A stretch of 64,000 bases of DNA from Pseudonocardia thermophila (lineage in GTDB: Bacteria; Actinomycetota; Actinomycetes; Mycobacteriales; Pseudonocardiaceae): positions 124,001-188,000 of the forward strand of contig NZ_FRAP01000002.1 in NCBI RefSeq assembly GCF_900142365.1, in the 5' to 3' direction. The notes beneath the pieces are model-generated. The model made no database searches, was not told the DNA's origin, and was given only the letters and a program-made list of their open reading frames with translations. Below are positions 1-64,000 of the stretch, piece by piece; position 1 is the stretch's first letter; every line of letters starts with the position of its first letter. Made by a program: the position numbers and the translations under genes.

Positions 1-1098
1 GGCCAGGCCCGCGGAGAGCACGACGAGCGACGCGTCGCCGGCGGCGGCGAACACCCCGAGCCCGACGGCGGCCAGCGCCGTGCCGGTGAGTGCGACGATC
101 CGCGGGCCGGTCCGGTCGGCCCAGCGCCCGGCGACCAGCAGCCCGGCTGCGAGGCCGGCGCCCTGCGGGGCCAGCAGCCACCCGACCTGGTCGACGGGGA
201 AGCCGCGGGCCAGCTGGTAGTGCAGCGGCAGGAGCAGCATCGGGCCGTACAGGCAGGCGCCGGACAGCAGCATCATCGCGGTCGCTACCGCGAACGTCCG
301 CTGCCGCAGCAGCCGCAGGTCGAGCAGGGCCCGGTCGCCGCGGCGGAGGGAGCGCAGCACGAACCAGGTGAGCAGCACCGCGCCGTCCACGAGCAGCGCG
401 ACCGAGACGTCCGGGGCCTCGCCGGCCAGGGAGAGGCCGGCCAGGATCGCCACCGTCGCCGGGACCGCCAGCAGCGCACCGAGCCGGTCGAGCGCGGATG
501 GCCGCGGCTCGTCCGCCGGATGCAGGTGGCGGTGGGCCAGCGCGATCGCGAGCAGGCAGAGCGGCGCGTTGACGAAGAAGATCCAGCGCCAGCCGAGCGT
601 CCCGAGGATGATCCCGCCCAGCACCGGGCCGAGGATCGGGGCGAGCTGGCCGGGGATGCCGATCAGCCCCATGGCGCGGCCCATCCGGCGGGGGCCCGCC
701 GCGCGGGCGAGCACCGCCTGCACCAGCGGCAGGATCAGCCCGCCGCCGAGGCCCTGCACGACGCGGAAGGCGATCAGGCTGCCGATCGACCACGCCAGGC
801 CGCAGAGGATCGAGCCGGCGAGGAACAGCCAGAGCGTGCCCAGCCAGACGCGGCGGGCGCCCCAGCGGTCCGTGAGCCAGCCCATGAGCGGGATCGCGGC
901 GGCCATGGCGAGCAGGTAGGCGGTCGTGGCCCATTGGGCGACCTGCACCGTGGTGTCGAACGCCCTGGTCAGGTCGCTGATCGCGACCGCGACGATCGTG
1001 GTGTCGAGCAGCGCCGCGGAGGCGCCGGCGAGCAGGACGCCCATGAGGCGGAGGAGGGCGGGATCGATGCGGTCCGGGTCGGACCTGATTGATGGCAT
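1..1098 (-). CDS. MFS drug exporter, DHA2 (14-TM) type, 3' end outside window
   Basis: Proton-driven multidrug efflux permease of the inner membrane. About 365 N-terminal residues are visible. The ATG at 1098 opens a protein whose first helix (LLAGASAALLDTTIVAVA) carries the LDTTIV signature of the EmrB/DHA2 family. A GWLTDRWGARRVW loop 2-3 motif and the WRWIFFVNAP motif follow. No ribosome-binding site precedes the ATG, and the start codon lies inside a palindromic operator, so the mRNA may be leaderless. It is divergent from a MarR regulator, the usual repressor arrangement for such pumps. The substrate cannot be read from the sequence. Confidence 0.88.
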   Translation of the reverse strand, partial: MPSIRSDPDRIDPALLRLMGVLLAGASAALLDTTIVAVAISDLTRAFDTTVQVAQWATTAYLLAMAAAIPLMGWLTDRWGARRVWLGTLWLFLAGSILCGLAWSIGSLIAFRVVQGLGGGLILPLVQAVLARAAGPRRMGRAMGLIGIPGQLAPILGPVLGGIILGTLGWRWIFFVNAPLCLLAIALAHRHLHPADEPRPSALDRLGALLAVPATVAILAGLSLAGEAPDVSVALLVDGAVLLTWFVLRSLRRGDRALLDLRLLRQRTFAVATAMMLLSGACLYGPMLLLPLHYQLARGFPVDQVGWLLAPQGAGLAAGLLVAGRWADRTGPRIVALTGTALAAVGLGVFAAAGDASLVVLSAGLA

Positions 1099-1146
1099 GC
1101 CAACAAAGTAGCGAATTTGCTGGCATGCCAACAGCGTCTCTAGGGT
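1093..1146. promoter_or_regulatory. Divergent promoter with twin MarR-type operators
   Basis: The perfect palindrome TGGCATGCCA occurs at 1093-1102 and again at 1121-1130, each followed by ACA, 28 bp apart. For the rightward regulator gene, TTGCTG (1117-1122) and TAGGGT (1141-1146) form an 18-bp-spaced promoter whose spacer holds operator 2, six bases before the ATG. Operator 1 covers the start codon of the leftward exporter. Binding at both sites would shut off both genes. That MarR is the ligand is inferred from its adjacency. Confidence 0.75.
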
Positions 1147-1152
1147 GGGCCC

Positions 1153-1638
1153 ATGAGTCGCTCCGCGGACCGCTCGCCCGGGGTGGCGCCGCGCCCCCAC
1201 GTCGGGATCAGCATCGACGGGGCGCCCATCGGGTCGCTCCTCCTGCAGGTCCTGCGCGCCCACGCGCGGGTGGGGACCGAGCTGCTCAACGCGGCCGGGG
1301 TCACGCCGCCGCACGAGATCGTCCTGCTCTACCTCGACGGGCGGGACGCGGTGCCGCAGACCGAGCTCGTGCACTACATGGGGCGCGATCGGTCGACGGT
1401 CACCGCGACGCTGCAGGCGATGGAGCGGGCCGGGCTCGTCGTCCGGGAGCCGTCCGCTTCCGACGGGCGGGCCCTGGTCGTGCGGCTCACCGCCAAGGGG
1501 CGGGAGGCGGTTCCGCGGGCCCGGGCGGCGTGGGTGGAGTTGGAGCAGCGGACGGTGCGGGGGTTGAGTGCGGAGCAGCAGCGGGATCTGGCCGATCTGC
1601 TGGTCCGAGTGCGGGACTCGTTGAACTCCGACGGCTGA
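1153..1638 (+). CDS. MarR family transcriptional regulator
   Basis: Winged-helix DNA-binding repressor, 161 aa, normal MarR length. The recognition helix is near residues 79-90 (DRSTVTATLQAM) and the wing carries SASDGRA near 101-107, the conserved DxR of the family. It likely senses a toxic aromatic compound and controls the adjacent divergent exporter and itself. TAGGGT ends six bases before the ATG with no Shine-Dalgarno sequence, so a leaderless transcript is expected. Confidence 0.9.
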   Translation: MSRSADRSPGVAPRPHVGISIDGAPIGSLLLQVLRAHARVGTELLNAAGVTPPHEIVLLYLDGRDAVPQTELVHYMGRDRSTVTATLQAMERAGLVVREPSASDGRALVVRLTAKGREAVPRARAAWVELEQRTVRGLSAEQQRDLADLLVRVRDSLNSDG

Positions 1639-1842
1639 GCGGGGCTGCAGTCCCGGCTGCGTGCGCGCACTGGGCCCGCGAACTGGGGGTTTCCCGACGC
1701 CGATCCGTGGGGTTCGGGACGCCGAGTCGTGGTTCCCGGGCCCGGACCGATGTGATCTCCTGCGGCCACGGCCCGCCGCGTCCGCGCCCGCCCGAGATCG
1801 TGCCCGCCCCGGCGCTCCCCGTGGCCGTCGCCGGCGAGGTCG

Positions 1843-2580
1843 TCACGCCGACGTCAGCGTCAGCTCGAAGCTGTAGCGCGAGGCGCGGTAGATGTGCGAG
1901 CCGTACTCGACGGCCTGGCCGCCGGCGTCCCACGCGGTGCGGGTCATGGTGAGCACGGCGGTGCCGGCGGGTTCGCCGAGGAGGCGGGCCTCAGCCGGGG
2001 TGGCGGCGCGGGCGCCGACGACCTGGCGGGCCATGCGCGGGACGCGGCCCGCGGCGCGGAGCAGGTCGTAGAGGCCGTGGTCGGTGAGGGCCTCGACGCT
2101 GAGCTCGAGGACGTCGGCGGGGACGATGTTGGTCATCAGGGCGAGGGGCTCGCCCGCGGCGTAGCGCAGTCGTTCGATGCGGGTGGCCGGGGTGCCCGGG
2201 GCGAGGCCCATGAGGCCGGCGACGTGGTCGGACAGCGGCTCGGAGACGAGGGAGCGGACCTCGGTGCGGGGATCCTGACCGCTCTTGGCGAGGTCGTCGT
2301 AGAGGCTGGTGAGCTCGACCGGGCGGCGCACCTTCGGGTGGACGACCTGGGTGCCGACGCCGCGCTTGCGGACCAACAGGCCGCGCTCGACGAGGTACTG
2401 GATCGCGCGGCGCATCGTCGGGCGGGAGACGCCGAGGCGATCGGCCAGCTCGATCTCGTTCTCCAGTCGGCTGCCGGCGGGCAGCTCGCCCTCGTCGATC
2501 AGCTGCTCCAGTCGGGTGGCCACCTGGTAGTAGAGCGGGACCGGGCTCGAGCGGTCCAGGGCGACATCGGGCACCGGCAT
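1843..2580 (-). CDS. GntR family (HutC/UTRA) regulator of the inositol operon
   Basis: DNA-binding repressor, 245 aa. An N-terminal GntR winged helix (about 10-78, with PLYYQV and LADRLGVSRPTMRRAIQYL) is followed by a UTRA ligand-binding domain to the end. The ATG at 2580 is preferred over the TTG two codons upstream because GGGGAGAG sits six bases before it. The gene is divergent from iolC and separated from it by an inverted repeat next to the iolC -35 box, so it most likely represses the inositol genes and responds to a pathway intermediate. The ligand is inferred. Confidence 0.88.
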   Translation of the reverse strand: MPVPDVALDRSSPVPLYYQVATRLEQLIDEGELPAGSRLENEIELADRLGVSRPTMRRAIQYLVERGLLVRKRGVGTQVVHPKVRRPVELTSLYDDLAKSGQDPRTEVRSLVSEPLSDHVAGLMGLAPGTPATRIERLRYAAGEPLALMTNIVPADVLELSVEALTDHGLYDLLRAAGRVPRMARQVVGARAATPAEARLLGEPAGTAVLTMTRTAWDAGGQAVEYGSHIYRASRYSFELTLTSA

Positions 2581-2598
2581 GCGCAACTCTCCCCGGGT

Positions 2599-2668
2599 AC
2601 TTTGTTAGGACAAAGTGTTGACATGTGATTAGCGCTGAGAGTACATCTTCTCCGCGAACCGGAGGAGG
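2599..2668 (+). promoter_or_regulatory. GntR operator, iolC promoter and ribosome-binding site
   Basis: A perfect inverted repeat ACTTTGT-TAGG-ACAAAGT occupies 2599-2616. Two bases later TTGACA (2618-2623) is a consensus -35 element; a weak -10 lies near 2641-2647. GGAGGAGG at 2661-2668 is the ribosome-binding site that selects GTG 2677 for iolC (a second in-frame ATG is at 2683). An operator touching the -35 box fits repression by the adjacent GntR protein. Confidence 0.75.
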
Positions 2669-2676
2669 GAGCATCA

Positions 2677-3666
2677 GTGGCGATGTCCGGTCAGGGGGCG
2701 CTGCCCCCGGAGGTCCTCACGATGGGCCGGATCGGGGTGGACGTGTACCCGCTCCAGGTCGGGGTGTCGCTGCGTGACGTGACCTCGTTCGGCAAGTACC
2801 TGGGGGGCAGCCCGAGCAACGTCGCCGTCGCGGCGGCCCGGCACGGGCGGCGCGCCGCGGTGATCACGCGGACCGGGGCGGACCCGTTCGGCGAGTTCCT
2901 GCGCGACGCGCTGCGCGGGTTCGGGGTGGACGACCGGTACGTCGCCTCGGTGCCGCACCTGCCGACGCCGGTCACGTTCTGCGAGATCTTCCCGCCGGAC
3001 GACTTCCCGCTGTACTTCTACCGCTACCCGAAGGCGCCGGACCTGGAGATCCACGCCCACGAGCTGGATCTCGACGCGATCCGCAGCGCCGACGTGTTCT
3101 GGGTGACCGGGACGGGGCTGTCGCAGGAGCCGAGCCGGACCGCCACGCTGGAGGCGCTGCGGGCGCGGGCGAGGCACGGCATCACCGTGCTGGACCTGGA
3201 CTACCGGCCGATGTTCTGGGAGTCCCGCGAGGAGGCGCGCCGCTGGGTGCAGCACGCGTTGCCGCACGTCACGGTGGCCGTTGGGAACCTCGACGAGTGC
3301 GACACCGCGGTCGGGGAGCGGGAGCCGCGGGCCGCGGCCGCCGCGCTGCACGCGGCCGGGGTGGAGCTCGCGGTCGTCAAGCAGGGCCCCGACGGGGTGC
3401 TCGCGTCGCGGGGCGGGGAGATCGTCGAAGTGCCGCCGATCCCGGTCGAGGTGGTGAACGGCCTGGGCGCGGGCGATGCCTTCGGCGGCGCGCTGTGCCA
3501 CGCGCTGCTGTCCGGCTGGGACCTGGACCGGGCGATGCGGTTCTGCAACGCCGCCGGCTCGATCGTCGCGGGCCGGCTGGCCTGCGCGGATGCGATGCCG
3601 ACGTCGGAGGAAGTGGAGGAGACCGTGCGCGCCGGATCGGCGGTGGAGGTGGCGGGCCGTGCCTGA
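2677..3666 (+). CDS. iolC: 5-dehydro-2-deoxygluconokinase
   Basis: PfkB-family kinase, 329 aa, that phosphorylates 2-deoxy-5-keto-gluconate in myo-inositol breakdown. The N-terminal ribokinase motif GKYLGGSPSNVAVAAARHG (40-58) and the C-terminal GAGDAFGGA motif with catalytic Asp267 are both intact. The start is GTG because the strong GGAGG sits eight bases upstream. It is the first gene of a long operon and overlaps the next gene by eight bases. The neighbouring iolB, iolD and iolA settle the substrate over a generic sugar kinase. Confidence 0.9.
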   Translation: MAMSGQGALPPEVLTMGRIGVDVYPLQVGVSLRDVTSFGKYLGGSPSNVAVAAARHGRRAAVITRTGADPFGEFLRDALRGFGVDDRYVASVPHLPTPVTFCEIFPPDDFPLYFYRYPKAPDLEIHAHELDLDAIRSADVFWVTGTGLSQEPSRTATLEALRARARHGITVLDLDYRPMFWESREEARRWVQHALPHVTVAVGNLDECDTAVGEREPRAAAAALHAAGVELAVVKQGPDGVLASRGGEIVEVPPIPVEVVNGLGAGDAFGGALCHALLSGWDLDRAMRFCNAAGSIVAGRLACADAMPTSEEVEETVRAGSAVEVAGRA

Positions 3667-4537
3667 CGTGGTGCAGCGGCTCGTGGAGATGCGGGTCCGG
3701 CGGCCCGACGCGGTCGCCGAGGCTGCGGCGAACCGGCGCAGGCCGGCGTCGCTGCTCGGGGAGCACGGCAGGCTGCTGATGGTCGCCGCCGACCACCCGG
3801 CCCGCGGCGCGCTGCGGGCGGGTGCCCGGCCGATGGCCATGGCCGACCGCGCCGACATGCTCGAACGGCTCGTGCTCGCCCTGTCGCGGCCCGAGGTCAA
3901 CGGGGTGCTCGGCACGGCCGACGTGCTGGAGGACCTGCTGCTGCTCGGCGCCCTCGACGACAAGGTGGTCATCGGGTCGATGAACCGGGGCGGGCTCGCC
4001 GGCACCGCCTTCGAGATCGACGACCGCTTCACCGCCTACGACGCCGCGAGCATCGCCGCGGCCGGGTTCGAGGGCGGCAAGATGCTCGTCCGCATCGACC
4101 CTGAGGACGCCGCGACCGCGCCGACGCTGGAAGCGGCCGGGCGAGCGGTGAGCGAGCTGGCCGGCAACGGCCTGATGGCGATGGTCGAGCCGTTCATCTC
4201 CCACCGCGACGGTCCGAACGGGCGCGTGCGCAACGACCTGTCCACCGAGGCCATGATCCGGGCGATGACCGTCGCCGCTGGGCTCGGCACCACGTCGGCG
4301 CACACCTGGCTGAAGGTGCCGGTCGTCGAGGACATGGAACGGGCGATGGCCGCCACCACGCTGCCGGCGCTGATCCTCGGCGGCGAGGTCTCCGCCGACC
4401 CCGACGCGGCCTACGAGAGCTGGCAGAAGGCGCTCACGCTGCCCACTGTGCAGGGGCTGGTGCTGGGGCGCAGCCTGCTCTACCCGGCAGACGACGACGT
4501 CGAAGGAGCGCTGGACACGGTGGTGAGCCTGCTGTGA
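3659..4537 (+). CDS. Cgl0158-family (beta/alpha)8-barrel aldolase, probable IolJ replacement
   Basis: 292 aa from GTG 3659, overlapping the iolC end. It resembles the actinobacterial Cgl0158 family, usually annotated as deoxyribose-phosphate-aldolase-like and found in inositol loci. Visible markers are MVAADHPARGALRAG near the start, GSMNRGGLAG, and a late AHTWLKVPVVEDME strand whose lysine is a candidate Schiff-base residue. No IolJ (class II aldolase) is present in the window, so this protein is the best candidate to cleave 2-deoxy-5-keto-gluconate 6-phosphate into malonate semialdehyde and dihydroxyacetone phosphate. That activity is inferred from context. Confidence 0.78.
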   Translation: MPDVVQRLVEMRVRRPDAVAEAAANRRRPASLLGEHGRLLMVAADHPARGALRAGARPMAMADRADMLERLVLALSRPEVNGVLGTADVLEDLLLLGALDDKVVIGSMNRGGLAGTAFEIDDRFTAYDAASIAAAGFEGGKMLVRIDPEDAATAPTLEAAGRAVSELAGNGLMAMVEPFISHRDGPNGRVRNDLSTEAMIRAMTVAAGLGTTSAHTWLKVPVVEDMERAMAATTLPALILGGEVSADPDAAYESWQKALTLPTVQGLVLGRSLLYPADDDVEGALDTVVSLL

Positions 4538-5406
4538 GCACCAAGCACATCGTCCGAAGGGGCGAGTCCGCCAGGGACGGATTCGCGCTGTTCATCACCC
4601 CGGAGAGCGCGGGGTGGGGCTACTCCGGGCTGCGCGTGCTGGAGCTCGCGCCCGGCGGCAGCGCCACCTTCGCCACCGGCGAGGACGAGATGGTCGTGCT
4701 GCCGCTCTCCGGCTCGGCGACCGTCGCGTGCGAGGGGGAGGCGTTCGAGCTGGCCGGCCGGCGCAGCGTGTTCAGCCGCGTCAGCGACTTCGCCTACGTG
4801 CCGCGCGACGCCGAGGTCACCGTCACCTCGGCGGGCGGTGGCCGGTTCGCGCTGCCGACCGCCCGCGCCACCCGCAAGCTGTCGCCGCGGTACGGCCCGG
4901 CCGAGGACGTTTCGGTCGAGCTGCGCGGCGCGGGCCAGGCCAGCCGGCAGGTCAACAACTTCTGCATGCCCGGCACCTTCGACGCCGACAAGCTGATCGC
5001 TGTCGAGGTGCTCACCCCCGCCGCGAACTGGTCGTCGTTCCCGCCGCACAAGCACGACGAGCAGACCGAGACCGAGTCGCAGCTGGAGGAGATCTACTAC
5101 TTCGAGGTCGACCGGGACGGTCCGGCCTACCAGCGCGTCTACACCTCCGGGCCGGGCCGCGAGATCGACGTGTGCGCCGAGGTGCGCAGCGGCGACACCG
5201 TGCTCATCCCGTACGGCTGGCACGGGCCGTCGATGGCCACCCCCGGCTACGACCTCTACTACCTCAACGTCATGGCCGGCCCCTCGCCGGAGCGGGCCTG
5301 GCGGATCTGCGACGACCCGGCGCACGGCTGGGTCCGCGGCACGTGGGCGGACCAGGAGATCGATCCCCGGCTGCCCTTGACGACGACTGAGGAGAAGCAG
5401 CCGTGA
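4534..5406 (+). CDS. iolB: 5-deoxy-glucuronate isomerase
   Basis: Bicupin enzyme, 290 aa, converting 5-deoxy-glucuronate to 2-deoxy-5-keto-gluconate. The metal-binding cupin motif FPPHKHDEQTETE (about 169-181, His172 and His174), followed by LEEIYYFEV and a late IPYGWHGPS histidine, matches IolB. GTG 4534 overlaps the previous stop (GTGA), showing translational coupling. The length is normal for the family. Confidence 0.94.
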   Translation: MSTKHIVRRGESARDGFALFITPESAGWGYSGLRVLELAPGGSATFATGEDEMVVLPLSGSATVACEGEAFELAGRRSVFSRVSDFAYVPRDAEVTVTSAGGGRFALPTARATRKLSPRYGPAEDVSVELRGAGQASRQVNNFCMPGTFDADKLIAVEVLTPAANWSSFPPHKHDEQTETESQLEEIYYFEVDRDGPAYQRVYTSGPGREIDVCAEVRSGDTVLIPYGWHGPSMATPGYDLYYLNVMAGPSPERAWRICDDPAHGWVRGTWADQEIDPRLPLTTTEEKQP

Positions 5407-7253
5407 CCCGCTTGACGGTCGGCCAGGCGCTCGTGCGATTCCTGGCGAACCAGTACACCGAGCGCGACGGCGTCGAGCAGCGCCTGATCCCGGCCTGCTT
5501 CGGGATCTTCGGCCACGGCAACGTGGCCGGCGTCGGGCAGGCGCTGCTGGAGACGACCGACGAGATGCCGTTCTACATGGCCCGCAACGAGCAGGGCATG
5601 GTGCACACGGCCGTCGGTTTCGCGAAGATGCGCAACCGCCTGCAGACGTTCGCCTGCACCGCGTCGATCGGACCGGGCTCGACGAACATGCTGACCGGCG
5701 CGGCGCTGGCCAGCACCAACCGCATCCCGGTGCTGCTGCTGCCCAGCGATGTGTTCGCCACGCGGGTGGCTTCGCCGGTGTTGCAGGAGCTGGAGCGGCC
5801 CGACACCGGCGACGTGTCGGTCAACGACGCGTTCCGCCCGCTGTCGGTGTTCTTCGACCGGGTCTGGCGGCCAGAGCAGCTGCCGTCCGCACTGCTCGGG
5901 GCGATGCGCGCGCTCACCGACCCGGCCAGCGCCGGCGCGGTGACCCTCGCGCTCCCGCAGGACGTGCAGGCCGAGGCCCACGACTGGCCGGACGAGCTGT
6001 TCGCCAAGCGGGTCTGGCACGTCGCCCGTCCGGTGCCCGAGCCCGCCGCGCTGGCCCGCGCCGTCCAGATCATCCGTTCCGCGAAGGCGCCGCTGCTGGT
6101 CGCCGGCGGTGGCGTGATCTACAGCGAAGCGACTGAGGCGCTGGGCCGCTTCGCCGAGGCCACCGGCATCCCGGTCGCCGACACCCAGGCCGGCAAGGGC
6201 GCGATCGCCTGGGACCACCCGCAGGCCGTCGGCGGGATCGGCGCCACCGGCTCCCCGGTCGCGAACGCGCTGGCCCGCGACGCCGACGTCGTCATCGGCG
6301 TCGGCACCCGCTGGTCGGACTTCACCACCGCCTCCCGCAGCGCGTTCCAGAACCCCGACGTGCGGTTCGTCAACGTCAACGTGACCGCGTTCGACGCGGC
6401 CAAGCACGGCGGGGCGATGCTCGTCGCCGACGCCCGCGCGGCGCTCGAGGCGCTCACCGAGGCGCTGGCCGGGGAGCGCTGGCCGCGCCGGTGGAACACC
6501 GAGGTCTGGAACGGGGTCGTCGACCAGGCCTTCCACGCCGGCCGCGAGCCGCTGCCCGCGCAGACCGAGGTGCTCGGCGCGCTCAACGAGGAGCTGGACG
6601 CGCGCGACGTCGTCGTGCAGGCCGCCGGTTCCATGCCCGGCCAGCTGCAGATGCTGTGGCGGGCGAAGGACCCGAAGCAGTACCACGTCGAGTACGCCTA
6701 CTCGTGCATGGGCTACGAGATCGCCGGCGCGCTCGGCGTGAAGATGGCCGCCCCCGATCGCGAGGTGTTCGCGCTGGTCGGCGACGGCTCGTACCTGATG
6801 ATGGCGCAGGAGCTGGTCACCGCCGTGTCGGAGGGGGTCAAGCTCAACGTCGTCATCGTGCAGAACCACGGCTTCGCCTCGATCGGGGCCCTGTCGGAGT
6901 CGGTCGGCTCGCAGCGGTTCGGCACCCGCTACCGCTACCGCACCGAGTCCGGGCAGCTCGACGGCGACGTGCTGCCGGTCGACCTGGCCGCCAACGCCGC
7001 GAGCCTGGGCGCCGAGGTCATCCGGGTCCGCACGATCGCGGAGTTCCGGGAGGCGATCAAGCGCAGCCGCGCCGCCACCCGCACCACGGTCATCCACATC
7101 GAGACCGACCCGCTGGCGCCCGCACCCGACAACGAGGCCTGGTGGGATGTCCCGGTCGCCGAGGTCGCCAGGCTGGACACGACCGTCGCTGCGCGGCGGA
7201 CCTACGAGGCCGACAAGCAGAAGCAGCGCCCGCTCATCGGAGGTGCGTCGTGA
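5403..7253 (+). CDS. iolD: 3D-(3,5/4)-trihydroxycyclohexane-1,2-dione acylhydrolase
   Basis: Thiamine-diphosphate enzyme, 616 aa, that opens the cyclohexane ring to give 5-deoxy-glucuronate. It has the three-part ThDP fold: an N-terminal pyrimidine domain (GIFGHGNVAGVGQAL, then ARNEQGMVHTAVGFAK), a central domain (PLLVAGGGVIYS) and a C-terminal PP domain with GDGSYLMM and VIVQNHGF. GTG 5403 overlaps the iolB stop by four bases. Confidence 0.94.
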   Translation: MTRLTVGQALVRFLANQYTERDGVEQRLIPACFGIFGHGNVAGVGQALLETTDEMPFYMARNEQGMVHTAVGFAKMRNRLQTFACTASIGPGSTNMLTGAALASTNRIPVLLLPSDVFATRVASPVLQELERPDTGDVSVNDAFRPLSVFFDRVWRPEQLPSALLGAMRALTDPASAGAVTLALPQDVQAEAHDWPDELFAKRVWHVARPVPEPAALARAVQIIRSAKAPLLVAGGGVIYSEATEALGRFAEATGIPVADTQAGKGAIAWDHPQAVGGIGATGSPVANALARDADVVIGVGTRWSDFTTASRSAFQNPDVRFVNVNVTAFDAAKHGGAMLVADARAALEALTEALAGERWPRRWNTEVWNGVVDQAFHAGREPLPAQTEVLGALNEELDARDVVVQAAGSMPGQLQMLWRAKDPKQYHVEYAYSCMGYEIAGALGVKMAAPDREVFALVGDGSYLMMAQELVTAVSEGVKLNVVIVQNHGFASIGALSESVGSQRFGTRYRYRTESGQLDGDVLPVDLAANAASLGAEVIRVRTIAEFREAIKRSRAATRTTVIHIETDPLAPAPDNEAWWDVPVAEVARLDTTVAARRTYEADKQKQRPLIGGAS

Positions 7254-8740
7254 GGACCGTCCACCACTGGATCGGCGGCAAGGCGACGACCGGGGAGTCG
7301 ACGCGCACCGGGCCGGTCTGGAACCCGGCCACCGGTGAGCAGCAGGCCGAGGTGCCGCTGGCGTCCGCCGCCGACGTCGACGCGGCGGTGCGCTCGGCGG
7401 CCGCGGCGTTCGAGACCTGGTCGCAGTCGTCGCTCTCTCAGCGTACGAAGATCCTCTTCGAGTTCCGCCGACTGGTCGCGGACAACATGCAGCGGCTCGC
7501 CGAGATGATCTCCGACGAGCACGGCAAGGTCGTCTCCGACGCGCGCGGCGAGGTGCAGCGCGGCCTGGAGGTCGTCGAGTTCGCCTGCGGCATCCCGCAG
7601 CTGCTCAAGGGCGAGTACTCCGACCAGGTCTCCACCGGTGTCGACCTGTTCTCCTTCCGCGAGCCGCTGGGCGTCTGCGCGGGCATCACGCCGTTCAACT
7701 TCCCGGTGATGGTGCCGATGTGGATGCACCCGATCGCGATCGCGTGCGGGAACACGTTCGTGCTCAAGCCGAGCGAGCGCGATCCCTCGCCGAGCGAGTT
7801 CGTCGCGCAGCTGTGGGCCGAGGCCGGCCTGCCCGACGGCGTGTTCAACGTGGTGCACGGCGACAAGGAGGCCGTCGACGCGCTGCTCGACCACTCCGGC
7901 GTCGCCGCGGTGTCGTTCGTCGGGTCCACGCCGATCGCCCGCTACATCCACCAGCGCGCGAGCGCTGCCGGCAAGCGCGTGCAGGCGCTGGGCGGGGCGA
8001 AGAACCACGCGGTCGTCCTGCCGGACGCGAGCATCGACCACGTCTCCGACCACCTCGTCGCCGCCGCGTTCGGCTCGGCGGGCGAGCGCTGCATGGCGAT
8101 CTCCGCCGCGGTCACCGTAGGCCCTGGCACCTCGGCCGACGAGCTGGTCGCCGCGGTGAGCGAGAAGGCCCGCAAGACCAAGGTCGGCCCGGGCCGCGAC
8201 CCGTCGAGCGAGATGGGGCCGGTGATCACCGCGGCCGCGCGCGACCGCATCGTCGGGCTCATCGGCAGCGGGCAGGAGCAGGGGGCCACCCTCGCCGTGG
8301 ACGGCCGCGGCATCACGGTACCCGGCCACGAGAACGGCTTCTTCGTCGGTCCGACGGTGATCGACCACGTCTCCCGCGACATGGACGTCTACCGGGAGGA
8401 GATCTTCGGCCCGGTGCTGTCGGTGGTGCGCGCCGACACCGTCGACGACGCGATCGCGCTCATCAACGCCAACCCGTACGGCAACGGGACCGCGATCTTC
8501 ACCTCGTCCGGCGAGGCGGCGCGGCGGTTCCAGCGCGGGGTGAAGGTCGGGATGATCGGCATCAACGTGCCCATCCCGGTGCCGATGGCCTACTACTCGT
8601 TCGGCGGCTGGAAGGACTCGCTGTTCGGCGAGCGCCACATCCACGGCCCCGAGGGCGTGTCCTTCTACACCCGGGCGAAGGTGGTCACCTCGCGGTGGCC
8701 GCGGGTCGACGCGTCCTTCCACTTCCCGACGGCGACGTGA
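7250..8740 (+). CDS. iolA: Methylmalonate/malonate-semialdehyde dehydrogenase (CoA-acylating)
   Basis: 496 aa, NAD-dependent, oxidises malonate semialdehyde with CoA to acetyl-CoA, the last step of the pathway. The catalytic cysteine is Cys281 in GSAGERCMA, and TPFNFPVMVP carries the oxyanion asparagine. The position of the usual aldehyde-dehydrogenase general-base Glu reads GGAKNH (near 248-253), the hallmark of the CoA-dependent MMSDH branch. GTG 7250 overlaps the iolD stop. It could also serve valine breakdown (MmsA), but the operon points to inositol. Confidence 0.92.
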   Translation: MRTVHHWIGGKATTGESTRTGPVWNPATGEQQAEVPLASAADVDAAVRSAAAAFETWSQSSLSQRTKILFEFRRLVADNMQRLAEMISDEHGKVVSDARGEVQRGLEVVEFACGIPQLLKGEYSDQVSTGVDLFSFREPLGVCAGITPFNFPVMVPMWMHPIAIACGNTFVLKPSERDPSPSEFVAQLWAEAGLPDGVFNVVHGDKEAVDALLDHSGVAAVSFVGSTPIARYIHQRASAAGKRVQALGGAKNHAVVLPDASIDHVSDHLVAAAFGSAGERCMAISAAVTVGPGTSADELVAAVSEKARKTKVGPGRDPSSEMGPVITAAARDRIVGLIGSGQEQGATLAVDGRGITVPGHENGFFVGPTVIDHVSRDMDVYREEIFGPVLSVVRADTVDDAIALINANPYGNGTAIFTSSGEAARRFQRGVKVGMIGINVPIPVPMAYYSFGGWKDSLFGERHIHGPEGVSFYTRAKVVTSRWPRVDASFHFPTAT

Positions 8741-8753
8741 CCACGGGGACGGG

Positions 8754-9812
8754 ATGAGCACGAGCGATCCGATCCGGGTCGGCGTGATCGGCACCGGCAT
8801 GATCGGCCGCGAGCACGCGCTGCGGCTGGCGCGGCGCACCGTCGGGGCGCAGGTCGTGGCCGTCGCCGACACCGACGCCGAGCGCGCCCGCGCGGTCGCG
8901 ACCGAGATCGGCGCCGAGGTCTACCGGTCGGGCGTCGACCTCATCGACGACGTGGACGCCGTCGTCGTCGCGTCGTGGGGACCGACCCACGAGGAGTACG
9001 TCCTCGCCGCGATCGCGGCGGGCAGACCGGTGTTCTGCGAGAAGCCGCTCGCGCCGACGCGCGCGGAGTGCAACCGCATCCTCGACGCCGAGGTGGCCGC
9101 GGGGCGGCGGCTGGTCACGGTCGGGTTCATGCGCCGCCACGACCCGCAGTACGTGGCGATGAAGGAGGTCGTGGCGGGCGGGTCGATCGGTGCCCCGCTG
9201 CTCATGCACGCCGCGCACCGCAACGTGTCGGTGCCGGACTTCTTCACCAGCGAGATGATCGTGACCGACACCGCCGTCCACGACATCGACGTGGCCCGGT
9301 GGATGTTCGATGAGGAGATCGTCGCGGTCACGGTGCTGACCGGGCGGGTCTCGCGCAAGGCCAAGCCCGGCTTCCGCGACCCGCAGCTGATCATCCTGGA
9401 GACCGAGAGCGGGATCCTCGTCGACGTCGAGGCCTCCGTGAACGCCGGGTTCGCCTACGACATCCGCGGCGAGGTCGTCGGCGAGGACGGCACCGTCGAG
9501 CTCTCGGAGAGCGCCGGCGCGATCGTCAAACGCGCCGGCGCCGCGCACACGTCCGTGCCCACCGCGTGGATCGAGCGGTTCGCCGTCGCCTTCGACGCCG
9601 AGTTCCGGGCGTGGATCGACGTCGTCGCCGCCGGTGGAACGCACCTGTCCGCCGGGCCGACGGCGTGGGACGGTTACGCCGCGACCGCCTGCTGCGAGGC
9701 AGGCCTGGAATCTCTGCGCACGGGGACACGGCAACCGGTCGAGCTGCGCCCGCAGCCGGCGCTCTACAGCACGAACGCGTCAACCACACCCACCGAAGGG
9801 ATCCCTCGATGA
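8754..9812 (+). CDS. iolG: Inositol 2-dehydrogenase, Gfo/Idh/MocA family
   Basis: 352 aa, NAD(P)-dependent oxidoreductase. The Rossmann motif GVIGTGMIGREH is at 9-21, the family EKP motif supplies Lys98, and TDTAVHDIDVARW (171-183) gives the catalytic Asp/His pair seen in inositol dehydrogenases. It follows iolA by 13 bases with a GGGGACGGG ribosome site and couples by ATGA to the transporter lipoprotein gene. Of the three Gfo/Idh enzymes in the window this has the best position for the first oxidation of myo-inositol. The exact stereoisomer is not decidable. Confidence 0.85.
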   Translation: MSTSDPIRVGVIGTGMIGREHALRLARRTVGAQVVAVADTDAERARAVATEIGAEVYRSGVDLIDDVDAVVVASWGPTHEEYVLAAIAAGRPVFCEKPLAPTRAECNRILDAEVAAGRRLVTVGFMRRHDPQYVAMKEVVAGGSIGAPLLMHAAHRNVSVPDFFTSEMIVTDTAVHDIDVARWMFDEEIVAVTVLTGRVSRKAKPGFRDPQLIILETESGILVDVEASVNAGFAYDIRGEVVGEDGTVELSESAGAIVKRAGAAHTSVPTAWIERFAVAFDAEFRAWIDVVAAGGTHLSAGPTAWDGYAATACCEAGLESLRTGTRQPVELRPQPALYSTNASTTPTEGIPR

Positions 9813-10795
9813 GACTGCGCAAGGGCGTCATCGTGGCCGCCTCGGCCCTGGTGCTGGTCGCCACGGCCGCGTGCAGCGGCACGGGTCAGCCGACGAGCCC
9901 CGCCTCCGGCGGAGGCGGCGGGGCCGGCACCTACGGGTACAAGTTCTCGGTGATCACCCACGGCGCGCCGGGCGACACCTTCTGGGACGTCGTGAAGAAG
10001 GGCGCGGAGAAGGCCGGCAGCGACGAGGGAGTGAGCGTCAACTACCAGGCCTCGGGCGGTGACCCGGCCAAGCAGGCCCAGCTGATCGACGCGGCGGTGA
10101 ACGAGAAGGTCGACGGGATCGTCGTGTCGATGGCGAACCCGGACGCGCTGCAGGCCTCGATCCGCAAGGCGGTCGACGCCGGCATCCCGGTCATCACCAT
10201 CAACTCCGGGCAGGACAAGTCCAAGGAGTTCGGCGCGATCGCGCACGTCGGCCAGGACGAGGTCATCGCGGGCCGCGGCGCCGGTGAGCAGATGCGCGCC
10301 GCAGGCGTCACCAAGGCCCTGTGCGTGATCCAGGAGGCCGGCAACATCGGCCTCGAGCAGCGCTGCCAGGGCTTCCGCGAGGGACTCGGCGGTGAGGTCG
10401 AGAACCTGCAGGTGGAGAACTCCAACCCGTCCGGTGCGGAGGCCACGATCAAGGCGAAGCTGCAGACCGACCCGTCGATCAACGGGGTGCTCACGCTCGG
10501 TCCGGTGATCGGCGCGGTGGCGATCAAGGCCGTCGCCGACTCCGGCTCCTCGGCCAAGCTCGCCACGTTCGACCTGAACGCCGACGTCACGCAGGCGATC
10601 GCCGACGGCCGGATGCTCTTCGCCGTCGACCAGCAGCAGTACACGCAGGGCTACCTGCCCATCGTGATGCTGACGCTCTACAAGTCGAACCTGAACACGA
10701 TCGGCGGCGGTCAGCCGGTGCTGACCGGGCCCGGCTACGTCACCCAGGAGAACGCCGCCCAGGTCCAGAGCCTGGCCGCGCAGGGCACCCGCTAG
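9809..10795 (+). CDS. Sugar/cyclitol ABC transporter substrate-binding lipoprotein
   Basis: 328 aa, type I periplasmic-binding fold (Peripla_BP_4, RbsB-like). A lipoprotein signal ends at Cys22 (LVATAAC), so the protein is tethered outside the membrane. Body motifs include [35 protein letters not shown] and [11 protein letters not shown]-type strands. ATG 9809 overlaps the iolG stop (ATGA); the longer upstream frame is the iolG shadow. With the permease and ATPase it forms an importer most likely for myo-inositol. The ligand is inferred from the operon. Confidence 0.88.
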
Positions 10796-10803
10796 GACGC
10801 GAG

Positions 10804-10842
10804 GGGGAGCCGGGCCGCGGCGCCGGCCCGGCCCGGCTCCCC
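10804..10842 (+). other. Intra-operon hairpin after the binding-protein gene
   Basis: GGGGAGCCGGGCC (10804-10816) and GGCCCGGCTCCCC (10830-10842) form a perfect 13-bp stem with a 13-base loop, with no T tract. It lies between the lipoprotein stop and the permease ribosome site (GAAGGAG). Such hairpins after binding-protein genes usually protect the upstream mRNA or attenuate the downstream one, so the binding protein is made in excess. It could also be a partial terminator. Confidence 0.7.
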
Positions 10843-10864
10843 GCGGGTCTGAAGGAGACCACCC

Positions 10865-11920
10865 ATGACGACCACACTCCCTCCACCGCCCACGGCGGCC
10901 GCCGACGAGCGCGTCGCCCAGATCAGCCTCGTCCGGCGGCTCGTCCTGCGTCCCGAGATCGGGTCGCTCATCGGCGCCGCCGTGCTGTTCATCCTGTTCG
11001 CGATCCTGTCGTCGAACTTCTACTCGCTGGCGGGCATCTCGAACTGGCTCGACCCGGCGTCGTTGTTCGGGATCATGGCCGTCGCCGTGGCCCTGCTGAT
11101 GATCGGCGGGCACTTCGACCTGTCGGCCGGGGTGCTCACCGGCACCGCCGGCCTGGCCACGGCGATCATGACGACCCAGTGGGGCCTCAACATCTGGGTC
11201 GCACTGCTGGTGTCGCTGGCGATCTGCCTCGGCGTCGGCTTCGCCAACGGCTACCTGGTGACCCGCACCGGGCTGCCCAGCTTCATCATCACGCTGGCCA
11301 TGTTCCTGATGCTGCAGGGGCTGAACCTGGCGGTGACGAAGTTGATCACCGGCACGGTCTCGGTCGGCGGCATGGCCACGGTGCCGTACTACGACACCGT
11401 CCGGCCGATCTTCGCTGCGAAGATCAACATCTTCGGCGTCGACTTCAAGATCCAGATCGTGTGGTGGATCGTCGTCACCGCGATCGGCGCCTGGGTCCTG
11501 TCCCGCACGCGCTTCGGCAACTGGACGTTCGCCACCGGCGGCGACCCGGTGGCCGCCCGCAACGTCGGTGTGCCGGCCAAGCGCACCACCATCACCCTGT
11601 TCATGACGGTCGGCGCGTGCGCGTGGCTGGTGGGTACGCTGAAGCTGATCGAGCAGACGTCGGTGCAGACCAGCCAGGGCTTCGGCGAGGAGCTGATCTA
11701 CATCGTCGCCGCAGTGATCGGCGGCTGCCTGCTCACCGGTGGCTACGGGTCGGTCATCGGGGCGTCGATCGGCGCGCTGATCTTCGGTATGACGAACCAG
11801 GGCATCGTCTACGCCGGGCTGGACAGCGACTGGTTCAAGTTCTTCCTCGGCGCGATGCTGCTGCTGGCGGTGCTCGCCAACCAGGTCGTCCGCCGCTACG
11901 CCGAGCAGACGAAGAGGTAG
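10865..11920 (+). CDS. Sugar/cyclitol ABC transporter permease (RbsC family)
   Basis: 351 aa membrane protein with roughly ten hydrophobic helices. The RbsC-like segments [13 protein letters not shown] and [21 protein letters not shown], and a late [21 protein letters not shown] segment, mark the BPD_transp_2 family. ATG 10865 follows GAAGGAGACC. It forms the membrane channel for the adjacent lipoprotein and ATPase. Confidence 0.9.
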
Positions 11921-11922
11921 CG

Positions 11923-12806
<884 letters not shown>

Positions 12807-12810
<4 letters not shown>

Positions 12811-13784
12811 CGGTCGGGATCGGGCTGGCCGGGCTCGGCCGGATGGGCCGAGTGCACGCGCGCAGCCTGCGCGGCGGGTGCACGGAGGCCCACCTGGCGT
12901 GCGTGTACGACGCGGACCCCGCCGCGGCGGAGTTCGGCGTGCCGTGGGCGGCGAGCTTCGCCGAGCTGCTCGACCGCTGCGACGCGGTCGCGATCGCCAC
13001 CCCCACCGCCGCGCACGCGGAGCTGACCGTGCAGGCCGCCGAGTCGGGTAAGCCGGTCTTCTGCGAGAAGCCGCTCTCGCTCGTGCGGGAGAGCGCTGTC
13101 GCCGCTGTCGAGGCGTGCGCGGCGGCGGGGGTGGCGCTGCAGGTCGGCTTCCACCGGCGGTTCGATCCCGACTGGGTGGCCGCAGCCGCGCGGATCCACG
13201 CCGGCGAGCTGGGCCAGGTGCAGCTGTTCCGCACCTCGCTGCGCGACATGGATCCGCCGGACCCGGCGTTCCTGGCCGGTTCCGGCGGGTTCTTCGCCGA
13301 CATGACCGTGCACGACCTCGACGCCGCGCGGTGGCTGTGCGGGGAGGTCGCTTCGGTGACCGCGCACGGCGCGGCGATCGATCCCGCGTTCGCCGAGTAC
13401 GACGACATCGACACCGCCGTCGTCGTGCTGCGGTTCGTCTCCGGCGCACTGGGCGTGATCGACAACAGCCGCTCCGCCCGCTACGGCTACGAGTGCTCCA
13501 CCGAGGTGATGGGCACCCTGGCCACGGCGCGGATCGACGCACCGCACCCGCGCGGGCTGGAGTGGCGCAGCCGCGGCGGCGCGGTCCGCGGCTTCGCCCG
13601 CGACTTCGAGGAGCGGTTCCCGTTCGCCTACGTCGCGGAGCTCGACGCGTTCGCCCGCTGCGTGCGCGACGGCACCCCGCCGCGCGTGACCGGCCACGAT
13701 GCGCTCGTGGCGTCCGATCTGGCCGCCGCCGCGACCGAGTCGTGGCGGACCGGTCGCACCGTCTCGTTGGAGGTACCCGCATGA
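12807..13784 (+). CDS. Gfo/Idh/MocA oxidoreductase, second inositol-dehydrogenase-like copy
   Basis: 325 aa. Rossmann motif [15 protein letters not shown] near 6-20, EKPL with Lys88, the family motif [11 protein letters not shown] and [12 protein letters not shown] (catalytic His/Asp). GTG 12807 overlaps the ATPase stop and is preceded by GGAGAA. It probably oxidises or epimerises another inositol isomer (for example scyllo-inositol) so that it enters the same pathway. The substrate is not shown by sequence. Confidence 0.85.
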
Positions 13785-14635
13785 ACCGCATCGCCGGCGC
13801 ACCCATCTCGTGGGGGGTGTGCGAGGTGCCCGGCTGGGGCTACCAGCTCCCCGCGGAACGGGTGCTCGCCGAGATGGAGGAGGTCGGGCTCGCCGCAACC
13901 GAGTGGGGACCCGCCGGGTTCCTGCCGCCCGACCCGCGCAAGGTGCTCGCCGAGCACCACCTCGCCGCCATCGGCGGCTTCGTGCCCGTGCAGCTGCACC
14001 GGCCCGACCACGACCCGGTGCCGGAGATCGAGCGCGTGCTCGCCGGGTACGCGACCACCGGCTCGACCGTGCTCGTCCTGTCCGCCGACACCGGGCTCAC
14101 CGGCTACGACAGCCGCCCCGAGCTGGACGAAGCGGGCTGGCGCACCCTGCTGGCCAACCTGGACCGGATCTCGGCGCTCGCCGCCCGGCACGGCGTGCGC
14201 GCGGTGCTGCACCCGCACGTCGGGACGCTCGTGGAGACGCCCGACGACGTGAAGCGGGTGCTCGACGGCTCGTCGATCGCGCTGTGCCTGGACACCGGGC
14301 ACCTGCTCATCGGCGGCACCGACCCGGCCGATCTCGTCCGGCAGGTGCCCGATCGGATCGCGCACACCCACGTCAAGGACGTCGACCTGGGCCTGGCGAA
14401 GCAGGTGCGGTCCGGGCGGCGCACCTACACCGAGGCCGTCCGCGAGGGCATGTACCGGCCCGTCGGGCACGGCGACGTCGACTTCGAGACCATCGTGCGG
14501 CACCTGCGCGCCCGCGGCTACGACGGTTGGTACGTGCTGGAGCAGGACACGATCCTCACCGAGGAGCCGCGCGAGCCGGGCGCCCCGGAGGACGTGCGCA
14601 CGAGCGTGGAAGCGCTGAAGGCGCTGCTGCGCTGA
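13781..14635 (+). CDS. IolE-like sugar phosphate isomerase/epimerase TIM barrel (probable inosose dehydratase)
   Basis: 284 aa, AP-endonuclease-2/xylose-isomerase-like barrel. It opens with GAPISWGVCEVPGWG, a form common in actinobacterial inositol loci, and carries the metal-site strands VLHPHVGTLVE, CLDTGHLLIGG, THVKDVD and GWYVLEQD. The pathway needs a 2-keto-myo-inositol dehydratase (IolE) to feed IolD, and no other candidate lies in the operon, so that role is inferred. An epimerase (IolI/IolH-like) is the alternative. ATGA-coupled to the gene before; last gene of the operon. Confidence 0.8.
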   Translation: MNRIAGAPISWGVCEVPGWGYQLPAERVLAEMEEVGLAATEWGPAGFLPPDPRKVLAEHHLAAIGGFVPVQLHRPDHDPVPEIERVLAGYATTGSTVLVLSADTGLTGYDSRPELDEAGWRTLLANLDRISALAARHGVRAVLHPHVGTLVETPDDVKRVLDGSSIALCLDTGHLLIGGTDPADLVRQVPDRIAHTHVKDVDLGLAKQVRSGRRTYTEAVREGMYRPVGHGDVDFETIVRHLRARGYDGWYVLEQDTILTEEPREPGAPEDVRTSVEALKALLR

Positions 14636-14664
14636 GGTCCGCCGCTGGGGTCCACCGCCGAGGT

Positions 14665-15654
14665 TCATCTGCGCGGTGGTCCGGTCGTGCCCCGGACCAC
14701 CAGGCGCGGCGGCAGCACCCGCTCGACCGACGTCGTGCGGCCGCCGTCGAGCCGGTCCAGCGCCGCGTCGACGGCCTGCTCGGCCTGCTCGGCCGCCTCC
14801 TGGTTGACGGTGGTGAGGTCGACGTGCGCGAGCCGGGACAGCTCCGAGTCGTCGTAGCCCGTGAGCGAGACGTCCCCGGGCACCCGCACGCCCGCGCGGA
14901 GGAACACGTCGAGCAGGCCGATCGCGCTGCGGTCGTTGGCTGCCACCACGGCCGTCGGCAGCTCCGGCTCGGCGAGCAGGGCCCGGGCCGCGGCGGCCCC
15001 GGCCTCCTCGGTGTTGCCGCCGGGCACCACCCGCCCGGCGACCCCGTGCCGGGCCGTGGCGGCGAGGAAGCCGTCTCGGCGATCCGCGGCCATGGCCTCG
15101 CTCCCGCCGTCGACGTGCACGAGCGCGTGGTGGCCCAGCTCCACGAGGTGGTCCACCACGAGGGCGACGCCCTGGTCGTCGGCCACCCGCACCACGTCGA
15201 ACCCGGCGGGCTCGGCGCGCCGGCTCACCGCGACGACCGGCACGCGGGTAGCGAGCGCAGCGATGTCGGCGTCGGGCATGCCGGGGGCGAGCAGCAGCAG
15301 CGCCTCGCAGCGCAGGTCGAGCAGCGTCTCGGCGACGCGCTGCTCGTCGTGCGCCGCGGTGATCGCCGAGAGCGCCACCGTGTAGCCGCGGCGATCGGCG
15401 GCGAGCTGGATCTCCTCGGCCAGCTCGGCCCGGTAGACGTCGCGCAGCTGGACGGGCACGCCGAGCAGGTGGGTGCGCCGACGGGCGAGCAGGCTCGCTG
15501 CGCGATCGGCGCGGTAGCCCAGCTGGGCGGCCGCGGCCAGCACCTTCTCCCGGGTCCGATCGCTTGGTCCCGGTCGGCCGCGCAGCACCAGCGACACCGA
15601 CGCGGTCGACACGCCCGCGGCCGCCGCCACGTCCTCCAGCCTGGGCCGTCGCAC
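14665..15654 (-). CDS. LacI family transcriptional regulator
   Basis: 329 aa repressor: LacI helix-turn-helix at 5-30 (LEDVAAAAGVSTASVSLVLRG), hinge, then a sugar-binding periplasmic-type domain with AVVAANDRSAIGLLDVFL and DVSLTGYDDSELS. The GTG start follows GGGAGG. It diverges from a dioxygenase/SDR/dehydrogenase operon and shares with it a promoter region holding a perfect palindromic operator. It likely senses a sugar or cyclitol and controls that operon and itself. Confidence 0.9.
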   Translation of the reverse strand: MRRPRLEDVAAAAGVSTASVSLVLRGRPGPSDRTREKVLAAAAQLGYRADRAASLLARRRTHLLGVPVQLRDVYRAELAEEIQLAADRRGYTVALSAITAAHDEQRVAETLLDLRCEALLLLAPGMPDADIAALATRVPVVAVSRRAEPAGFDVVRVADDQGVALVVDHLVELGHHALVHVDGGSEAMAADRRDGFLAATARHGVAGRVVPGGNTEEAGAAAARALLAEPELPTAVVAANDRSAIGLLDVFLRAGVRVPGDVSLTGYDDSELSRLAHVDLTTVNQEAAEQAEQAVDAALDRLDGGRTTSVERVLPPRLVVRGTTGPPRR

Positions 15655-15657
15655 CCC

Positions 15658-15709
15658 TTGACACCTCCCGTCGCCGCCCGGATAGTACCCACTTGTTAAA
15701 GCGCTTTAA
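15658..15709. promoter_or_regulatory. Overlapping divergent promoters with LacI operator
   Basis: Rightward: consensus TTGACA (15658-15663), 17 bases, GATAGT (15681-15686), giving a start near 15693. The perfect 14-bp palindrome TTAAAGCGCTTTAA at 15696-15709 lies just past that start and has the central CG typical of LacI-family operators. Leftward: TTAAAG, 16 bases, TACTAT (complement of 15682-15687), so both -10 boxes use the same bases and the operator covers the leftward -35. One bound repressor would silence both directions. Confidence 0.8.
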
Positions 15710-15727
15710 GCACCTTCGGAGTGATCG

Positions 15728-16852
15728 ATGCCGCTCACGCACGAGCCGCTGACCGAGGCCGCGTGCTCGGTCGACGACCTGCTCGCCGTGCTGGCCGAGC
15801 GGACGGACCCCGCCGACTACCCGCTGGCCGCGGCGATCGAGCAGGAGATCCTGATCTACGACACCGCCGCGCTGCTCGCCGCCGACCCGGCCGCCGCGCG
15901 GGCCGAGCTGGTCCGCGCGTTCGCCGACGGCCCGGGCGTGGTGGTGCTGCGCGGCGCGTACCCCGACACGTCCGTGGTCGACCGCGCGACCGCGGTGTTC
16001 GAGGAGGTCATCGCCGGCCAGGACGACGAGACCGGCGACCACTTCGCCGCGCCCGGCGCCAACGACCGGGTGTGGAACGCGCTGGAGAAGCTCGCCGTCC
16101 GCGCGCCCGAGGTGTTCGTCGACTACTACGCCAACCCGGCCATCGCGCTGGCCGCCGAGGCCTGGCTCGGGCCCGGTTACCAGATGACCTCGCAGGTCAA
16201 CGTCGTGCGGCCGGGTGGGAAGGCGCAGGTCGGGCACCGCGACTACCACCTCGGGTTCCAGCCGAGCGCGGTGATCGAGCGCTACCCCGCGCACGTGCAC
16301 CGGCTCTCGCCGGTGCTCACCCTGCAGGGCGCGGTCGCCCACTCCGACATGCCGCTGGACGCCGGTCCCACCTGCTACCTGCCGCACTCGCAGAAGTACC
16401 TGCCCGGCTACCTCGCGATGAACCGCCCCGACTTCCAGCAGCTGTTCGCCGAGCGGCACGTCCAACTGCCGCTGGTCAAGGGCGACGCGGCGTTCTTCAA
16501 CCCGGCCGTCGTGCACGGCGCCGGCGCCAACGCCACGCGCGACCTGCGGCGGATCGCGAACCTGCTGCAGATCTCCTCGGCGTTCGGGCGGGCCATGGAG
16601 AGCGTGGACCGCGAGCGGATCTGCTTGGCGATCTACCCGGCGCTGCGCGCCCACCCCGCGCCCGGGCCGGCGATCGCCGCGGCTGCCGAGGGCTACGCCT
16701 TCCCCACCAACCTCGACCGCGATCCGCCCGTCGACGGCCTCGCCCCACCGACCCAGGCCGACCTGGTGCGCCGCGCGCTCGCCGAGGACTGGCCGATCGA
16801 GACGTTCCGGGCGCGCCTGGCCGCCCACTCCGCGCGGAGGAGGACGGCATGA
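15728..16852 (+). CDS. Phytanoyl-CoA dioxygenase family Fe(II)/2-oxoglutarate oxygenase
   Basis: 374 aa, soluble double-stranded beta-helix oxygenase. The iron ligands are visible as His170 and Asp172 in GHRDYHLGF and His263 in NPAVVHGAG; arginines at 271-275 (RDLRR) would bind 2-oxoglutarate. The ATG follows CGGAG by seven bases. It is first in an operon with an SDR and a Gfo/Idh enzyme beside an inositol locus, so it may hydroxylate or oxidatively demethylate a cyclitol or sugar derivative. The substrate is unknown. Confidence 0.82.
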   Translation: MPLTHEPLTEAACSVDDLLAVLAERTDPADYPLAAAIEQEILIYDTAALLAADPAAARAELVRAFADGPGVVVLRGAYPDTSVVDRATAVFEEVIAGQDDETGDHFAAPGANDRVWNALEKLAVRAPEVFVDYYANPAIALAAEAWLGPGYQMTSQVNVVRPGGKAQVGHRDYHLGFQPSAVIERYPAHVHRLSPVLTLQGAVAHSDMPLDAGPTCYLPHSQKYLPGYLAMNRPDFQQLFAERHVQLPLVKGDAAFFNPAVVHGAGANATRDLRRIANLLQISSAFGRAMESVDRERICLAIYPALRAHPAPGPAIAAAAEGYAFPTNLDRDPPVDGLAPPTQADLVRRALAEDWPIETFRARLAAHSARRRTA

Positions 16853-17610
16853 CGCTCTTGGCCGACCGGGTCGTTCTGGTCAGCGGCGGCACCCAGGGGG
16901 TGGGTGCCGGCGTGGCCCGGGCGGCCGTCCGGGAGGGCGCGCAGGTGGTGATCACCGGGCGGCGCGCCGAGCGGGGGGAGAAGGCGGCCGCCGACATCGG
17001 CGCGGTGTTCGTGCAGGCCGACGTGGCCGACGTCGCGTCCGCGCAGGCGTCGGTCGCGGCCACCGTCGAGCGGTTCGGGCGGATCGACTGCCTGGTGAAC
17101 TCCGCGGGCCTGGTCGACCGCGGCACACTGCTCGACACCACACCGGAGCTGTTCGACCGGCACATCGCGATCAACCTGCGCGGCCCGTTCTTCCTCATGC
17201 AGGCCGCCGTCGCCGACATGCGCCGTCGCGGCGCACCCGGCACGATCGTCAACATCATCTCCTCGTCGGAGCTGGGTGGGCAGCCCTACCTCGCGCCGTA
17301 CGTGGCGGCGAAGGCCGGGCTGGCCGGGCTCACCCGCAACGCCGCGCACGCCCACCGCTTCGACCGCATCCGCATCAACGGCCTCGACATCGGCTGGACC
17401 GAGACCGAGGGCGAGGCCGAGATCCAGCGCACCGCGCACGGCGCGCCGGAGGACTGGGCGCAGCGGGCCGCGGCCCGGCTGCCCATGGGCAAGCTCGGGC
17501 AGGTCGACGAGATCGCCGACTTCGTCGTCTTCCTGCTGAGCGACCGCAGCGGGGTCGTCACCGGCTCCGTCATCGACTGGGACCAGAACGTGTTCGGCGG
17601 CCTGGACTGA
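16849..17610 (+). CDS. SDR family NAD(P)-dependent oxidoreductase
   Basis: 253 aa classical short-chain dehydrogenase. Cofactor motif SGGTQGVGAG (12-21), NSAG near 84-87, catalytic Ser138-140 region and Tyr151-xxx-Lys155 are all present. The ATG overlaps the dioxygenase stop (ATGA), so the two are co-translated and probably act in sequence on one substrate, the SDR oxidising a hydroxyl to a ketone. The C-terminal WDQNVFGG is unlike fatty-acid reductases and common in sugar/cyclitol SDRs. Confidence 0.85.
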   Translation: MTLLADRVVLVSGGTQGVGAGVARAAVREGAQVVITGRRAERGEKAAADIGAVFVQADVADVASAQASVAATVERFGRIDCLVNSAGLVDRGTLLDTTPELFDRHIAINLRGPFFLMQAAVADMRRRGAPGTIVNIISSSELGGQPYLAPYVAAKAGLAGLTRNAAHAHRFDRIRINGLDIGWTETEGEAEIQRTAHGAPEDWAQRAAARLPMGKLGQVDEIADFVVFLLSDRSGVVTGSVIDWDQNVFGGLD

Positions 17611-17624
17611 GCAGGGAGCTGCAG

Positions 17625-18650
17625 ATGAAGCTGGGTCTGATCGGGCTGGGCCGCATCGGCGCCTTCCACGCCGAGACGCTCGCCGCGCTCGACACCGTCG
17701 ACGAGCTGGTGGTGACCGACGCGGTGCCCGCGGTGACCGAGCGGGTGGCCGACCGGGTCGGCGCCACCCCGGCCGGGTCACCCGCCGATGTGCTCGCCGC
17801 CGGCGTCGACGGGGTGCTGGTGGCGGCCCCGACCGCGCTGCACGCCGAGCTGACGCTGGCCGGCGTCGACGCGGGCGTGCCGGTGTTCTGCGAGAAGCCG
17901 CTGGCCCCCACGCCCGCCGAGGCCGAGCGGGTGGCCGCGGCGGTGACCGCGGCCGGGGTTCCGGTGCAGGTCGGGTTCCCGCGCCGGTTCGACCCGGCGT
18001 TCCGGGCCGCCCGCGCCGCCGTCGAGAAGGGGGAGCTGGGCAAGCTGCGCACCGTCCGCTCCACCACGCTCGACCCGGCCCCGCCGCCGGCGTCGTACCT
18101 CGCTGGGTCGGGCGGGATCTTCCACGACTGCGCCGTGCACGACTTCGACGCGGTCCGCTGGGTGACCGGCCGAGAGGTCGTCGAGGTGTACGCGACCGGC
18201 TCGCTCGGCGGGGGCGACCCGGACGCGTTCGCCGCGGCCGGGGACGTCGACACCGCGGCCACCATGCTGACCTTCGACGACGGCACGCTGGGGCTGGTGT
18301 CCAACACCCGGTTCAACGGCCGCGGCTACGACGTGCGGCTCGAGGTGCACGGGGTCGCTGACAGCGTCGCCGCCGGGCTGGACGACGGGCTGCCGCTGCG
18401 CAACACCCACCCGGGCGCGACCTTCCCGGCCGGCCCGCCGCACACGTTCTTCATGGACCGGCTGGCCACGGCGTTCCGGGCGGAGCTGGCGGCGTTCGTC
18501 GACGTGGTGGCGGGCAGGGCGGCGGTGCCGTGCACGGTGGACGATGCGGTGGCCGTCGCGTGGATCGCCGAGGCGGCCACCCGCTCGCTGCACACCGGGC
18601 GGCCGGTGCGGATCGCGGAGATCCGCGAGCCCGCGACCGTCGGCGACTGA
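17625..18650 (+). CDS. Gfo/Idh/MocA oxidoreductase, inositol 2-dehydrogenase-like
   Basis: 341 aa. It has GLIGLGRIGAFHAETLA at the N-terminus, CEKPLAPTPAE with the family lysine near residue 90, GFPRRFDPAFRAAR, and the catalytic segment DCAVHDFDAVRW. It follows the SDR by 14 bases with a GGGAG ribosome site and ends the LacI-controlled operon. It closely resembles the IolG branch, so the operon product probably enters the inositol pathway. The specific substrate is inferred. Confidence 0.85.
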   Translation: MKLGLIGLGRIGAFHAETLAALDTVDELVVTDAVPAVTERVADRVGATPAGSPADVLAAGVDGVLVAAPTALHAELTLAGVDAGVPVFCEKPLAPTPAEAERVAAAVTAAGVPVQVGFPRRFDPAFRAARAAVEKGELGKLRTVRSTTLDPAPPPASYLAGSGGIFHDCAVHDFDAVRWVTGREVVEVYATGSLGGGDPDAFAAAGDVDTAATMLTFDDGTLGLVSNTRFNGRGYDVRLEVHGVADSVAAGLDDGLPLRNTHPGATFPAGPPHTFFMDRLATAFRAELAAFVDVVAGRAAVPCTVDDAVAVAWIAEAATRSLHTGRPVRIAEIREPATVGD

Positions 18651-18676
18651 GCTGGCGCGGGTGCGGCCACGGCGCC

Positions 18677-18682
18677 CATACT
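18677..18682 (+). promoter_or_regulatory. -10 box of the leaderless Rieske gene
   Basis: CATACT ends six bases before the ATG at 18689, and no Shine-Dalgarno sequence exists in the 38-base gap after the preceding gene. The Rieske gene is therefore likely transcribed separately as a leaderless mRNA. Confidence 0.55.
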
Positions 18683-18688
18683 CCGCAG

Positions 18689-18970
18689 ATGCGCGCACGG
18701 ATCACGGCCGCCGCGGTGCCCGTCGGCGGCGGGGTGATCACCGACGGGGTGGTCGTGACCCAGCCGGCCGCGGGGGAGTTCGCCGCCTTCGACGCGACCT
18801 GCCCGCACCGCGGCTGCGCCGTCCGCGCGATCGCCGCTGGGACGATCAACTGCTTCTGCCACGGCAGCCGGTTCCGCATCACCGACGGCTCGGTGGCCGG
18901 CGGCCCGTCCCCGGCACCGCTGACCGCGTTGCCGGTCGAGCGGGACGGGGACGAGCTGCGGGTGGGCTGA
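18689..18970 (+). CDS. Small Rieske [2Fe-2S] protein
   Basis: 93 aa, a stand-alone Rieske domain. Cluster ligands: Cys38-x-His40 (TCPHRGC) and Cys55-x-x-His58 (CFCHGS); Cys43 and Cys57 can form the stabilising disulfide of high-potential Rieske proteins. There is no signal peptide or oxygenase domain, so it is probably a soluble electron carrier, perhaps for an oxygenase encoded elsewhere. The upstream dioxygenase in this window uses mononuclear iron and does not need it. Confidence 0.85.
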   Translation: MRARITAAAVPVGGGVITDGVVVTQPAAGEFAAFDATCPHRGCAVRAIAAGTINCFCHGSRFRITDGSVAGGPSPAPLTALPVERDGDELRVG

Positions 18971-18994
18971 GCAGGGCCGACTACGGTCACGGGG

Positions 18995-19807
18995 ATGGCC
19001 GATCGCCGGATGCTGCGCGCCGACTGCTCAGCCTGTTCGGGGCTGTGCTGCGTGGTGCCCGCGTTCGCGGCGTCGGCGGACTTCGCGATCTCCAAGCCGC
19101 CGCGCACCCCGTGCCCGAACCTGCTGGCCGACCACCGGTGCGGGATCCACGCCGAGCTGCGTGGGCGCGGCTTCGTCGGCTGCACGGTGTACGACTGCTT
19201 CGGCGCGGGCCAGCGGGTCGTGCAGGAGACGTTCGGCGGGCGCAGCTGGCGGGCCGGGCCCGAGGTGGCAGAGCCGATGTTCGCCGTGTTCGAGACGGTC
19301 CGGCTGCTGCACGAGCTGCTCTGGTACCTCGACGCCGCACTGGCCCGCCCGGAGGCGCGCGAGCTGCACCCGCAGCTCGCGCGCCTGCGGGCGGAGACCG
19401 ACGCGCTGGCCGGGGCGGACGTGCCGGCCCTGCTGGCGACCGACGCGGCTGCGCAGCGGGAACGGGTGAACGTCCTGCTGCGCGAGGTGGCCGAGCGGGT
19501 GCGGGCGGCGGCACCCGGCCCGCGGCGGCGGTTCGACCGCCGCGGTGCGGACCTGGCCGGGGCGGACCTGACCCGCCGCGACCTGCGCGGGGCGTCACTG
19601 CGGGGTGCGGTGCTGGTCGGGGCGTCGCTGCGCGGCTGTGACCTGACCGGGGCGGACGTGATCGGCGCCGATCTGCGCGCCGCCGACGTGCGCGGTGCCC
19701 GTCTGCACGGCGCGCTGTTCCTCACCCAGTTCCAGGTCCGCGCCGCCCGCGGCGACGCCCGCACCACGCTGCCCGACACGCTCGACCGGCCGCAGCACTG
19801 GCGGTGA
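18995..19807 (+). CDS. Pentapeptide-repeat protein with N-terminal cysteine cluster
   Basis: 270 aa. The N-terminus has a cysteine-rich block (CSACSGLCC at 11-19, then Cys residues near 44, 53, 66 and 71) like the metal-binding YkgJ type. The middle is helical. Residues about 180-245 are A(D/N)LxG pentapeptide repeats (ADLAGADLTRRDLRGASLRG) that fold as a right-handed beta-helix. TACGGT (18982-18987) ends seven bases before the ATG, suggesting a leaderless mRNA. The function is unknown. Confidence 0.8.
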   Translation: MADRRMLRADCSACSGLCCVVPAFAASADFAISKPPRTPCPNLLADHRCGIHAELRGRGFVGCTVYDCFGAGQRVVQETFGGRSWRAGPEVAEPMFAVFETVRLLHELLWYLDAALARPEARELHPQLARLRAETDALAGADVPALLATDAAAQRERVNVLLREVAERVRAAAPGPRRRFDRRGADLAGADLTRRDLRGASLRGAVLVGASLRGCDLTGADVIGADLRAADVRGARLHGALFLTQFQVRAARGDARTTLPDTLDRPQHWR

Positions 19808-20112
19808 TCACCCCGCGGCCGCTCGCGCCGCCTCGAACGGGACCCGGTCGAACACGATCCGCACGTGCGTGATCTTCCCGTCGGCCACGTAGAACAGCAC
19901 CGAGCTGGTCTCGTCACCGAACGCGCCGTGCAGGTGCGAGCCGGTGAGGATGCGGCTGAACGGCTCGATGAACTGCCGGAACGCGGCGGCGCTCGACGAT
20001 CCGCCCCGCCGGGGTGTCACGACGTCGTCGGCGACGTACCGCATCGCGGTGTCGATGTCGCCCGCCATCCAGGCGCGGTGGAACGCGAGAGAGAGGTGTC
20101 AACAGCTGCCAT
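19808..20112 (-). pseudogene. SnoaL-like protein, frameshifted near its start
   Basis: Small SnoaL/NTF2-fold protein. The open frame from ATG 20068 (86 aa) is truncated: homology starts upstream with AFHRAWMAGD, but an in-frame TGA precedes it. An ATG at 20112 opens MAAVDTSL in another frame, and dropping one TC from the (TC)4 run (complement of 20087-20094) joins the two into MAAVDTSLAFHRAWMAGD. So this is a two-base frameshift, either natural or a sequencing error. It faces the equally damaged sigma-factor gene and was probably its partner. Confidence 0.7.
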
Positions 20113-21118
20113 GTCCGTATCGAACACCCCGACCGCCCCGATCGGAACGCTCGGCCACGATGCGCCGGTGCCGATCGTGCTGGAGCGGGCCGAGGCCGGG
20201 GACGAGCGGGCGTTCGTCGAGCTCGTCGAGCCGTACCGGCGGGTAGTTGTTCGCGCACTGCTACCGGCTGCTCGGGTCGATCACCGACGCCGAGGACGTG
20301 GTGCAGGAGACGCTGCTCGCGGCCTGGCGCGGCCTCGCCGGGTTCGCGGAGCGGGCCGGGCTGCGCACCCTGGCTCTACCGCATCGCCACGCACCGCTGC
20401 CTCGACGCCGGCCGCCGCCCCGCCGAGTCGGTGCCGCCGTTCACCCCGCCCGAGCCGACGCGGCGCAGCGAGGTGACGTGGCCGCAGCCCGGGCCGGACG
20501 ACCGGGTGGAGGCGGTGGCCGACGTGGAGCTGGCCTTCGTCACCGCGCTGGCGCGGCTCCCCGCCGCGGCAGGCGGCCGCGCTCGTGCTGCGCGACGTGC
20601 TGGACTCCTCCGCCGCCGAGGTCGCCGACCTGCTCGACACCACCCCGACCGTGGTGAAGGGCCTGCTGCAGCGGGCCCGCTCCGGGGTGGGGGAGCGCCC
20701 GCCGCGGCCACCCGCGGCCGCCGAGCAGGAGCTCGCCTCCCGCTTCGCCGCTGCGTACGTGGCGGGTGACGTCGACCTGGTCGCACTGCTCACCGACGAC
20801 GCGTGGCGCGATGCCGCCCGCGCCGCACGGGCACGGCGGTCGTGAAGCGATCGCCGGGTTCCGGCGGATGTCCTTCGCCGCCCGCGACCGCGCGGTCGAG
20901 CTGGTGCCGGTCGGTGCGGCCGGCGGACCGGCCTTCGGGGGTACGGCGGCGGGCGGATGACCGCGCTGATCGTGCTGACCTGCACCCCGTCCGGCATCGC
21001 GGCGGTGACGCGGTTCCACCTGCCGCAGCTCGCCGCCCGGTTCGGCCTGCCGGATCAGCTGCGCGGCGCCAGCGCCGAGAGCGACTGCCACTCCTCCCAC
21101 GACAACGTCCAGTCGTAG
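20111..21118 (+). pseudogene. ECF sigma factor, SigJ/ECF41-like with SnoaL C-terminus, multiple frameshifts
   Basis: Reading across frames gives a complete ECF sigma factor: MSVSN..., region 2 ([20 protein letters not shown]), region 4 ([19 protein letters not shown]) and a SnoaL-like tail (MTALIVLTCTPSGIAAVTRF). Five single-base indels break it: an extra T near 20244, an extra C at 20368-20370, an extra C at 20559-20562, an extra C near 20808 and a missing G in the G run near 20940. After correction no stop or motif loss remains. The tail runs into the L,D-transpeptidase gene. Confidence 0.8.
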
Positions 21119-22260
21119 ACGTCCCCGTCGGCCTTCGACAGCGGCACGCTCGAGTTGACGACCTCCACCGGGTCGCCGTAGAGGGCGGTGTCGTAGTACG
21201 CCTTGGCGTTCGCGGTGGACAGGTTGACGCAGCCGTGGGTGACGTTCTGCCGGCCGTGCGCGTAAGCGGAGGCGGGGTTGGCGTGGATGAACTCGCCGTT
21301 GTCGGAGATCCGCACCGCCCAGTGCATCTTGACGTTGTAGTAGCCGAACGTCGGGTTGGTCATGTAGACCGTCGGCGACTTGCTGGTCACGACGTGGATG
21401 CCGGAGCGGGTGACCCGCCGGGAGTCGCTCTCCAGCCCGTAGCTGGCCGGCACGTCCAGCACGACCTCCCCGTCGCGGATCACGACCATGCGGTGCGAGG
21501 TGACGTCGGCCTTCACGATCTGCGCGCGCCCGATCGTGAACGACCGCGTCAGGTCGCTCTCGCCGAACCCGGCGTCGCCCAGCGGGACGCCGTAGAGGGC
21601 GGCGTGCACGGTGACCTGGGTGTTCGGCGGCCAGTAGTCCTTCGGCCGCCAGTGCACCCGGGAGCCGCGCTTGGTGTCGGGCAGCCAGCCCCACGACCCC
21701 TCGACGGGGACGCTCGTCTTCACCGTGAGCCGCCGTTCGACGGCCGCCTTGGCCTCCTCGCTCAGCGTCGTGTCGAACCGCAGCTCGATCGGCGCGGCGA
21801 TGCCGACGGTGGTGCCCTCGCCGATCCACGGCGCGGACGCGGTGACGAGCCGGTCCTGCGGATCGGCCGTGCGGAACGTCCCGGTCACCGCCACGCTGCC
21901 GCCCGGGCCCGCGGCAGTGCCGGAGAAGCGGTACTCGGTGGCGAACGCGGGCCGCTGCGTCGCGCTCCACGTGCGGCCGTCGGCGGAGAGCGCCCCGGGC
22001 AGCGGGGTGCCGTCAGCCGCGGTGACGGTGACGTCCTGCAGGGTCGCGTCGAACGCGGCCACGGTGATCGCGGTCGCCGGGGCGACGTCGGTGGATCCGT
22101 CGGCGGGGGAGACGACCACCCGCGGCGCCGCCGCGACGGCGGCCGCGGCCCGGCCGGGCCCGCCGAAGGGGAGGGTGGTCTGCGACGCCGACAGCAGCGC
22201 GGCCCCCGCGACCAGCACGGCACCGATCCACAACCAGCGGCGCGACCTGCGTTCTGCCAC
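21055..22260 (-). CDS. L,D-transpeptidase, Ldt(Mt2)-like
   Basis: 401 aa exported cell-wall enzyme making 3-3 peptidoglycan crosslinks. An N-terminal anchor (RWLWIGAVLVAGAALLS) leads to two Ig-like domains (about 45-150 and 150-245) and a YkuD catalytic domain with the active-site motif VTHGCVNLS near residue 350; the Cys is the nucleophile. It starts GTG after GAGGGG. Typical of actinobacteria and insensitive to most penicillins; the class A beta-lactamase lies about 0.8 kb away on the other strand. Confidence 0.93.
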   Translation of the reverse strand: MAERRSRRWLWIGAVLVAGAALLSASQTTLPFGGPGRAAAAVAAAPRVVVSPADGSTDVAPATAITVAAFDATLQDVTVTAADGTPLPGALSADGRTWSATQRPAFATEYRFSGTAAGPGGSVAVTGTFRTADPQDRLVTASAPWIGEGTTVGIAAPIELRFDTTLSEEAKAAVERRLTVKTSVPVEGSWGWLPDTKRGSRVHWRPKDYWPPNTQVTVHAALYGVPLGDAGFGESDLTRSFTIGRAQIVKADVTSHRMVVIRDGEVVLDVPASYGLESDSRRVTRSGIHVVTSKSPTVYMTNPTFGYYNVKMHWAVRISDNGEFIHANPASAYAHGRQNVTHGCVNLSTANAKAYYDTALYGDPVEVVNSSVPLSKADGDVYDWTLSWEEWQSLSALAPRS

Positions 22261-22474
22261 CCCGACCCCTCGTGCTCCCCGACAGCCCCAGAGTCCCCGA
22301 CGGCCGCAGAAAGGGCCGGACTGGTATCAGAGCAACCCGGAGGCCCGCGGTCAACGATCTGCGCCACCTGCGACCTGGCGTGTCGCCGCCGGCGCGGGTC
22401 ATCCGAAGTGATGACGCGAGGATGATCCCGATCGCCGACGTGCACGGGCCCACCCCGCGGCGAGCATCGAGGGC

Positions 22475-23053
22475 ATGGTCGAGCTGATCCGCGACAACCC
22501 GATAGCCGCCGTCATCGTCCTGTGCGAGTTCGGCTTCTGGGCGCTGGTCGTCGCCGGGCTCGCCGCGCGCTACCTGCTGCGGCTGCGCCGGCTGAGCGCC
22601 GCGCTGCTGGTGGCCGTCCCGCTGGTCGACGTCGTGCTGGTGGTGGCCGTGCTGCTCGATCTGCACCGCGGATCCCCGGCTACCGCGATCCACGGTCTCG
22701 CCGCGGTCTACCTGGGGTTCAGCGTGGCGTTCGGGCCGGCGCTGGTGCGCTGGGCCGACCGGCACTTCGCGCACCGGTTCGCCGGCGGACCGAAGCCGCA
22801 CAGGCCGGCGAAGGGCAGCCCCGAGCGGTACCGGGCCGTCTGGCAGGAGTGGTACCGCGTCGTCGCCGCGGCCGCGATCGCGTCGGTCACCCTGCTCGGC
22901 ATGGTCGTCACCGTCGCCGGGCCCGAGCAGGAGGCCGCGCTGTGGTGGTGGATCGGCCGCGTGTGGATGGTCGTGGGTATCTGGTTCCTCGCGGGCCCGG
23001 CGTTCGAGCGGCGGCCGAGCGAGCCCGAGCGCACCACGGCGCCGACCCGGTGA
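22475..23053 (+). CDS. Hypothetical multi-pass membrane protein
   Basis: 192 aa with about five hydrophobic segments (near 9-33, 40-62, 68-88, 125-147 and 153-175) and a charged middle loop rich in Arg/Lys/Pro. I do not recognise the family. GAGCAT (22462-22467) lies seven bases before the ATG with no ribosome site, so a leaderless mRNA is possible. Its only codirectional neighbour is the beta-lactamase gene, which has its own -10 box. Confidence 0.7.
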   Translation: MVELIRDNPIAAVIVLCEFGFWALVVAGLAARYLLRLRRLSAALLVAVPLVDVVLVVAVLLDLHRGSPATAIHGLAAVYLGFSVAFGPALVRWADRHFAHRFAGGPKPHRPAKGSPERYRAVWQEWYRVVAAAAIASVTLLGMVVTVAGPEQEAALWWWIGRVWMVVGIWFLAGPAFERRPSEPERTTAPTR

Positions 23054-23107
23054 CGGCTGCTCCGCGATCGGCCTGTTCTGCGGCCGGCGTGTTCTACGGT
23101 CAGCACC

Positions 23108-24010
23108 GTGGGGCATCCGATCGGCAGGCGATCCGTCCTCGGGGCGGCGCTGCTCGCTCCGGCCGCGTGCGCCGCGCCGCCGCCCGCTGCGGACGTCCCG
23201 GACCTCGCCGCCGCCGCGGCGCTGGCCGGCTGCGAGGCTGCCCGCCGCGGCGTCCGGCTCGGGGTGCACGCCGTGGCCACCGCGGACGGGCGCGAGCTCG
23301 CCCACCGCGCGGACGAGAGGTTCGCGCACTGCTCGATCGTCAAGGTGCTCGCCGCCGGCGCGGTGCTCGACCGGTTCCCGATCGAGCAGCTCGACCGGCG
23401 GCTGCCGGTCGAGGCCGCCGATCTGGTGGCCCACTCACCGAGCGCGCGCGCACACGTCGGCACGGGGATGACCCTGCGGGAGGCCGCCGAGGCGGCCCTG
23501 CGCTACAGCGACAACACCGCCGGCAACCTGCTGCTGCGCGCGGTGGGCGGCCCGGAGGGGATCACCGCGTTCGTGCGGAGCCTGGGCGATCCGGTGACCC
23601 GGTCGGACCGCTGGGAGCCCGCGCTCAACACCGCGGTCCCCGGCGACGAACGCGACACGTCCACGCCGCGGGCGCTCTCCGCCGACGTGCGCGAGCTGGT
23701 GCTGGGCAGCCGTCTCGACGTCGCCGCGCGGGAGCTGCTGCGCGGCTGGATGCTCGCCAACACCACCGGCGACGCACGCATCCGGGCCGGCGCGCCGGCG
23801 GGCTGGCGGGTGGCCGACAAGACCGGCACGGGCGGCTACGGCACGGCGGGCGACGCCGCGGTCCTCTGGCCGCCGCAGGGGGCGCCGATCGTGCTCACCG
23901 TCCTCACCGCGGGGGACCACCCGGACGCGCAGCCGGACGAGGCGGTGTTCGCCGAGGTCACCCGCATCGTCACGACGGCGCTGGGTCCCGGGTCCGGCCG
24001 GGCAGGGTGA
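23108..24010 (+). CDS. Class A beta-lactamase
   Basis: 300 aa serine hydrolase that opens beta-lactam rings. All four class A elements are present: SxxK (SIVK), SDN (YSDNTAGN), ExxLN (WEPALN) and KTG (DKTGTGGYG). The N-terminus RRSVLGAALLAPAACA looks like a Tat signal with a possible lipobox Cys, so the enzyme may be membrane-tethered. GTG start with TACGGT (23095-23100) seven bases before it, suggesting a leaderless mRNA. Its 3' end overlaps the convergent MFS gene by 41 bp. Confidence 0.92.
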   Translation: MGHPIGRRSVLGAALLAPAACAAPPPAADVPDLAAAAALAGCEAARRGVRLGVHAVATADGRELAHRADERFAHCSIVKVLAAGAVLDRFPIEQLDRRLPVEAADLVAHSPSARAHVGTGMTLREAAEAALRYSDNTAGNLLLRAVGGPEGITAFVRSLGDPVTRSDRWEPALNTAVPGDERDTSTPRALSADVRELVLGSRLDVAARELLRGWMLANTTGDARIRAGAPAGWRVADKTGTGGYGTAGDAAVLWPPQGAPIVLTVLTAGDHPDAQPDEAVFAEVTRIVTTALGPGSGRAG

Positions 24011-25196
24011 CCGCCACGGCCGCGCTCGCCACCGTGCCCGCCGCACCGGCCAGCACGAACGTCAGGGGCGCACCGACGGCGTCGAGCAGCAGCCCGCCGC
24101 CGATGTAGGACACGGCCGCGGACACCCCGATCGCGCCGTACAGGTTGCCGAACACCCGGCCCAGCAGGCCGTCCGGCACGAGCCGCTGCACCAGCGTGTT
24201 CGACGCGACGTCCATCGCGGCGACGCCCAGGCCGCGCACCGTCTGCAGGGCGATCACGACCGCGACCGCCCACGCCAGCCCGGTGAGCAGGTTGCCGAGG
24301 CTGGACACCGCGAACCCGGCCACGAGCAGCACGGTCGTCGACGCCGCGCGGGCGCCGCGCACCAGCAGCGCGTAGCCGGCCAGCAGCCCGACGCCCACCC
24401 CGGCCAGCATCAGCGCGATCGCCGAGTCGCTCGCGTGCAGGTCATCGGTGCCCAGCACCACGAGCGCGACGTCGTCGACGCCGTTGGCGGCCACCACCGC
24501 GCAGAAGCCGAGTGCGATGATCCGCAGCGCGGGGCGGGACCAGATGTAGCCCAGCCCGGCGCGGGCATCGGCGAGCAGGCCGGTCGGAGCAGCCCCGGCA
24601 CGGTCCGGCGGGAGCGCCGGCAGCCGCGAGATGAGCAGCGCGGACAGGCCGAACGAGGCAGCGTCGACCAGCAGCACGCCGGGCACTCCGAGGAACGGCA
24701 GCAGCGCGGCCGCCAGCAGCGGGCCGAGCGCCTCGGCCCCGTTGGTGCCGAACCCCAGCGCGGCGTTGGCGGTCTCCAGGTCGCGCGGGCCCACCAGGGC
24801 CGGCACCGCGGCCCGCGACGCGGGCTGGAACACCTGCCCCGCCACCGCCCGCACCCCGACGAGCACCAGCAGCAGCGGCAGTGGGGGCAGCGTCGCCGCG
24901 ATCGCGAGCAGCGCGGCGCCCTGGACGAGCTCGCAGCCGATCATCACGCGGCGACGGTCGAACCGGTCGGCGAGCGCACCCGCGACCGGCGCGAACACCG
25001 CCGGGACGACGTCACCGACCAGCAGCAGCGCCGCCACGGCGATCGCCTGCCCGCTGGTCGCCGCCACGTGCAGCATCAACGCCACGAGGCTCAGCGCGTC
25101 GCCGGCGAACGAGACGATCCGTGCGGTCGTGAGCCGGCGCAGGCCGGCGTTGCCGCGCAGCAGCGCCCACGCGCCGGAGGCTGACCGATCAGGCAC
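23970..25196 (-). CDS. MFS transporter (MFS_3 / enterobactin-exporter type)
   Basis: 408 aa with about twelve membrane helices and the loop motif GALADRFDRRRVM between helices 2 and 3. The layout resembles the MFS_3 group (EntS, MdtH-like). Substrate unknown. Convergent with, and overlapping, the beta-lactamase gene; the TetR gene downstream of the gap is not its obvious partner. Confidence 0.85.
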   Translation of the reverse strand: MPDRSASGAWALLRGNAGLRRLTTARIVSFAGDALSLVALMLHVAATSGQAIAVAALLLVGDVVPAVFAPVAGALADRFDRRRVMIGCELVQGAALLAIAATLPPLPLLLVLVGVRAVAGQVFQPASRAAVPALVGPRDLETANAALGFGTNGAEALGPLLAAALLPFLGVPGVLLVDAASFGLSALLISRLPALPPDRAGAAPTGLLADARAGLGYIWSRPALRIIALGFCAVVAANGVDDVALVVLGTDDLHASDSAIALMLAGVGVGLLAGYALLVRGARAASTTVLLVAGFAVSSLGNLLTGLAWAVAVVIALQTVRGLGVAAMDVASNTLVQRLVPDGLLGRVFGNLYGAIGVSAAVSYIGGGLLLDAVGAPLTFVLAGAAGTVASAAVAVTLPGRTRDPAPS

Positions 25197-25238
25197 GGAC
25201 GCTCAGTGTCCCCGGCCGCCGCGCCCGTGACGAGCGGA

Positions 25239-25871
25239 TTACCCGACCGGTACCACCAGGGCGAGCAGCCGGCGGGCGCTCGCGTCCAGGCGGGCCCCGG
25301 CCTCGGGGGCCCCGGCCAGGTGCTGCAGCAGAGCTTGCTGGAACAGCCCGTCGAACATCGCGTACGCCTCGGGGGAGCCGGTGGCAGGCGCCGTCCCGAC
25401 CAGGTCGGCGCAGCGGCGGACGACGCGCCAGATCATCTGCTCCAGCACGGCGTCGATCTCGAGGACGTCGCTGCGGAACGAGTCCTCGAACAGCGCCTGC
25501 GCGCGCAGGTCGTACCAGAGGCGGTGCATCGCGGCGTCCTCCACCATCGTCTCGGCGAGCCGCGCGCCGAAGTCGCGCGAGAGCTGCTCAGCCGTGGTGG
25601 ATCCGGCGACGATGTCGTCGTAGCGGTGCACGCACTCGGTCTTGTACTGCCGCACGCAGTACGTGATCAGGTCGACCTTGTCCCGGAAGTAGTAGTGCAG
25701 CACGCCGTGCGAGAACGGCGAGTTCTGCGCGATCTCGCGCAGGCTCGTGCGGGCGTAACCCAGCTCCGACAGGGTCTGCAGGGCAGCGTCGGCCAGCTCG
25801 CGGCGGCGTTGCTCGAACTTGTCGACCTGGCGCTGCGCGACCCGGCCGGTCGGCGTGTCGGCAGCCGTCAT
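25239..25871 (-). CDS. TetR family transcriptional regulator
   Basis: 210 aa. The N-terminal helix-turn-helix covers about 25-70 (LADAALQTLSELGYARTSLREIAQ, then SHGVLHYYFRDKVDLI). The C-terminal ligand domain has no diagnostic motif. It lies downstream of amt on the same strand (64-base gap), so it may be co-transcribed with it, though nitrogen control by TetR is unusual. Ligand unknown. Confidence 0.88.
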   Translation of the reverse strand: MTAADTPTGRVAQRQVDKFEQRRRELADAALQTLSELGYARTSLREIAQNSPFSHGVLHYYFRDKVDLITYCVRQYKTECVHRYDDIVAGSTTAEQLSRDFGARLAETMVEDAAMHRLWYDLRAQALFEDSFRSDVLEIDAVLEQMIWRVVRRCADLVGTAPATGSPEAYAMFDGLFQQALLQHLAGAPEAGARLDASARRLLALVVPVG

Positions 25872-25935
25872 GGGACCTCTCCGTCGGCAGCGCCCGGCGC
25901 GATTCCGGAGGCCAGCGTACTCGCTGCGGCGGGTG

Positions 25936-27375
25936 TCACCGGTCCTGCGGGACGTCGAACCAGCTCTGCGATCCGTACCGCTGCAGGGGGCCGCGATCGG
26001 GCCGCGGACGGTGCAGCGCCGGTGGTGATCCAGGCGGGGACGGTCCGGGTGGTGGCTGGTCGCGGTGTCGCCCGGTGGGCCGCTCGACGGGCTCGTAGGC
26101 GGTTTCGGCGTGCTCCTCCAGGTCCAGACCGGTGGCCTCGGCGGCTGCCGGCACCCGGAACCCGATCGTGAACCGGATCAGGTAGCCCAGCAGCAGCGTG
26201 ACGACGAACGAGTAGCCGAACACCGCGCCGGCGGCCACGGCCTGGCGCAGCAGCTGGGTCGCGTCGCCGCCGTGGACGACGCCGTCGACGTCGAGCGCGT
26301 CCGGGTTGACCGACCGGCGGGCGAACACCCCGACCAGCAGTGTGCCCACCAGCCCGCCGACCAGGTGGATCGCCACCACGTCGAGGGAGTCGTCGAGCCG
26401 GATCCGCCACTTGGCCGCGCACGCCAGCGGGCAGACGATCCCGGCGACCAGGCCGATCGCCAGCGCGCCCCAGGTGTCCACGTACCCGCAGGCCGGGGTG
26501 ATCGCGACCAGCCGGGCGACCGCGCCGGACGCGGCTCCGAGGCTCGTCGGCCGTCCGGTGCGCAGCTGCTCCACGATCAGCCAACCGAGCACCGCGGTGC
26601 AGGTCGCGAACGTGGTGTTGGCGAACGCGATCGCCGCCAGCGGCCCGGCCGAGAGCGCCGAGCCGGCGTTGAAGCCGTACCAGCCGAACCACAGCAGGCC
26701 TGCGCCGAGCATCGTGAACGGCAGGTGGTGCGGCCGGGCTACGGTGGTGGGCCAGCCGCGGCGGCGGCCCAGCACGATCGCCAGCGCGAGCGCCGCCGCC
26801 CCGGCGTTGATGTGCACGACGGTGCCGCCGGCGAAGTCGACGGCGTGCACCTGGTTGTTGATCCAGCCGCCGCGCGAGGCCGGCCCGACCAGCCCGTCGG
26901 CGGCGAACACCCAGTGGCCGACCGGGGCGTAGACGAGCACCGACCACAGGGCCACGAACACCGTCCACGCCCAGAAGCGGGTGCGCTCCACCACCGCGCC
27001 GGCCACCACCGCCGCGGTGAGCGCGGCGAACATCAGCTGGAACATCGCGAACGCCGGCACCGGCAGCGCGTGCGGGCCCGGCCACGGCGTGGTCGCGTCG
27101 CCCGAGCCGACCAGCCCCGCCGGGTCGATCGAACCCGGGCGCCCGATCAGCCCGAGCACGCCGAGGCCCGCGTCGTCGCCGAAGGTGAGGTCGAACCCCA
27201 CCACGGCCCACACCACGCCCACCACCGGCAGGCAGACAACGGTCATCATCAGCGTGTTGAGCACGCTGCGGGCGCGGACCATGCCGCCGTAGAAGAAGGC
27301 GACGCCCGGCGTCATCAGCATCACCAGCGCCGCCGCGACCAGGACCCACGCGGTGTCGCCGGTGGCGGCGGTCAT
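25936..27375 (-). CDS. amt: Ammonium transporter
   Basis: 479 aa, eleven-helix Amt/MEP channel. DFAGGTVVHINAGAAALA contains the first pore histidine; the second twin-His region is DVVAIHLVGGLVGTL; the Phe-gate/aromatic site and WFGWYGFNAGSA are typical. A Pro/Arg-rich cytoplasmic tail of about 55 residues follows the last helix. glnK and glnD, its usual neighbours, are absent. Overlaps the ORF upstream by ATGA. Confidence 0.93.
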   Translation of the reverse strand: MTAATGDTAWVLVAAALVMLMTPGVAFFYGGMVRARSVLNTLMMTVVCLPVVGVVWAVVGFDLTFGDDAGLGVLGLIGRPGSIDPAGLVGSGDATTPWPGPHALPVPAFAMFQLMFAALTAAVVAGAVVERTRFWAWTVFVALWSVLVYAPVGHWVFAADGLVGPASRGGWINNQVHAVDFAGGTVVHINAGAAALALAIVLGRRRGWPTTVARPHHLPFTMLGAGLLWFGWYGFNAGSALSAGPLAAIAFANTTFATCTAVLGWLIVEQLRTGRPTSLGAASGAVARLVAITPACGYVDTWGALAIGLVAGIVCPLACAAKWRIRLDDSLDVVAIHLVGGLVGTLLVGVFARRSVNPDALDVDGVVHGGDATQLLRQAVAAGAVFGYSFVVTLLLGYLIRFTIGFRVPAAAEATGLDLEEHAETAYEPVERPTGRHRDQPPPGPSPPGSPPALHRPRPDRGPLQRYGSQSWFDVPQDR

Positions 27376-27854
27376 GCGGGGGCGACCCGCCCGAGGCGTC
27401 CGGCACCCCGAGCGCCGAGCCCGGGGAGCACGGCCGGGGCTGGTGGCGGGTCGGGCGGGCGGATCCGGCCGCCGTGCGGGCGGACGGAGGGGAACGGCCA
27501 GCCTCGGCGCGCGGGCGCCTCCCGGGTCGCGTGCCGGCCGGGCACGACGAAGCGGGCGCCCGCCGGCCGGTCGGGGGAGCGGACGATCAGCGCGGCCGAG
27601 TCGGGGGCGGCCGGGGCGGGCGAGTCGGGGGAACGGGGGGACGGGACGGCGGCGAAGGCTCCGATGCCTGACACTGCGTCACCGGGAACGGTTTCGTTCG
27701 CAGCCTTGAGCACGGCTGCTGCGCCGGCGAAGCGGGCCCCTGCGGGCAGCCCCACGGCCGGGCGCCTGCGCGCTCGCACCTTCGGTCTCACCTCCCCAGA
27801 CCGGACGGGAGCCGGGCGGTCGGCCCGGCGATCCGAGCCTAGGCCGAGGGGCAT
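27372..27854 (-). CDS. Uncharacterised Ala/Pro/Arg-rich ORF upstream of amt
   Basis: 160 codons of low-complexity sequence with no recognisable domain, signal or membrane segment. Its stop overlaps the amt start (ATGA), which argues for translation, but the composition is what GC-rich noncoding DNA gives by chance. It may instead be a long 5' leader of amt. No gene is otherwise visible between 27376 and 27994. Confidence 0.25.
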   Translation of the reverse strand: MPLGLGSDRRADRPAPVRSGEVRPKVRARRRPAVGLPAGARFAGAAAVLKAANETVPGDAVSGIGAFAAVPSPRSPDSPAPAAPDSAALIVRSPDRPAGARFVVPGRHATREAPARRGWPFPSVRPHGGRIRPPDPPPAPAVLPGLGARGAGRLGRVAPA

Positions 27855-27878
27855 GGACCGCCAGTGACACGAGGGAGA

Positions 27879-27920
27879 GTTAACGCAGCGGTTACTCCCG
27901 CCGCGCCACAGATCTGTTAC
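27879..27920 (-). promoter_or_regulatory. Possible GlnR-type nitrogen-control site
   Basis: Read on the minus strand, GTAAC (27895-27891), six bases, then GTTAAC (27884-27879), with another GTAAC at 27920-27916. This resembles the actinobacterial GlnR box (GTnAC-n6-GnAAC), but the second half-site carries an extra base. It lies upstream of amt and its leader ORF, in line with nitrogen regulation. Confidence 0.4.
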
Positions 27921-27994
27921 GGAGGGTGAAGATGGACGAATCTCCTCGCCTGGAAGGGTGATCGCGCGTCACCGGCTGCCACCCGATCGGCCGT

Positions 27995-28276
27995 TCAGGA
28001 GCGGACGAGCCGCGCGATCGCCTCGGAGGCCTCCTTCACCTTCTGCTCGGCCTCCTCACCACCCGCCTGGGCCGCGTGCACCACGCAGGTCGCCAGGTGC
28101 TCGTTGAGCAGCTCGAGCGAGAACGCCTGCAGCGCCTTCGTGGCCGCTGCGACCTGCGTCAGGATGTCGATGCAGTACTTGTCCTCCTCGACCATCCGCT
28201 GCAGACCGCGCACCTGGCCCTCGATGCGGCGCAACCGCTTGAGGTAGGCGTCCTTCTCCTGGCTGTAGCTGGGCAC
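27995..28276 (-). CDS. CsoR-family metal-sensing repressor
   Basis: 93 aa all-helical tetrameric regulator. The Cu(I) ligands of CsoR are present at canonical spacing: Cys35, His60, Cys64 (YCIDILTQ, NEHLATC). Helix 1 has KRLRRIEGQVRGLQRM. TACCGT lies six bases before the GTG start, indicating a leaderless mRNA. There is no copper ATPase or chaperone beside it, so the target is elsewhere; a sulfur- or formaldehyde-sensing paralogue is less likely given the His ligand. Confidence 0.87.
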   Translation of the reverse strand: MPSYSQEKDAYLKRLRRIEGQVRGLQRMVEEDKYCIDILTQVAAATKALQAFSLELLNEHLATCVVHAAQAGGEEAEQKVKEASEAIARLVRS

Positions 28277-28293
28277 GTCTCAACGGTACGTAC

Positions 28294-29553
28294 TCAGACC
28301 AGGAACCGGTACGCGGTGGAGCCAGGTGCCACCAGTTGGATGCGCAGCGGGCTGGCCTTCATCCGTTCCCACAACGGCTCGTAGCCGTCCCGGCTGGCCA
28401 GCTCGATCCCCACGAGCGCCGGGCCGGTCTCGCGGTTGTCCCGCTTCTGGTACTCGAACAGCACGATGTCGTCGTCCGGACCGAGCACGTCGTCGAGGAA
28501 CCGGCGCAGCGCCCCGGGCTCCTGCGGGAACTCCACCAGGAAGTAGTGCTTGAGCCCGCGGTGCACCAGCGACCGCTCCACCACCTCGGCGTAGCGGCTG
28601 ACGTCGTTGTTCCCACCCGACAGCAGGCACACCACCGACGAGCCGGGCGCGATGCCGATCTCCTCCAGCGCGGCGGACGCCAGCGCCCCGGCGGGCTCGG
28701 CGATCACGCCGTCGACCTGGTAGAGATCGAGCATCTCCGTGCACACCCGGCCCTCGGCGATCGCGATCAGCTCCGCGCCGCAGTCGCGCACCACGGGGAA
28801 GGTCAGGTCGCCGACGCGGCGCACCGCGGCGCCGTCGACGAACGAGTCGATCTCGTCGAGCGTCACCGGACCACCGTCCGCCAGCGCCGCCGCCATGCTC
28901 GCCGCCCCGGCCGGCTCCACGCCCACGATGCGGGTGCTCGGGTGCCGCGCGGCGAACCACCCGCCCAGCCCGGCCAGCAGGCCCCCGCCACCGACCGGCA
29001 CCACCAGCACGTCCGGTGGGCCACCGAGCTGCGCGACGATCTCCGGGCCGATCGTGCCCTGCCCGGCGATCGTGCGCGGATCGTCGAACGCCGGGACCAG
29101 GGTCGCGCCGGCCCGTTCGGCGTACTCGGCCGCGGCCGCAGCGGCCTCGTCGTAGGTGTCGCCGTCGACCACCAGCTCCACGGCGTCGCCGCCGAGGGAG
29201 CGGATCCGGTCCCGCTTCTGCCGCGGCGTCGTGCTCGGCACGTGCACCCGCCCGGCGATGCCCAGCCGCCGGCAGGCGTGCGCCACACCCTGGCCGTGGT
29301 TGCCGGCGCTCGCGCACACCGCGCCCGCCGCGCGCTGCTCCTCGGTCAGCCCGGACAGCAGGTGGTAGGCGCCGCGCAGCTTGTACGAGCGGCCGACCTG
29401 CAGGTCCTCCCGCTTCAACCAGACGTCGGCACCGACGGCGGAGGACAGGCGCTCGTTGTGCTGCAGCGGCGTGCGCACGGCCACCCGGTCCAGACGGGCG
29501 ATCGCGGCGTCCACCGCGTCTGCGACGGATGCGACCGTGGCAGGAATGGACAT
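28294..29553 (-). CDS. ilvA: Threonine dehydratase (threonine ammonia-lyase)
   Basis: 419 aa PLP enzyme converting threonine to 2-oxobutyrate, the first step of isoleucine synthesis. PLP lysine Lys58 in SYKLRGAY, the phosphate-binding VGGGGLLAG loop, and a C-terminal ACT-like domain (HYFLVEFPQEPGALRRFLDD) for feedback control mark the actinobacterial biosynthetic type. GATGAT lies six bases before the ATG (leaderless), and a palindrome sits in the promoter spacer. Confidence 0.92.
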   Translation of the reverse strand: MSIPATVASVADAVDAAIARLDRVAVRTPLQHNERLSSAVGADVWLKREDLQVGRSYKLRGAYHLLSGLTEEQRAAGAVCASAGNHGQGVAHACRRLGIAGRVHVPSTTPRQKRDRIRSLGGDAVELVVDGDTYDEAAAAAAEYAERAGATLVPAFDDPRTIAGQGTIGPEIVAQLGGPPDVLVVPVGGGGLLAGLGGWFAARHPSTRIVGVEPAGAASMAAALADGGPVTLDEIDSFVDGAAVRRVGDLTFPVVRDCGAELIAIAEGRVCTEMLDLYQVDGVIAEPAGALASAALEEIGIAPGSSVVCLLSGGNNDVSRYAEVVERSLVHRGLKHYFLVEFPQEPGALRRFLDDVLGPDDDIVLFEYQKRDNRETGPALVGIELASRDGYEPLWERMKASPLRIQLVAPGSTAYRFLV

Positions 29554-29559
29554 GCCCCG

Positions 29560-29588
29560 ATCATCCTCGCCCCGTCCGGACGGGTGAG
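29560..29588 (-). promoter_or_regulatory. ilvA promoter with palindromic site
   Basis: GATGAT (complement of 29560-29565) is a -10 box six bases from the ilvA start. The perfect 14-bp palindrome CCCGTCCGGACGGG at 29571-29584 fills the spacer, where a bound protein would block polymerase. No cognate regulator is identifiable. Confidence 0.5.
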
Positions 29589-29625
29589 CGGGTGGGGTCA
29601 GGGACAGGGGCGTCAGGACCGGGGT

Positions 29626-30588
29626 TCAGTAGTGGTGGGCGGACGTGCACCCCAGCTCCGCCGCCGTGGGCGGGTCCGCACCGCGCCGCGAGCAGGTGAT
29701 CGCTGCGGCCCGCGCCGCCAGGTCCAGGAGCTGGTCCAGCGCGTCGGCGTCGAGCGCGCGCAGCTGGACCCGCTTCGCCGCGCCGAGCAGCTCCCGGCCG
29801 TGCAGCCCGGCGAGCAGGGCCGCGGAGAACGTGTCGCCCGCGCCGACGGTGTCGACCACCTGCACCGGGACGCCCGGACGCCGGGTGCGCAACCCGTTCG
29901 CGCTGCCGGCCACGACGCCGTCGCCGCCGAGGGTGACCGCGACGATCGCCGGGCCGCGCGCGAGCCAGTCGTCGAGCACCTCGTCGGGCGTGGCGCCGGG
30001 CATCAACCACTCGAGGTCCTCGGCGCTCACCTTCACCACGTCCGCGAACGCCAGCACCTCGTGCACCCCGGCGAGCACATCGGCCGGGTCGCCCATGAGC
30101 AGCGGGCGGCAGTTGGGGTCGTAGCTGATCGTCGCGGTGGCCGCCGCGTCGGCCAGGAGGCGGCGCAGCACCGCGGCGCCCGGCGGCGTGGTGAGCGCGA
30201 GCGAGCCGGAGTGCACCGCCACCACCGCGTCGTCGACGGCTCCGGTCAGCTCCTCGGGGGTCCACTGCCAGTCGGCGGTGCCGTCGATGCGGAAGTCGTA
30301 ACTGGGCCCGCCGTCCGGGCCGACCGTCACGAGCGCGAGCGACGTCTGCTCCCGGGCGGTGACGACGTGATCGAGCTGCACACCGTTGCGGTCGAGGTGC
30401 TCGCGGATCCGGCTGCCCATGGGGTCCTCGGCGATCCGGGCGAGCAGCCGGGCCGGCACCCCGAGCCGGGCCAGCCCGAGCGCCACGTTGGCGGGGCTGC
30501 CGCCGGGGCGGGCCTCGAAGTAGTCCCCGACCGGGGCCGGGACGAGATCGACCAGCGCCTCGCCCGCGACCGCGACGATCCCGCTCAC
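29626..30588 (-). CDS. PfkB-family sugar kinase (fructokinase-like)
   Basis: 320 aa. It begins GTG 30588 with VAVAGEALVDLVP and has PGGSPANVALGLARLG and the catalytic DTVGAGDTFSAA near residue 250. The length and motifs match fructokinase/2-keto-3-deoxygluconate kinases. The start overlaps the stop of the SRPBCC gene (GTGA), so they are coupled, with no obvious joint role. Confidence 0.85.
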   Translation of the reverse strand: MSGIVAVAGEALVDLVPAPVGDYFEARPGGSPANVALGLARLGVPARLLARIAEDPMGSRIREHLDRNGVQLDHVVTAREQTSLALVTVGPDGGPSYDFRIDGTADWQWTPEELTGAVDDAVVAVHSGSLALTTPPGAAVLRRLLADAAATATISYDPNCRPLLMGDPADVLAGVHEVLAFADVVKVSAEDLEWLMPGATPDEVLDDWLARGPAIVAVTLGGDGVVAGSANGLRTRRPGVPVQVVDTVGAGDTFSAALLAGLHGRELLGAAKRVQLRALDADALDQLLDLAARAAAITCSRRGADPPTAAELGCTSAHHY

Positions 30589-31028
30589 CGCGTGACCACG
30601 GCGTCGAGCTTCTCCAGGACGCCGTCGTGGATGCGGGCCAGGCCGCTCGGTGCGAACAGCCGCTCGAAGAACCCGCCGATGCCGCCGGCGCCGTTCCAGC
30701 GGGTGTCGACGGTGACGGTGCTGCGGTCCGGACCCTCGGGGCGGACCGTCCAGACGGTGACCATGCTGGAGTTGGCGTCCGCTTCGACGAGCCGGCGCGG
30801 TGCAGGCTCGGTGACGTCGACGACCTGGTCGCGCACTCGCGACCGGGTGGCCTGCAGCTTCCACGCCGCGCGCGTGCCGGTGCCCTGCCCGCCGGCCTCG
30901 ACGCGGTAGTCGCGGTAGCTGTCGGTGAGGATCTTCGGGCGGGTCGTGGCGTAGTCCGCGAGCGCGGCGTACACCGTGTCCGCCGGAGCTGCGATGGTCC
31001 GCGAGGCCTGCGCCGTCACCTGTGCCAT
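30585..31028 (-). CDS. SRPBCC (START-like) family protein
   Basis: 147 aa from ATG 31028; the ATG at 31046 is less likely because CAGGAT ends six bases before 31028, matching the leaderless pattern in this window. One polyketide-cyclase/START-like hydrophobic pocket (TIAAPADTVYAALADYA at the start, a long C-terminal helix RIHDGVLEKLDAVV). Probably binds a lipid or aromatic ligand; function unknown. Confidence 0.78.
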   Translation of the reverse strand: MAQVTAQASRTIAAPADTVYAALADYATTRPKILTDSYRDYRVEAGGQGTGTRAAWKLQATRSRVRDQVVDVTEPAPRRLVEADANSSMVTVWTVRPEGPDRSTVTVDTRWNGAGGIGGFFERLFAPSGLARIHDGVLEKLDAVVTR

Positions 31029-31122
31029 GCGGCCATCCTGCCGCACCGCGCAAGATCCACCGGTCCGCTGCGACCCGCCGGGCTATCCTCGATCGATCGG
31101 GAACGAGGCGATCGGAGGACGT

Positions 31123-31896
31123 GTGCCGGAGCCCGTGCGCGGCGGCGGGGTGCAGTCGCTCGACCGCGCGTTCGCGCTGCTCGAGCACCTCGCCGACGCC
31201 CCCGGCCCCGACGGCGTGGCGCTCTCCGAGCTCGCCGCTCGCTCCGGGCTGCCGCTGCCCACGATCCACCGGCTGGTCCGCACCCTCGTCGCGTCCGGGC
31301 ACGTGCGCCAGCTCCCGTCCCGCCGCTACGCGCTCGGCCCGCGACTCATCCGGCTGGGCGAGGCGGCGTCGCGGATGCTGGGGGAGTGGGCGCGCCCGCA
31401 GCTCACCGCGCTGGTCGAGGCGACGGGGGAGTCGGCGAACCTCGCGATGCTCGACGGTGACGCGGTCGTCTACGTGGCGCAGGTGCCGTCGCGGCACGCC
31501 ATGCGGATGTTCACCGAGGTCGGCCGCCGGGTGCCCGCCCACTGCACCGGGGTGGGCAAGGCGTTGCTCGCGACCCTGCCACCGGCCGAGGCGCGGGCGC
31601 TCATCACCCGCACCGGGCTGCCCGCCGCCACCCCGCACACGATCACCGATCCCGACGCGCTGATGCGCGAGCTGGACCGGATCCGCGCCCGCGGCTACGC
31701 CGTCGACGACGCCGAGCAGGAGCTGGGGGTGCGCTGCGTCGCCGTCGCCATCCCGGGTGCGCCGTCGGCCACCGCGATCTCGGTGTCGGGACCGGCGGCG
31801 CGGGTGACGTGGGAGGCGGTGGAGAACTTCGCCCCGCGGCTGCGGGCGGCGGCGGAGGCGCTGGCCGGGCAGCTGAGCGCCGCGCAGTCGGGGTGA
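31123..31896 (+). CDS. IclR family transcriptional regulator
   Basis: 257 aa from GTG 31123. N-terminal winged helix (VQSLDRAFALLEHLAD, then LPLPTIHRLVRTLVASGHV) and C-terminal GAF-like effector domain with the conserved PAHCTGVGKALLA and ELGVRCVAVAIPG. GGAGG sits close upstream (31114-31118); GTG 31135 is an alternative. A TATCCT box at 31084-31089 is a likely -10. It usually controls carbon-catabolic genes; the target here is not evident. Confidence 0.88.
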   Translation: MPEPVRGGGVQSLDRAFALLEHLADAPGPDGVALSELAARSGLPLPTIHRLVRTLVASGHVRQLPSRRYALGPRLIRLGEAASRMLGEWARPQLTALVEATGESANLAMLDGDAVVYVAQVPSRHAMRMFTEVGRRVPAHCTGVGKALLATLPPAEARALITRTGLPAATPHTITDPDALMRELDRIRARGYAVDDAEQELGVRCVAVAIPGAPSATAISVSGPAARVTWEAVENFAPRLRAAAEALAGQLSAAQSG

Positions 31897-31916
31897 GCTC
31901 GTGCAGTCGGGGCGGT

Positions 31917-32915
31917 CTACAGCCCGACCAGCCCGAGGGCGTACTCCTCGTACCACTGCCCCGCGGGCGGCGCGCCGCCGCAGTCGCCGTCCGACTCGCC
32001 CGGCCGCTTGATCCACAGCAGGGCGTCCACCAGCGGGATGCCCGGGTCGAGCGTCGGCGGTTCGCCGATCCGCCTGCCCGGTGGGTTGCACCAGCCGTCG
32101 GGCTCGTCGGGGGCGCCGTTGCGGCTGGTGTCGATCACGAAGTGCGTGCCGCCGAGCAAGGCGGAGATCGCCGTCCCGTACTCGACGTTCGCCTCCGTGC
32201 TGGCGAAGTAGGAGACGTTCAGGCTGAAGCCCGCGGCCCGGTCCACCCCGGAGCTGCGCAGCGCGTCAGCGGTGGCCTCGACGTCGCCGGTGAAGCTGGG
32301 GTGCCCGGCGTCGATGTAGACGGCGGCGCCGGCGTCGGCGAGCTTCGCGGTGGCGTCGGCGAGCAGCGCGAAGCGCTCGTCCGCGTCGCGGTCACAGCTG
32401 CCCTGCAGGGCGTGCGGGATGGCGTCGGGCTCCAGCACCACGATCGCGCCGCTGCCGCGCAGCGCCTCCGCGAACGCGCTCGCCCAGGCCCGGTAGGCGG
32501 CCCCGTCGGAGACCCCGCCGCCGGAGTAGCCCGCCCCGCAGTCGCGACCGGGTATCGAGTAGCCCACCAGCAGCGGCCGCGCCCCGGCCGCGCGGGCCCG
32601 CTCCAGGTACGGGACGACCGCGTCCGCGACGTCGTCGGCGCTCCCGCCGACCCACAGCGGCTGCGGCTGCCCGGCGATCCGCTCCAGCGCGGCGGCCTCG
32701 GCTTCCCGGCCCTGCGCACGGTGCTCGCGCACCTGGTCGGGTGCCGCTCCCTCCGGGTCGACGTAGAGGTGGTCCGGGCAGACGAGCCCGGTCGCGCACG
32801 GCACTGCGGCCGGGGCGGGCGCGGCGGCGAGCGCGGTGGCGGCGAGCAGTGCGACCAGCTGGGGGAGCACGATCGCAGGTTCGCAGACCCGGGCGCGGTC
32901 CGTGATCATGACCAC
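31917..32915 (-). CDS. Glycoside hydrolase family 6 endoglucanase, secreted
   Basis: 332 aa cellulase-type enzyme cleaving beta-1,4-glucan with inversion. After an export signal (LVALLAATALAAAPAPA) comes a GH6 barrel with the catalytic-acid strand VLEPDAIP, HFVIDTSRNG, WCNPPGRRIG and WIKRPGESDG. No cellulose-binding module is present. The listed GTG lies inside a long inverted repeat; the ATG at 32909 is an alternative start. Confidence 0.9.
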   Translation of the reverse strand: MVMITDRARVCEPAIVLPQLVALLAATALAAAPAPAAVPCATGLVCPDHLYVDPEGAAPDQVREHRAQGREAEAAALERIAGQPQPLWVGGSADDVADAVVPYLERARAAGARPLLVGYSIPGRDCGAGYSGGGVSDGAAYRAWASAFAEALRGSGAIVVLEPDAIPHALQGSCDRDADERFALLADATAKLADAGAAVYIDAGHPSFTGDVEATADALRSSGVDRAAGFSLNVSYFASTEANVEYGTAISALLGGTHFVIDTSRNGAPDEPDGWCNPPGRRIGEPPTLDPGIPLVDALLWIKRPGESDGDCGGAPPAGQWYEEYALGLVGL

Positions 32916-32937
32916 CCGGTCGGGTGGTGATGATCAC
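32902..32937. promoter_or_regulatory. 36-bp near-perfect inverted repeat at the GH6 start
   Basis: Arms GTGATCATGACCACCCG and CGGGTGGTGATGATCAC differ at one pair and flank two bases. It covers the start of the cellulase gene and lies about 65 bp before the divergent FhuF-like gene. The size and symmetry suit a dimeric repressor (TetR- or GntR-like) or an mRNA hairpin masking the start. No regulator gene is adjacent. Confidence 0.6.
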
Positions 32938-33000
32938 TCGGTCCGGTGCGGCTGCCGCCCGGTCGGCAGCACTGCGTGGTCCGGCAGGAGGATGGTCGGC

Positions 33001-33915
33001 GTGACCTCGATCCCCGCCGTCCGCGTCCGCGGCCGGCACACCGACGTGCTCGGTGCGGTGCTGCGCACCGCCGGCTGGACCGTCGTGCCCGACGGCCCCG
33101 CCGATGCCGAGGTCACCGGCCACGCAGACGGCATCCGGGCCCAGTGCGCCGGCACCACGTCCTGGCTCGCCGATCAGGCCCAACTGGGGCGCTGGGCGCG
33201 CACGGCCGCCGTCGGCCCGCCCCTGCGGGCCGGGAACGCGCAGGTCGGGGCGGTTCTCGAGGCCGCCGCGGGCATCGGCCCGTTCTTCGCCGTGCAGGCG
33301 GGACCACCGGACGGGGACGGCTGGACCGCCCTCGACGCACCCGGCCTGGCGACGCTGACCGACACGGTCGGGGAACGGATCGGCGCAGCCGAGCGCCGGG
33401 TCGCCGCGTCGATCATGTTCCAGGGACTGGCGTCCCGGCTGCTCTCGCCGGTGCTCGCCGGGCTCGCCCACGGCGTCGTCCTCGACCTCGATCCCGCTGC
33501 CGTGTTCGTGCGCAGCCGGCCCGGTGAAGCGATGGCCCTGACGTGCGAGTGCCCGGGTGGCTGGCTCGCGCCCGAGCTGGACGTGCGGTTGGTCGCCGAG
33601 GTGCTGCTGGAGCAGCAGCTGCGGCCGCTCCTCGAGACGGTGGCCGCGGACGCGCGCGTCGCTCCCGGCCTGCTGTGGGGCAACGTGGCGTCGGCGCTGG
33701 TCGGCGCCCTGCGGGTGCTCGGCCGGGACCCGGTGGCCGCCCGTGCGGTGTCCGGGCTGCTCGCCCACGGACCGCTGGTGGGCACCTGGGAGGTGGGTCC
33801 GGCCGGGTTCCGCCGCCGCTCCTGCTGCCTGTACTACCGCGTCCCCGGTGGGGGTTACTGCGGCGACTGCGCGCTGCTGCCCAGGGGCTCCGCGTCGAGA
33901 CCGAACCTGTGGTGA
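33001..33915 (+). CDS. FhuF-like ferric-siderophore reductase
   Basis: 304 aa. The C-terminus carries the FhuF [2Fe-2S] cysteine motif CC-x10-C-x2-C (Cys275/276, Cys287, Cys290 in RRSCCLYYRV...YCGDC). It likely reduces iron from siderophores in the cytoplasm. GTG 33001 is chosen because GGAGG (32987-32991) is nine bases upstream; the same GGAGG abuts the in-frame ATG at 32992 and could not serve it. No siderophore transporter is nearby. Confidence 0.85.
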   Translation: MTSIPAVRVRGRHTDVLGAVLRTAGWTVVPDGPADAEVTGHADGIRAQCAGTTSWLADQAQLGRWARTAAVGPPLRAGNAQVGAVLEAAAGIGPFFAVQAGPPDGDGWTALDAPGLATLTDTVGERIGAAERRVAASIMFQGLASRLLSPVLAGLAHGVVLDLDPAAVFVRSRPGEAMALTCECPGGWLAPELDVRLVAEVLLEQQLRPLLETVAADARVAPGLLWGNVASALVGALRVLGRDPVAARAVSGLLAHGPLVGTWEVGPAGFRRRSCCLYYRVPGGGYCGDCALLPRGSASRPNLW

Positions 33916-33965
33916 TCAACAAGGCTCTTCGATCACCACGAGTTCGTTCTCGACGCCCTCCCCGG

Positions 33966-34826
33966 TCAGCGGGGGAGGGCGAACCCGTCCGGGGGCGGGG
34001 GCGGGACCTGCGGCGGCCGAGGCGGGGATGCGGTCGGGACCGGCGGGGGCGGGGCCACGGCGTGCTGTTCCCCGGCCAGCCGCACCGACTCCCGGCGACT
34101 CCGTTCGGCGAGCACGGCCGCGAGGAACGCCTCCGGCGGGGTGCCGGGCGGAGGTGGCGGGCTGACCAGCCCCGCCACCTCCGTCGCGAACGACAGCGCC
34201 ATCGCCGACCGCGCCTGCGGATCCATCTCCGGCGCCCGCACGAGGAACTGGCGCACCGACAGGGCCAGCGAGTCCGGCAGCTGGGAGAGCGCGAGCGAGC
34301 TCGCCCAGTCGGCCAGCATCGGCGGCATCCCGATCGCGGCCCCGGCCGGGGTGCGGACCCGGTCACGCACCACGACCGTGCCGGCGAGCAGATCGCCGAT
34401 GCGCTTGCCGCGCGGCGAGATCAGCGACGAGAACAGCGCGACCGCGCCCGTGAACCCGCTGACCAGGCCGAAGTCGACGACCAGCCCGGCCAGGCCGCGG
34501 GCCAGCGCGTGCCGGAACCGGATCGGCCCGCCGTCGTCACGCACCACCCGCAGCCCGACGATCAGTTTGCCGAGGCTGCGGCCGCGCGTGAGCGTCTCCA
34601 CGGTGACCGGCACCCCGACGAGGATCAGCACGGCCGTCCCGATCGCCATGGCCGCGGCGAACGCCGGGTCGGAGTCGAACAGGCCGGTGAACGCGTACCC
34701 GATCAGCACCAGCACCGTGGCGGTGATCAGCAGGATCGCGTCGATCGCGAACGCCAACGAGCGGGAGGCCAGCTGCGCCACCGGCAGGTCCACCACCACG
34801 GCCTCGCCGGTGATCACGTCGCGCAC
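33966..34826 (-). CDS. RDD family membrane protein
   Basis: 286 aa. An RDD domain with three or four helices (RSLAFAIDAILLITA, RGRSLGKLIVGLRVVRDDGG) fills the first 170 residues, followed by a Pro-rich cytoplasmic tail. CACAAT (complement of 34833-34838) lies six bases before the GTG start (leaderless). It diverges from a SpoIIM gene; RDD, SpoIIM, MoxR and DUF58 genes commonly cluster in actinobacteria. Function unknown, perhaps envelope stress or ion handling. Confidence 0.85.
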   Translation of the reverse strand: MRDVITGEAVVVDLPVAQLASRSLAFAIDAILLITATVLVLIGYAFTGLFDSDPAFAAAMAIGTAVLILVGVPVTVETLTRGRSLGKLIVGLRVVRDDGGPIRFRHALARGLAGLVVDFGLVSGFTGAVALFSSLISPRGKRIGDLLAGTVVVRDRVRTPAGAAIGMPPMLADWASSLALSQLPDSLALSVRQFLVRAPEMDPQARSAMALSFATEVAGLVSPPPPPGTPPEAFLAAVLAERSRRESVRLAGEQHAVAPPPPVPTASPPRPPQVPPPPPDGFALPR

Positions 34827-34832
34827 CCGGCC

Positions 34833-34851
34833 ATTGTGCCGCGGATAGGCT
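34833..34851. promoter_or_regulatory. Back-to-back leaderless promoters of the RDD and SpoIIM genes
   Basis: CACAAT read leftward (34838-34833) and TAGGCT read rightward (34846-34851) each end six bases before a GTG start, leaving only 31 bases between the two coding regions. Each -35 region must lie inside the opposite promoter or coding end, so the genes are probably co-regulated. Confidence 0.55.
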
Positions 34852-34857
34852 GGCGTC

Positions 34858-35856
34858 GTGGACGTCGACGCCTACACGGCCCGGCACGGCCCCGAGTGGC
34901 AGCGGCTGCAGCGGCTCGTCGCCCGATCGTCGCGGTTGTCCGGCCCGGAGGCCGACGAGCTGGTGATGCTCTACCAGCGCACGGCCACGCACTTGTCGAC
35001 GATCCGCTCCGCGTCCCCCGACCCGGCGCTGGTGCAGCGGCTGTCGCAGCTGGTCGCGAACGCCCGTGCAGCGATCGCGGGCGTGCACACCCCGGCGTGG
35101 AGGGTGGCGCTGCGGTTCCTCGTGGCCGGGTTCCCGGCCGCGCTGTACGCCGGCCGTCGCTGGTGGCTGACCACGATGGCGGCGAGCCTCCTGCTGTGCT
35201 GGGTGATCGGCACGTGGGTCGCCACGAACCCGGACGTGCAGGCCGCCGTCGCCACGCCGGAGGAGATCCGCAGGCTCGTCGAGGCCGACTTCGAGCAGTA
35301 CTACTCGGCCGCGCCCGCGGGGTCGTTCGCCGCGCAGGTGTGGACGAACAACGCGTGGATCGCCGCGGTGTGCCTGGTGTCCGGGATCCTGCTCGTCCCG
35401 GTGATCGAGGTGTTGTGGCAGAACGTGCTCAACATCGGCGTCGCGGGCGGCATCATGGCCGGTGCCGGCCGGCTCGACCTGTTCTTCGGCCTGATCACCC
35501 CGCACGGGCTGCTCGAGCTGACGGCGGTGTTCGTCGCCGCCGGTGCCGGGCTGCGGCTCGGCTGGACCCTCGTCGATCCCGGCCCGCTGCCGCGCACCAC
35601 CGCGTTGGGCCGGGCCGGTCGCGCCACGGTCGGGATGGCGATCGGGGTGGCGCTGCTGCTCGCGGTCTCCGGCGTGATCGAGGCGTTCGTGACCCCTTCC
35701 GGCTTGCCGACGTGGGCGCGTGTCGGCATCGGGGTGGCCGCCGAGCTGGCGTTCGTGGCGTACGTGTGGGTGCTGGGCAGGCGCGCGGCTCTGGCCGGGA
35801 TCACCGGCGACGTGGAGGAGGGGGCAGCCGGCGACGTGCTGCCCACGGCGGGATAG
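34858..35856 (+). CDS. SpoIIM family (stage II sporulation M-like) membrane protein
   Basis: 332 aa. A soluble helical N-terminus (EWQRLQRLVARSSRLSG) precedes about six membrane helices, including GGIMAGAGRLDLFFGLITPHGLLELTAVFVAAGAG, the DUF95/SpoIIM signature region. In non-sporulating actinobacteria it is an integral membrane protein of unknown role that travels with RDD and MoxR-DUF58 genes. Confidence 0.87.
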   Translation: MDVDAYTARHGPEWQRLQRLVARSSRLSGPEADELVMLYQRTATHLSTIRSASPDPALVQRLSQLVANARAAIAGVHTPAWRVALRFLVAGFPAALYAGRRWWLTTMAASLLLCWVIGTWVATNPDVQAAVATPEEIRRLVEADFEQYYSAAPAGSFAAQVWTNNAWIAAVCLVSGILLVPVIEVLWQNVLNIGVAGGIMAGAGRLDLFFGLITPHGLLELTAVFVAAGAGLRLGWTLVDPGPLPRTTALGRAGRATVGMAIGVALLLAVSGVIEAFVTPSGLPTWARVGIGVAAELAFVAYVWVLGRRAALAGITGDVEEGAAGDVLPTAG

Positions 35857-35871
35857 CGGAGGAAGCGGCGG

Positions 35872-36747
35872 GTGAAGGACGTCGTCGACGTCGCACTGGT
35901 GCAGTTCGCGCCGACCACGCTGGACCCGATCGCCAACCGCGAGGCGATGATCGCAGCGGTGCGCCGGATCGCCCGCGAACACCCGGCCGATCTGGTGGTC
36001 TTCCCGGAGCTCGCGACCACCGGCTACCCGCCCCCGGACCACGACGCGTGGTACGGACGGCTGCTGGCCCGAGCCGCGGAACCCGTGCCCGGCCCGACGA
36101 CCGAGGCGTTGTGCACGGTCGCCGCCCAGACCGGTGCGCACGTGGCGACCGGCATCGCCGAGTTGCGGCCCGGCGGGGACCTGGCCAACGCACTGGTCCT
36201 GGTGACCCCGGCCGGGCGGATCGTCGTGCACCGCAAGGTGCACCTGTTCGGGACCGAGGCCCACTACTTCGTGCCCGGCGACCGGCTCAGCGTCGCCGAC
36301 ACCGATCTCGGCCGGATCGGGCTCTCGGTCTGCTACGACTCGAAGTTCCCGGAGGCGGCCCGCTCCCAGGCGCTCGCCGGCGCGGAGATCCTGGTCTGCG
36401 TCTTCGCCTACGCCGACGATCCCGCCGCCCCGCTCGATCTCCTCACCCACCGCGCCGTCGTCCGGGCCTGGGAGAACCAGGTCCACTTCGTGGCCGTGAA
36501 CCGGCTCGGCGAGGAGTACGGCGTCCGGTACGTCGGTCGCAGCGTCGCCGCCGACCCGAGCGGGCGGATCCTGACCCGCGGCCACGGGGCGGAGGACCCG
36601 GTCGTGCGGGCGAGGCTGACCCGCCGGGCCCTCACGGAGGTGCGGCGCGGCCCGGCCGACCGGCGCCCGGACGTGTACGGCGACCCCGCGCCCGCGGTGG
36701 TGGTGCAAGCCCGTACCCCGCCGCACCCTGGCCGGGAGAGCGCATGA
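35872..36747 (+). CDS. Carbon-nitrogen hydrolase (nitrilase superfamily amidase)
   Basis: 291 aa with the Glu-Lys-Cys triad at Glu46 (VVFPELATTG), Lys122 (HRKVHLFGTE) and Cys154 (SVCYDSKFPE). The GTG start follows GGAGGA by eight bases, 15 bases after the SpoIIM stop, so the two may be co-transcribed. Likely hydrolyses a small amide; omega-amidase or carbamoylase substrates are both possible. Confidence 0.87.
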   Translation: MKDVVDVALVQFAPTTLDPIANREAMIAAVRRIAREHPADLVVFPELATTGYPPPDHDAWYGRLLARAAEPVPGPTTEALCTVAAQTGAHVATGIAELRPGGDLANALVLVTPAGRIVVHRKVHLFGTEAHYFVPGDRLSVADTDLGRIGLSVCYDSKFPEAARSQALAGAEILVCVFAYADDPAAPLDLLTHRAVVRAWENQVHFVAVNRLGEEYGVRYVGRSVAADPSGRILTRGHGAEDPVVRARLTRRALTEVRRGPADRRPDVYGDPAPAVVVQARTPPHPGRESA

Positions 36748-36769
36748 TCACCGAGTTCGCCGGAGCTCC

Positions 36770-36817
36770 ACGAACGGCACTCCCGTGAGGAACGGTGCTG
36801 ACGAGAGTGCCGTTCGT
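36770..36817. terminator. Bidirectional hairpin terminator
   Basis: ACGAACGGCACTC (36770-36782) and GAGTGCCGTTCGT (36805-36817) form a perfect 13-bp stem with a 22-base loop, between the convergent amidase and DUF58 genes. No T tract follows, which is common in this phylum. Confidence 0.7.
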
Positions 36818-36833
36818 AGAGGTTCATCGCGGG

Positions 36834-38126
36834 TCAGAGCTTCCCCGCTGCCTTGAGCGCCAGGTACGCGTCCGCCACCGCCGGCGCCAGCCGCTCCGGT
36901 GGCTCGTCCACCACTGTCACCCCGCGCCGCGTGAGCTGCGCCGCTGCCGTTCGCCGCTCGGCCCGCGCGCGTTCGGCCGCGGCTGCCGCGTAGACGGCGG
37001 CGGCGTCGGACCGGTCCGCGGCGAGCTCGTCGACCCGCGGATCGGCGACGGCCGCGACGATCACTGTGTGCCGGGTGAGCAGCGCGGGCAGGCCCGGCAG
37101 CAGCCCCTCGGTGACGATGGCCGGGTCGAGTCCGGTGAACAGCACGACGAGCGAGCGGCGGGTCGCCCGGGCCAGCACGGCCGCCACCATGCCGCGCACG
37201 TCGGTCTCCACCAGCTCGGGCTCCAGCGGCGCCATCGCGTGCACCAGCGACGGCAGCAGGTTCCCCCGGCCCGCGCCGCCGGCCTGGGCGCGCACGGTGC
37301 GGTCGTAGGCGAGCAGCCCCACGGTGTCCCCGGCCCGCGCGGCCAACGCGCCCAGCAGCAGCGCCGCGTCCATCGCCGTGTCCAGTCGCGGAGCGTCGCC
37401 GACCCGGCCCGCCGACGTCCGTCCCGTGTCGAGCACGATCAGCACCTGCCGGTCGCGTTCCGGCCGCCACGTCCGCACGACCACGTCGGCGGCCCGGGCG
37501 GTCGCGCGCCAGTCGATGGAGCGCACGTCGTCGCCGATGACGTACTCGCGCAGCGAGTCGAACTCGGTGCCCTGGCCGCGCACCATCACCGCGGTCCGCC
37601 CGTCGAGCTCCCGCAGCCGCGCCAGCCGGGAGGGCAGATGCCGGCGGGAGGTGAACGGCGGCAGCGCCCGCACCGTCCACGGCACGTCGTGGCTGCCCTG
37701 GCGGGCGGCGAGCCCGAGCGGGCCGAACGACCGGACGGTGACCCGGTCGGCCCGCCGGTCCCCGCGCCGCGTCGGCGTCAGCGTGGTGGTGAGGCGGCGC
37801 CGCTCCCCGGGGGGCACGGTGATCCGCTGGCGCGACGGCGCAGCACCGGCGCTGGGCGGCCAGGCGTCCCGCACCAGCGCACGCAGGGCTCGCCGGCCGG
37901 GGTTGGCCACGACCAGCTCGACGGTCGCGGACCCGCCGAGCCGCACCGCCGCGTCACCGGAGCGGCGCAGTCGCAGCGCGGACACCGGCGCGGCCAGCAC
38001 CACGTCGGCGACCACTCCCACCAGCAGCACGGCCAGCACCGCGAGGAACGTCGCCGGTCCGGGCAGCAACCCGCACACCACCGCGCCGACGCCCGCGGCG
38101 AGCACCAGCCGCCCGGTCAGCGCCAC
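36834..38126 (-). CDS. DUF58 domain protein
   Basis: 430 aa. Two N-terminal membrane helices, an Ig-like middle, then the DUF58 core with EFDSLREYVIGDDVRSIDWRATAR and a VWA-like part (LIVLDTGRTS). DUF58 proteins pair with MoxR ATPases and are thought to act as MoxR-dependent assembly factors. Thirteen bases after moxR in the same operon. Confidence 0.88.
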   Translation of the reverse strand: MALTGRLVLAAGVGAVVCGLLPGPATFLAVLAVLLVGVVADVVLAAPVSALRLRRSGDAAVRLGGSATVELVVANPGRRALRALVRDAWPPSAGAAPSRQRITVPPGERRRLTTTLTPTRRGDRRADRVTVRSFGPLGLAARQGSHDVPWTVRALPPFTSRRHLPSRLARLRELDGRTAVMVRGQGTEFDSLREYVIGDDVRSIDWRATARAADVVVRTWRPERDRQVLIVLDTGRTSAGRVGDAPRLDTAMDAALLLGALAARAGDTVGLLAYDRTVRAQAGGAGRGNLLPSLVHAMAPLEPELVETDVRGMVAAVLARATRRSLVVLFTGLDPAIVTEGLLPGLPALLTRHTVIVAAVADPRVDELAADRSDAAAVYAAAAAERARAERRTAAAQLTRRGVTVVDEPPERLAPAVADAYLALKAAGKL

Positions 38127-38139
38127 CGCAGCACCCCGG

Positions 38140-39105
38140 TCACCGGGGGACCGGCACCGTCGCCAGCACGCCGTCGATCACCGCGTCCTGCGTCACGCCG
38201 TCCAGCTCCGCCTCGGGGCGCAGCCGCAGCCGGTGCCGCAGCGTCGGCCGGGCGAGCGCCTGCACGTCGTCGGGGGTGACGTAGTCGCGGCCCGACAGCC
38301 ATGCCCACGCCCGGGCGGCCGCGAGCAGCGCCGTCTCGCCCCGCGGCGACGCCCCGAGCATCACCGACGGCGCCGTCCTGGTGGCCCGGCAGACGTCGAC
38401 GATGTAACCGATCACCTCGGGCGCGAGCGTCACCGCGGCGACGGCGCGGCGGGCCGCCTCGATGTCGGCCGGGCCGGCGACCGCCGTGACCCCGGCCGCG
38501 GTCAGGTCGGCCGGGTCGAACCCGGCGGCGTGTCGGGACAGGATCGCGATCTCGTCGGCCCGTTCCGGCAGCGGCATCGTCAGCTTCAGCTGGAACCGGT
38601 CCAGCTGCGCCTCCGGCAGCGGGTAGGTGCCCTCGTACTCGATCGGGTTCTGCGTCGCGACGACGACGAACGGTTCGGGCAGCTTCCGCGGCTCGCCCTC
38701 GACCGAGACCTGCCGCTCCTCCATGGCCTCCAGCAGCGACGCCTGGGTCTTCGGCGGCGTACGGTTGATCTCGTCGGCGAGCAGCAGGTTGGTGAACACC
38801 GGGCCTTCCCGGAAGGAGAACTCGGCGGTGCGCGCGTCGTAGACGAGCGAGCCGGTGACGTCGCCCGGCATCAGATCGGGGGTGAACTGCACCCGCTTCG
38901 CGTCGAGCGCGAGGGTGGCGGCGAGCGCGCGCACGAGCAGCGTCTTCGCGACTCCCGGCACGCCCTCCAGCAGCACGTGCCGGCGGCACAGCAGCGCCAC
39001 CACCAGGCCGGTGACCGCCGCGTCCTGCCCGACGACGGCCTTCGCGACCTCACGCCGCACCGCGTGCAGGGCTGCCCGCGCGGTCTCCGCGTCGGGGAGT
39101 GTCAT
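38140..39105 (-). CDS. MoxR-type AAA+ ATPase
   Basis: 321 aa. Walker A GVPGVAKT (48-55), Walker B LLLADEINRTPPKTQ, sensor 1 VVATQNPIEYEGTYPLPEAQLDRF. It is a chaperone-like ATPase that works with the adjacent DUF58/VWA protein. ATGA overlap with the DUF4350 gene upstream. Confidence 0.93.
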   Translation of the reverse strand: MTLPDAETARAALHAVRREVAKAVVGQDAAVTGLVVALLCRRHVLLEGVPGVAKTLLVRALAATLALDAKRVQFTPDLMPGDVTGSLVYDARTAEFSFREGPVFTNLLLADEINRTPPKTQASLLEAMEERQVSVEGEPRKLPEPFVVVATQNPIEYEGTYPLPEAQLDRFQLKLTMPLPERADEIAILSRHAAGFDPADLTAAGVTAVAGPADIEAARRAVAAVTLAPEVIGYIVDVCRATRTAPSVMLGASPRGETALLAAARAWAWLSGRDYVTPDDVQALARPTLRHRLRLRPEAELDGVTQDAVIDGVLATVPVPR

Positions 39106-40250
39106 GCGCGGCGCACCTCCGCTTCGCAGGCGTCCAGCGCCCGGGCCAGCTCGATCATCGCGGAGTCGTCCACAGGGGGTGGACCGTACAGCAGGGCGTC
39201 GACGGCCGCGGGTGCCCGGCCGGTCCGTGCGGCCACGGCTGCGACCATCCCCGTCCGGTCACCGGTGCCGACGAGCGTCGCCAGCCGGTTCCGCGCGGCG
39301 TCCCGCAGGACCTCCGCCGCGTGCCCGCGCGCCCGCGCCCGCCGGTACAGCCGCGCCCGGCCCTCCACGGCCTCCGCGGCGCGCACCGCGACGGGCAGCG
39401 GCTCGACGACGACCCGGCCGAGCCGCCGCGCCCGCCACAGCACCGCGAGCAGCGCGGTGACCCACCCCATGTACGTCGCCCACACCCAGCCCTCCGGCAG
39501 CAGCTCGGTGAGGCTGCGCTGCTCGTCGACGGGCACCCCCTCGGGCACCGCGCGGAACCACACCAGCCGCGGGTGCGCGCCGAGCAGGTTCATCGCCAGC
39601 GCTGCGTTGCCCTCGTCGGCGAGATCGGCGTTGGTGAACGCGTCGTCGCCGCCGAGCACGACGACGGTCCGCCCGCCCGCTCGGACCTGCACGAGCGCCG
39701 CCGCGCCGTGCTCGTCGGGGTAGCAGGTGATCGCGTCGCGCGGGGCGCGGTAGGTGACCGCGCCGGTGACGGCCGGGCCCGCGGCCACCGCCGCCGGCAG
39801 CAGGCAGGCCGCCGGCATCGGGATCTCGCTCCCGGTGCGGCTGTCCACGGTCACCCCGGGGGCGAGGACCTCCAGCTGGCCGTCGCTCGGCGCCAGCAGC
39901 ACCAGGTCCGCCTCGGTGGCCGCCAGCGCGTCGAGCTGGATCCGGGAGAGCCGCTCGGGGAACGGCACGAGCACGGTGGCGCCGCGGCCGACGTCGTGCA
40001 GATCGGCGGAGGTCCGCGCCTCCTCGACGGTGACGCCGCGTTCGCGCAGCAGGGTCGCCAGCGCCATGCTGCCCTGCTGCGCCGGGGACTGCGGATCAAG
40101 GACGCCGCGGTTGGTGCGCGGGCTCAGCGCCGCGACGACGACGGCCACGGCGAGCAGGAGCGCCGCGATCGCGAGCGGTCCCCGCGCGGCTCGCCACAGG
40201 GCCCGCGGATCCCGCCGCAGCGCCGTGGGCGGTTCGGTCGGCGCTGTCAT
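39102..40250 (-). CDS. DUF4350 domain membrane protein
   Basis: 382 aa from ATG 40250 (the longer upstream frame is a shadow of the neighbour). One N-terminal helix (LAIAALLLAVAVVVAAL), an extracytoplasmic GATase-like DUF4350 domain (STALATLLRERGVTV-type start), and a second helix near 285-305 (WVWATYMGWVTALLAVLW) before a cytoplasmic tail. Standard member of this actinobacterial MoxR operon; function unknown. Confidence 0.82.
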   Translation of the reverse strand: MTAPTEPPTALRRDPRALWRAARGPLAIAALLLAVAVVVAALSPRTNRGVLDPQSPAQQGSMALATLLRERGVTVEEARTSADLHDVGRGATVLVPFPERLSRIQLDALAATEADLVLLAPSDGQLEVLAPGVTVDSRTGSEIPMPAACLLPAAVAAGPAVTGAVTYRAPRDAITCYPDEHGAAALVQVRAGGRTVVVLGGDDAFTNADLADEGNAALAMNLLGAHPRLVWFRAVPEGVPVDEQRSLTELLPEGWVWATYMGWVTALLAVLWRARRLGRVVVEPLPVAVRAAEAVEGRARLYRRARARGHAAEVLRDAARNRLATLVGTGDRTGMVAAVAARTGRAPAAVDALLYGPPPVDDSAMIELARALDACEAEVRRA

Positions 40251-40864
40251 GCCCGGATCGCGGGTCGCGCCCGCGCCACCGCCGCGTCGACGGCCCGCAG
40301 CTGCGCGTCCATCTCCTGCGTGGCGGGGCGCTCGCCGTACCAGACGTCGTCGAACACCGCGGCGGCCGCGCGCAGATCGGTCGCGCACTGCGGGAGCACC
40401 GCACCCGCCTCGCGGGCGGCCTCGTCAGCGGTCCGGCCGGGCCGGACGTCGAGCAGGTCGCGTTCCTCGAGGCCCCGCACGATCGCGCGCATCCGCGACC
40501 GCACGGCCTCGGCCCACTCGCCGCGCGCGGCGAACGCGTCGGCCTCCCGACGGTGCTCGGCCGCTGGTACCGGGCCGCCGCTGAACAGCTCCTGCGCGCC
40601 GTACGTGCTGCGCCCGACCGACCCGATCCGCAACCGGATGACCACGATCGCGGCCACCAGCACGGCGAGCAGCACCAGCAGCGACAGGTACCCGCCCGGT
40701 GTCGCGTCCGCCGCCACGGCGATCAGGTCGGCGATCCGCTCCACGATCCAGTCGAAGATCGTCGCGATCAGGCCGCGGTCGTCGTGGTAGATCGGGCGGG
40801 CCAGCTCCCGGGCCGCCGCATCGGCCGCCTCGTCGCGGCCGATGTCGATCGGAGGCAGGGTCAT
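40247..40864 (-). CDS. DUF4129 domain membrane protein
   Basis: 205 aa. A single helix (YLSLLVLLAVLVAAIVVIRL) separates a short extracytoplasmic N-terminus from a cytoplasmic DUF4129 domain ending in the hallmark FDDVWYGERPA. ATGA overlap with DUF4350. It belongs to the same complex-forming operon; often fused to transglutaminase-like proteins in other genomes. Confidence 0.83.
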   Translation of the reverse strand: MTLPPIDIGRDEAADAAARELARPIYHDDRGLIATIFDWIVERIADLIAVAADATPGGYLSLLVLLAVLVAAIVVIRLRIGSVGRSTYGAQELFSGGPVPAAEHRREADAFAARGEWAEAVRSRMRAIVRGLEERDLLDVRPGRTADEAAREAGAVLPQCATDLRAAAAVFDDVWYGERPATQEMDAQLRAVDAAVARARPAIRA

Positions 40865-40866
40865 GA

Positions 40867-41982
40867 TCACCCGCCGACGGCGCGTTGCAGGGTGATGTCC
40901 AGACCCTCCCGGCGCATCCGCTGGTCGAAGTAGATCAGCCCGGTGACGCCGGCCTGGAACGGTGTGGTGATCGCACCCGCGATCACCCCGCCGAGCGCGG
41001 TCAGGACCAGCCCGAGCGGGGAGAGCTGCCCGGACAGCGGATCGTCGCTGACCGCGAGCGCGGCACCCGAGAACGGCAGCGCGAGGATCTCCCCGATGAT
41101 CGCGATGAGGACGGTCGTGAGCAGCAGGGTGCCGAAGACCCGCCACCACTGCGGCGCGACCAGTCGGCGCGACCGACCGAACGACGCGATCGCGCCCGCG
41201 TGCTCGAGCACGTACGCCGGGCCGATCAGCGCCCACGACACACCCAGGTAGATCGCGCCGGCGATCCCGGCGAGCGTGCCGAGCAGCAGCAGGCCGAGGA
41301 TCGAACCGGGCCCGGCGTCGAGCGCGATCGCGGCGAAGGCCGGGACCAGCCCGAGGAACAGCACCGCCGAGACGCCGAGGGTGGCGAGGATCGAGATCCC
41401 GAGCAGGCCCGGTATGCGGCCCTTGACCGCGCGCCACGCCTCCGCGATCTCCATGCGCCGCCCCAGCACCGCCTGCGACAGCACGACGATCAGCAGACCG
41501 GTCAGCATCGACGTGACGAGGAACCCCAGCAGGCTGGACGCCAGCAGCGGCCCGATCAGCCCGGAGACGTCCTCGAGGTAGCGGTCCACGTCGCGGGCGG
41601 CGTCCTCGGGGTTCGGCAGGGTCGCGACCCCGAACACCAGCGACGCAGCCAGCTGCGGCAGCTGCGCGATCGCCGCGACCACGGCGGAGAGCCCGATCGT
41701 CGCCTTCGGGTTGCTGCGGATGAAGCTGATCGCGCCGTCGAGGACCTCGCCCAGCCCCAGCGGACGCAGCGGGATCACCCCCGGCCGGATCGTGCCGCGC
41801 CAGCCGGGCCGCTGCCCCGGCGGCGGACCCCACTGGCCACCCTGCGGGGCGTACTGGGGTGGGTAGGGCTGGTTCTGCGGCGGAGCGGGGGTCTGCTGCT
41901 CGGGCGCGGTCTGCGGCTCGTCCCGACGCTGCTCCGGCGACCTGTCGTCGGGCCGGGCCCACTCCGATGGCTCGTTCATCAC
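40867..41982 (-). CDS. Multi-pass membrane protein with Pro/Gln-rich N-terminus
   Basis: 371 aa. About 75 disordered Pro/Gln-rich residues precede LRPLGLGEVLDGAISFIRSNPKA and about six helices, a layout typical of the glycerophosphodiester-phosphodiesterase-associated membrane family found at the head of actinobacterial MoxR/DUF4129 operons. First gene of the operon; two bases before the DUF4129 start. Confidence 0.8.
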   Translation of the reverse strand: MMNEPSEWARPDDRSPEQRRDEPQTAPEQQTPAPPQNQPYPPQYAPQGGQWGPPPGQRPGWRGTIRPGVIPLRPLGLGEVLDGAISFIRSNPKATIGLSAVVAAIAQLPQLAASLVFGVATLPNPEDAARDVDRYLEDVSGLIGPLLASSLLGFLVTSMLTGLLIVVLSQAVLGRRMEIAEAWRAVKGRIPGLLGISILATLGVSAVLFLGLVPAFAAIALDAGPGSILGLLLLGTLAGIAGAIYLGVSWALIGPAYVLEHAGAIASFGRSRRLVAPQWWRVFGTLLLTTVLIAIIGEILALPFSGAALAVSDDPLSGQLSPLGLVLTALGGVIAGAITTPFQAGVTGLIYFDQRMRREGLDITLQRAVGG

Positions 41983-42043
41983 ACCCCTGTCGTGCCGTCC
42001 GGTGCCCCATCGTGCCAGGTGGCGGTGGGCCGCCTGCCGCTGA

Positions 42044-43255
42044 TCACCGCCGGGTCACCACGGCGACGGCCAGCGCCGTCGTCACCGGTACCGACGCGAC
42101 GATCCCGATGCTGCCCACCAGTGTCCGCACCACCTCCACGGCTATCACGTCGACGGTCAGCGTGTCCGCCAGCCCGCGCTCGGCCACCGAGAACAGCAGC
42201 AGCAACGGCAGCGCCGCGCCCGCGTAGGCCAGCACCAGCGTGTTCACGGAGGACGCCACGTGGTCGCGGCCGATCCGCATCGCCGCGGCGAACAACCGCC
42301 GCGGCCGCATCCCGGGATCGGCGGCGTGCAGTTCCCACACCGCCGAGGTCTGGGTCACCGTCACGTCGTCGAGCGCGCCGAGCGCCCCGATCACCAGCCC
42401 GGCCAGCACCAGCCCGCGGCCGTCGACCGCCGTGCCGAGCGCCCGCGACAGCCCCGCCACGTCCTCCGAGGCCCCGACGATGTGCGCGGCCTCGACGAAC
42501 ACCGCGCCCAGCGCCCCGATGAGCACCAGCGACGCGAGCGTGCCCAGCACCGCCGTCGAGGTGCGCGCCGAGAACCCGTGGGTGAGGTACAGGACCCCGA
42601 ACATGATCGCGCACGCCCCGGTGACCGCCACCGCCAGCGGATCCCGCCCGGCCAGGATCGCCGGCAGCACGAACGCCAGCAGCACGAACCCGGACAGGCC
42701 CAGCGCGACCAGCGCCGCCACCCCGCGCCACCGCCCCAGCGCCACCACGGCCGCCGCGAACAGCGCGGCCAGCACCGCCAGCGGAGTGCTGCGCTGGAAG
42801 TCCACGACGTCGTAGCCGATCGGGTCGTCCGCGTCCCCGGACTGCACGAGCACCACGTCGTCGCCGGCCTGGTAGCGGATCATCCCCTTCGACAGGACCG
42901 TCCGCACCTCCTGCCCGGCGACCGGCCCGCCGGTGAGCGCGATCGTGAGCTGCAGGCAGCCGGTCGGATCGGCGTCCGGATCAGCCTCGTCGCACGGCAC
43001 CTCGGTCACCGTCGTCACGTGCCCGGGCACGCGCGGACCCGCCGACGCCGCGGCGTCCGTCCGCGCGACGCCCGACCACGGAGCGAGCAGCACGAGCGCT
43101 GCGGCCGTCGCCAGCGCGGCCGGGACGAGCAGGACCGCGATCGCGATCCGCACCCCGCGCCCGGCCGGGCCGGCGGGGCGGTGGCCGTGGCCGTGGGCCA
43201 CGGCCGGGAACGTCGGCGGATCACCGGCTCGGCGGCGATGACGGGGGCGGTTCAC
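42044..43255 (-). CDS. YibE/F-like membrane protein
   Basis: 403 aa. An N-terminal helix, an extracytoplasmic OB-like domain, then about eight helices with GALGALDDVTVTQTSAVWEL, the YibE/F family hallmark. GACGAT lies six bases before the GTG start (leaderless). Role unknown; possibly transport. Near but not part of the MoxR operon. Confidence 0.88.
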   Translation of the reverse strand: MNRPRHRRRAGDPPTFPAVAHGHGHRPAGPAGRGVRIAIAVLLVPAALATAAALVLLAPWSGVARTDAAASAGPRVPGHVTTVTEVPCDEADPDADPTGCLQLTIALTGGPVAGQEVRTVLSKGMIRYQAGDDVVLVQSGDADDPIGYDVVDFQRSTPLAVLAALFAAAVVALGRWRGVAALVALGLSGFVLLAFVLPAILAGRDPLAVAVTGACAIMFGVLYLTHGFSARTSTAVLGTLASLVLIGALGAVFVEAAHIVGASEDVAGLSRALGTAVDGRGLVLAGLVIGALGALDDVTVTQTSAVWELHAADPGMRPRRLFAAAMRIGRDHVASSVNTLVLAYAGAALPLLLLFSVAERGLADTLTVDVIAVEVVRTLVGSIGIVASVPVTTALAVAVVTRR

Positions 43256-43313
43256 GCCGTGATCGTCCCGCCCAATTGCTGATCATGGTGTCCGGGATGT
43301 GTAGCGTGTCCGA

Positions 43314-43829
43314 ATGATCGTGCCAGCTCGCATCGACTACGCGCTGCGGCTGCTCGATCCGGCCCCCTCCGAGCAGGTCCTGGAGTTCGGCTGCGGGCGC
43401 GGCGTCGCCGCCGGGCTCGTCTGCGACCGGCTCACCACGGGCACGCTGCTCGCGCTCGACCGCTCGATCACGGCGATCGAGCACACCGTGCGGCGCAACG
43501 CCGCCCACGTCGAGTCCGGCCGGTTGCGCGCGCAGTGCGCGAAGCTCGACGAGCTGGGCTCGCTCGTCGCCCCGGCCAGCCTCGACGCAGCGTTCGGCGT
43601 GAACGTGAACCTGTTCTGGACGGGCACCGCCGAGCCGGAGCTCGCGGCGCTGGCAGAGGCGCTGCGCCCCGGCGGGCGGCTGCTCCTCTGCTACGGCGCC
43701 CCGCCGCCCGGCTCCACCCGCCGGGTCACCGGGGTGATCGCCGCGAGCCTCACCGCGCACGGTTTCACCGACGTCGTCGAGCACGACGCCCCGGCGGGCT
43801 CGGCGGTGTCCGCTCGGCGACGGCCCTAG
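43314..43829 (+). CDS. Class I SAM-dependent methyltransferase
   Basis: 171 aa. SAM-binding motif I is VLEFGCGRGVAAGLV and motif II LLALDRSITAIEH; the C-terminal strands are present though short. TAGCGT ends six bases before the ATG (leaderless). Substrate unknown. Its end overlaps the convergent SnoaL gene by four bases. Confidence 0.83.
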   Translation: MIVPARIDYALRLLDPAPSEQVLEFGCGRGVAAGLVCDRLTTGTLLALDRSITAIEHTVRRNAAHVESGRLRAQCAKLDELGSLVAPASLDAAFGVNVNLFWTGTAEPELAALAEALRPGGRLLLCYGAPPPGSTRRVTGVIAASLTAHGFTDVVEHDAPAGSAVSARRRP

Positions 43830-44170
43830 ATCTGCTCGAGCGTGTAGCGCACGGTCTGGGCGCGGATGCCGTTCTCGCTGAACACGAACGTGTCGATGCC
43901 GTCGGTGGCCCGGGTCTTCTCCGAGACCGCCTGCCACTCGATGAACAGGATGTCGCCCACGAAGTGCTGGGTCGGTACGGACCACTGCGCGTTCGGCAGG
44001 TCCTTGAGCAGCTTCTCGAAGCCCTCCCGCACGCCGGCCTTGCCGTGCTTGACCCCGTCCGGGGTGATGAAGACCGCGTCGTCGTCGTAGTCGGAGACGA
44101 TGCCGTCGATGTCGCCTGCGATGAGCACTTCGGCGTGGTGCTTGAAGATCTCCTGGGGGGTGCGCGCCAT
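43826..44170 (-). CDS. SnoaL-like NTF2-fold protein
   Basis: 114 aa from ATG 44170, preceded by TACGTT with a six-base gap (leaderless); a longer upstream frame has no support. Cone-shaped alpha+beta fold with FKHHAEVLIAGDIDGIVSDYDDDAVFI at the start. Often a small hydrolase or isomerase, sometimes non-catalytic. Divergent from the TetR gene, which may regulate it. Confidence 0.8.
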   Translation of the reverse strand: MARTPQEIFKHHAEVLIAGDIDGIVSDYDDDAVFITPDGVKHGKAGVREGFEKLLKDLPNAQWSVPTQHFVGDILFIEWQAVSEKTRATDGIDTFVFSENGIRAQTVRYTLEQI

Positions 44171-44176
44171 GGTCTG

Positions 44177-44238
44177 AACGTAGGACGCGGATGTGAGCTG
44201 CGCCACCCCCCTTCGGTTAGGGAAGGGCTGGGTAGCCT
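44177..44238. promoter_or_regulatory. SnoaL/TetR divergent promoters with possible operator
   Basis: Leftward -10 TACGTT (44182-44177) and rightward -10 TAGCCT (44233-44238) each lie six bases from their start codons. Between them CCCTTC-N7-GAAGGG (44209-44227) is an inverted repeat directly upstream of the rightward -10, a plausible TetR operator. Confidence 0.5.
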
Positions 44239-44244
44239 CGCCGC

Positions 44245-44841
44245 GTGACACGGCTGTCGGTCGACGAGCGGCGGCGGGCGCTGGTGGACGCCGCGATCCG
44301 CGTGATGGCCCGCGACGGGATCGCCAAGGCGACGACCCGCGCGATCGCCACCGAGGCCGACATGCAGCTCGGGTTCTTCCACTACTGCTTCAGCTCCAAG
44401 GAGGAGCTGCTCGCCGTCGTCGTCGAGACGATCACCGAGCGGAACGTCGCCGCCGCGATGGCGGCCGTCATCCCCGGCCGGCCGGTGGGGGAGATGCTGC
44501 GGGACGGGCTGCGCGCCTACTGGCGCGGCGTCGAGGACGACCCGGCCACCCACCAACTCACCTACGAGCTCACCCAGTACGCGCTGCGCCGCCCCGGGCT
44601 CGACGCCGTCGCCCGCCGGCAGTACGCCGCGTACCTGCAGGCCACCACCCGGTTCCTGGAGGCCGTCGCCGCAGCGGCGGGCGTGACGTGGACGGTGCCG
44701 GTGCCCGCGCTGGCCCGGCACGCCGCCGTCGTGCTGGACGGGGCGACGCTGTCGTGGCTCGTCGACCGGGACACCGCGGCGACGCTCGCCGTGCTCGACC
44801 AGGCCGCCGCCGCGATCGCCGCCGGGACCCGTCCCGGGTGA
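44245..44841 (+). CDS. TetR family regulator (BetI-like)
   Basis: 198 aa. Helix-turn-helix at about 8-55 (RRRALVDAAIRVMARDGIAKATTRAIATEADMQLG split over two helices, FFHYCFSSKEEL), C-terminal TetR_C_6-like domain with TYELTQYALRRPG. GTG start, leaderless -10. Probably represses itself and the divergent SnoaL gene. Confidence 0.87.
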   Translation: MTRLSVDERRRALVDAAIRVMARDGIAKATTRAIATEADMQLGFFHYCFSSKEELLAVVVETITERNVAAAMAAVIPGRPVGEMLRDGLRAYWRGVEDDPATHQLTYELTQYALRRPGLDAVARRQYAAYLQATTRFLEAVAAAAGVTWTVPVPALARHAAVVLDGATLSWLVDRDTAATLAVLDQAAAAIAAGTRPG

Positions 44842-44878
44842 TCGGCGCGAGGATCGCGGGACGGTCGACCCTCCCGGG

Positions 44879-45513
44879 GTGGACACGTCATCGACAGCTC
44901 GAGCCGATCGAGGAACACCCGGGGAACCAACCGTTCGATCCCAGCAGGCCCAGTACGGACAGCCCCACGGCGCACCGCCCTACGGCCGGCCGAACCACTA
45001 CGGGTCCGGGCAGCCGCCACAGCCCGTCGACCATCCGCAGCCGCCCGGGTGCGGCCAGCCCTACCCTCCGGGCGGTTACGGCGCCGCGCCCCAGATGGTC
45101 GCTCGCCGGCTGGGGCTCGCGCGTCGGCGCCTTCCTGATCGACGTCGGGCTCCGCCACGCCGCCCAGGTCGTCGTGGGGTTCGTGGTCGTCCTGCTGGTC
45201 CGACGCAGTCGACCGCGCTGGCGGTCGTGGTCGGGTTCCTGGGGTCCTGGCGCTGAACGCGCTCGCGGTCCGGGACTACGGTACGGCTACCGACAGGGCA
45301 CCACCGCTCAGACGATCGGCAAGCAGCTCGTCGGGCTGGAGCTGGTGAGCCTGCAGAAGGGCGCGCCACTCGGGTTCGGGATGGCGTTCCTGCGCCAGAT
45401 CGCACAGCCTGCCCTTCTGCGTCGGCTACCTGTGGCCGCTGTGGGACCCGATGAAGCAGACTTCGCCGACAAGGGTGTGCAACACCGTCGTGATCTCCGT
45501 ACCGAAGGGCTGA
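44879..45513 (+). pseudogene. RDD family membrane protein, disrupted
   Basis: Pieces of one RDD protein appear in successive frames: a Gly/Pro/Gln-rich N-terminus (about 44926-45090), the first helix LAGWGSRVGAFLIDVGL (frame change near 45095), then YGYRQGTTAQTIGKQLVGLELVS after two more shifts (45200-45250), and finally LPFCVGYLWPLWDPMKQ to the stop at 45513 after a shift and small deletion near 45405. Unlike the sigma gene it also seems to have lost residues, so real decay is likely. Confidence 0.75.
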
Positions 45514-45546
45514 GACGAGCCCACCCGCCGTGCGAGGCTGGTCGGC

Positions 45547-45891
45547 GTGACCGTTCCCAGCCTCGACGGCCGCACCTTCGTCGGCGTCAGCAACACCGGC
45601 GACGGCGAGGTGGACACGGCCACCGTCTTCACCTACCACGAGCGCGACGGCCTCGTGTGGGCCGAGTACGCGGGTGGCGGCATCCGGCTGGGCCGGCTCG
45701 CCGGCACCCGCACCGGTGACGAGCTCGACTTCCGGTACGTGCACGTCTCGACCGATCTCAGTACGAGCAGCGGACACTGCCACGCGTGGTTGGAGCTGCT
45801 GCCCGATGGGCGGATCCGCTCCAACGAGGAGTGGGAGTGGGAGTCGCGGCCGGGGTCGGGGCGGAGTGTGGTGGAGGAGCATCCGGATTAG
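45547..45891 (+). CDS. Conserved small protein of unknown function
   Basis: 114 aa, rich in beta strands, with LDGRTFVGVSNTGDGEVDTATVF at the start and WEWESRPGSG near the end. I recall similar sequences as unnamed actinobacterial proteins (some labelled N-acetylglutamate synthase without clear basis). No signal, helix or motif gives a function. Confidence 0.65.
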   Translation: MTVPSLDGRTFVGVSNTGDGEVDTATVFTYHERDGLVWAEYAGGGIRLGRLAGTRTGDELDFRYVHVSTDLSTSSGHCHAWLELLPDGRIRSNEEWEWESRPGSGRSVVEEHPD

Positions 45892-46004
45892 TGCGGTTCC
45901 GGGGGTTCGACCCGGGACGCTGCCCCTGGACCCCGGGCCTCCCGACGGTAGGGCCGGGTGGAGCTCCCGCTTCGCTCAGCTCTCCTCACGCACGCAGCAG
46001 CCGC

Positions 46005-46231
46005 GGGATCCACGGCACCCTCGCCACCCCCATCACAGCCCGCGCCGACGGCCGCTGCACCGCCCCTACTGCGACACCCCGATCCACCACATCGATCACC
46101 GAGTCCGCCACAGCGACGACGGACCAACCGAACTCGGCAACGGCAACGGCACGCTGCACATCCACGCCGAGGAGATCGGGGTCGCCCGGCGACCACCCCG
46201 GAAACCGGCGCGGCGAAGTCGCGCTCCGTGA
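46005..46231 (+). pseudogene. HNH endonuclease C-terminal remnant
   Basis: The end of a DUF222/13E12-type HNH protein survives: GRCTAP in one frame, then YCDTPIHHIDHRVRHSDDG and PTELGNGNG in another (one base lost between 46059 and 46066). This matches the C-x4-C...HIDH zinc/HNH signature. The rest of the zinc site and the body of the protein are missing. The stretch 45892-46271 holds no other gene. Confidence 0.65.
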
Positions 46232-46271
46232 GAGTCACTCATCCAGCCCGCGGTCGTTCGGAAGGACTCGT

Positions 46272-47123
46272 TCAGCGGGTCGCCGTCACCACGTGGATCG
46301 CGCCGTCGAGCACCACGTCGCCGTCGGCGTCGACGTGGTCGTGGAACACGTCCGTGATCGCGGCGAGCGCGGCGGCGCGGCCGTCCTCATCGAGGGGCGT
46401 AGCGGCGATGCGCATCGGGCCGAAGTCGATCGCCATCTCGGCCGCCGCGGCCGGGGTAAGGCCGCCGCCGAAGCGCATCGGCAGGCGGTGCGCGACGCAC
46501 CGCACCTCGCGCCAGCCCGCACCCTCCAGCAGGCGGGTCGTGGCAGCCGGGTCGTGCAGCGAGAACGCGCCGTGGTCGGGTGCGAGGCCGCCCGGTTCCG
46601 GGATGCCGCGGTCGGTCAGCACCGCGAGCACGGCACCGAGGGGCACGCTGAACAGCGGCGAGGCGGTGCGGTGCTGCCACACCGCGGCCACCAGCCGGGC
46701 TCCCGGCCGGGCGGCCGCAGCGAGCCGGGAGAACGCCGCGTGCGGATCGGCGAAGAACATGACGCCGAACCGCGACAGCACCACGTCGTAGACCTGCTGC
46801 GGTGGCGTCCACGTGGTGACGTCGGCGCACACCCAGTCGATCGGGGCGCCCACGGCGGGGACCGCGGCCGCGGCGTCGAGCAGCGGGGCGGCGATGTCGA
46901 TGCCGGTCACCCGGCCCGAGGGCCCGACGAGCTCAGCCGCCTGCCGGGTGGTCGGCCCGGCCCCGCATCCGACGTCGAGCACGTGCTCGCCCGCGCGCAG
47001 GCCGGCCGCGGCGAACAGCACGGCGGAGACAGGGGCGAACTGCCGGTCCAGCGCCTCGGCGCGCATCAGCCAGCGGGTGACGCGGTCGCCGGTCCAGGCG
47101 TCGGCGGGCGAATCGGTCGTCAC
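46272..47123 (-). CDS. Class I SAM-dependent methyltransferase
   Basis: 283 aa from GTG 47123. Motif I VLDVGCGAGPTTRQ, motif II GRVTGIDIAAPLL and the post-motif SRFGVMFFADPHAAFSRL place it with UbiE/CoQ5-like methyltransferases. TAGGGT lies seven bases before the start (leaderless); the longer frame upstream is a shadow of the YeiH gene. Substrate unknown. Confidence 0.85.
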   Translation of the reverse strand: MTTDSPADAWTGDRVTRWLMRAEALDRQFAPVSAVLFAAAGLRAGEHVLDVGCGAGPTTRQAAELVGPSGRVTGIDIAAPLLDAAAAVPAVGAPIDWVCADVTTWTPPQQVYDVVLSRFGVMFFADPHAAFSRLAAAARPGARLVAAVWQHRTASPLFSVPLGAVLAVLTDRGIPEPGGLAPDHGAFSLHDPAATTRLLEGAGWREVRCVAHRLPMRFGGGLTPAAAAEMAIDFGPMRIAATPLDEDGRAAALAAITDVFHDHVDADGDVVLDGAIHVVTATR

Positions 47124-47158
47124 CCCGCCGACCCTACGGCGGCGGGGCGACGCACCCA

Positions 47159-48265
47159 TCAGGCCCCGAACCCGGAGAAGAGCAGCACCGCCAGGCCCAG
47201 ACCGACCACCAGGTTCACCGCGGTCGCGCTCGCGAACACCCCGACGGGCCGCCAGCCGACCTCCTTCAGCGGAGCCACCCGGAACTCCAGCCCGATCGAG
47301 ACGAACGCGAGGATCAGGAAGATCGTCCGCAGATCGTTCACGCTCGAGATGAGCGGCTTCGCCGCGGCCGAGCCGACGACGGCGGTGAAGACCGTCGCGA
47401 TGATCGACGCAGCGAGGAACCCGAGCACGAACTTGGGGAAGCGCTCCCACAGCTCGCGGCCCCGGCCGCGGCCGATGTCGGCGCGCCGCTCCACCCGCAG
47501 TGCGAACCACGCGGTCAGCGCCACGGCGACGACGCCGAGCAGCGCGTTCTGCGTCGTCTTGACGATCGTGGCGATCTGCAGGGCCTCCTCGCCGACGAGC
47601 GCCCCAGCCGCGCTCACCGCGGCGGTCGTGTCGATGTTGCCGCCGATCCAGGCGCCCGCCACGGGTTGGGCGAGCCCGAGCGCGTCGACCGCGAGCGGCA
47701 ACAGGAAGATCGACGGCAGCGCGAACAGCACCACCATGCTGGCGGTGTAGGCGAGCTGCTCCTTCTTCGCCTGCACGGCGCCCGCCGCGGCGATCGCGGC
47801 GCTCACTCCGCAGATCGACACGGCCGTCGACAACAGCGCGCGCAGCCTGTCGTCGAGGCCCAGGCGGCCGCCGAGCCACCACGTGAAGCCGAAGACGATC
47901 GAGATCAGCAGGAGGGCCTGGACGATCGCCGGACCAGCGGCGCTCACGATCACCGAGAAGTTGATCGAAGCGCCGAGCAGCACCAGACCGGTCTTGATGA
48001 AGAACTCGGTGCGGAAGCCGCCGGCGAGCCGGTCGCGCACACCGAGCTGGGTGAGCACCACGTTGCCGATCAGACCGAGCACGATCGCGTACACCGGGTA
48101 CTCGATCGCGGCGGCGACGTCGCCGAACGCGGTGCCCTCGGTCCACGCGGGCAGACCCTGTTCGAGCAGGCGCACCAGCGCGCCGATAGCGATCACGACG
48201 GCGACGCCGCCGATCACCCAGGAGGTCGAGCTAGCGGTCGTTCGGGTGGTCGGGGCTTCGGTCAT
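47159..48265 (-). CDS. YeiH/UPF0324 putative sulfate/sulfite exporter
   Basis: 368 aa, about ten helices. GLVLLGASINFSVI, STAVSICGVSAAIAAAGAV and GGNIDTTAAVSAAGAL are family motifs. ATG 48265 is taken because it overlaps the stop of the preceding small gene (ATGA). As the last gene of the sulfonate operon it could expel sulfite released from sulfonates. That role is inferred. Confidence 0.87.
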   Translation of the reverse strand: MTEAPTTRTTASSTSWVIGGVAVVIAIGALVRLLEQGLPAWTEGTAFGDVAAAIEYPVYAIVLGLIGNVVLTQLGVRDRLAGGFRTEFFIKTGLVLLGASINFSVIVSAAGPAIVQALLLISIVFGFTWWLGGRLGLDDRLRALLSTAVSICGVSAAIAAAGAVQAKKEQLAYTASMVVLFALPSIFLLPLAVDALGLAQPVAGAWIGGNIDTTAAVSAAGALVGEEALQIATIVKTTQNALLGVVAVALTAWFALRVERRADIGRGRGRELWERFPKFVLGFLAASIIATVFTAVVGSAAAKPLISSVNDLRTIFLILAFVSIGLEFRVAPLKEVGWRPVGVFASATAVNLVVGLGLAVLLFSGFGA

Positions 48266-48531
48266 GGGATCAGCCACCCCGGGATCACGCCCGCGAGCAC
48301 GAGCAGGAGCAGGACGAGGCCGACGATCGTCGCCAGCCAGTCCTCGTTGAGCGCGGTGCGGCGGGCGGCGCCGACCGCGGGGTCGTCGTCGGAGGAGGAC
48401 ACCGTGGATTCCGTTTCCGTGAGGAGGGACAGGGTCGACGGAGGCGGTGTCGAGCTACAGAGTTCGTCGTGGGCGTGCTGCCGGCGCGAGGGCCAGACCT
48501 CCTCCAGGTCCCAGAGCACGGCGGCGGGCAC
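48262..48531 (-). CDS. Small membrane protein with leader-like N-terminus
   Basis: 89 aa. The C-terminal half is one strong helix (WLATIVGLVLLLLVLAGVIPGWLI) and is probably a small partner of the YeiH transporter. The N-terminus DLEEVWPSRRQHAHDELCSS closely repeats the ssu leader peptide (DLERFWPSRRGLAFDEFCR), so a second leader ORF seems to be fused in frame. An internal GTG before SSSDDD could start the membrane protein alone. It begins four bases after the ssuC stop. Confidence 0.65.
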   Translation of the reverse strand: MPAAVLWDLEEVWPSRRQHAHDELCSSTPPPSTLSLLTETESTVSSSDDDPAVGAARRTALNEDWLATIVGLVLLLLVLAGVIPGWLIP

Positions 48532-48535
48532 GGCG

Positions 48536-49429
48536 CTACGAGGCGAGTCCGCGGGCGCGCAGCACCCGACGCTCCAGAGGACGGAAGACCAGCAGTTCGA
48601 TGCCGATGCCGACGATCAGGATGAGGAAGATCGCTGCGATCACGCCCGGCATGTTCGAGAAGTCGCTGCCCTGCTTGAGGTAGGCACCGAGGCCGAAGCC
48701 GAGCAGGGGACCGGCAGCGATGATCTCCGCGGCCATCAGCGAGCGCCACGAGAACGCCCAGCCCTGCTTGCAGCCGGCGAGGTAGCCGGGCAGCGCAGCG
48801 GGCAGCAGGATGTGCCGGGCCGCGGTCAGCCCGCCCGCACCGAGTACCTTGCCCACACGCGGCAGGATCGGCGGGATCTGGTCGATGCCGGCAACGAGAC
48901 CGTTCGCGATCGATGGGATCGAGCCGGCCAGCACGACGAAGTAGATCGTCGCGTCGGTGAGGCCGAACCACAGCACGGCCGCGGGAACCCACGCCACCGA
49001 CGGCAAGCTCTGCATGCCGGTCAGCAGCGGCCCGATCGCTGCGCGCACCACCGCCACGCGGGCCACCAGCAACCCGAGCGGGGTCGCGATGAGCAGCGCG
49101 ATCGCGAAGCCGATGAAGGCGCGGCTGATCGACGTCCACAGGATCGTCCACACCTGGCCGTCGGCCACGGTCGCGGCGAACTCGTCCCACACCGCGGCCG
49201 GGGCGGGCACCTTGAACTCGCTCGTGATCGCCGAGGCCCAGACGATCTGCCAGATCACCACGAACAGGGTCAGCGCCACGAACGGCGGCAGCCAGGTGCT
49301 GAGCAGCTTGCGCCACCACGGGGTGGCGACGACCGTCGGTGTGTCGAGCGCGTCGAGCCCGGCGACGGCGGCGGCATCGGTGTCGGCGCCGGCGTCGTCC
49401 GGTCGCTGTCTCTCCAGATCAAGCGGCAT
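48536..49429 (-). CDS. ssuC: Sulfonate ABC transporter permease
   Basis: 297 aa, about six helices with the permease EAA-like loop AARHILLPAALPGYLAGCKQGWAFSW. It fits the SsuC/TauC branch of binding-protein-dependent permeases. Overlaps ssuB by 11 bases. Taurine, alkanesulfonate or nitrate-type ligands are possible; the sulfur context favours sulfonates. Confidence 0.87.
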   Translation of the reverse strand: MPLDLERQRPDDAGADTDAAAVAGLDALDTPTVVATPWWRKLLSTWLPPFVALTLFVVIWQIVWASAITSEFKVPAPAAVWDEFAATVADGQVWTILWTSISRAFIGFAIALLIATPLGLLVARVAVVRAAIGPLLTGMQSLPSVAWVPAAVLWFGLTDATIYFVVLAGSIPSIANGLVAGIDQIPPILPRVGKVLGAGGLTAARHILLPAALPGYLAGCKQGWAFSWRSLMAAEIIAAGPLLGFGLGAYLKQGSDFSNMPGVIAAIFLILIVGIGIELLVFRPLERRVLRARGLAS

Positions 49430-50198
49430 GGCTCGTGATCACCTCCCGCAGCCGGGCGGTGATCTCCTCGTGCAGCCGTTCAGAGTTGGCGCCGACCGTC
49501 CACTCCCGCACGACCGTGCCGGGCCGCGACGACAGCAGCACCACCCGCTGGGCGAGCCGGACGGCCTCGCGCACATCGTGGGTGACGAACAGGATCGTGA
49601 TGCCGGTGGCCCGCCACACCCTCAGCAGCTCACCCTGCAGCACGTCACGGGTGATGGCGTCGAGCGCGGCGAACGGCTCGTCCATCAGCAGCAGGCCCGG
49701 GGTGTCGGCGTCGGTGACGCTCGTGGCGGCGGCGAGCGCGCGCGCGAGCGCCACCCGCTGGCGCATCCCGCCCGACAGCTCGTGTGGACGCTTGGCGGCC
49801 TGGCCCCCCAACCGCACCAGCTCCAGCAGCTCCTCGGCGCGCGCTCGCCGCTCCTTGCGGCTCATCCCCGCGAGCCGCAACGGCAGTTCGACGTTGCGGC
49901 CCGCGGTGAGCCACGGCAACAGCGCGGACTCCTGGAACATCACCGACGGCCGGGTGGTGCGCACGTCCAGCGTGCCCGACGTCGGCCGGTCCAGGCCCGC
50001 GACCAGGTTGAGCAGGGTCGACTTGCCGCACCCCGAAGCGCCGAGCAGACACACGAACTCGCCCGGCGCGACGGCCAGGTCGATGTCGCGCAGCGCCGTG
50101 ACGGCCGACGGGCCGCTGCCGAACGTCTTGTGGACTCCGGTGAGCGCGACGGCGGGGGTGCGGCGCACGGGTGCCGAGCGCTCCAGGGTGGCGGTCAT
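49419..50198 (-). CDS. ssuB: Sulfonate ABC transporter ATPase
   Basis: 259 aa. Walker A GASGCGKST, Q-loop near VMFQESALLPW, signature LSGGMRQR and Walker B LLLMDEPFAALD are intact. It powers import by SsuC and SsuA. The order A-B-C with seven-base or shorter gaps marks one operon. Confidence 0.9.
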   Translation of the reverse strand: MTATLERSAPVRRTPAVALTGVHKTFGSGPSAVTALRDIDLAVAPGEFVCLLGASGCGKSTLLNLVAGLDRPTSGTLDVRTTRPSVMFQESALLPWLTAGRNVELPLRLAGMSRKERRARAEELLELVRLGGQAAKRPHELSGGMRQRVALARALAAATSVTDADTPGLLLMDEPFAALDAITRDVLQGELLRVWRATGITILFVTHDVREAVRLAQRVVLLSSRPGTVVREWTVGANSERLHEEITARLREVITSHAA

Positions 50199-50205
50199 CG
50201 GTTCC

Positions 50206-51276
50206 TCATCCCTGCTCGTCGAGGCCCGCGGCGTCCACCGCGGGCAGACCGGCGGCCTGCCGCACGTTGTTGAGCGCGGTCAGGTCGACGAAACCGTTCA
50301 GGTCGACCTCCTTCTGCTGCGCGCCCGCAGTGACGCTGTCCTTCGACAGCTGCGGGAACGTCGCGGCGAGGGGGTCGCTCGAGAAGGACAGCTCGCTGAA
50401 GGCGCGGTCGAGCACCGCGGGGGAGAGCGACGAGCCGGTGAACTCCTTGATCGCGTCGTTGGTGACGGTCTTGGCCTCCGCCTGGTTGTTCTGGGCGAAG
50501 TCGATCGCCTTCTGCTCGCCGCGCAGCAGCGCCTCGACCGTCTCCGGGTGCTGCTGCAGGAACTCGGTGCGCACGATCAGCACGGTGGTGGGGAACTGCC
50601 CGCCCGGCCACAGGGTCTTCTCGTCGACGAGCACGTGCGCGCCGGCGTCCACCAGCCGGGAGCTCCACGGCTCCGGCAGCCAGCCGCCCGCGATCTCGCC
50701 GGAGCGGTAGAGATCGAGCGTGCGTGGGTTGTCGAGGTTCTGGACGGTGACCCTGTCCGGACCCTCGCCGATCTCCAGCCCGTTCTCCTTGAGCCACTTC
50801 TTCAGCGCGACGTCCTGGGTGTTGCCGAGCTGCGGCGTCGCGATGATCTTGCCCTTGAGCTGCTCGGGCGCGGTGATGTCGGGGGTGGTGACCAGCTGGG
50901 CCCCGCCGGAGGTGGACCCGGCGATCAGCCGGATCGCCTGGCCGTTCGACTTCGCGAACGCGTTGATCGCGGGGCTGGAGCCGATGAACCCGGCGTCGAG
51001 CGAACCACCGAGCAGCGCCGAGACCTCGTCCGGGCCGGCGTTGAACTGCTGGGTCGTGAGCTTCGTGGCGCCGAGCTCCTCGGCGAAGAAGCCCTTCGCG
51101 TCGCCGATGAGGGCGGGCGCGTGGGTGATGTTCGGGAAGTAGCCGAGCCGCAGCTCGGCGGCCGGGCCGGTCGCGGCCTGCTGGGGGGCGGGCGACTCCG
51201 TGGCGCGGGAGCAGCCGGCCAGCGCGGTGAGGGAGATCAGGGCGGCAACGAGCAGACTTCTGGTGCGCGAGCGCAT
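50206..51276 (-). CDS. ssuA: Sulfonate ABC transporter substrate-binding lipoprotein
   Basis: 356 aa. The signal peptide ends in a lipobox with Cys22 (LTALAGC). The body is an NMT1/OpuAC-type SsuA fold with LRLGYFPNITHAPALIG and GSLDAGFIGSSPAINAFAKS. First full gene of the operon, 150 bases below a cysteine leader ORF. The exact sulfonate is not known. Confidence 0.88.
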   Translation of the reverse strand: MRSRTRSLLVAALISLTALAGCSRATESPAPQQAATGPAAELRLGYFPNITHAPALIGDAKGFFAEELGATKLTTQQFNAGPDEVSALLGGSLDAGFIGSSPAINAFAKSNGQAIRLIAGSTSGGAQLVTTPDITAPEQLKGKIIATPQLGNTQDVALKKWLKENGLEIGEGPDRVTVQNLDNPRTLDLYRSGEIAGGWLPEPWSSRLVDAGAHVLVDEKTLWPGGQFPTTVLIVRTEFLQQHPETVEALLRGEQKAIDFAQNNQAEAKTVTNDAIKEFTGSSLSPAVLDRAFSELSFSSDPLAATFPQLSKDSVTAGAQQKEVDLNGFVDLTALNNVRQAAGLPAVDAAGLDEQG

Positions 51277-51350
51277 GGAAGATCCTCGACGAGTGGTGGA
51301 ATGAGGGGGAATCGACGGTCGGAGATGCGCCTCGGAGGCGCGGTAGATAC

Positions 51351-51398
51351 CTGTGCTGAAGGCGGGGCTGAAGACTGTGCTGAAGGCCGTGCTGTAGG
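51351..51398. repeat. Four 12-bp tandem repeats in the ssu leader region
   Basis: Consensus CTGTGCTGAAGG, four units; units 1 and 3 are identical and units 2 and 4 diverge by a few bases. They lie between the leader-peptide stop and ssuA, inside the transcribed leader. They may act in attenuation or be a slipped repeat. GCGCCT-CGG-AGGCGC just below (near 51328-51342) can form a small hairpin. Confidence 0.7.
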
Positions 51399-51426
51399 GG
51401 ACGAAAAGGCGATCAGCGAGGAGCGA

Positions 51427-51546
51427 TCAGCGACAGAACTCGTCGAAGGCGAGGCCCCGGCGCGACGGCCAGAAGCGCTCGAGGTCCATGACCAGCACGC
51501 GAACCCGCTGCGCGTGTGCGCGCGTCAGAGCGGGGGCGGTCATCAC
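51427..51546 (-). CDS. Putative cysteine leader peptide of the ssu operon
   Basis: 39 codons from GTG 51546 (or ATG 51543; a 20-codon version from ATG 51489 is possible). It ends FWPSRRGLAFDEFCR-stop, with Cys as the next-to-last residue. The position (150 bases before ssuA), size and terminal Cys fit a peptide whose translation senses charged tRNA-Cys. The sequence is unlike the known RRHVDLxR...C leader type. Confidence 0.55.
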   Translation of the reverse strand: MMTAPALTRAHAQRVRVLVMDLERFWPSRRGLAFDEFCR

Positions 51547-51553
51547 GCCGACC

Positions 51554-51582
51554 ATCGTCTGTGAACGGCGCCCCCGATTCAA
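51554..51582 (-). promoter_or_regulatory. Promoter of the ssu leader and operon
   Basis: TTGAAT (complement of 51577-51582), exactly 17 bases, then GACGAT (51559-51554), seven bases before GTG 51546. The geometry is a standard housekeeping promoter giving a leaderless first ORF. Confidence 0.55.
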
Positions 51583-51599
51583 CCGTTCGTCCGAGTCGC

Positions 51600-52166
51600 G
51601 GGATGGTTCGGAAATGTCCGGACAACTGGGTTTATGCAGGTCAGTGCGGCGTGTCGGGTGTGGAGTGACGCAGGTCTCCCGAGAACGCCCCGTTCGGCCC
51701 AATCGGCAACGTCCGTACAGCTGTCCTCGAACGGGTTCGGGGCGTTTCCGGTCCGGTAAGGCCGATCACCGAGAGATCATCCGCGGCCGCGTGTTCCGTG
51801 TGGTGAGATGTGCGCCCGGTGCGGCGGCGAGTCGCGCGTTTAGCCCGGTGAGTCCTGCGCTCGGGCCCGGAGAGTTCGGCATCTGGTCTGGCCATTTCTC
51901 CGTTCGGTGCAGCGAGTTGCACATCTGAGGGGGTTGTTGGGCGCTGACATCTGCCCCCGTCCCGGGACCCTGGCGTCCGGTGCGTGCCGAAATGCGCGAC
52001 TCGCCCGACGGAGCGCGCCTGTCGGGGCATTTGCGGGACTCGCCGTCACGAAAGCCGCAACTCGGCGTCCCGGTAAGGACCACTCGCGGGCCTCGTCGGG
52101 GCAACTCGCCGGGCTCGTCGGGGCAACTCGCGCCCCGGGCTCGGGCCCGACGTCGGATCCCGGGGC
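51600..52166. repeat. Gene-free region of degenerate GCGAGTCGCGC-type repeats
   Basis: No gene is visible here. Words such as GCGAGTCGCGCG (51827-51838), GCGAGTTGCACAT (51912-51924), AATGCGCGACTCGC (51991-52004) and GGGACTCGCC (52036-52045) repeat in both orientations. CTCGTCGGGGCAACTCGC occurs twice, at 52092-52109 and 52114-52131. Eighteen bases at 51821-51838 recur at 62253-62270, so this is a dispersed intergenic repeat. Confidence 0.6.
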
Positions 52167-52886
52167 TCAGCCGGCCCTCCAGCGCACCCGTTCCCGGGCC
52201 AGGGTTTCCCGGTACCTCGCCACGACGAGGTCGGCGACGGCGGGGTGAGCGCCGAGGGGTTCCCCGACGACCGCGCCGGCGGCTGCCGCGGCGCGGGCGA
52301 TCCGATCGGGCAGCAGCCCCGGCGCGAGCACCCACTGCGCGACCGCGATCCGCCGGGCACCGGCCGCCCGCAGCTGGGCGATCGCGTCAGTGACCGACGG
52401 CTCCGCGGTCGCGAAGGCGGCCCGCGCCCCCGCCCAGCCGAACCGGTCCCGCCACTCGGCCGCCGCCGCCGCGACGACGGCGTTGGCCGGCGCGTGCGAC
52501 GACCCCACCCCGGCCAGCACGACGCCCAGAGCGGGATCGTCGAGGGGGCCGGCGACGGCGGCGAGGCGATCGAGCGCCGCCGCCTCGACGGCGGGTCCCA
52601 GTACGTCGGTCACCAGCACCCCGGGCCGCCCGGACCGCGCCACCTCACCCGGCACGTCGACCCGCGCGTGGTAGGCGTGCCCGAGCAGCAGCGGCACCAC
52701 GACCGCCGACGTGACCCCACCGAGCACGTCGCGCAGCCGTGGTGCCGACAGATCGAGGAACGCGGTGCGCACGTCCAGCTCGGGGTGCCGGGCGCGCACC
52801 ACGTCCATCAGCTCGGCGACGGTGGCCGCTGAGCGCGGATCGCGGCTGCCGTGCGCGACCCCGACCAGCGGCGGCGCGGTGGTCAC
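52167..52886 (-). CDS. Sirohydrochlorin chelatase-like protein (CbiX/SirB family)
   Basis: 239 aa with two CbiX halves: VGVAHGSRDPRSAATV with VVVPLLLGHAYHARVDVP in the first, VLAGVGSSHAPANAVV with VAQWVLAPGLLPDRI in the second. It should insert iron into sirohydrochlorin to make siroheme, the cofactor of the sulfite reductase in this operon. GTG 52886 overlaps the cysN stop. Confidence 0.87.
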   Translation of the reverse strand: MTTAPPLVGVAHGSRDPRSAATVAELMDVVRARHPELDVRTAFLDLSAPRLRDVLGGVTSAVVVPLLLGHAYHARVDVPGEVARSGRPGVLVTDVLGPAVEAAALDRLAAVAGPLDDPALGVVLAGVGSSHAPANAVVAAAAAEWRDRFGWAGARAAFATAEPSVTDAIAQLRAAGARRIAVAQWVLAPGLLPDRIARAAAAAGAVVGEPLGAHPAVADLVVARYRETLARERVRWRAG

Positions 52887-54136
52887 GAGACCTGCAGGGG
52901 ATGCCCCACGAGCCCGGCGGCCAGCGTGTTCCCCGACGGCGGATCGATGAGCAGGAAGCTGCCGGTCGCGCGGATCTCGGCGTACGGGTCGACGGGCAGC
53001 GGGTCGGCCGTGCGCAGCGCGACGCGGGCGATGTCGTTGATGCCCAGCTGTTCGGTGCCCTCGACCCAGGCCACCGCGTCGGTGTCGAGCCGCTCGCCGA
53101 GCGCGCCGACGATCACCGGCGTGGTGCGCGTGCCGTGCTTGAGCAGCAGCCGCGCGCCCGGACGCAGCGGCTTGTCCGCCAGCCAGCACAGCGTGGCGTC
53201 CAGCTCGTTCGTCACGGCCGGGGCTGCGCCGGCCGCGGCGAGCAGGTCCCCGCGGGCGATGTCGATGTCGTCGGCGAGCCGCACCGTGATCGAGCGCCCC
53301 GCCCCGGCGGCGGGCAGCGGCCCGTCCGCCGTGTCGACGGACGTGACGCTGGTCCGGATCCCGGCGGGCAGCACGACCACCTCGTCACCGGGCGCGACGG
53401 TGCCGGCGCCGACCTGACCCGCGTACCCGCGGTAGTCGGTGGCGTGGTCGCGGATGACGTACTGCACGGGCATCCGGAACGGCCGATCGATCTCCGGGCC
53501 GGTCACCGGCACCGACTCCAGGTAGCCGAGCAGCGTCGGGCCGTCGTACCAGGGCGTGCGCTCCGAGCGCTCCACCACGTTGTCGCCGACCAGCGCCGAC
53601 ACCGGGATCGTCACCACCGACTCGAACCCCAGCGACGCTGCCAGACCGGCGAAGTCCTTGCCGATCGCGGTGAGCACGGCCTCGTCGTAGTCGACGAGAT
53701 CGATCTTGTTGATGGCCAGCACCAGCCGCGGCACCCGCAGCAGCGCGAGCACGGCGGCGTGCCGGCGGGTCTGCTCGACCACCCCGTGCCGGGCGTCGAC
53801 GAGCAGCACCGCCAGCTCCGCGGTCGACGCTCCGGTGACCGTGTTGCGCGTGTACTGGACGTGCCCGGGCGTGTCGGCCAGCACGAACCCGCGCTTCGGC
53901 GTGGAGAAGTACCGGTACGCGACGTCGATCGTGATGCCCTGCTCGCGCTCGGCGCGCAGCCCGTCGACCAGCAGCGACAGGTCCGGCGTGGCGAGCCCCT
54001 TGTCCACCGACGCCCGGGTGACCGCCTCGATCTGGTCGGCCAACACCGATTTGGTGTCGAAGAGCAGCCGCCCGACCAGCGTCGACTTGCCGTCGTCCAC
54101 CGACCCCGCCGTCGCGAAGCGGAGAAGATCCGTCAT
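52883..54136 (-). CDS. cysN: Sulfate adenylyltransferase subunit 1 (GTPase)
   Basis: 417 aa. GTPase motifs GSVDDGKST, DTPGHVQYTRN and NKIDLVD, followed by two beta-barrel domains as in EF-Tu. It drives APS synthesis by CysD through GTP hydrolysis. No fused APS kinase (CysC) domain is present, consistent with direct APS reduction by CysH. Start overlaps the cysD stop by one base. Confidence 0.94.
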   Translation of the reverse strand: MTDLLRFATAGSVDDGKSTLVGRLLFDTKSVLADQIEAVTRASVDKGLATPDLSLLVDGLRAEREQGITIDVAYRYFSTPKRGFVLADTPGHVQYTRNTVTGASTAELAVLLVDARHGVVEQTRRHAAVLALLRVPRLVLAINKIDLVDYDEAVLTAIGKDFAGLAASLGFESVVTIPVSALVGDNVVERSERTPWYDGPTLLGYLESVPVTGPEIDRPFRMPVQYVIRDHATDYRGYAGQVGAGTVAPGDEVVVLPAGIRTSVTSVDTADGPLPAAGAGRSITVRLADDIDIARGDLLAAAGAAPAVTNELDATLCWLADKPLRPGARLLLKHGTRTTPVIVGALGERLDTDAVAWVEGTEQLGINDIARVALRTADPLPVDPYAEIRATGSFLLIDPPSGNTLAAGLVGHPLQVS

Positions 54137-55038
54137 CAGAAGTAGCCCTCGCGCTTCCGGTCCTCCATCGCCGCCTCGGAGAGGCGGTCGTCGGCGCGGG
54201 TCGCACCGCGCTCGGTCAGCCGGGACGCCGTGACCTCGGCGATGATCTCGTCGACCGTGCTCGCCGTGGACTCGACGGCGCCGGTGCAGGAGCCGTCGCC
54301 GACGGTCCGGTAGCGCACGGTGCGCTCCTCGAGGGCCTCGGTCCCGCGCGGCCCGCCCCACGGGCCCTCCGCGAGCCACATCCCGTCGCGCCGGAACACG
54401 GCACGCCGGTGGCTGAAGTAGATCGACGGCAGCGCGATCCGCTCCCGGCGGATGTAGCGCCAGACGTCGAGCTCGGTCCAGTTCGAGATCGGGAAGACGC
54501 GCACGTGCTCGCCGGGCGCGTGCCGCCCGTTGTAGAGGTTCCACAGCTCGGGGCGCTGCGAGCGCGGGTCCCACCGGCCGAACGCGTCACGCAGGCTGAT
54601 GATCCGCTCCTTCGCCCTGGCCCGCTCCTCGTCGCGGCGGCCGCCGCCGAACACCGCGTCGAACCGGTGCTCGGCGATCGTGTCCAGCAGCGGCACGGTC
54701 TGCAGCGGGTTGCGGGTGCCGTCGGGCCGCTCGGTGAGCCGCCCGTCGTCGATCCAGTCCTGGACGTGCGCCACCACCAGCCGCAGGCCCAGCCGGGCGA
54801 CCAGCTCGTCGCGGAACGCGATGACCTCGGGGAAGTTGTGCCCGGTATCGACGTGCAGCAGCGGGAACGGCACCGGCGCCGGCGCGAAGGCCTTCACCGC
54901 CAGATGCACCAGCACCGTGGAGTCCTTGCCGCCGGAGAACAGGATCACCGGGCGGTCGAACTCGCCCGCGACCTCGCGGAAGATGTGGATGGCCTCGCTC
55001 TCCAGCGCGTCGAGGGCGTCAAGCGTCGGCGCGGTCAC
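54136..55038 (-). CDS. cysD: Sulfate adenylyltransferase subunit 2
   Basis: 300 aa PP-loop enzyme forming APS from ATP and sulfate. The SGGKDSTVLVHLA loop near residue 35 and the GGRRDEERARAKERI and FPISNWTELDVWRYI motifs are intact. GTG start. Works as a dimer with CysN, encoded next. Confidence 0.95.
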   Translation of the reverse strand: MTAPTLDALDALESEAIHIFREVAGEFDRPVILFSGGKDSTVLVHLAVKAFAPAPVPFPLLHVDTGHNFPEVIAFRDELVARLGLRLVVAHVQDWIDDGRLTERPDGTRNPLQTVPLLDTIAEHRFDAVFGGGRRDEERARAKERIISLRDAFGRWDPRSQRPELWNLYNGRHAPGEHVRVFPISNWTELDVWRYIRRERIALPSIYFSHRRAVFRRDGMWLAEGPWGGPRGTEALEERTVRYRTVGDGSCTGAVESTASTVDEIIAEVTASRLTERGATRADDRLSEAAMEDRKREGYF

Positions 55039-55056
55039 GCCACGACCTCCGTTCGT

Positions 55057-55758
55057 TCACTGGACATGGAGGCCGCACTCGATCTTCCCGGTGCCGGCCC
55101 AGCGGCCGGACCGCGGATCGGCCCCCGGCGCCGGCTTGCTCGTGCACGGCGCGCATCCGATCGACGGGTACCCCTCGCCGACCAGCGGGTTCACCAGGAC
55201 CCGGTGCTCGGCGACGTAGCGCTGCATGTCCTCGTCGGTCCACGCCGCGATCGGGTTGATCTTCACCAGCCCGAACTTCTCGTCGTAGGTGACGAGCGGC
55301 GTGTTCGCCCGGGTCGGAGCCTCGACCCGGCGCACCCCGGTGACCCACGCGTCGTAACGCTCGAGCACCTTCTGCAGCGGTACGACCTTGCGCAGTGCAC
55401 AGCACTGGTTCGGGTCGCGGGCCCACAGGTCCTCGCCCCGCTCCGCGTCCTGCTCCGCGACGGACTGCTCGGGCCGGGCGTCGACGATCCGCACGTCGTA
55501 GACCTGCTCGACAGCGTCGCGGGTGCCGATCGTCTCGGGGAAGTGGTAGCCGGTGTCCAGGAACAGCACCTCGACGCCGGGCGCGGCCTTCGCGGCCAGG
55601 TCGACGAGCACCGCGTCCTGCATGTTGGACGCGACGATCAGCCGGTCGAACGTCGCCGCGGCCCAGGCGAGCACCGCCTCTGCGGACGCGTCCGGACCGA
55701 GCCGCTCGGCGCCCTCGGCCGCCAGCGCACGCAGATCGGCCTCGGTGGCCACGCTCAT
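55057..55758 (-). CDS. cysH: APS reductase (phosphoadenylyl/adenylyl-sulfate reductase)
   Basis: 233 aa from ATG 55758 (an upstream ATG belongs to another frame). It reduces APS to sulfite. Two cysteine pairs (NQCCALRK and SIGCAPC) bind a [4Fe-4S] cluster, the mark of APS- rather than PAPS-specific enzymes; the C-terminal ECGLH gives the catalytic Cys. Coupled by ATGA to the zinc-ribbon gene. Confidence 0.94.
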   Translation of the reverse strand: MSVATEADLRALAAEGAERLGPDASAEAVLAWAAATFDRLIVASNMQDAVLVDLAAKAAPGVEVLFLDTGYHFPETIGTRDAVEQVYDVRIVDARPEQSVAEQDAERGEDLWARDPNQCCALRKVVPLQKVLERYDAWVTGVRRVEAPTRANTPLVTYDEKFGLVKINPIAAWTDEDMQRYVAEHRVLVNPLVGEGYPSIGCAPCTSKPAPGADPRSGRWAGTGKIECGLHVQ

Positions 55759-55901
55759 GAGGGCACTCCGATCCCGAGCATCTTCAGCGTGAACGTCCGC
55801 AGGCAGGAGGAGCACCACCAGGCGCCGTGCGCGGCCTCGGACGGGCGCAGGTCCTCCTCGCCGCAGTACGGGCAGTAGAACGGCACCGCGCGTTCGCTCA
55901 C
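55755..55901 (-). CDS. Small CxxC zinc-ribbon protein between sirA and cysH
   Basis: 48 aa with two CxxC pairs (FYCPYCGEED and WWCSSCLRTF), so it binds zinc or a small iron cluster. GTG 55901 overlaps the sulfite reductase stop and its own stop overlaps cysH. A protein of this size sits at the same place in many actinobacterial cys operons. It may hand electrons to CysH or SirA; unproven. Confidence 0.8.
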   Translation of the reverse strand: MSERAVPFYCPYCGEEDLRPSEAAHGAWWCSSCLRTFTLKMLGIGVPS

Positions 55902-57562
55902 TTCAGGCTCTCCTCGTCCGCGCGCAGCACCCACTGCGCGAACCGCTCGCCCTCGGTGCGCTGCTCGACGAAGTTGCGCACGACGCGCTCCACGTAGTCG
56001 CCCAGCTCGGCGCTGGTGACCTTCAACCCGCGCAGCTTGCGGCCGAAACCGGCGTCCAGGCCGAGGCCACCGCCCAGATGCACCTGGAAGCCCTCCACCT
56101 GCTCGCCGTCGGCGGTGGTGACGATCTGGCCCTTGAGCCCGATGTCGGCGACTTGCGTGCGCGCGCACGAGTTGGGGCAGCCGTTGAGGTGGATCGAGAT
56201 CGGCACGTCGGGGGAGACGTCGGCGAGGCGCTTCTCCAGGTCCTCGACCAGCCGGATCGCCCGCTCCTTCGTCTCGACGATCGCGAGCTTGCAGAACTCG
56301 ATGCCGGTGCAGGCCATCGTCGAGCGCCGCCACGGCGACGGATCGGCGGGCAGCCCGAGCTTGTTCAGCTCGGTGACGAGGCGATCGACCGTGCGATCCG
56401 GCACGTCGAGCACGACGATCTTCTGCTGCGGGGTGAGCCGTACCCGCCGCGACCCGGCCGCCTCGACGATGTCGGCGAGCTGGACGAGGGTGGTGCCGGA
56501 GACGCGGCCCGACGAGGGCGCGACGCCGATGTAGTTGCGGCCGTCCTTCTGCTTGTGGACGCCCACGTGGTCGATCGGGCGCTCCGGCACCTCGGGCGCG
56601 GGGCCGTCGATCAGCTCGCGGCCCAGGTACTCGTCCTCCAGCACCTGGCGGAACTTCGCCACGCCCCAGTCGGCGACGAGGAACTTCAGCCGCGCTCGGT
56701 GCCGCAGCCGCCGGTAGCCGTAGTCGCGGAAGATCGAGACGACGCCCTCCCACACGTCCGGGACCTCCTCGAGCGGCACCCACACGCCCAGCCGCTGCGC
56801 GATCCGCGGGTTGGTCGACAGGCCGCCGCCGACCCACAGGTCGAAGCCCGGGCCGTGCTCGGGGTGCACGACCCCGATGAACGAGATGTCGTTGACCTCG
56901 TGCGCGACGTCCTGCTGCCAGGAGATCGCCGATTTGAACTTGCGCGGGAGGTTGGAGAACGCCGGGTTGCCGACGTAGCGCTCGACGATCGCGTCGATCG
57001 CCGGCCGCGGGTCGATCAGCTCCTCGGCGGAGATGCCGGCGACGGGCGAGCCGAGGATCACCCGCGGGGTGTCGCCGCAGGCCTCGGTGGTCATCAGTCC
57101 GACGCTCTCCAGGCGCTTCCAGATCGCCGGCATCGACTCGATCTCGATCCAGTGGTACTGGATGTTCTGCCGGTCGGTGATGTCCGCGGTGTCGCGGGCG
57201 TAGGACTGGCTGATCTCGCCGAGCGTGCGCAGCTGCTCCGTCGTGAGCGCGCCGCCGTCGATGCGCACCCGCAGCATGAAGTAGCGGTCGTCGAGCTCCT
57301 CGGGCTCGAGCACGGCGGTCCGGCCGCCCTCGATGCCGGGCCTGCGCTGGGTGTACAGGCCCCACCAGCGCATCCGGCCGCGCAGGTCGGCCGGATCGAT
57401 CGAGTCGAACCCGCGCTCGGCGTAGATGGTCTCGATGCGGGCCCGGACGTTGAGCCCGTCGTCGTCCTTCTTGGTGCGTTCGTTGGGGTTGAGCGGCTCG
57501 CGGTGGCCGAGCTTCCACTGACCTTCGCCGCGCTTGCGCTTGACAGGGGTGGTGGGGGGCAT
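55898..57562 (-). CDS. sirA: Ferredoxin-dependent sulfite reductase
   Basis: 554 aa from ATG 57562. Reduces sulfite to sulfide with siroheme and [4Fe-4S]. The cluster cysteines lie in TMACTGIEFC and LNGCPNSCAR; two sulfite/nitrite reductase half-domains repeat (TDRQNIQYHW near 150, GRNYIGVAP near 350). In this phylum the NirA/SirA type is assimilatory sulfite reductase, supported here by the cys neighbours. The frame extends upstream to 57610 without a ribosome site. Confidence 0.92.
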   Translation of the reverse strand: MPPTTPVKRKRGEGQWKLGHREPLNPNERTKKDDDGLNVRARIETIYAERGFDSIDPADLRGRMRWWGLYTQRRPGIEGGRTAVLEPEELDDRYFMLRVRIDGGALTTEQLRTLGEISQSYARDTADITDRQNIQYHWIEIESMPAIWKRLESVGLMTTEACGDTPRVILGSPVAGISAEELIDPRPAIDAIVERYVGNPAFSNLPRKFKSAISWQQDVAHEVNDISFIGVVHPEHGPGFDLWVGGGLSTNPRIAQRLGVWVPLEEVPDVWEGVVSIFRDYGYRRLRHRARLKFLVADWGVAKFRQVLEDEYLGRELIDGPAPEVPERPIDHVGVHKQKDGRNYIGVAPSSGRVSGTTLVQLADIVEAAGSRRVRLTPQQKIVVLDVPDRTVDRLVTELNKLGLPADPSPWRRSTMACTGIEFCKLAIVETKERAIRLVEDLEKRLADVSPDVPISIHLNGCPNSCARTQVADIGLKGQIVTTADGEQVEGFQVHLGGGLGLDAGFGRKLRGLKVTSAELGDYVERVVRNFVEQRTEGERFAQWVLRADEESLK

Positions 57563-57647
57563 GGGGGTGCCTTCGGAATCGCGGCGCGCGCGAGCGTGCG
57601 CACGGCACACTCCGGCGCCGGTGGTGGGAGGACTGGCCGGCGGAGAG

Positions 57648-57734
57648 TCAGCCGTGCAGACAGAGCGCGCTGTTCACGCGCAGGAGATCGACGTGCCGGC
57701 GGGCCACGAGCAGCAGCGTGTCCGGCGACGTCAT
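57648..57734 (-). CDS. Cysteine leader peptide of the sirA-cys operon
   Basis: 28 aa ending RRHVDLLRVNSALCLHG. This matches the widespread actinobacterial putative leader-peptide type with an Arg-Arg-His-Val-Asp core and a Cys near the end. It lies 85 bases before sirA, with CACCCT seven bases before its ATG. Ribosome stalling at the Cys codon when cysteine is scarce would open the operon. The mechanism is inferred from this class. Confidence 0.8.
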   Translation of the reverse strand: MTSPDTLLLVARRHVDLLRVNSALCLHG

Positions 57735-58000
57735 GGGCCTCAGGGTGCCATCTGTCCGGTCAGCGATCCACGGATGTCCACATGGTGGGAGCTGGTTCAC
57801 ATGTGCGGGCCCGGGGACCGGGCGTTCGATTCACCTCGTCAACCCCGCACCGACCGCCTCGTCGCCGGTTCCCCCGGGCGTCCGCGATCACCCGTTCGGC
57901 CCATCGTCGACGTGCGCGTGGATCGGCGTCCGACTCGCACGTGACACGGCACCTGATGCGGCGCCTGATCCGGCGTCCGCGCGCGGCGTAGCGTGGGCGG

Positions 58001-59140
58001 GTGCCGTTCGGGGTCTACGTGCACGTGCCGTTCTGCGCGGCGCGCTGCGGCTACTGCGACTTCAACACCTACACCGCCTCCGAGCTGGCCGGCTCCGGCG
58101 CCTCGCCGGACGGCTGGTTCGACGCGGTGCGCCGCGAGCTGGACCGGGCGGTCGCGACGGTGGGGGAGCGGCGCGTCGACACGGTCTTCGTCGGTGGCGG
58201 CACACCGTCGCTGCTCGGGGCGGAGCGCCTGGCCGGTGTCCTGGACGCGATCCGCGGCGCGTTCGGGCTGGCCGCCGGCGCGGAGGTGACCACGGAGGCC
58301 AACCCGGAGTCGACGTCGCCGGAGTTCTTCGCCGGCCTGGCCGACGCGGGCTTCACGCGCGTGTCGCTGGGGATGCAGTCCGCGGCGCCGCACGTGTTGG
58401 CGGTGCTGGACCGCCGACACACCCCCGGCCGGGCGGTCGAGGCGGCGCGCGAGGCGCGGGCGGCCGGTTTCGTGCACGTGAACCTCGACCTGATCTACGC
58501 GACCCCGGGCGAGACCGACGACGACCTGCGCGCCTCGCTCGACGCCGTCCTCGACGCGGGCGTCGACCACGTCTCCGCGTACGCGTTGATCGTCGAGGAG
58601 GGCACGGCGCTGGCCCGGCGGGTGGCGCGCGGCGAGCTGCCCGCCCCCGACGACGACGTCGCCGCCCGCCGCTACGAGATCGTCGACGACCGCCTCGCCG
58701 CGGCGGGGCTGCGCTGGTACGAGGTGTCGAACTGGGCGGCCGACGAGGCCGCGCGCTGCCGGCACAACCTCGGCTACTGGCTCGACGGCGACTGGTGGGG
58801 CCTCGGCCCCGGCGCGCACTCGCACCTGGCCGGTGTGCGGTGGTGGAACGTCAAGCACCCGGCCCGCTACGCCGCGATGCTCGCGGCCGGGGAGGCGCCG
58901 GAGGCCGGGCGGGAGGTGCTGACCGCCCAGGAGCGCCACACCGAGCGGGTCATGCTCCGGCTGCGGCTCGCATCGGGGTTGCCGCTGGATCTGCTCGACG
59001 AGCCGGCCCGCGCCGTGGCCGACCGCGCCGTGGCCGACGGCCTCCTCGTGCGCGACGCGGACGCGGTGGTGCTCACCCGGGCCGGTCGGCTGCTCGCCGA
59101 CGCGGTCGTGCGGGACCTGCTCACGGCCGTGCCCGCCTGA
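58001..59140 (+). CDS. hemW: HemW-like radical SAM protein
   Basis: 379 aa. The radical SAM cysteines CxxxCxxC are in VPFCAARCGYCDF (near 16-28), followed by the extra Phe/Asn-rich site of the HemN/HemW group and a C-terminal HemN domain (WDGDWWGLGPGAHSH-like). HemW binds heme and is a heme chaperone; true CPO activity needs an N-terminal extension absent here. TAGCGT six bases before GTG (leaderless). It often precedes hrcA-dnaJ, as here. Confidence 0.9.
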   Translation: MPFGVYVHVPFCAARCGYCDFNTYTASELAGSGASPDGWFDAVRRELDRAVATVGERRVDTVFVGGGTPSLLGAERLAGVLDAIRGAFGLAAGAEVTTEANPESTSPEFFAGLADAGFTRVSLGMQSAAPHVLAVLDRRHTPGRAVEAAREARAAGFVHVNLDLIYATPGETDDDLRASLDAVLDAGVDHVSAYALIVEEGTALARRVARGELPAPDDDVAARRYEIVDDRLAAAGLRWYEVSNWAADEAARCRHNLGYWLDGDWWGLGPGAHSHLAGVRWWNVKHPARYAAMLAAGEAPEAGREVLTAQERHTERVMLRLRLASGLPLDLLDEPARAVADRAVADGLLVRDADAVVLTRAGRLLADAVVRDLLTAVPA

Positions 59141-59143
59141 GCG

Positions 59144-59320
59144 TCACTCCGGCGGTTCCGGCGGCAGGCGACGGGCGTCGCAGCCGGGGCAGGTCAGTGC
59201 GCAGGAGATGGGATCGCGGTAGCCGCACTCGGGGCACGCCCACCCGCTCGCTTCTTCCGCGAGCAGCTCCAGCAGCTCCTCGGGAACCTCCTCGTCCCCG
59301 TTCATCCCGGTCCCGTTCAT
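59144..59320 (-). CDS. Small zinc-ribbon protein
   Basis: 58 aa. Two CxxC pairs (WACPECGYRD and LTCPGCDARR) at the C-terminus form a zinc ribbon after a short acidic helix. ATG 59320 overlaps the stop of the broken gene upstream (ATGA), so the two were once coupled. Function unknown. Confidence 0.7.
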   Translation of the reverse strand: MNGTGMNGDEEVPEELLELLAEEASGWACPECGYRDPISCALTCPGCDARRLPPEPPE

Positions 59321-59883
59321 CCCGTCCCAGCCCCTCCCAGGTACGCCCGTCCGCACGGGGAGCCGGTGGCCGACCTCGAGGCCCTCGGTGAGGCCCAGCT
59401 CCTCGAGCTCGCGCACGTCGCGCTCGACGGGCAGCGTCTCCTGCCCAGCCGGGCGGCCGGGTCCGGGGCGCGGACCGCCGGGTTCTCCGCGATGAGGTTC
59501 AGCACCGTCTTCGTCCACGGACCGCGGCGGGACGCCCGGCCCGAGCCGGTCGAGCCGCGCGGTGATCTCGGCCAGCTCCTCGTCGGTGAGGTCGGCGCGC
59601 ACCCGTAGCACCACCGCGGATCGGGGCCGGCCAGCCGCACCGAGATCCGGTGGAGCGTGCCCTCGCCGCGCGCAGCGCCGCGACCGTCGGGTAGCCCGCG
59701 GCCCGGGCGTCGGCGGCCGTGAGCCGGGACAGCGCCACCGGTTCCACGGCCGTGAACTCCAGGACCCCCCACCGGAGTACGCTGGGTACCGCCCACCCGG
59801 ACCCGGTGCGCGGCCCACCTGCGGAACGGCACCGCCACCCGTCCGGCGGCGATGGCGTCCAGGACCGGCCTGCGGATGAGCAC
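59317..59883 (-). pseudogene. ASCH-like domain protein, multiply frameshifted
   Basis: Joined across frames it reads as one actinobacterial protein: MLIRRPVLDAIAAGRVAVPF, then VEPVALSRLTAADARAAGYP, VVLRVRADLTDEELAEI, RRGPWTKTVLNLIAENPAV, LPVERDVRELEELGL and a GRAYL end. At least four or five indels break it, the first an extra G in the G run near 59770. No stop remains once the frame is restored, so sequencing error is possible. An ASCH/helix-turn-helix role in RNA or DNA binding is only a guess. Confidence 0.65.
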
Positions 59884-59904
59884 GCATCACATTCTTCACG
59901 ACGG

Positions 59905-59960
59905 CTGACGGCCCTCCGCAGCTCGTAATATGGACATACGTCCAGGACATCCGGGGAGGG
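59905..59960 (+). promoter_or_regulatory. hrcA promoter, inverted repeat and ribosome site
   Basis: CTGACG (59905-59910), 18 bases, TATGGA (59929-59934; TAATAT at 59926 overlaps). TGGAC-ATAC-GTCCA at 59931-59944 is an inverted repeat at the transcription start. GGGGAGGG ends just before TTG 59965. No CIRCE element (TTAGCACTC-N9-GAGTGCTAA) is present, so hrcA does not seem to repress itself through CIRCE. Confidence 0.5.
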
Positions 59961-59964
59961 CTGG

Positions 59965-60984
59965 TTGAACGCCGAGGAACGCCGCTTCGCCGTCCTGCGT
60001 GCGATCGTCGCCGACTACGTGGCGACCAAGGAGCCGGTGGGCTCGAAGATGATCGTCGACCGGCACAACCTCGGTGTGTCCTCCGCCACCATCCGCAACG
60101 ACATGGCGGTGCTGGAGGACGAAGGGCTCATCGCCCAGCCGCACACGAGTGCGGGCCGGATCCCCACCGACAAGGGATACCGCGTCTTCGTCGACCGGTT
60201 GGCGCAGATCAAGCCGCTGTCGGCAGCGGAACGCCGAGCCGTGCAGAGCTTCCTCGAGGGGGCCGTCGACCTCGACGACGTGCTCCGCCGCAGCGTGCGC
60301 CTGCTGGCTCAGCTGACCCGTCAGGTCGCCGTCGTGCAGTACCCGACGCTGACCCGCTCGACCGTGCGGCACTGCGAGGTGGTCGCGCTGACCCCGGCGC
60401 GGCTGATGCTGGTGCTGATCACCGACAGCGGGCGGGTCGACCAGCGCATCGTCGACCTGGGTGAGGTGCTCACCGACGACGACGTGGCACAGATCCGCAC
60501 GCTCGTCAACAAGGCACTGACCGGGCGGCAGCTCGCCGCGGCGTCCGCCGAGGTCGCCGAGCTGCCCAACCAGTGCCCGCCGCACCTGCGCAAGGTCCTC
60601 ACGTCGGTGTCGACCGTGCTCATCGAGACGCTCGTGGAGCACCCCGAGGAGCGTCTGGTGCTCGGTGGCACCAGCAACCTGACCCGCAGCGCCAGCGACT
60701 TCCCCGGCTCGCTGCGCCAGGTGCTGGAGGCCCTCGAGGAACAAGTCGTGATCCTCAAGTTGTTAGCCTCTGCGCAGGACACCGGAAACGTGACGGTCCG
60801 CATCGGCGAGGAGAACGAGGCGGAGGATCTGCGGAGCACCTCCGTCATCTCGATCGGCTACGGGCCCGGCACCGTGGTCGGCGGAATGGGGGTCGTGGGT
60901 CCCACGCGGATGGACTACCCGGGTTCGATCGCGGCGGTCCATGCGGTCGCTCGTTACGTGGGTGAGATCCTGGCCGGGCACTGA
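59965..60984 (+). CDS. hrcA: Heat-inducible transcription repressor HrcA
   Basis: 339 aa. N-terminal winged helix with [42 protein letters not shown], then a GAF-like and an inserted dimerisation domain, with [24 protein letters not shown] near the end. Represses groE-type chaperone genes. TTG start supported by the strong GGGAGGG. Thirty-odd bases ahead of dnaJ, the standard order. Confidence 0.95.
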
Positions 60985-61035
60985 CATCGCGTCCGATCAG
61001 CGGAGCGAGCGAGAAGGATCATGGGGAACACGCAC

Positions 61036-62190
61036 GTGGCACGGGACTACTACGCGATCCTGGGGGTCTCCCGGGATGCCGGACCCGATGAGATCAAGCG
61101 GGCGTACCGGCGGCTCGCCCGCGAGCTGCACCCCGACGTCAACCCCGATCCGGACGCTCAGGAACGCTTCCGCGAGGTCAACACCGCCTACGAGGTCCTC
61201 TCCGACCCCGAGAAGCGCCGCATCGTCGACCTCGGCGGCGACCCGATGGCCAGCGGTGCCGCGAGCGCCGGTGCGCAGGACCCGTTCAGCGCGTTCGGGT
61301 TCGGCGACATCATGGACGCCTTCTTCGGCACCACCGGGGCCGGTCGCGGTCGCGGGCCGCGCAGCCGGGTGCAGCCCGGCGCCGACGCGCTGATCCGCCT
61401 GCGGCTGACCCTGGAGGAGTGCGCCAGCGGCGTCACCCGGGATCTGCAGGTCGACACCGCCGTCCTGTGCTCCGAGTGCACAGGGTCCGGCTGCGCGCCC
61501 GGCACCTCGACGATCACCTGCGACATCTGCCACGGCAGCGGTGAGGTGCAGAGCGTGCAGCGCTCGTTCCTCGGCCAGGTCGTCACCTCTCGCCCCTGCC
61601 CGAAGTGCCGCGGGTTCGGCGAGGTCATCGAGGAGCCGTGCCGCAAGTGCGCCGGCGACGGGCGGGTGCGTCAGCGCCGCACCGTCACCGTGCGGATCCC
61701 GGCCGGTGTGGCCGACGGCATGCGGGTGCGGCTGGCCGGCCAGGGCGAGGTCGGGGCCGGCGGTGGGCCCGCGGGCGACCTGTACGTCGAGGTCGAGGAG
61801 GAGCCGCACGAGCTCTTCACCCGAGACGGCGCCGACCTGCACTGCACCGTCGCGCTGCCGATGACCGCGGCCGCGCTCGGCGCCACCCTGCCGCTGCCGA
61901 CGCTGGACGGCGTCGAGGAGCTGCACGTCGAACCCGGCACCCAGCACGGCACTGTGCGCACCCTGCGCGGCAAGGGCATGCCCCGGCTGCGGTCGAGCGG
62001 ACGCATCGACGGCTACGGCGACCTGGTGGTGCACATCGAGGTCGTCGTGCCGACGAAGCTCGACGCGAAGCAGACCGAGCTGCTGCGCCAGCTCGCCGCC
62101 CTGCGCGGCGAGGACCAGCCGAACCTCGCCGCGGACTCGAGCCGCAACGGGCACGGCCTCTTCTCGCGGCTGCGCGGCTTCGGTCGCTGA
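61036..62190 (+). CDS. dnaJ: Chaperone protein DnaJ
   Basis: 384 aa from GTG 61036 ([10 protein letters not shown]), with GGGGA eight bases upstream; ATG 61021 is an alternative but its GAAGGA is only two bases away. J-domain with HPD, a short Gly/Phe linker, four CxxCxGxG zinc repeats ([33 protein letters not shown]) and two substrate-binding domains. Stimulates DnaK. Its place after hrcA makes it the DnaJ2-type copy. Confidence 0.94.
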
Positions 62191-62258
62191 TCTGGATCGG
62201 TCCGGCTCGGCCGGCCAGCCGGGGACGGGCGGCGGCCCGGGTGGGTCGTCGGGCGGCG

Positions 62259-62288
62259 GCGAGTCGCGCGGCCGAATGCGCGACTCGC
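62259..62288 (+). terminator. Hairpin between dnaJ and rsmE
   Basis: GCGAGTCGCGC (62259-62269) and GCGCGACTCGC (62278-62288) form a perfect 11-bp stem with an eight-base loop. It likely ends the hrcA-dnaJ transcript. The stem sequence matches the dispersed repeat words near 51.8-52.0 kb. Confidence 0.65.
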
Positions 62289-62332
62289 GGGGTGGCGCCC
62301 GGCCACACGCCCCGGGCGGGGAGGATTCGGCC

Positions 62333-63070
62333 GTGACGACCGCACCGCTGTTCCTCGTCGACGAGCTCCCCGCGGGCGAGCACGCCGTGCTGGACGGGCC
62401 AGAGGGCCGGCACGCGGCCGCCGTGCGCCGGCTGCGGGCCGGGGAGGAGCTGCAGCTGTCCGACGGGCGCGGGGGAGTGGTCCGCGCGGTCGTGGCGGCG
62501 GCCGGGCGGGACAGCCTCGATCTGCGCGTCCTGTCCCGCGCGCGCGTCGATCCGCCCGCCCCGCGGGTCGTGCTCGCCCAGGCCCTGGTGAAGGGCGACC
62601 GCGGCGAGCTGGCGGTGGAGATGGCCACCGAGGCCGGGGTCGACGCCGTCGTGCCGTGGCGCGCGGCCCGCTGCATCGCCCGCTGGGACGACGGCCCGCG
62701 CGGCGCCAAGGCGCTCGCCCGCTGGCGGACGACGGTGCGCGAGGCGGCGAAGCAGGCCCGCAGGCCGTGGATCCCGCCGGTCGCCGAGCCGGTGTCGACG
62801 GCCACCCTCGCCGAACACGTCGCCGCGGCTGCGGCGACCCTCGTCCTGCACGAGGCGGCGAACACCGGCATCACCGACGTCGACCTGCCCGAAGCGGGCG
62901 ATCTGCTGCTCGTCGTGGGCCCGGAGGGCGGCATCACCGACGACGAGCTGGCTGTCCTCGCGACGGCTGGGGCCCGCCCGGTGCGGCTCGGCCCGGAGGT
63001 CCTGCGGGCCTCGACGGCGGCCGCGGTGGCGCTCGGCGCGTTGGGCGTCCGCACCCGCAGGTGGACGTGA
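62333..63070 (+). CDS. rsmE: 16S rRNA (uracil1498-N3)-methyltransferase
   Basis: 245 aa from GTG 62333. SPOUT-fold RNA methyltransferase. N-terminal PUA-like domain, then [20 protein letters not shown] and the knot motifs [15 protein letters not shown] and [26 protein letters not shown] six bases before the start suggests a leaderless mRNA; the ATG at 62276 lies in the upstream hairpin and is unlikely. Confidence 0.93.
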
Positions 63071-63176
63071 TCTTCGTTACCCGACCTGACCGGCAGGTAT
63101 CCGCTGCGTGAACGGCAGCTGAACGACGGATGGCTTCGTGTAGTGCGGTTTTGTCGTAGTTTGAACACTGACTATT

Positions 63177-63195
63177 ACGGTCGGTAGCCGACCGT
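63177..63195 (+). other. Hairpin in the rsmE-hydrolase intergenic region
   Basis: ACGGTCGG-TAG-CCGACCGT is a perfect eight-pair stem with a three-base loop. TTGTCG and TATTAC (16 bases apart, just upstream) could be a promoter whose transcript begins at or in this hairpin; otherwise it terminates rsmE. Confidence 0.5.
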
Positions 63196-63292
63196 GCAGC
63201 TGCACGTGCCGCTGAATGGTCCCCCGTCCCGCCGCACCCGGTTCGGCATCCGGGTGACCTTCGCTGCCGTCGTGCGGCGGGGTCGGTACTGT

Positions 63293-63430
63293 CTAGACGT
63301 TCCCGCCCAGCACAGGGCCGGGATGAGGGCTGCGGACCGAGTCCGCAGGGCCACCGGGGAGTCCCCCTCGTCCGGTGGTTCCAGCCACGTCGCGGTGGCC
63401 GTCCCCCCACGCCCACCGCGACGTGGCGCA
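63293..63430 (+). ncRNA. Structured small RNA candidate, 6C-like
   Basis: Three hairpins in a row: CTGCGGAC-CGA-GTCCGCAG (63330-63348); CCACCGG...CCGGTGG (63354-63380) with a run of five C; and a perfect 14-bp stem CCACGTCGCGGTGG/CCACCGCGACGTGG (63385-63398, 63413-63426) whose loop holds CCCCCC. The actinobacterial 6C RNA is defined by two hairpins with C-rich loops, which fits hairpins two and three. TACTGT at 63287-63292 is a possible -10. No protein gene lies in 63071-63476. Confidence 0.5.
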
Positions 63431-63476
63431 CTCCCGCCACGAACACCCTCCGTGGTGTCCCTGCGAGGATCCGGGT

Positions 63477-64000
63477 ATGCCCGGTGGCGCAGCTGCGGTC
63501 CCGACCATTCGGCGGATCACGTACGGCGACGGCGCCTGCCGCTTCGGGGAGCTCTCGCTCCCGCCCGGCGACGCACCCGTTCCCGGCACGGTCGTCGTGG
63601 TCCACGGCGGGTTCTGGCGCGCCGCCTACGGCCTGGAGCTCGGCCGCCCGCTCGCGGCCGACCTCGTGCGCCGCGGCTGGGCGGTGTGGAACGTCGAGTA
63701 CCGCCGCGTCGGCGGTCCCGGGGCCGACGCGGGCGGTTGGCCGGCCACCTTCGAGGACGTCGCCGTCGCGGTCGATGCGCTGGCCGGTCCGGTCGCCGAG
63801 GCCGCGAGCGGCCGGATCGATCCCACCCGGGTGGTCGCGGTGGGGCACTCGGCGGGCGGCCACCTGGCTGCGTGGCTGGCCGCCCGGCCCGGGCTGCCCG
63901 ACGGCGCGCCGGGGGCCGCACCCGCCGTCGTGCTGCTCGGCGCGGTCAGCCAGGCCGGGGTGCTCGACCTGGACGACGGCGCGCGGCAGGGCCTCGGTGC
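63477..64000 (+). CDS. Alpha/beta hydrolase, 3' end outside window
   Basis: About 174 residues are visible. VVVVHGGFW supplies the HGGxW oxyanion motif of the kynurenine-formamidase/esterase group, and VAVGHSAGGHLAAWLA carries the nucleophile elbow Ser. GAGGAT six bases before the ATG suggests a leaderless mRNA. The Asp and His of the triad lie past the right edge. Confidence 0.85.
   Translation, partial: MPGGAAAVPTIRRITYGDGACRFGELSLPPGDAPVPGTVVVVHGGFWRAAYGLELGRPLAADLVRRGWAVWNVEYRRVGGPGADAGGWPATFEDVAVAVDALAGPVAEAASGRIDPTRVVAVGHSAGGHLAAWLAARPGLPDGAPGAAPAVVLLGAVSQAGVLDLDDGARQGLG

Follow-up and report, generated by a model that had tools for sequence, protein, structure and literature searches.

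A short open reading frame (ORF) ahead of the aliphatic sulfonate uptake genes of Pseudonocardia thermophila encodes a peptide of a family with the core consensus LExFWPSRRxxAFDExC. As far as sequence comparison can establish, the family combines a conserved reading frame, an invariant UGU codon at a fixed place and a location before sulfur genes. We consider it likely that the peptide is a cis-acting leader, which controls the ssu operon by ribosome-mediated attenuation and responds to cysteine at the UGU codon; translation of the leader, pausing, cysteine dependence and the direction of control are what we infer. The initial annotation had proposed that leader peptides ending in Cys and standing before sulfur genes form a family of their own, and the conservation of the peptide together with the variation by codon position supports this proposal.

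Organisation of the ssu locus

The window, i.e. the whole stretch of 64,000 nucleotides that was analysed, contains the leader ORF, (V)MTAPALTRAHAQRVRVLVMDLERFWPSRRGLAFDEFCR-stop, on the minus strand at 51427..51546, recognised from the ORF list and from its conservation in relatives. Its start is GTG (51546-51544) or ATG (51543-51541), giving 39 or 38 residues, respectively, and it closes with FWPSRRGLAFDEFCR and the stop codon TGA (51429-51427). From there 150 nt lead to the ATG of ssuA, confirming the 39-codon ORF 150 bases 5' of this gene that had been annotated. The conserved core, LERFWPSRRGLAFDEFCR (51430..51483, minus strand), was delimited by alignments of hand-picked peptides, residue counts and a codon-position test, and the proposed sensor, the Cys codon TGT 13 codons past the F of FWPSRR (51433..51435, minus strand), by codon counts across leaders.

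The genes that follow are all on the minus strand. Behind a spacer that is C-rich by its C-G skew (51277..51426) lies the gene of an SsuA-family aliphatic sulfonate substrate-binding protein (50206..51276; TIGR01728, 166.9 bits, cut-off 163.5). It is followed by an ssuB-like ABC ATPase (49419..50198), for which the top NCBIfam matches shown were all under their own cut-offs, and by an ssuC-like ABC permease (48536..49429), named by position and translation only. A second copy of the leader, with the core DLEEVWPSRRQHAHDELC and its TGT at 48459-48457, was found by tblastn, profile search and frame reading directly 3' of ssuC (about 48457..48531, minus strand). It has no stop past the Cys, and its frame runs into a small membrane ORF 5' of yeiH; leader and gene may therefore be fused. 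The gene yeiH itself, for a YeiH-family putative sulfate exporter, was recognised by PF03601 at 47159..48277 (minus strand), TIGR00698 remaining under its cut-off.

A promoter of its own with 17-bp spacing had also been ascribed to the leader, and such an arrangement is present just upstream of the GTG/ATG. A layout scan and reading of the sequence place a -35-like TTGAAT at 51577..51582 and, 17 nt past it and 7 nt from the GTG, a -10-like GACGAT at 51554..51559, both on the minus strand. A scan for E. coli-type consensus promoters found none and does not report TTGAAT-17-GACGAT. The layout TTGNNN-N16..18-[CTG]A[CG]NAT-N5..8-in-frame NTG, a pattern defined post hoc from these same leader sequences, stands 5' of 21 of 73 leaders, whereas 50 rounds of mononucleotide shuffling gave 0.0 on average and 1 at most. 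Since the -10-like element is only 7 nt from the GTG, the mRNA of the window leader may start at or beside its start codon, i.e. be leaderless, as judged from this spacing. The start of the mycobacterial TauE leaders L104 and L111 is instead preceded by an SD-like GGAGG. Leaders of the Pseudonocardia group (e.g. L003, L009, L032 and L037) share a TTGTCC-17-CACGAT-6-(G/A)TG layout, which departs from the usual -10. This layout could be that of a particular sigma factor, and it points to leaderless starts.

Distribution and conservation of the peptide

When the 38-residue peptide was used in tblastn searches, matches with E<1e-3 were obtained in 22 of the 24 sister genomes, often in several copies and with a best value of 9.3e-10. 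At E up to 10, matches were found in 32 of 41 genomes, those outside the genus being mostly weak and many of them surely due to chance. Profile searches recovered the family in at least 57 of 397 genomes of the order (E up to 0.01) and, with a broader profile, in at least 39 of 296 genomes of the class (E up to 0.001); these tallies are lower bounds, as 21 (order) and 29 (class) candidates of some 48-288 per genome were scored. Conservation of the peptide in relatives had been named beforehand as the test of the leader, and it was found across sister genomes, order and class.

Across 396 genomes of the phylum, a strict DNA pattern matched five times, in four genomes, and no match was seen with the reversed control. 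With a DNA-pattern search of named genomes at least 117 matching stretches were obtained, and the carriers among the matches listed were Pseudonocardia, Actinomycetospora, Mycolicibacterium/Mycobacterium, Actinokineospora, Kutzneria, Goekera, Kineococcus, Motilibacter, Embleya, Rhodococcus and Streptomyces. One of the Streptomyces matches, L103, lacks the Cys and is probably a chance match. The leader sequences are related by descent, and counts of them do not represent independent events. GC-rich DNA is rich in short ORFs (57 ORFs of at least 25 aa overlap 7 kb here), from which a spurious ORF with chance similarity could arise; against the E values in the sister genomes and the strict-pattern matches, absent from the reversed control, this explanation is practically negligible.

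A divergent form, mostly DLEPFWPSRQHHDFDRVCC, was seen at L313 and L321-L332 in a genus with large genomes, which we take to be probably Streptomyces. By eye, the ORF that it precedes resembles an OmpR-type winged-helix regulator.

The DNA pattern itself fixes most of FWPSRR...D, for which reason loci recovered by protein-level searches or via the downstream genes were used to assess how conserved these residues are. Among the 74 leaders from protein-level searches, selected for agreeing with the consensus at 9 or more of 13 residues, the W and both R were present in all 74, the F in 73 and the Cys in 72. The core D is replaced by S in two of the seven ssuA leaders of the genus in the gene-side set. 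For the conserved residues of the 74 leaders, Cys and Trp excluded, the mean pairwise mismatch at codon positions 1, 2 and 3 was 0.11, 0.13 and 0.38, although picking leaders by likeness to the consensus pushes the mismatch at positions 1 and 2 down. Equal rates of synonymous and nonsynonymous change had been named as evidence against the peptide; the rates are not equal, third positions varying far more. Third positions of the core P, S, R and R vary, and the core Ser is encoded by TCN as well as AGY codons. The core is thus, on the evidence of its codons, under frame-specific selection as a peptide. No sequence common to the groups was seen in the segment N-terminal to LE, and initiation at the only in-frame start would leave this segment just five residues long in some leaders (L112).

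Codon usage at the cysteine position

The Cys codon was outside the DNA search pattern, which ended before core position +13. At this position 153 of 155 leaders have TGT, two have TGA and none has TGC, the 155 being 159 frames minus four that were open for more than 40 codons; one of the dropped frames is the second copy of the window, which has TGT. In the ORFs downstream of the leaders the Cys codons are TGC in 118 and TGT in seven cases. The loci from protein-level searches had TGT in 72 and TGA in two of the 74, and in the other sets all codons were TGT (9/9 and 13/13). The latter set of 13 is the divergent DLEPFWPSRQHHDFDRVCC form, in which a second Cys codon follows at once, TGC in 10 of 13. 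The Phe at +0 is encoded by TTC in 154 of the 155 leaders, and the U-ending Cys codon therefore opposes base composition. A further Cys codon directly after the TGT occurs in 33 of the 153 leaders having the Cys, the window leader having one Cys.

The same genome carries a leader of the known RRHVDL type, MTSPDTLLLVARRHVDLLRVNSALCLHG, before sirA (57648..57734, minus strand; Cys TGT 57662-57660). It matches NF042934 with 33.8 bits (cut-off 27 bits), and its sequence differs from that of the ssuA leader, so the earlier statement on these two leaders was right. For comparison, 82 distinct RRH[VIM]DL frames were collected, of which 30 resembled leaders in having R at +7 and a stop within 28 codons. 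At +13 these have TGT in 26 cases and a stop codon in four, and the other Cys codons inside them are all TGC (12/12). In both families a conserved hexamer thus lies 8-13 residues ahead of the UGU, and the UGU 13 codons past the hexamer start, a rule derived here and not by NCBI. The RRHVDL-type leaders with a stop precisely at +13 in place of UGU (L036, L127, L142 and L197) are followed by related large ORFs, the N-termini of which are like those of FAD/NAD-binding enzymes.

Downstream genes

The 159 leader places were assigned to 33 clusters of downstream genes, the families being named from one or few representatives of each. TauE/SafE (70), beta carbonic anhydrase (22) and SsuA (13) were the largest, followed by O-acetylhomoserine sulfhydrylase (8), YceI (8) and YeiH (5). 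Adenylylsulfate kinase, cysteine dioxygenase, peroxiredoxin, OsmC, DUF4395 and a sulfatase-modifying enzyme were found as singletons. For YceI we know of no citable link to sulfur. Downstream genes were predicted by a script using GC periodicity, which found none at 5 of the 159 places; a few calls are wrong (L066, L145 and L186, where a gene further on was taken), and some ORFs of less than 100 aa are probably not genes.

At L129, L153 and L007 two leaders of the family stand back to back on opposite strands, a few hundred bases apart, before divergent genes, which at L153 and L007 are ssuA in one direction and adenylylsulfate kinase in the other. Upstream of the sulfhydrylase leaders at L169, L188 and L088 the sequences GTTGGCAGG..GCCAGCAA were seen, reminiscent of a SAM riboswitch. 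Rfam gave no match in L169 and L188, loci with these sequences; a second layer of control at such sulfhydrylase leaders is possible.

From the gene side, 7 of 10 ssuA homologues of the genus, including that of the window, have the leader, with TGT in all seven, and the other three have neither leader type in the stretch scanned. Five ssuA homologues from outside the genus gave one RRHIDM leader, one divergent MWATRRGHLFDQVCC and three without anything recognised. Of 48 TauE homologues listed, 30 were retrieved and 29 of these examined: three (those of at least 78% identity) have FWPSRR, one has RRHVDL, and the scanned stretch of the remaining 25 contains neither type. The SsuA and the TauE homologue with such an RRH(I/V)D leader belong to other families, and TGT is the Cys codon in both. 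As homologous SsuA and TauE genes have either type, the FWPSRR and RRHVDL leaders look exchangeable in these comparisons.

Strong amino-acid conservation is also what a functional small protein would show. That the product acts as such, and not as a cis-acting leader, is very improbable considering the location before sulfur genes, the several diverged copies per genome, the unconserved N-terminal part, the selection on a silent codon choice (UGU) and the substitution of another peptide before homologous genes.

RNA features around the leader

In the window, TCGACGAGT in the FDE codons (51438..51446, minus strand) is complementary to ACTCGTCGA (51286..51294, minus strand), which overlaps the Shine-Dalgarno sequence (SD) of ssuA, GAGGA (51287-51283). 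This nine-base pairing was equalled by 21 of 1000 shuffled spacers. A modelled stall of the ribosome at the UGU raised the openness of the SD in the window from 0.29 to 0.48, control windows staying at 0.29. In the ssuA group the change was from 0.51 to 0.59 (control 0.51), with 3 of 12 up by more than 0.1; in the carbonic anhydrase group from 0.44 to 0.49 (control 0.45; 8 of 20); and in the TauE group from 0.36 to 0.40 (control 0.39; 13 of 66). Compared to shuffles, pairing between leader tail and SD had a mean z of -1.24 in the TauE group (40 of 66 tested) and -0.85 in the ssuA group (12), a weak -0.33 in the carbonic anhydrase group (20) and +0.27, i.e. none, in the metY group (5). In the TauE group the wobble base of the Ala codon and the SD did not covary; the Ala codon opposite the SD A is GCT in 19, GCC in 18, GCA in 3 and GCG in 3 cases, the SD form being present in 47 of 66. 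Masking of the SD was rejected as a general mechanism on account of this missing covariation and the small gain in openness, and is kept as a possibility for the window.

These pairings could be read as a pure codon-starvation attenuator, in which the conserved residues merely reflect an RNA element (antiterminator or anti-Shine-Dalgarno) in their codons. The window pairing, the opening of its SD on a modelled stall and the pairing beyond shuffles in the TauE and ssuA groups are in line with such a reading, but the P, S, R and R codons differ at their third positions between leaders, Ser switches its codon family, the Ala wobble base and the SD do not covary, and the gain in SD openness is small across groups. 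We regard this explanation as distinctly improbable.

The spacer has a C-G skew of 0.43 in the window (first 135 nt), means of 0.22-0.34 in the four larger groups and 0.19 in the single yeiH case; controls had a mean of 0.03 (sd 0.14), and a stricter control of 25 regions 0.02. It is thus C-rich and G-poor as expected of a Rho-dependent attenuator, and action of Rho itself would be consistent with this composition. No intrinsic terminator with a U-run was found, with 0 terminator-like sites at 50900-52000 of the window. At gathering score Rfam had no match in the window, and 12 related loci gave only a tRNA.

In the carbonic anhydrase group a predicted helix of at least 7 bp begins exactly 5 nt past the UGU in 17 of 20 leaders, and the longest helix has a mean of 8.2 bp at UGU+5 and mostly about 4 elsewhere. 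No helix peak was present at UGU+5 in the ssuA group (12). Inspection of single leaders showed a long GC hairpin at UGU+5 at L042, L093, L095, L102, L105, L116, L166, L180 and others, several of the carbonic anhydrase leaders having the leader stop inside it; L042, L093, L095, L102 and L116 matched no Rfam family. Helix length also rises weakly and broadly 3-5 nt past the UGU (49 sequences), and in single folds, 35 of which were viewed by eye, candidate hairpins surround the leader stop. No gain in covariation was obtained when 50 mycobacterial TauE sequences were analysed with RNAalifold.

Two further candidates were rejected. A -1 frameshift or second stop past the UGU was considered, and a -1 stop within 45 nt was found in 6 of 12 ssuA and 7 of 16 non-mycobacterial TauE leaders; the counts in the other groups were 1/20 for carbonic anhydrase, 0/5 for metY, 0/1 for yeiH and 10/50 for mycobacterial TauE. 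An unusually stable fold of the whole spacer was not obtained, the mean z being -0.21 for TauE (40 of 66), -0.53 for carbonic anhydrase and -0.76 for ssuA, and positive for metY and yeiH. The sensing end of the predicted leaders is thus uniform and the read-out end is not; no read-out structure is common to all groups.

Comparison with known leaders

Leaders with Cys codons are known. In mycobacteria they have been predicted, with Rho suggested and no conserved terminator hairpin, according to the available part of the account by Seliverstov (2005, PMC1262725), and leaderless short ORFs with Cys codons have been seen by ribosome profiling (available part of Shell 2015, PMC4633059). The poly-Cys leaders of M. 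smegmatis are reported to be cysteine-responsive (Canestrari 2020, as cited in the available parts of PMC13236596 and PMC9031893). As described in these partial texts, the mycobacterial poly-Cys leaders are also short ORFs, upstream of cys genes, with their Cys codons towards the end, and they are leaderless, which the FWPSRR leader may be as well; they have a run of Cys, in contrast to the FWPSRR leader with its one obligatory UGU, long conserved core and other targets. The uORFC-8-2 motif before cysS (PMC8632094) is also a Cys-codon uORF for which ribosome-mediated attenuation is proposed; unlike the FWPSRR leader it has, in the part of the account available, tandem Cys codons, mostly UGC, and a terminator with a U-run. 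The FWPSRR core is not mentioned in that part of the account.

The NF042934 family (cis_reg_atten; related to the Ms4527A family, NF042936) resembles the FWPSRR leaders in being a short ORF with a hexamer 8-13 residues before a terminal Cys (UGU), and differs in its peptide, RRHVDL being unlike FWPSRR. Two FWPSRR peptides did not match NF042934 and related leader models. In NCBIfam the peptide had no match above cut-off (one match reached 13 bits, the cut-off being 267), and Pfam at E up to 0.001 had no family for it. A full-text literature search, covering part of the literature as text without figures, found no paper on the FWPSRR core. Because the defining features of both are not found in it, the FWPSRR family is, by its sequence features, outside NF042934 and outside the poly-Cys leaders, Cys-codon leaders themselves being already known.

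In arrest peptides of the TnaC type, too, conserved residues stand about as far from the decoding point, and TnaC arrests in response to tryptophan. For TnaC-type peptides the decoding point is a stop after Pro, whereas in the FWPSRR leader it would be a Cys codon, with no known ligand and arrest only proposed. Amino-acid conservation ahead of the stall codon, the mark of an arrest peptide, is found in the FWPSRR leaders. The nascent LExFWPSRRxxAFDEx chain itself could bind a ligand such as cysteine, sulfide or sulfite inside the exit tunnel and halt the ribosome at the UGU or at a stop, tRNA charging not being the signal. The residues 8-16 before the A-site codon are conserved beyond the needs of codon starvation, and a stop replaces the Cys in 2 of 155 FWPSRR and 4 of 30 RRHVDL leaders. 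The Cys codon is, however, nearly always kept and is solely UGU, which argues for decoding and not for the peptide alone, and we find this explanation unlikely.

Model of regulation

We therefore return to cysteine-responsive attenuation at the UGU as the preferred explanation. The ribosome would translate LExFWPSRRxxAFDEx and reach the single UGU 13 codons past the F. With charged tRNA-Cys scarce it would pause there, and a pause at this exact place would raise expression of the downstream sulfur gene. With cysteine plentiful the ribosome would finish within one or a few codons and leave, and expression would fall. A tRNA-Cys with only the GCA anticodon reads UGU by wobble, and one Cys codon alone classically counts as a weak sensor of starvation; the conserved residues ahead of the UGU probably prolong the pause via the exit tunnel. 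The invariance of the UGU codon lends indirect support to cysteine sensing by the leader. The read-out is probably gene-dependent: in the window it would perhaps be masking of the SD by the FDE codons or Rho in the C-rich spacer, and before carbonic anhydrase genes the long hairpin 5 nt past the UGU. The direction of control may also differ by gene, as TauE/SafE, YeiH exporters, cysteine dioxygenase and rhodanese fit sulfur excess or detoxification equally well.

More tentatively, the two leader types might form a composite cysteine sensor in actinobacteria, in which the hexamer, FWPSRR or RRHVDL, would be at the constriction of the exit tunnel as the wobble-read UGU enters the A site. Two unrelated peptides would then share one geometry and one codon, for which a stop could substitute.

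The FWPSRR leaders add a second large family of cysteine-codon leader peptides. Their invariant UGU in GC-rich genomes, common to the RRHVDL family, provides a sharp rule for finding more leaders, and the conservation of the peptide makes joint action of codon starvation and nascent-chain arrest testable. The family ties scattered genes, those for sulfonate uptake, TauE/YeiH transporters, carbonic anhydrase, cysteine dioxygenase, sulfhydrylase and CysC, to one apparent signal.
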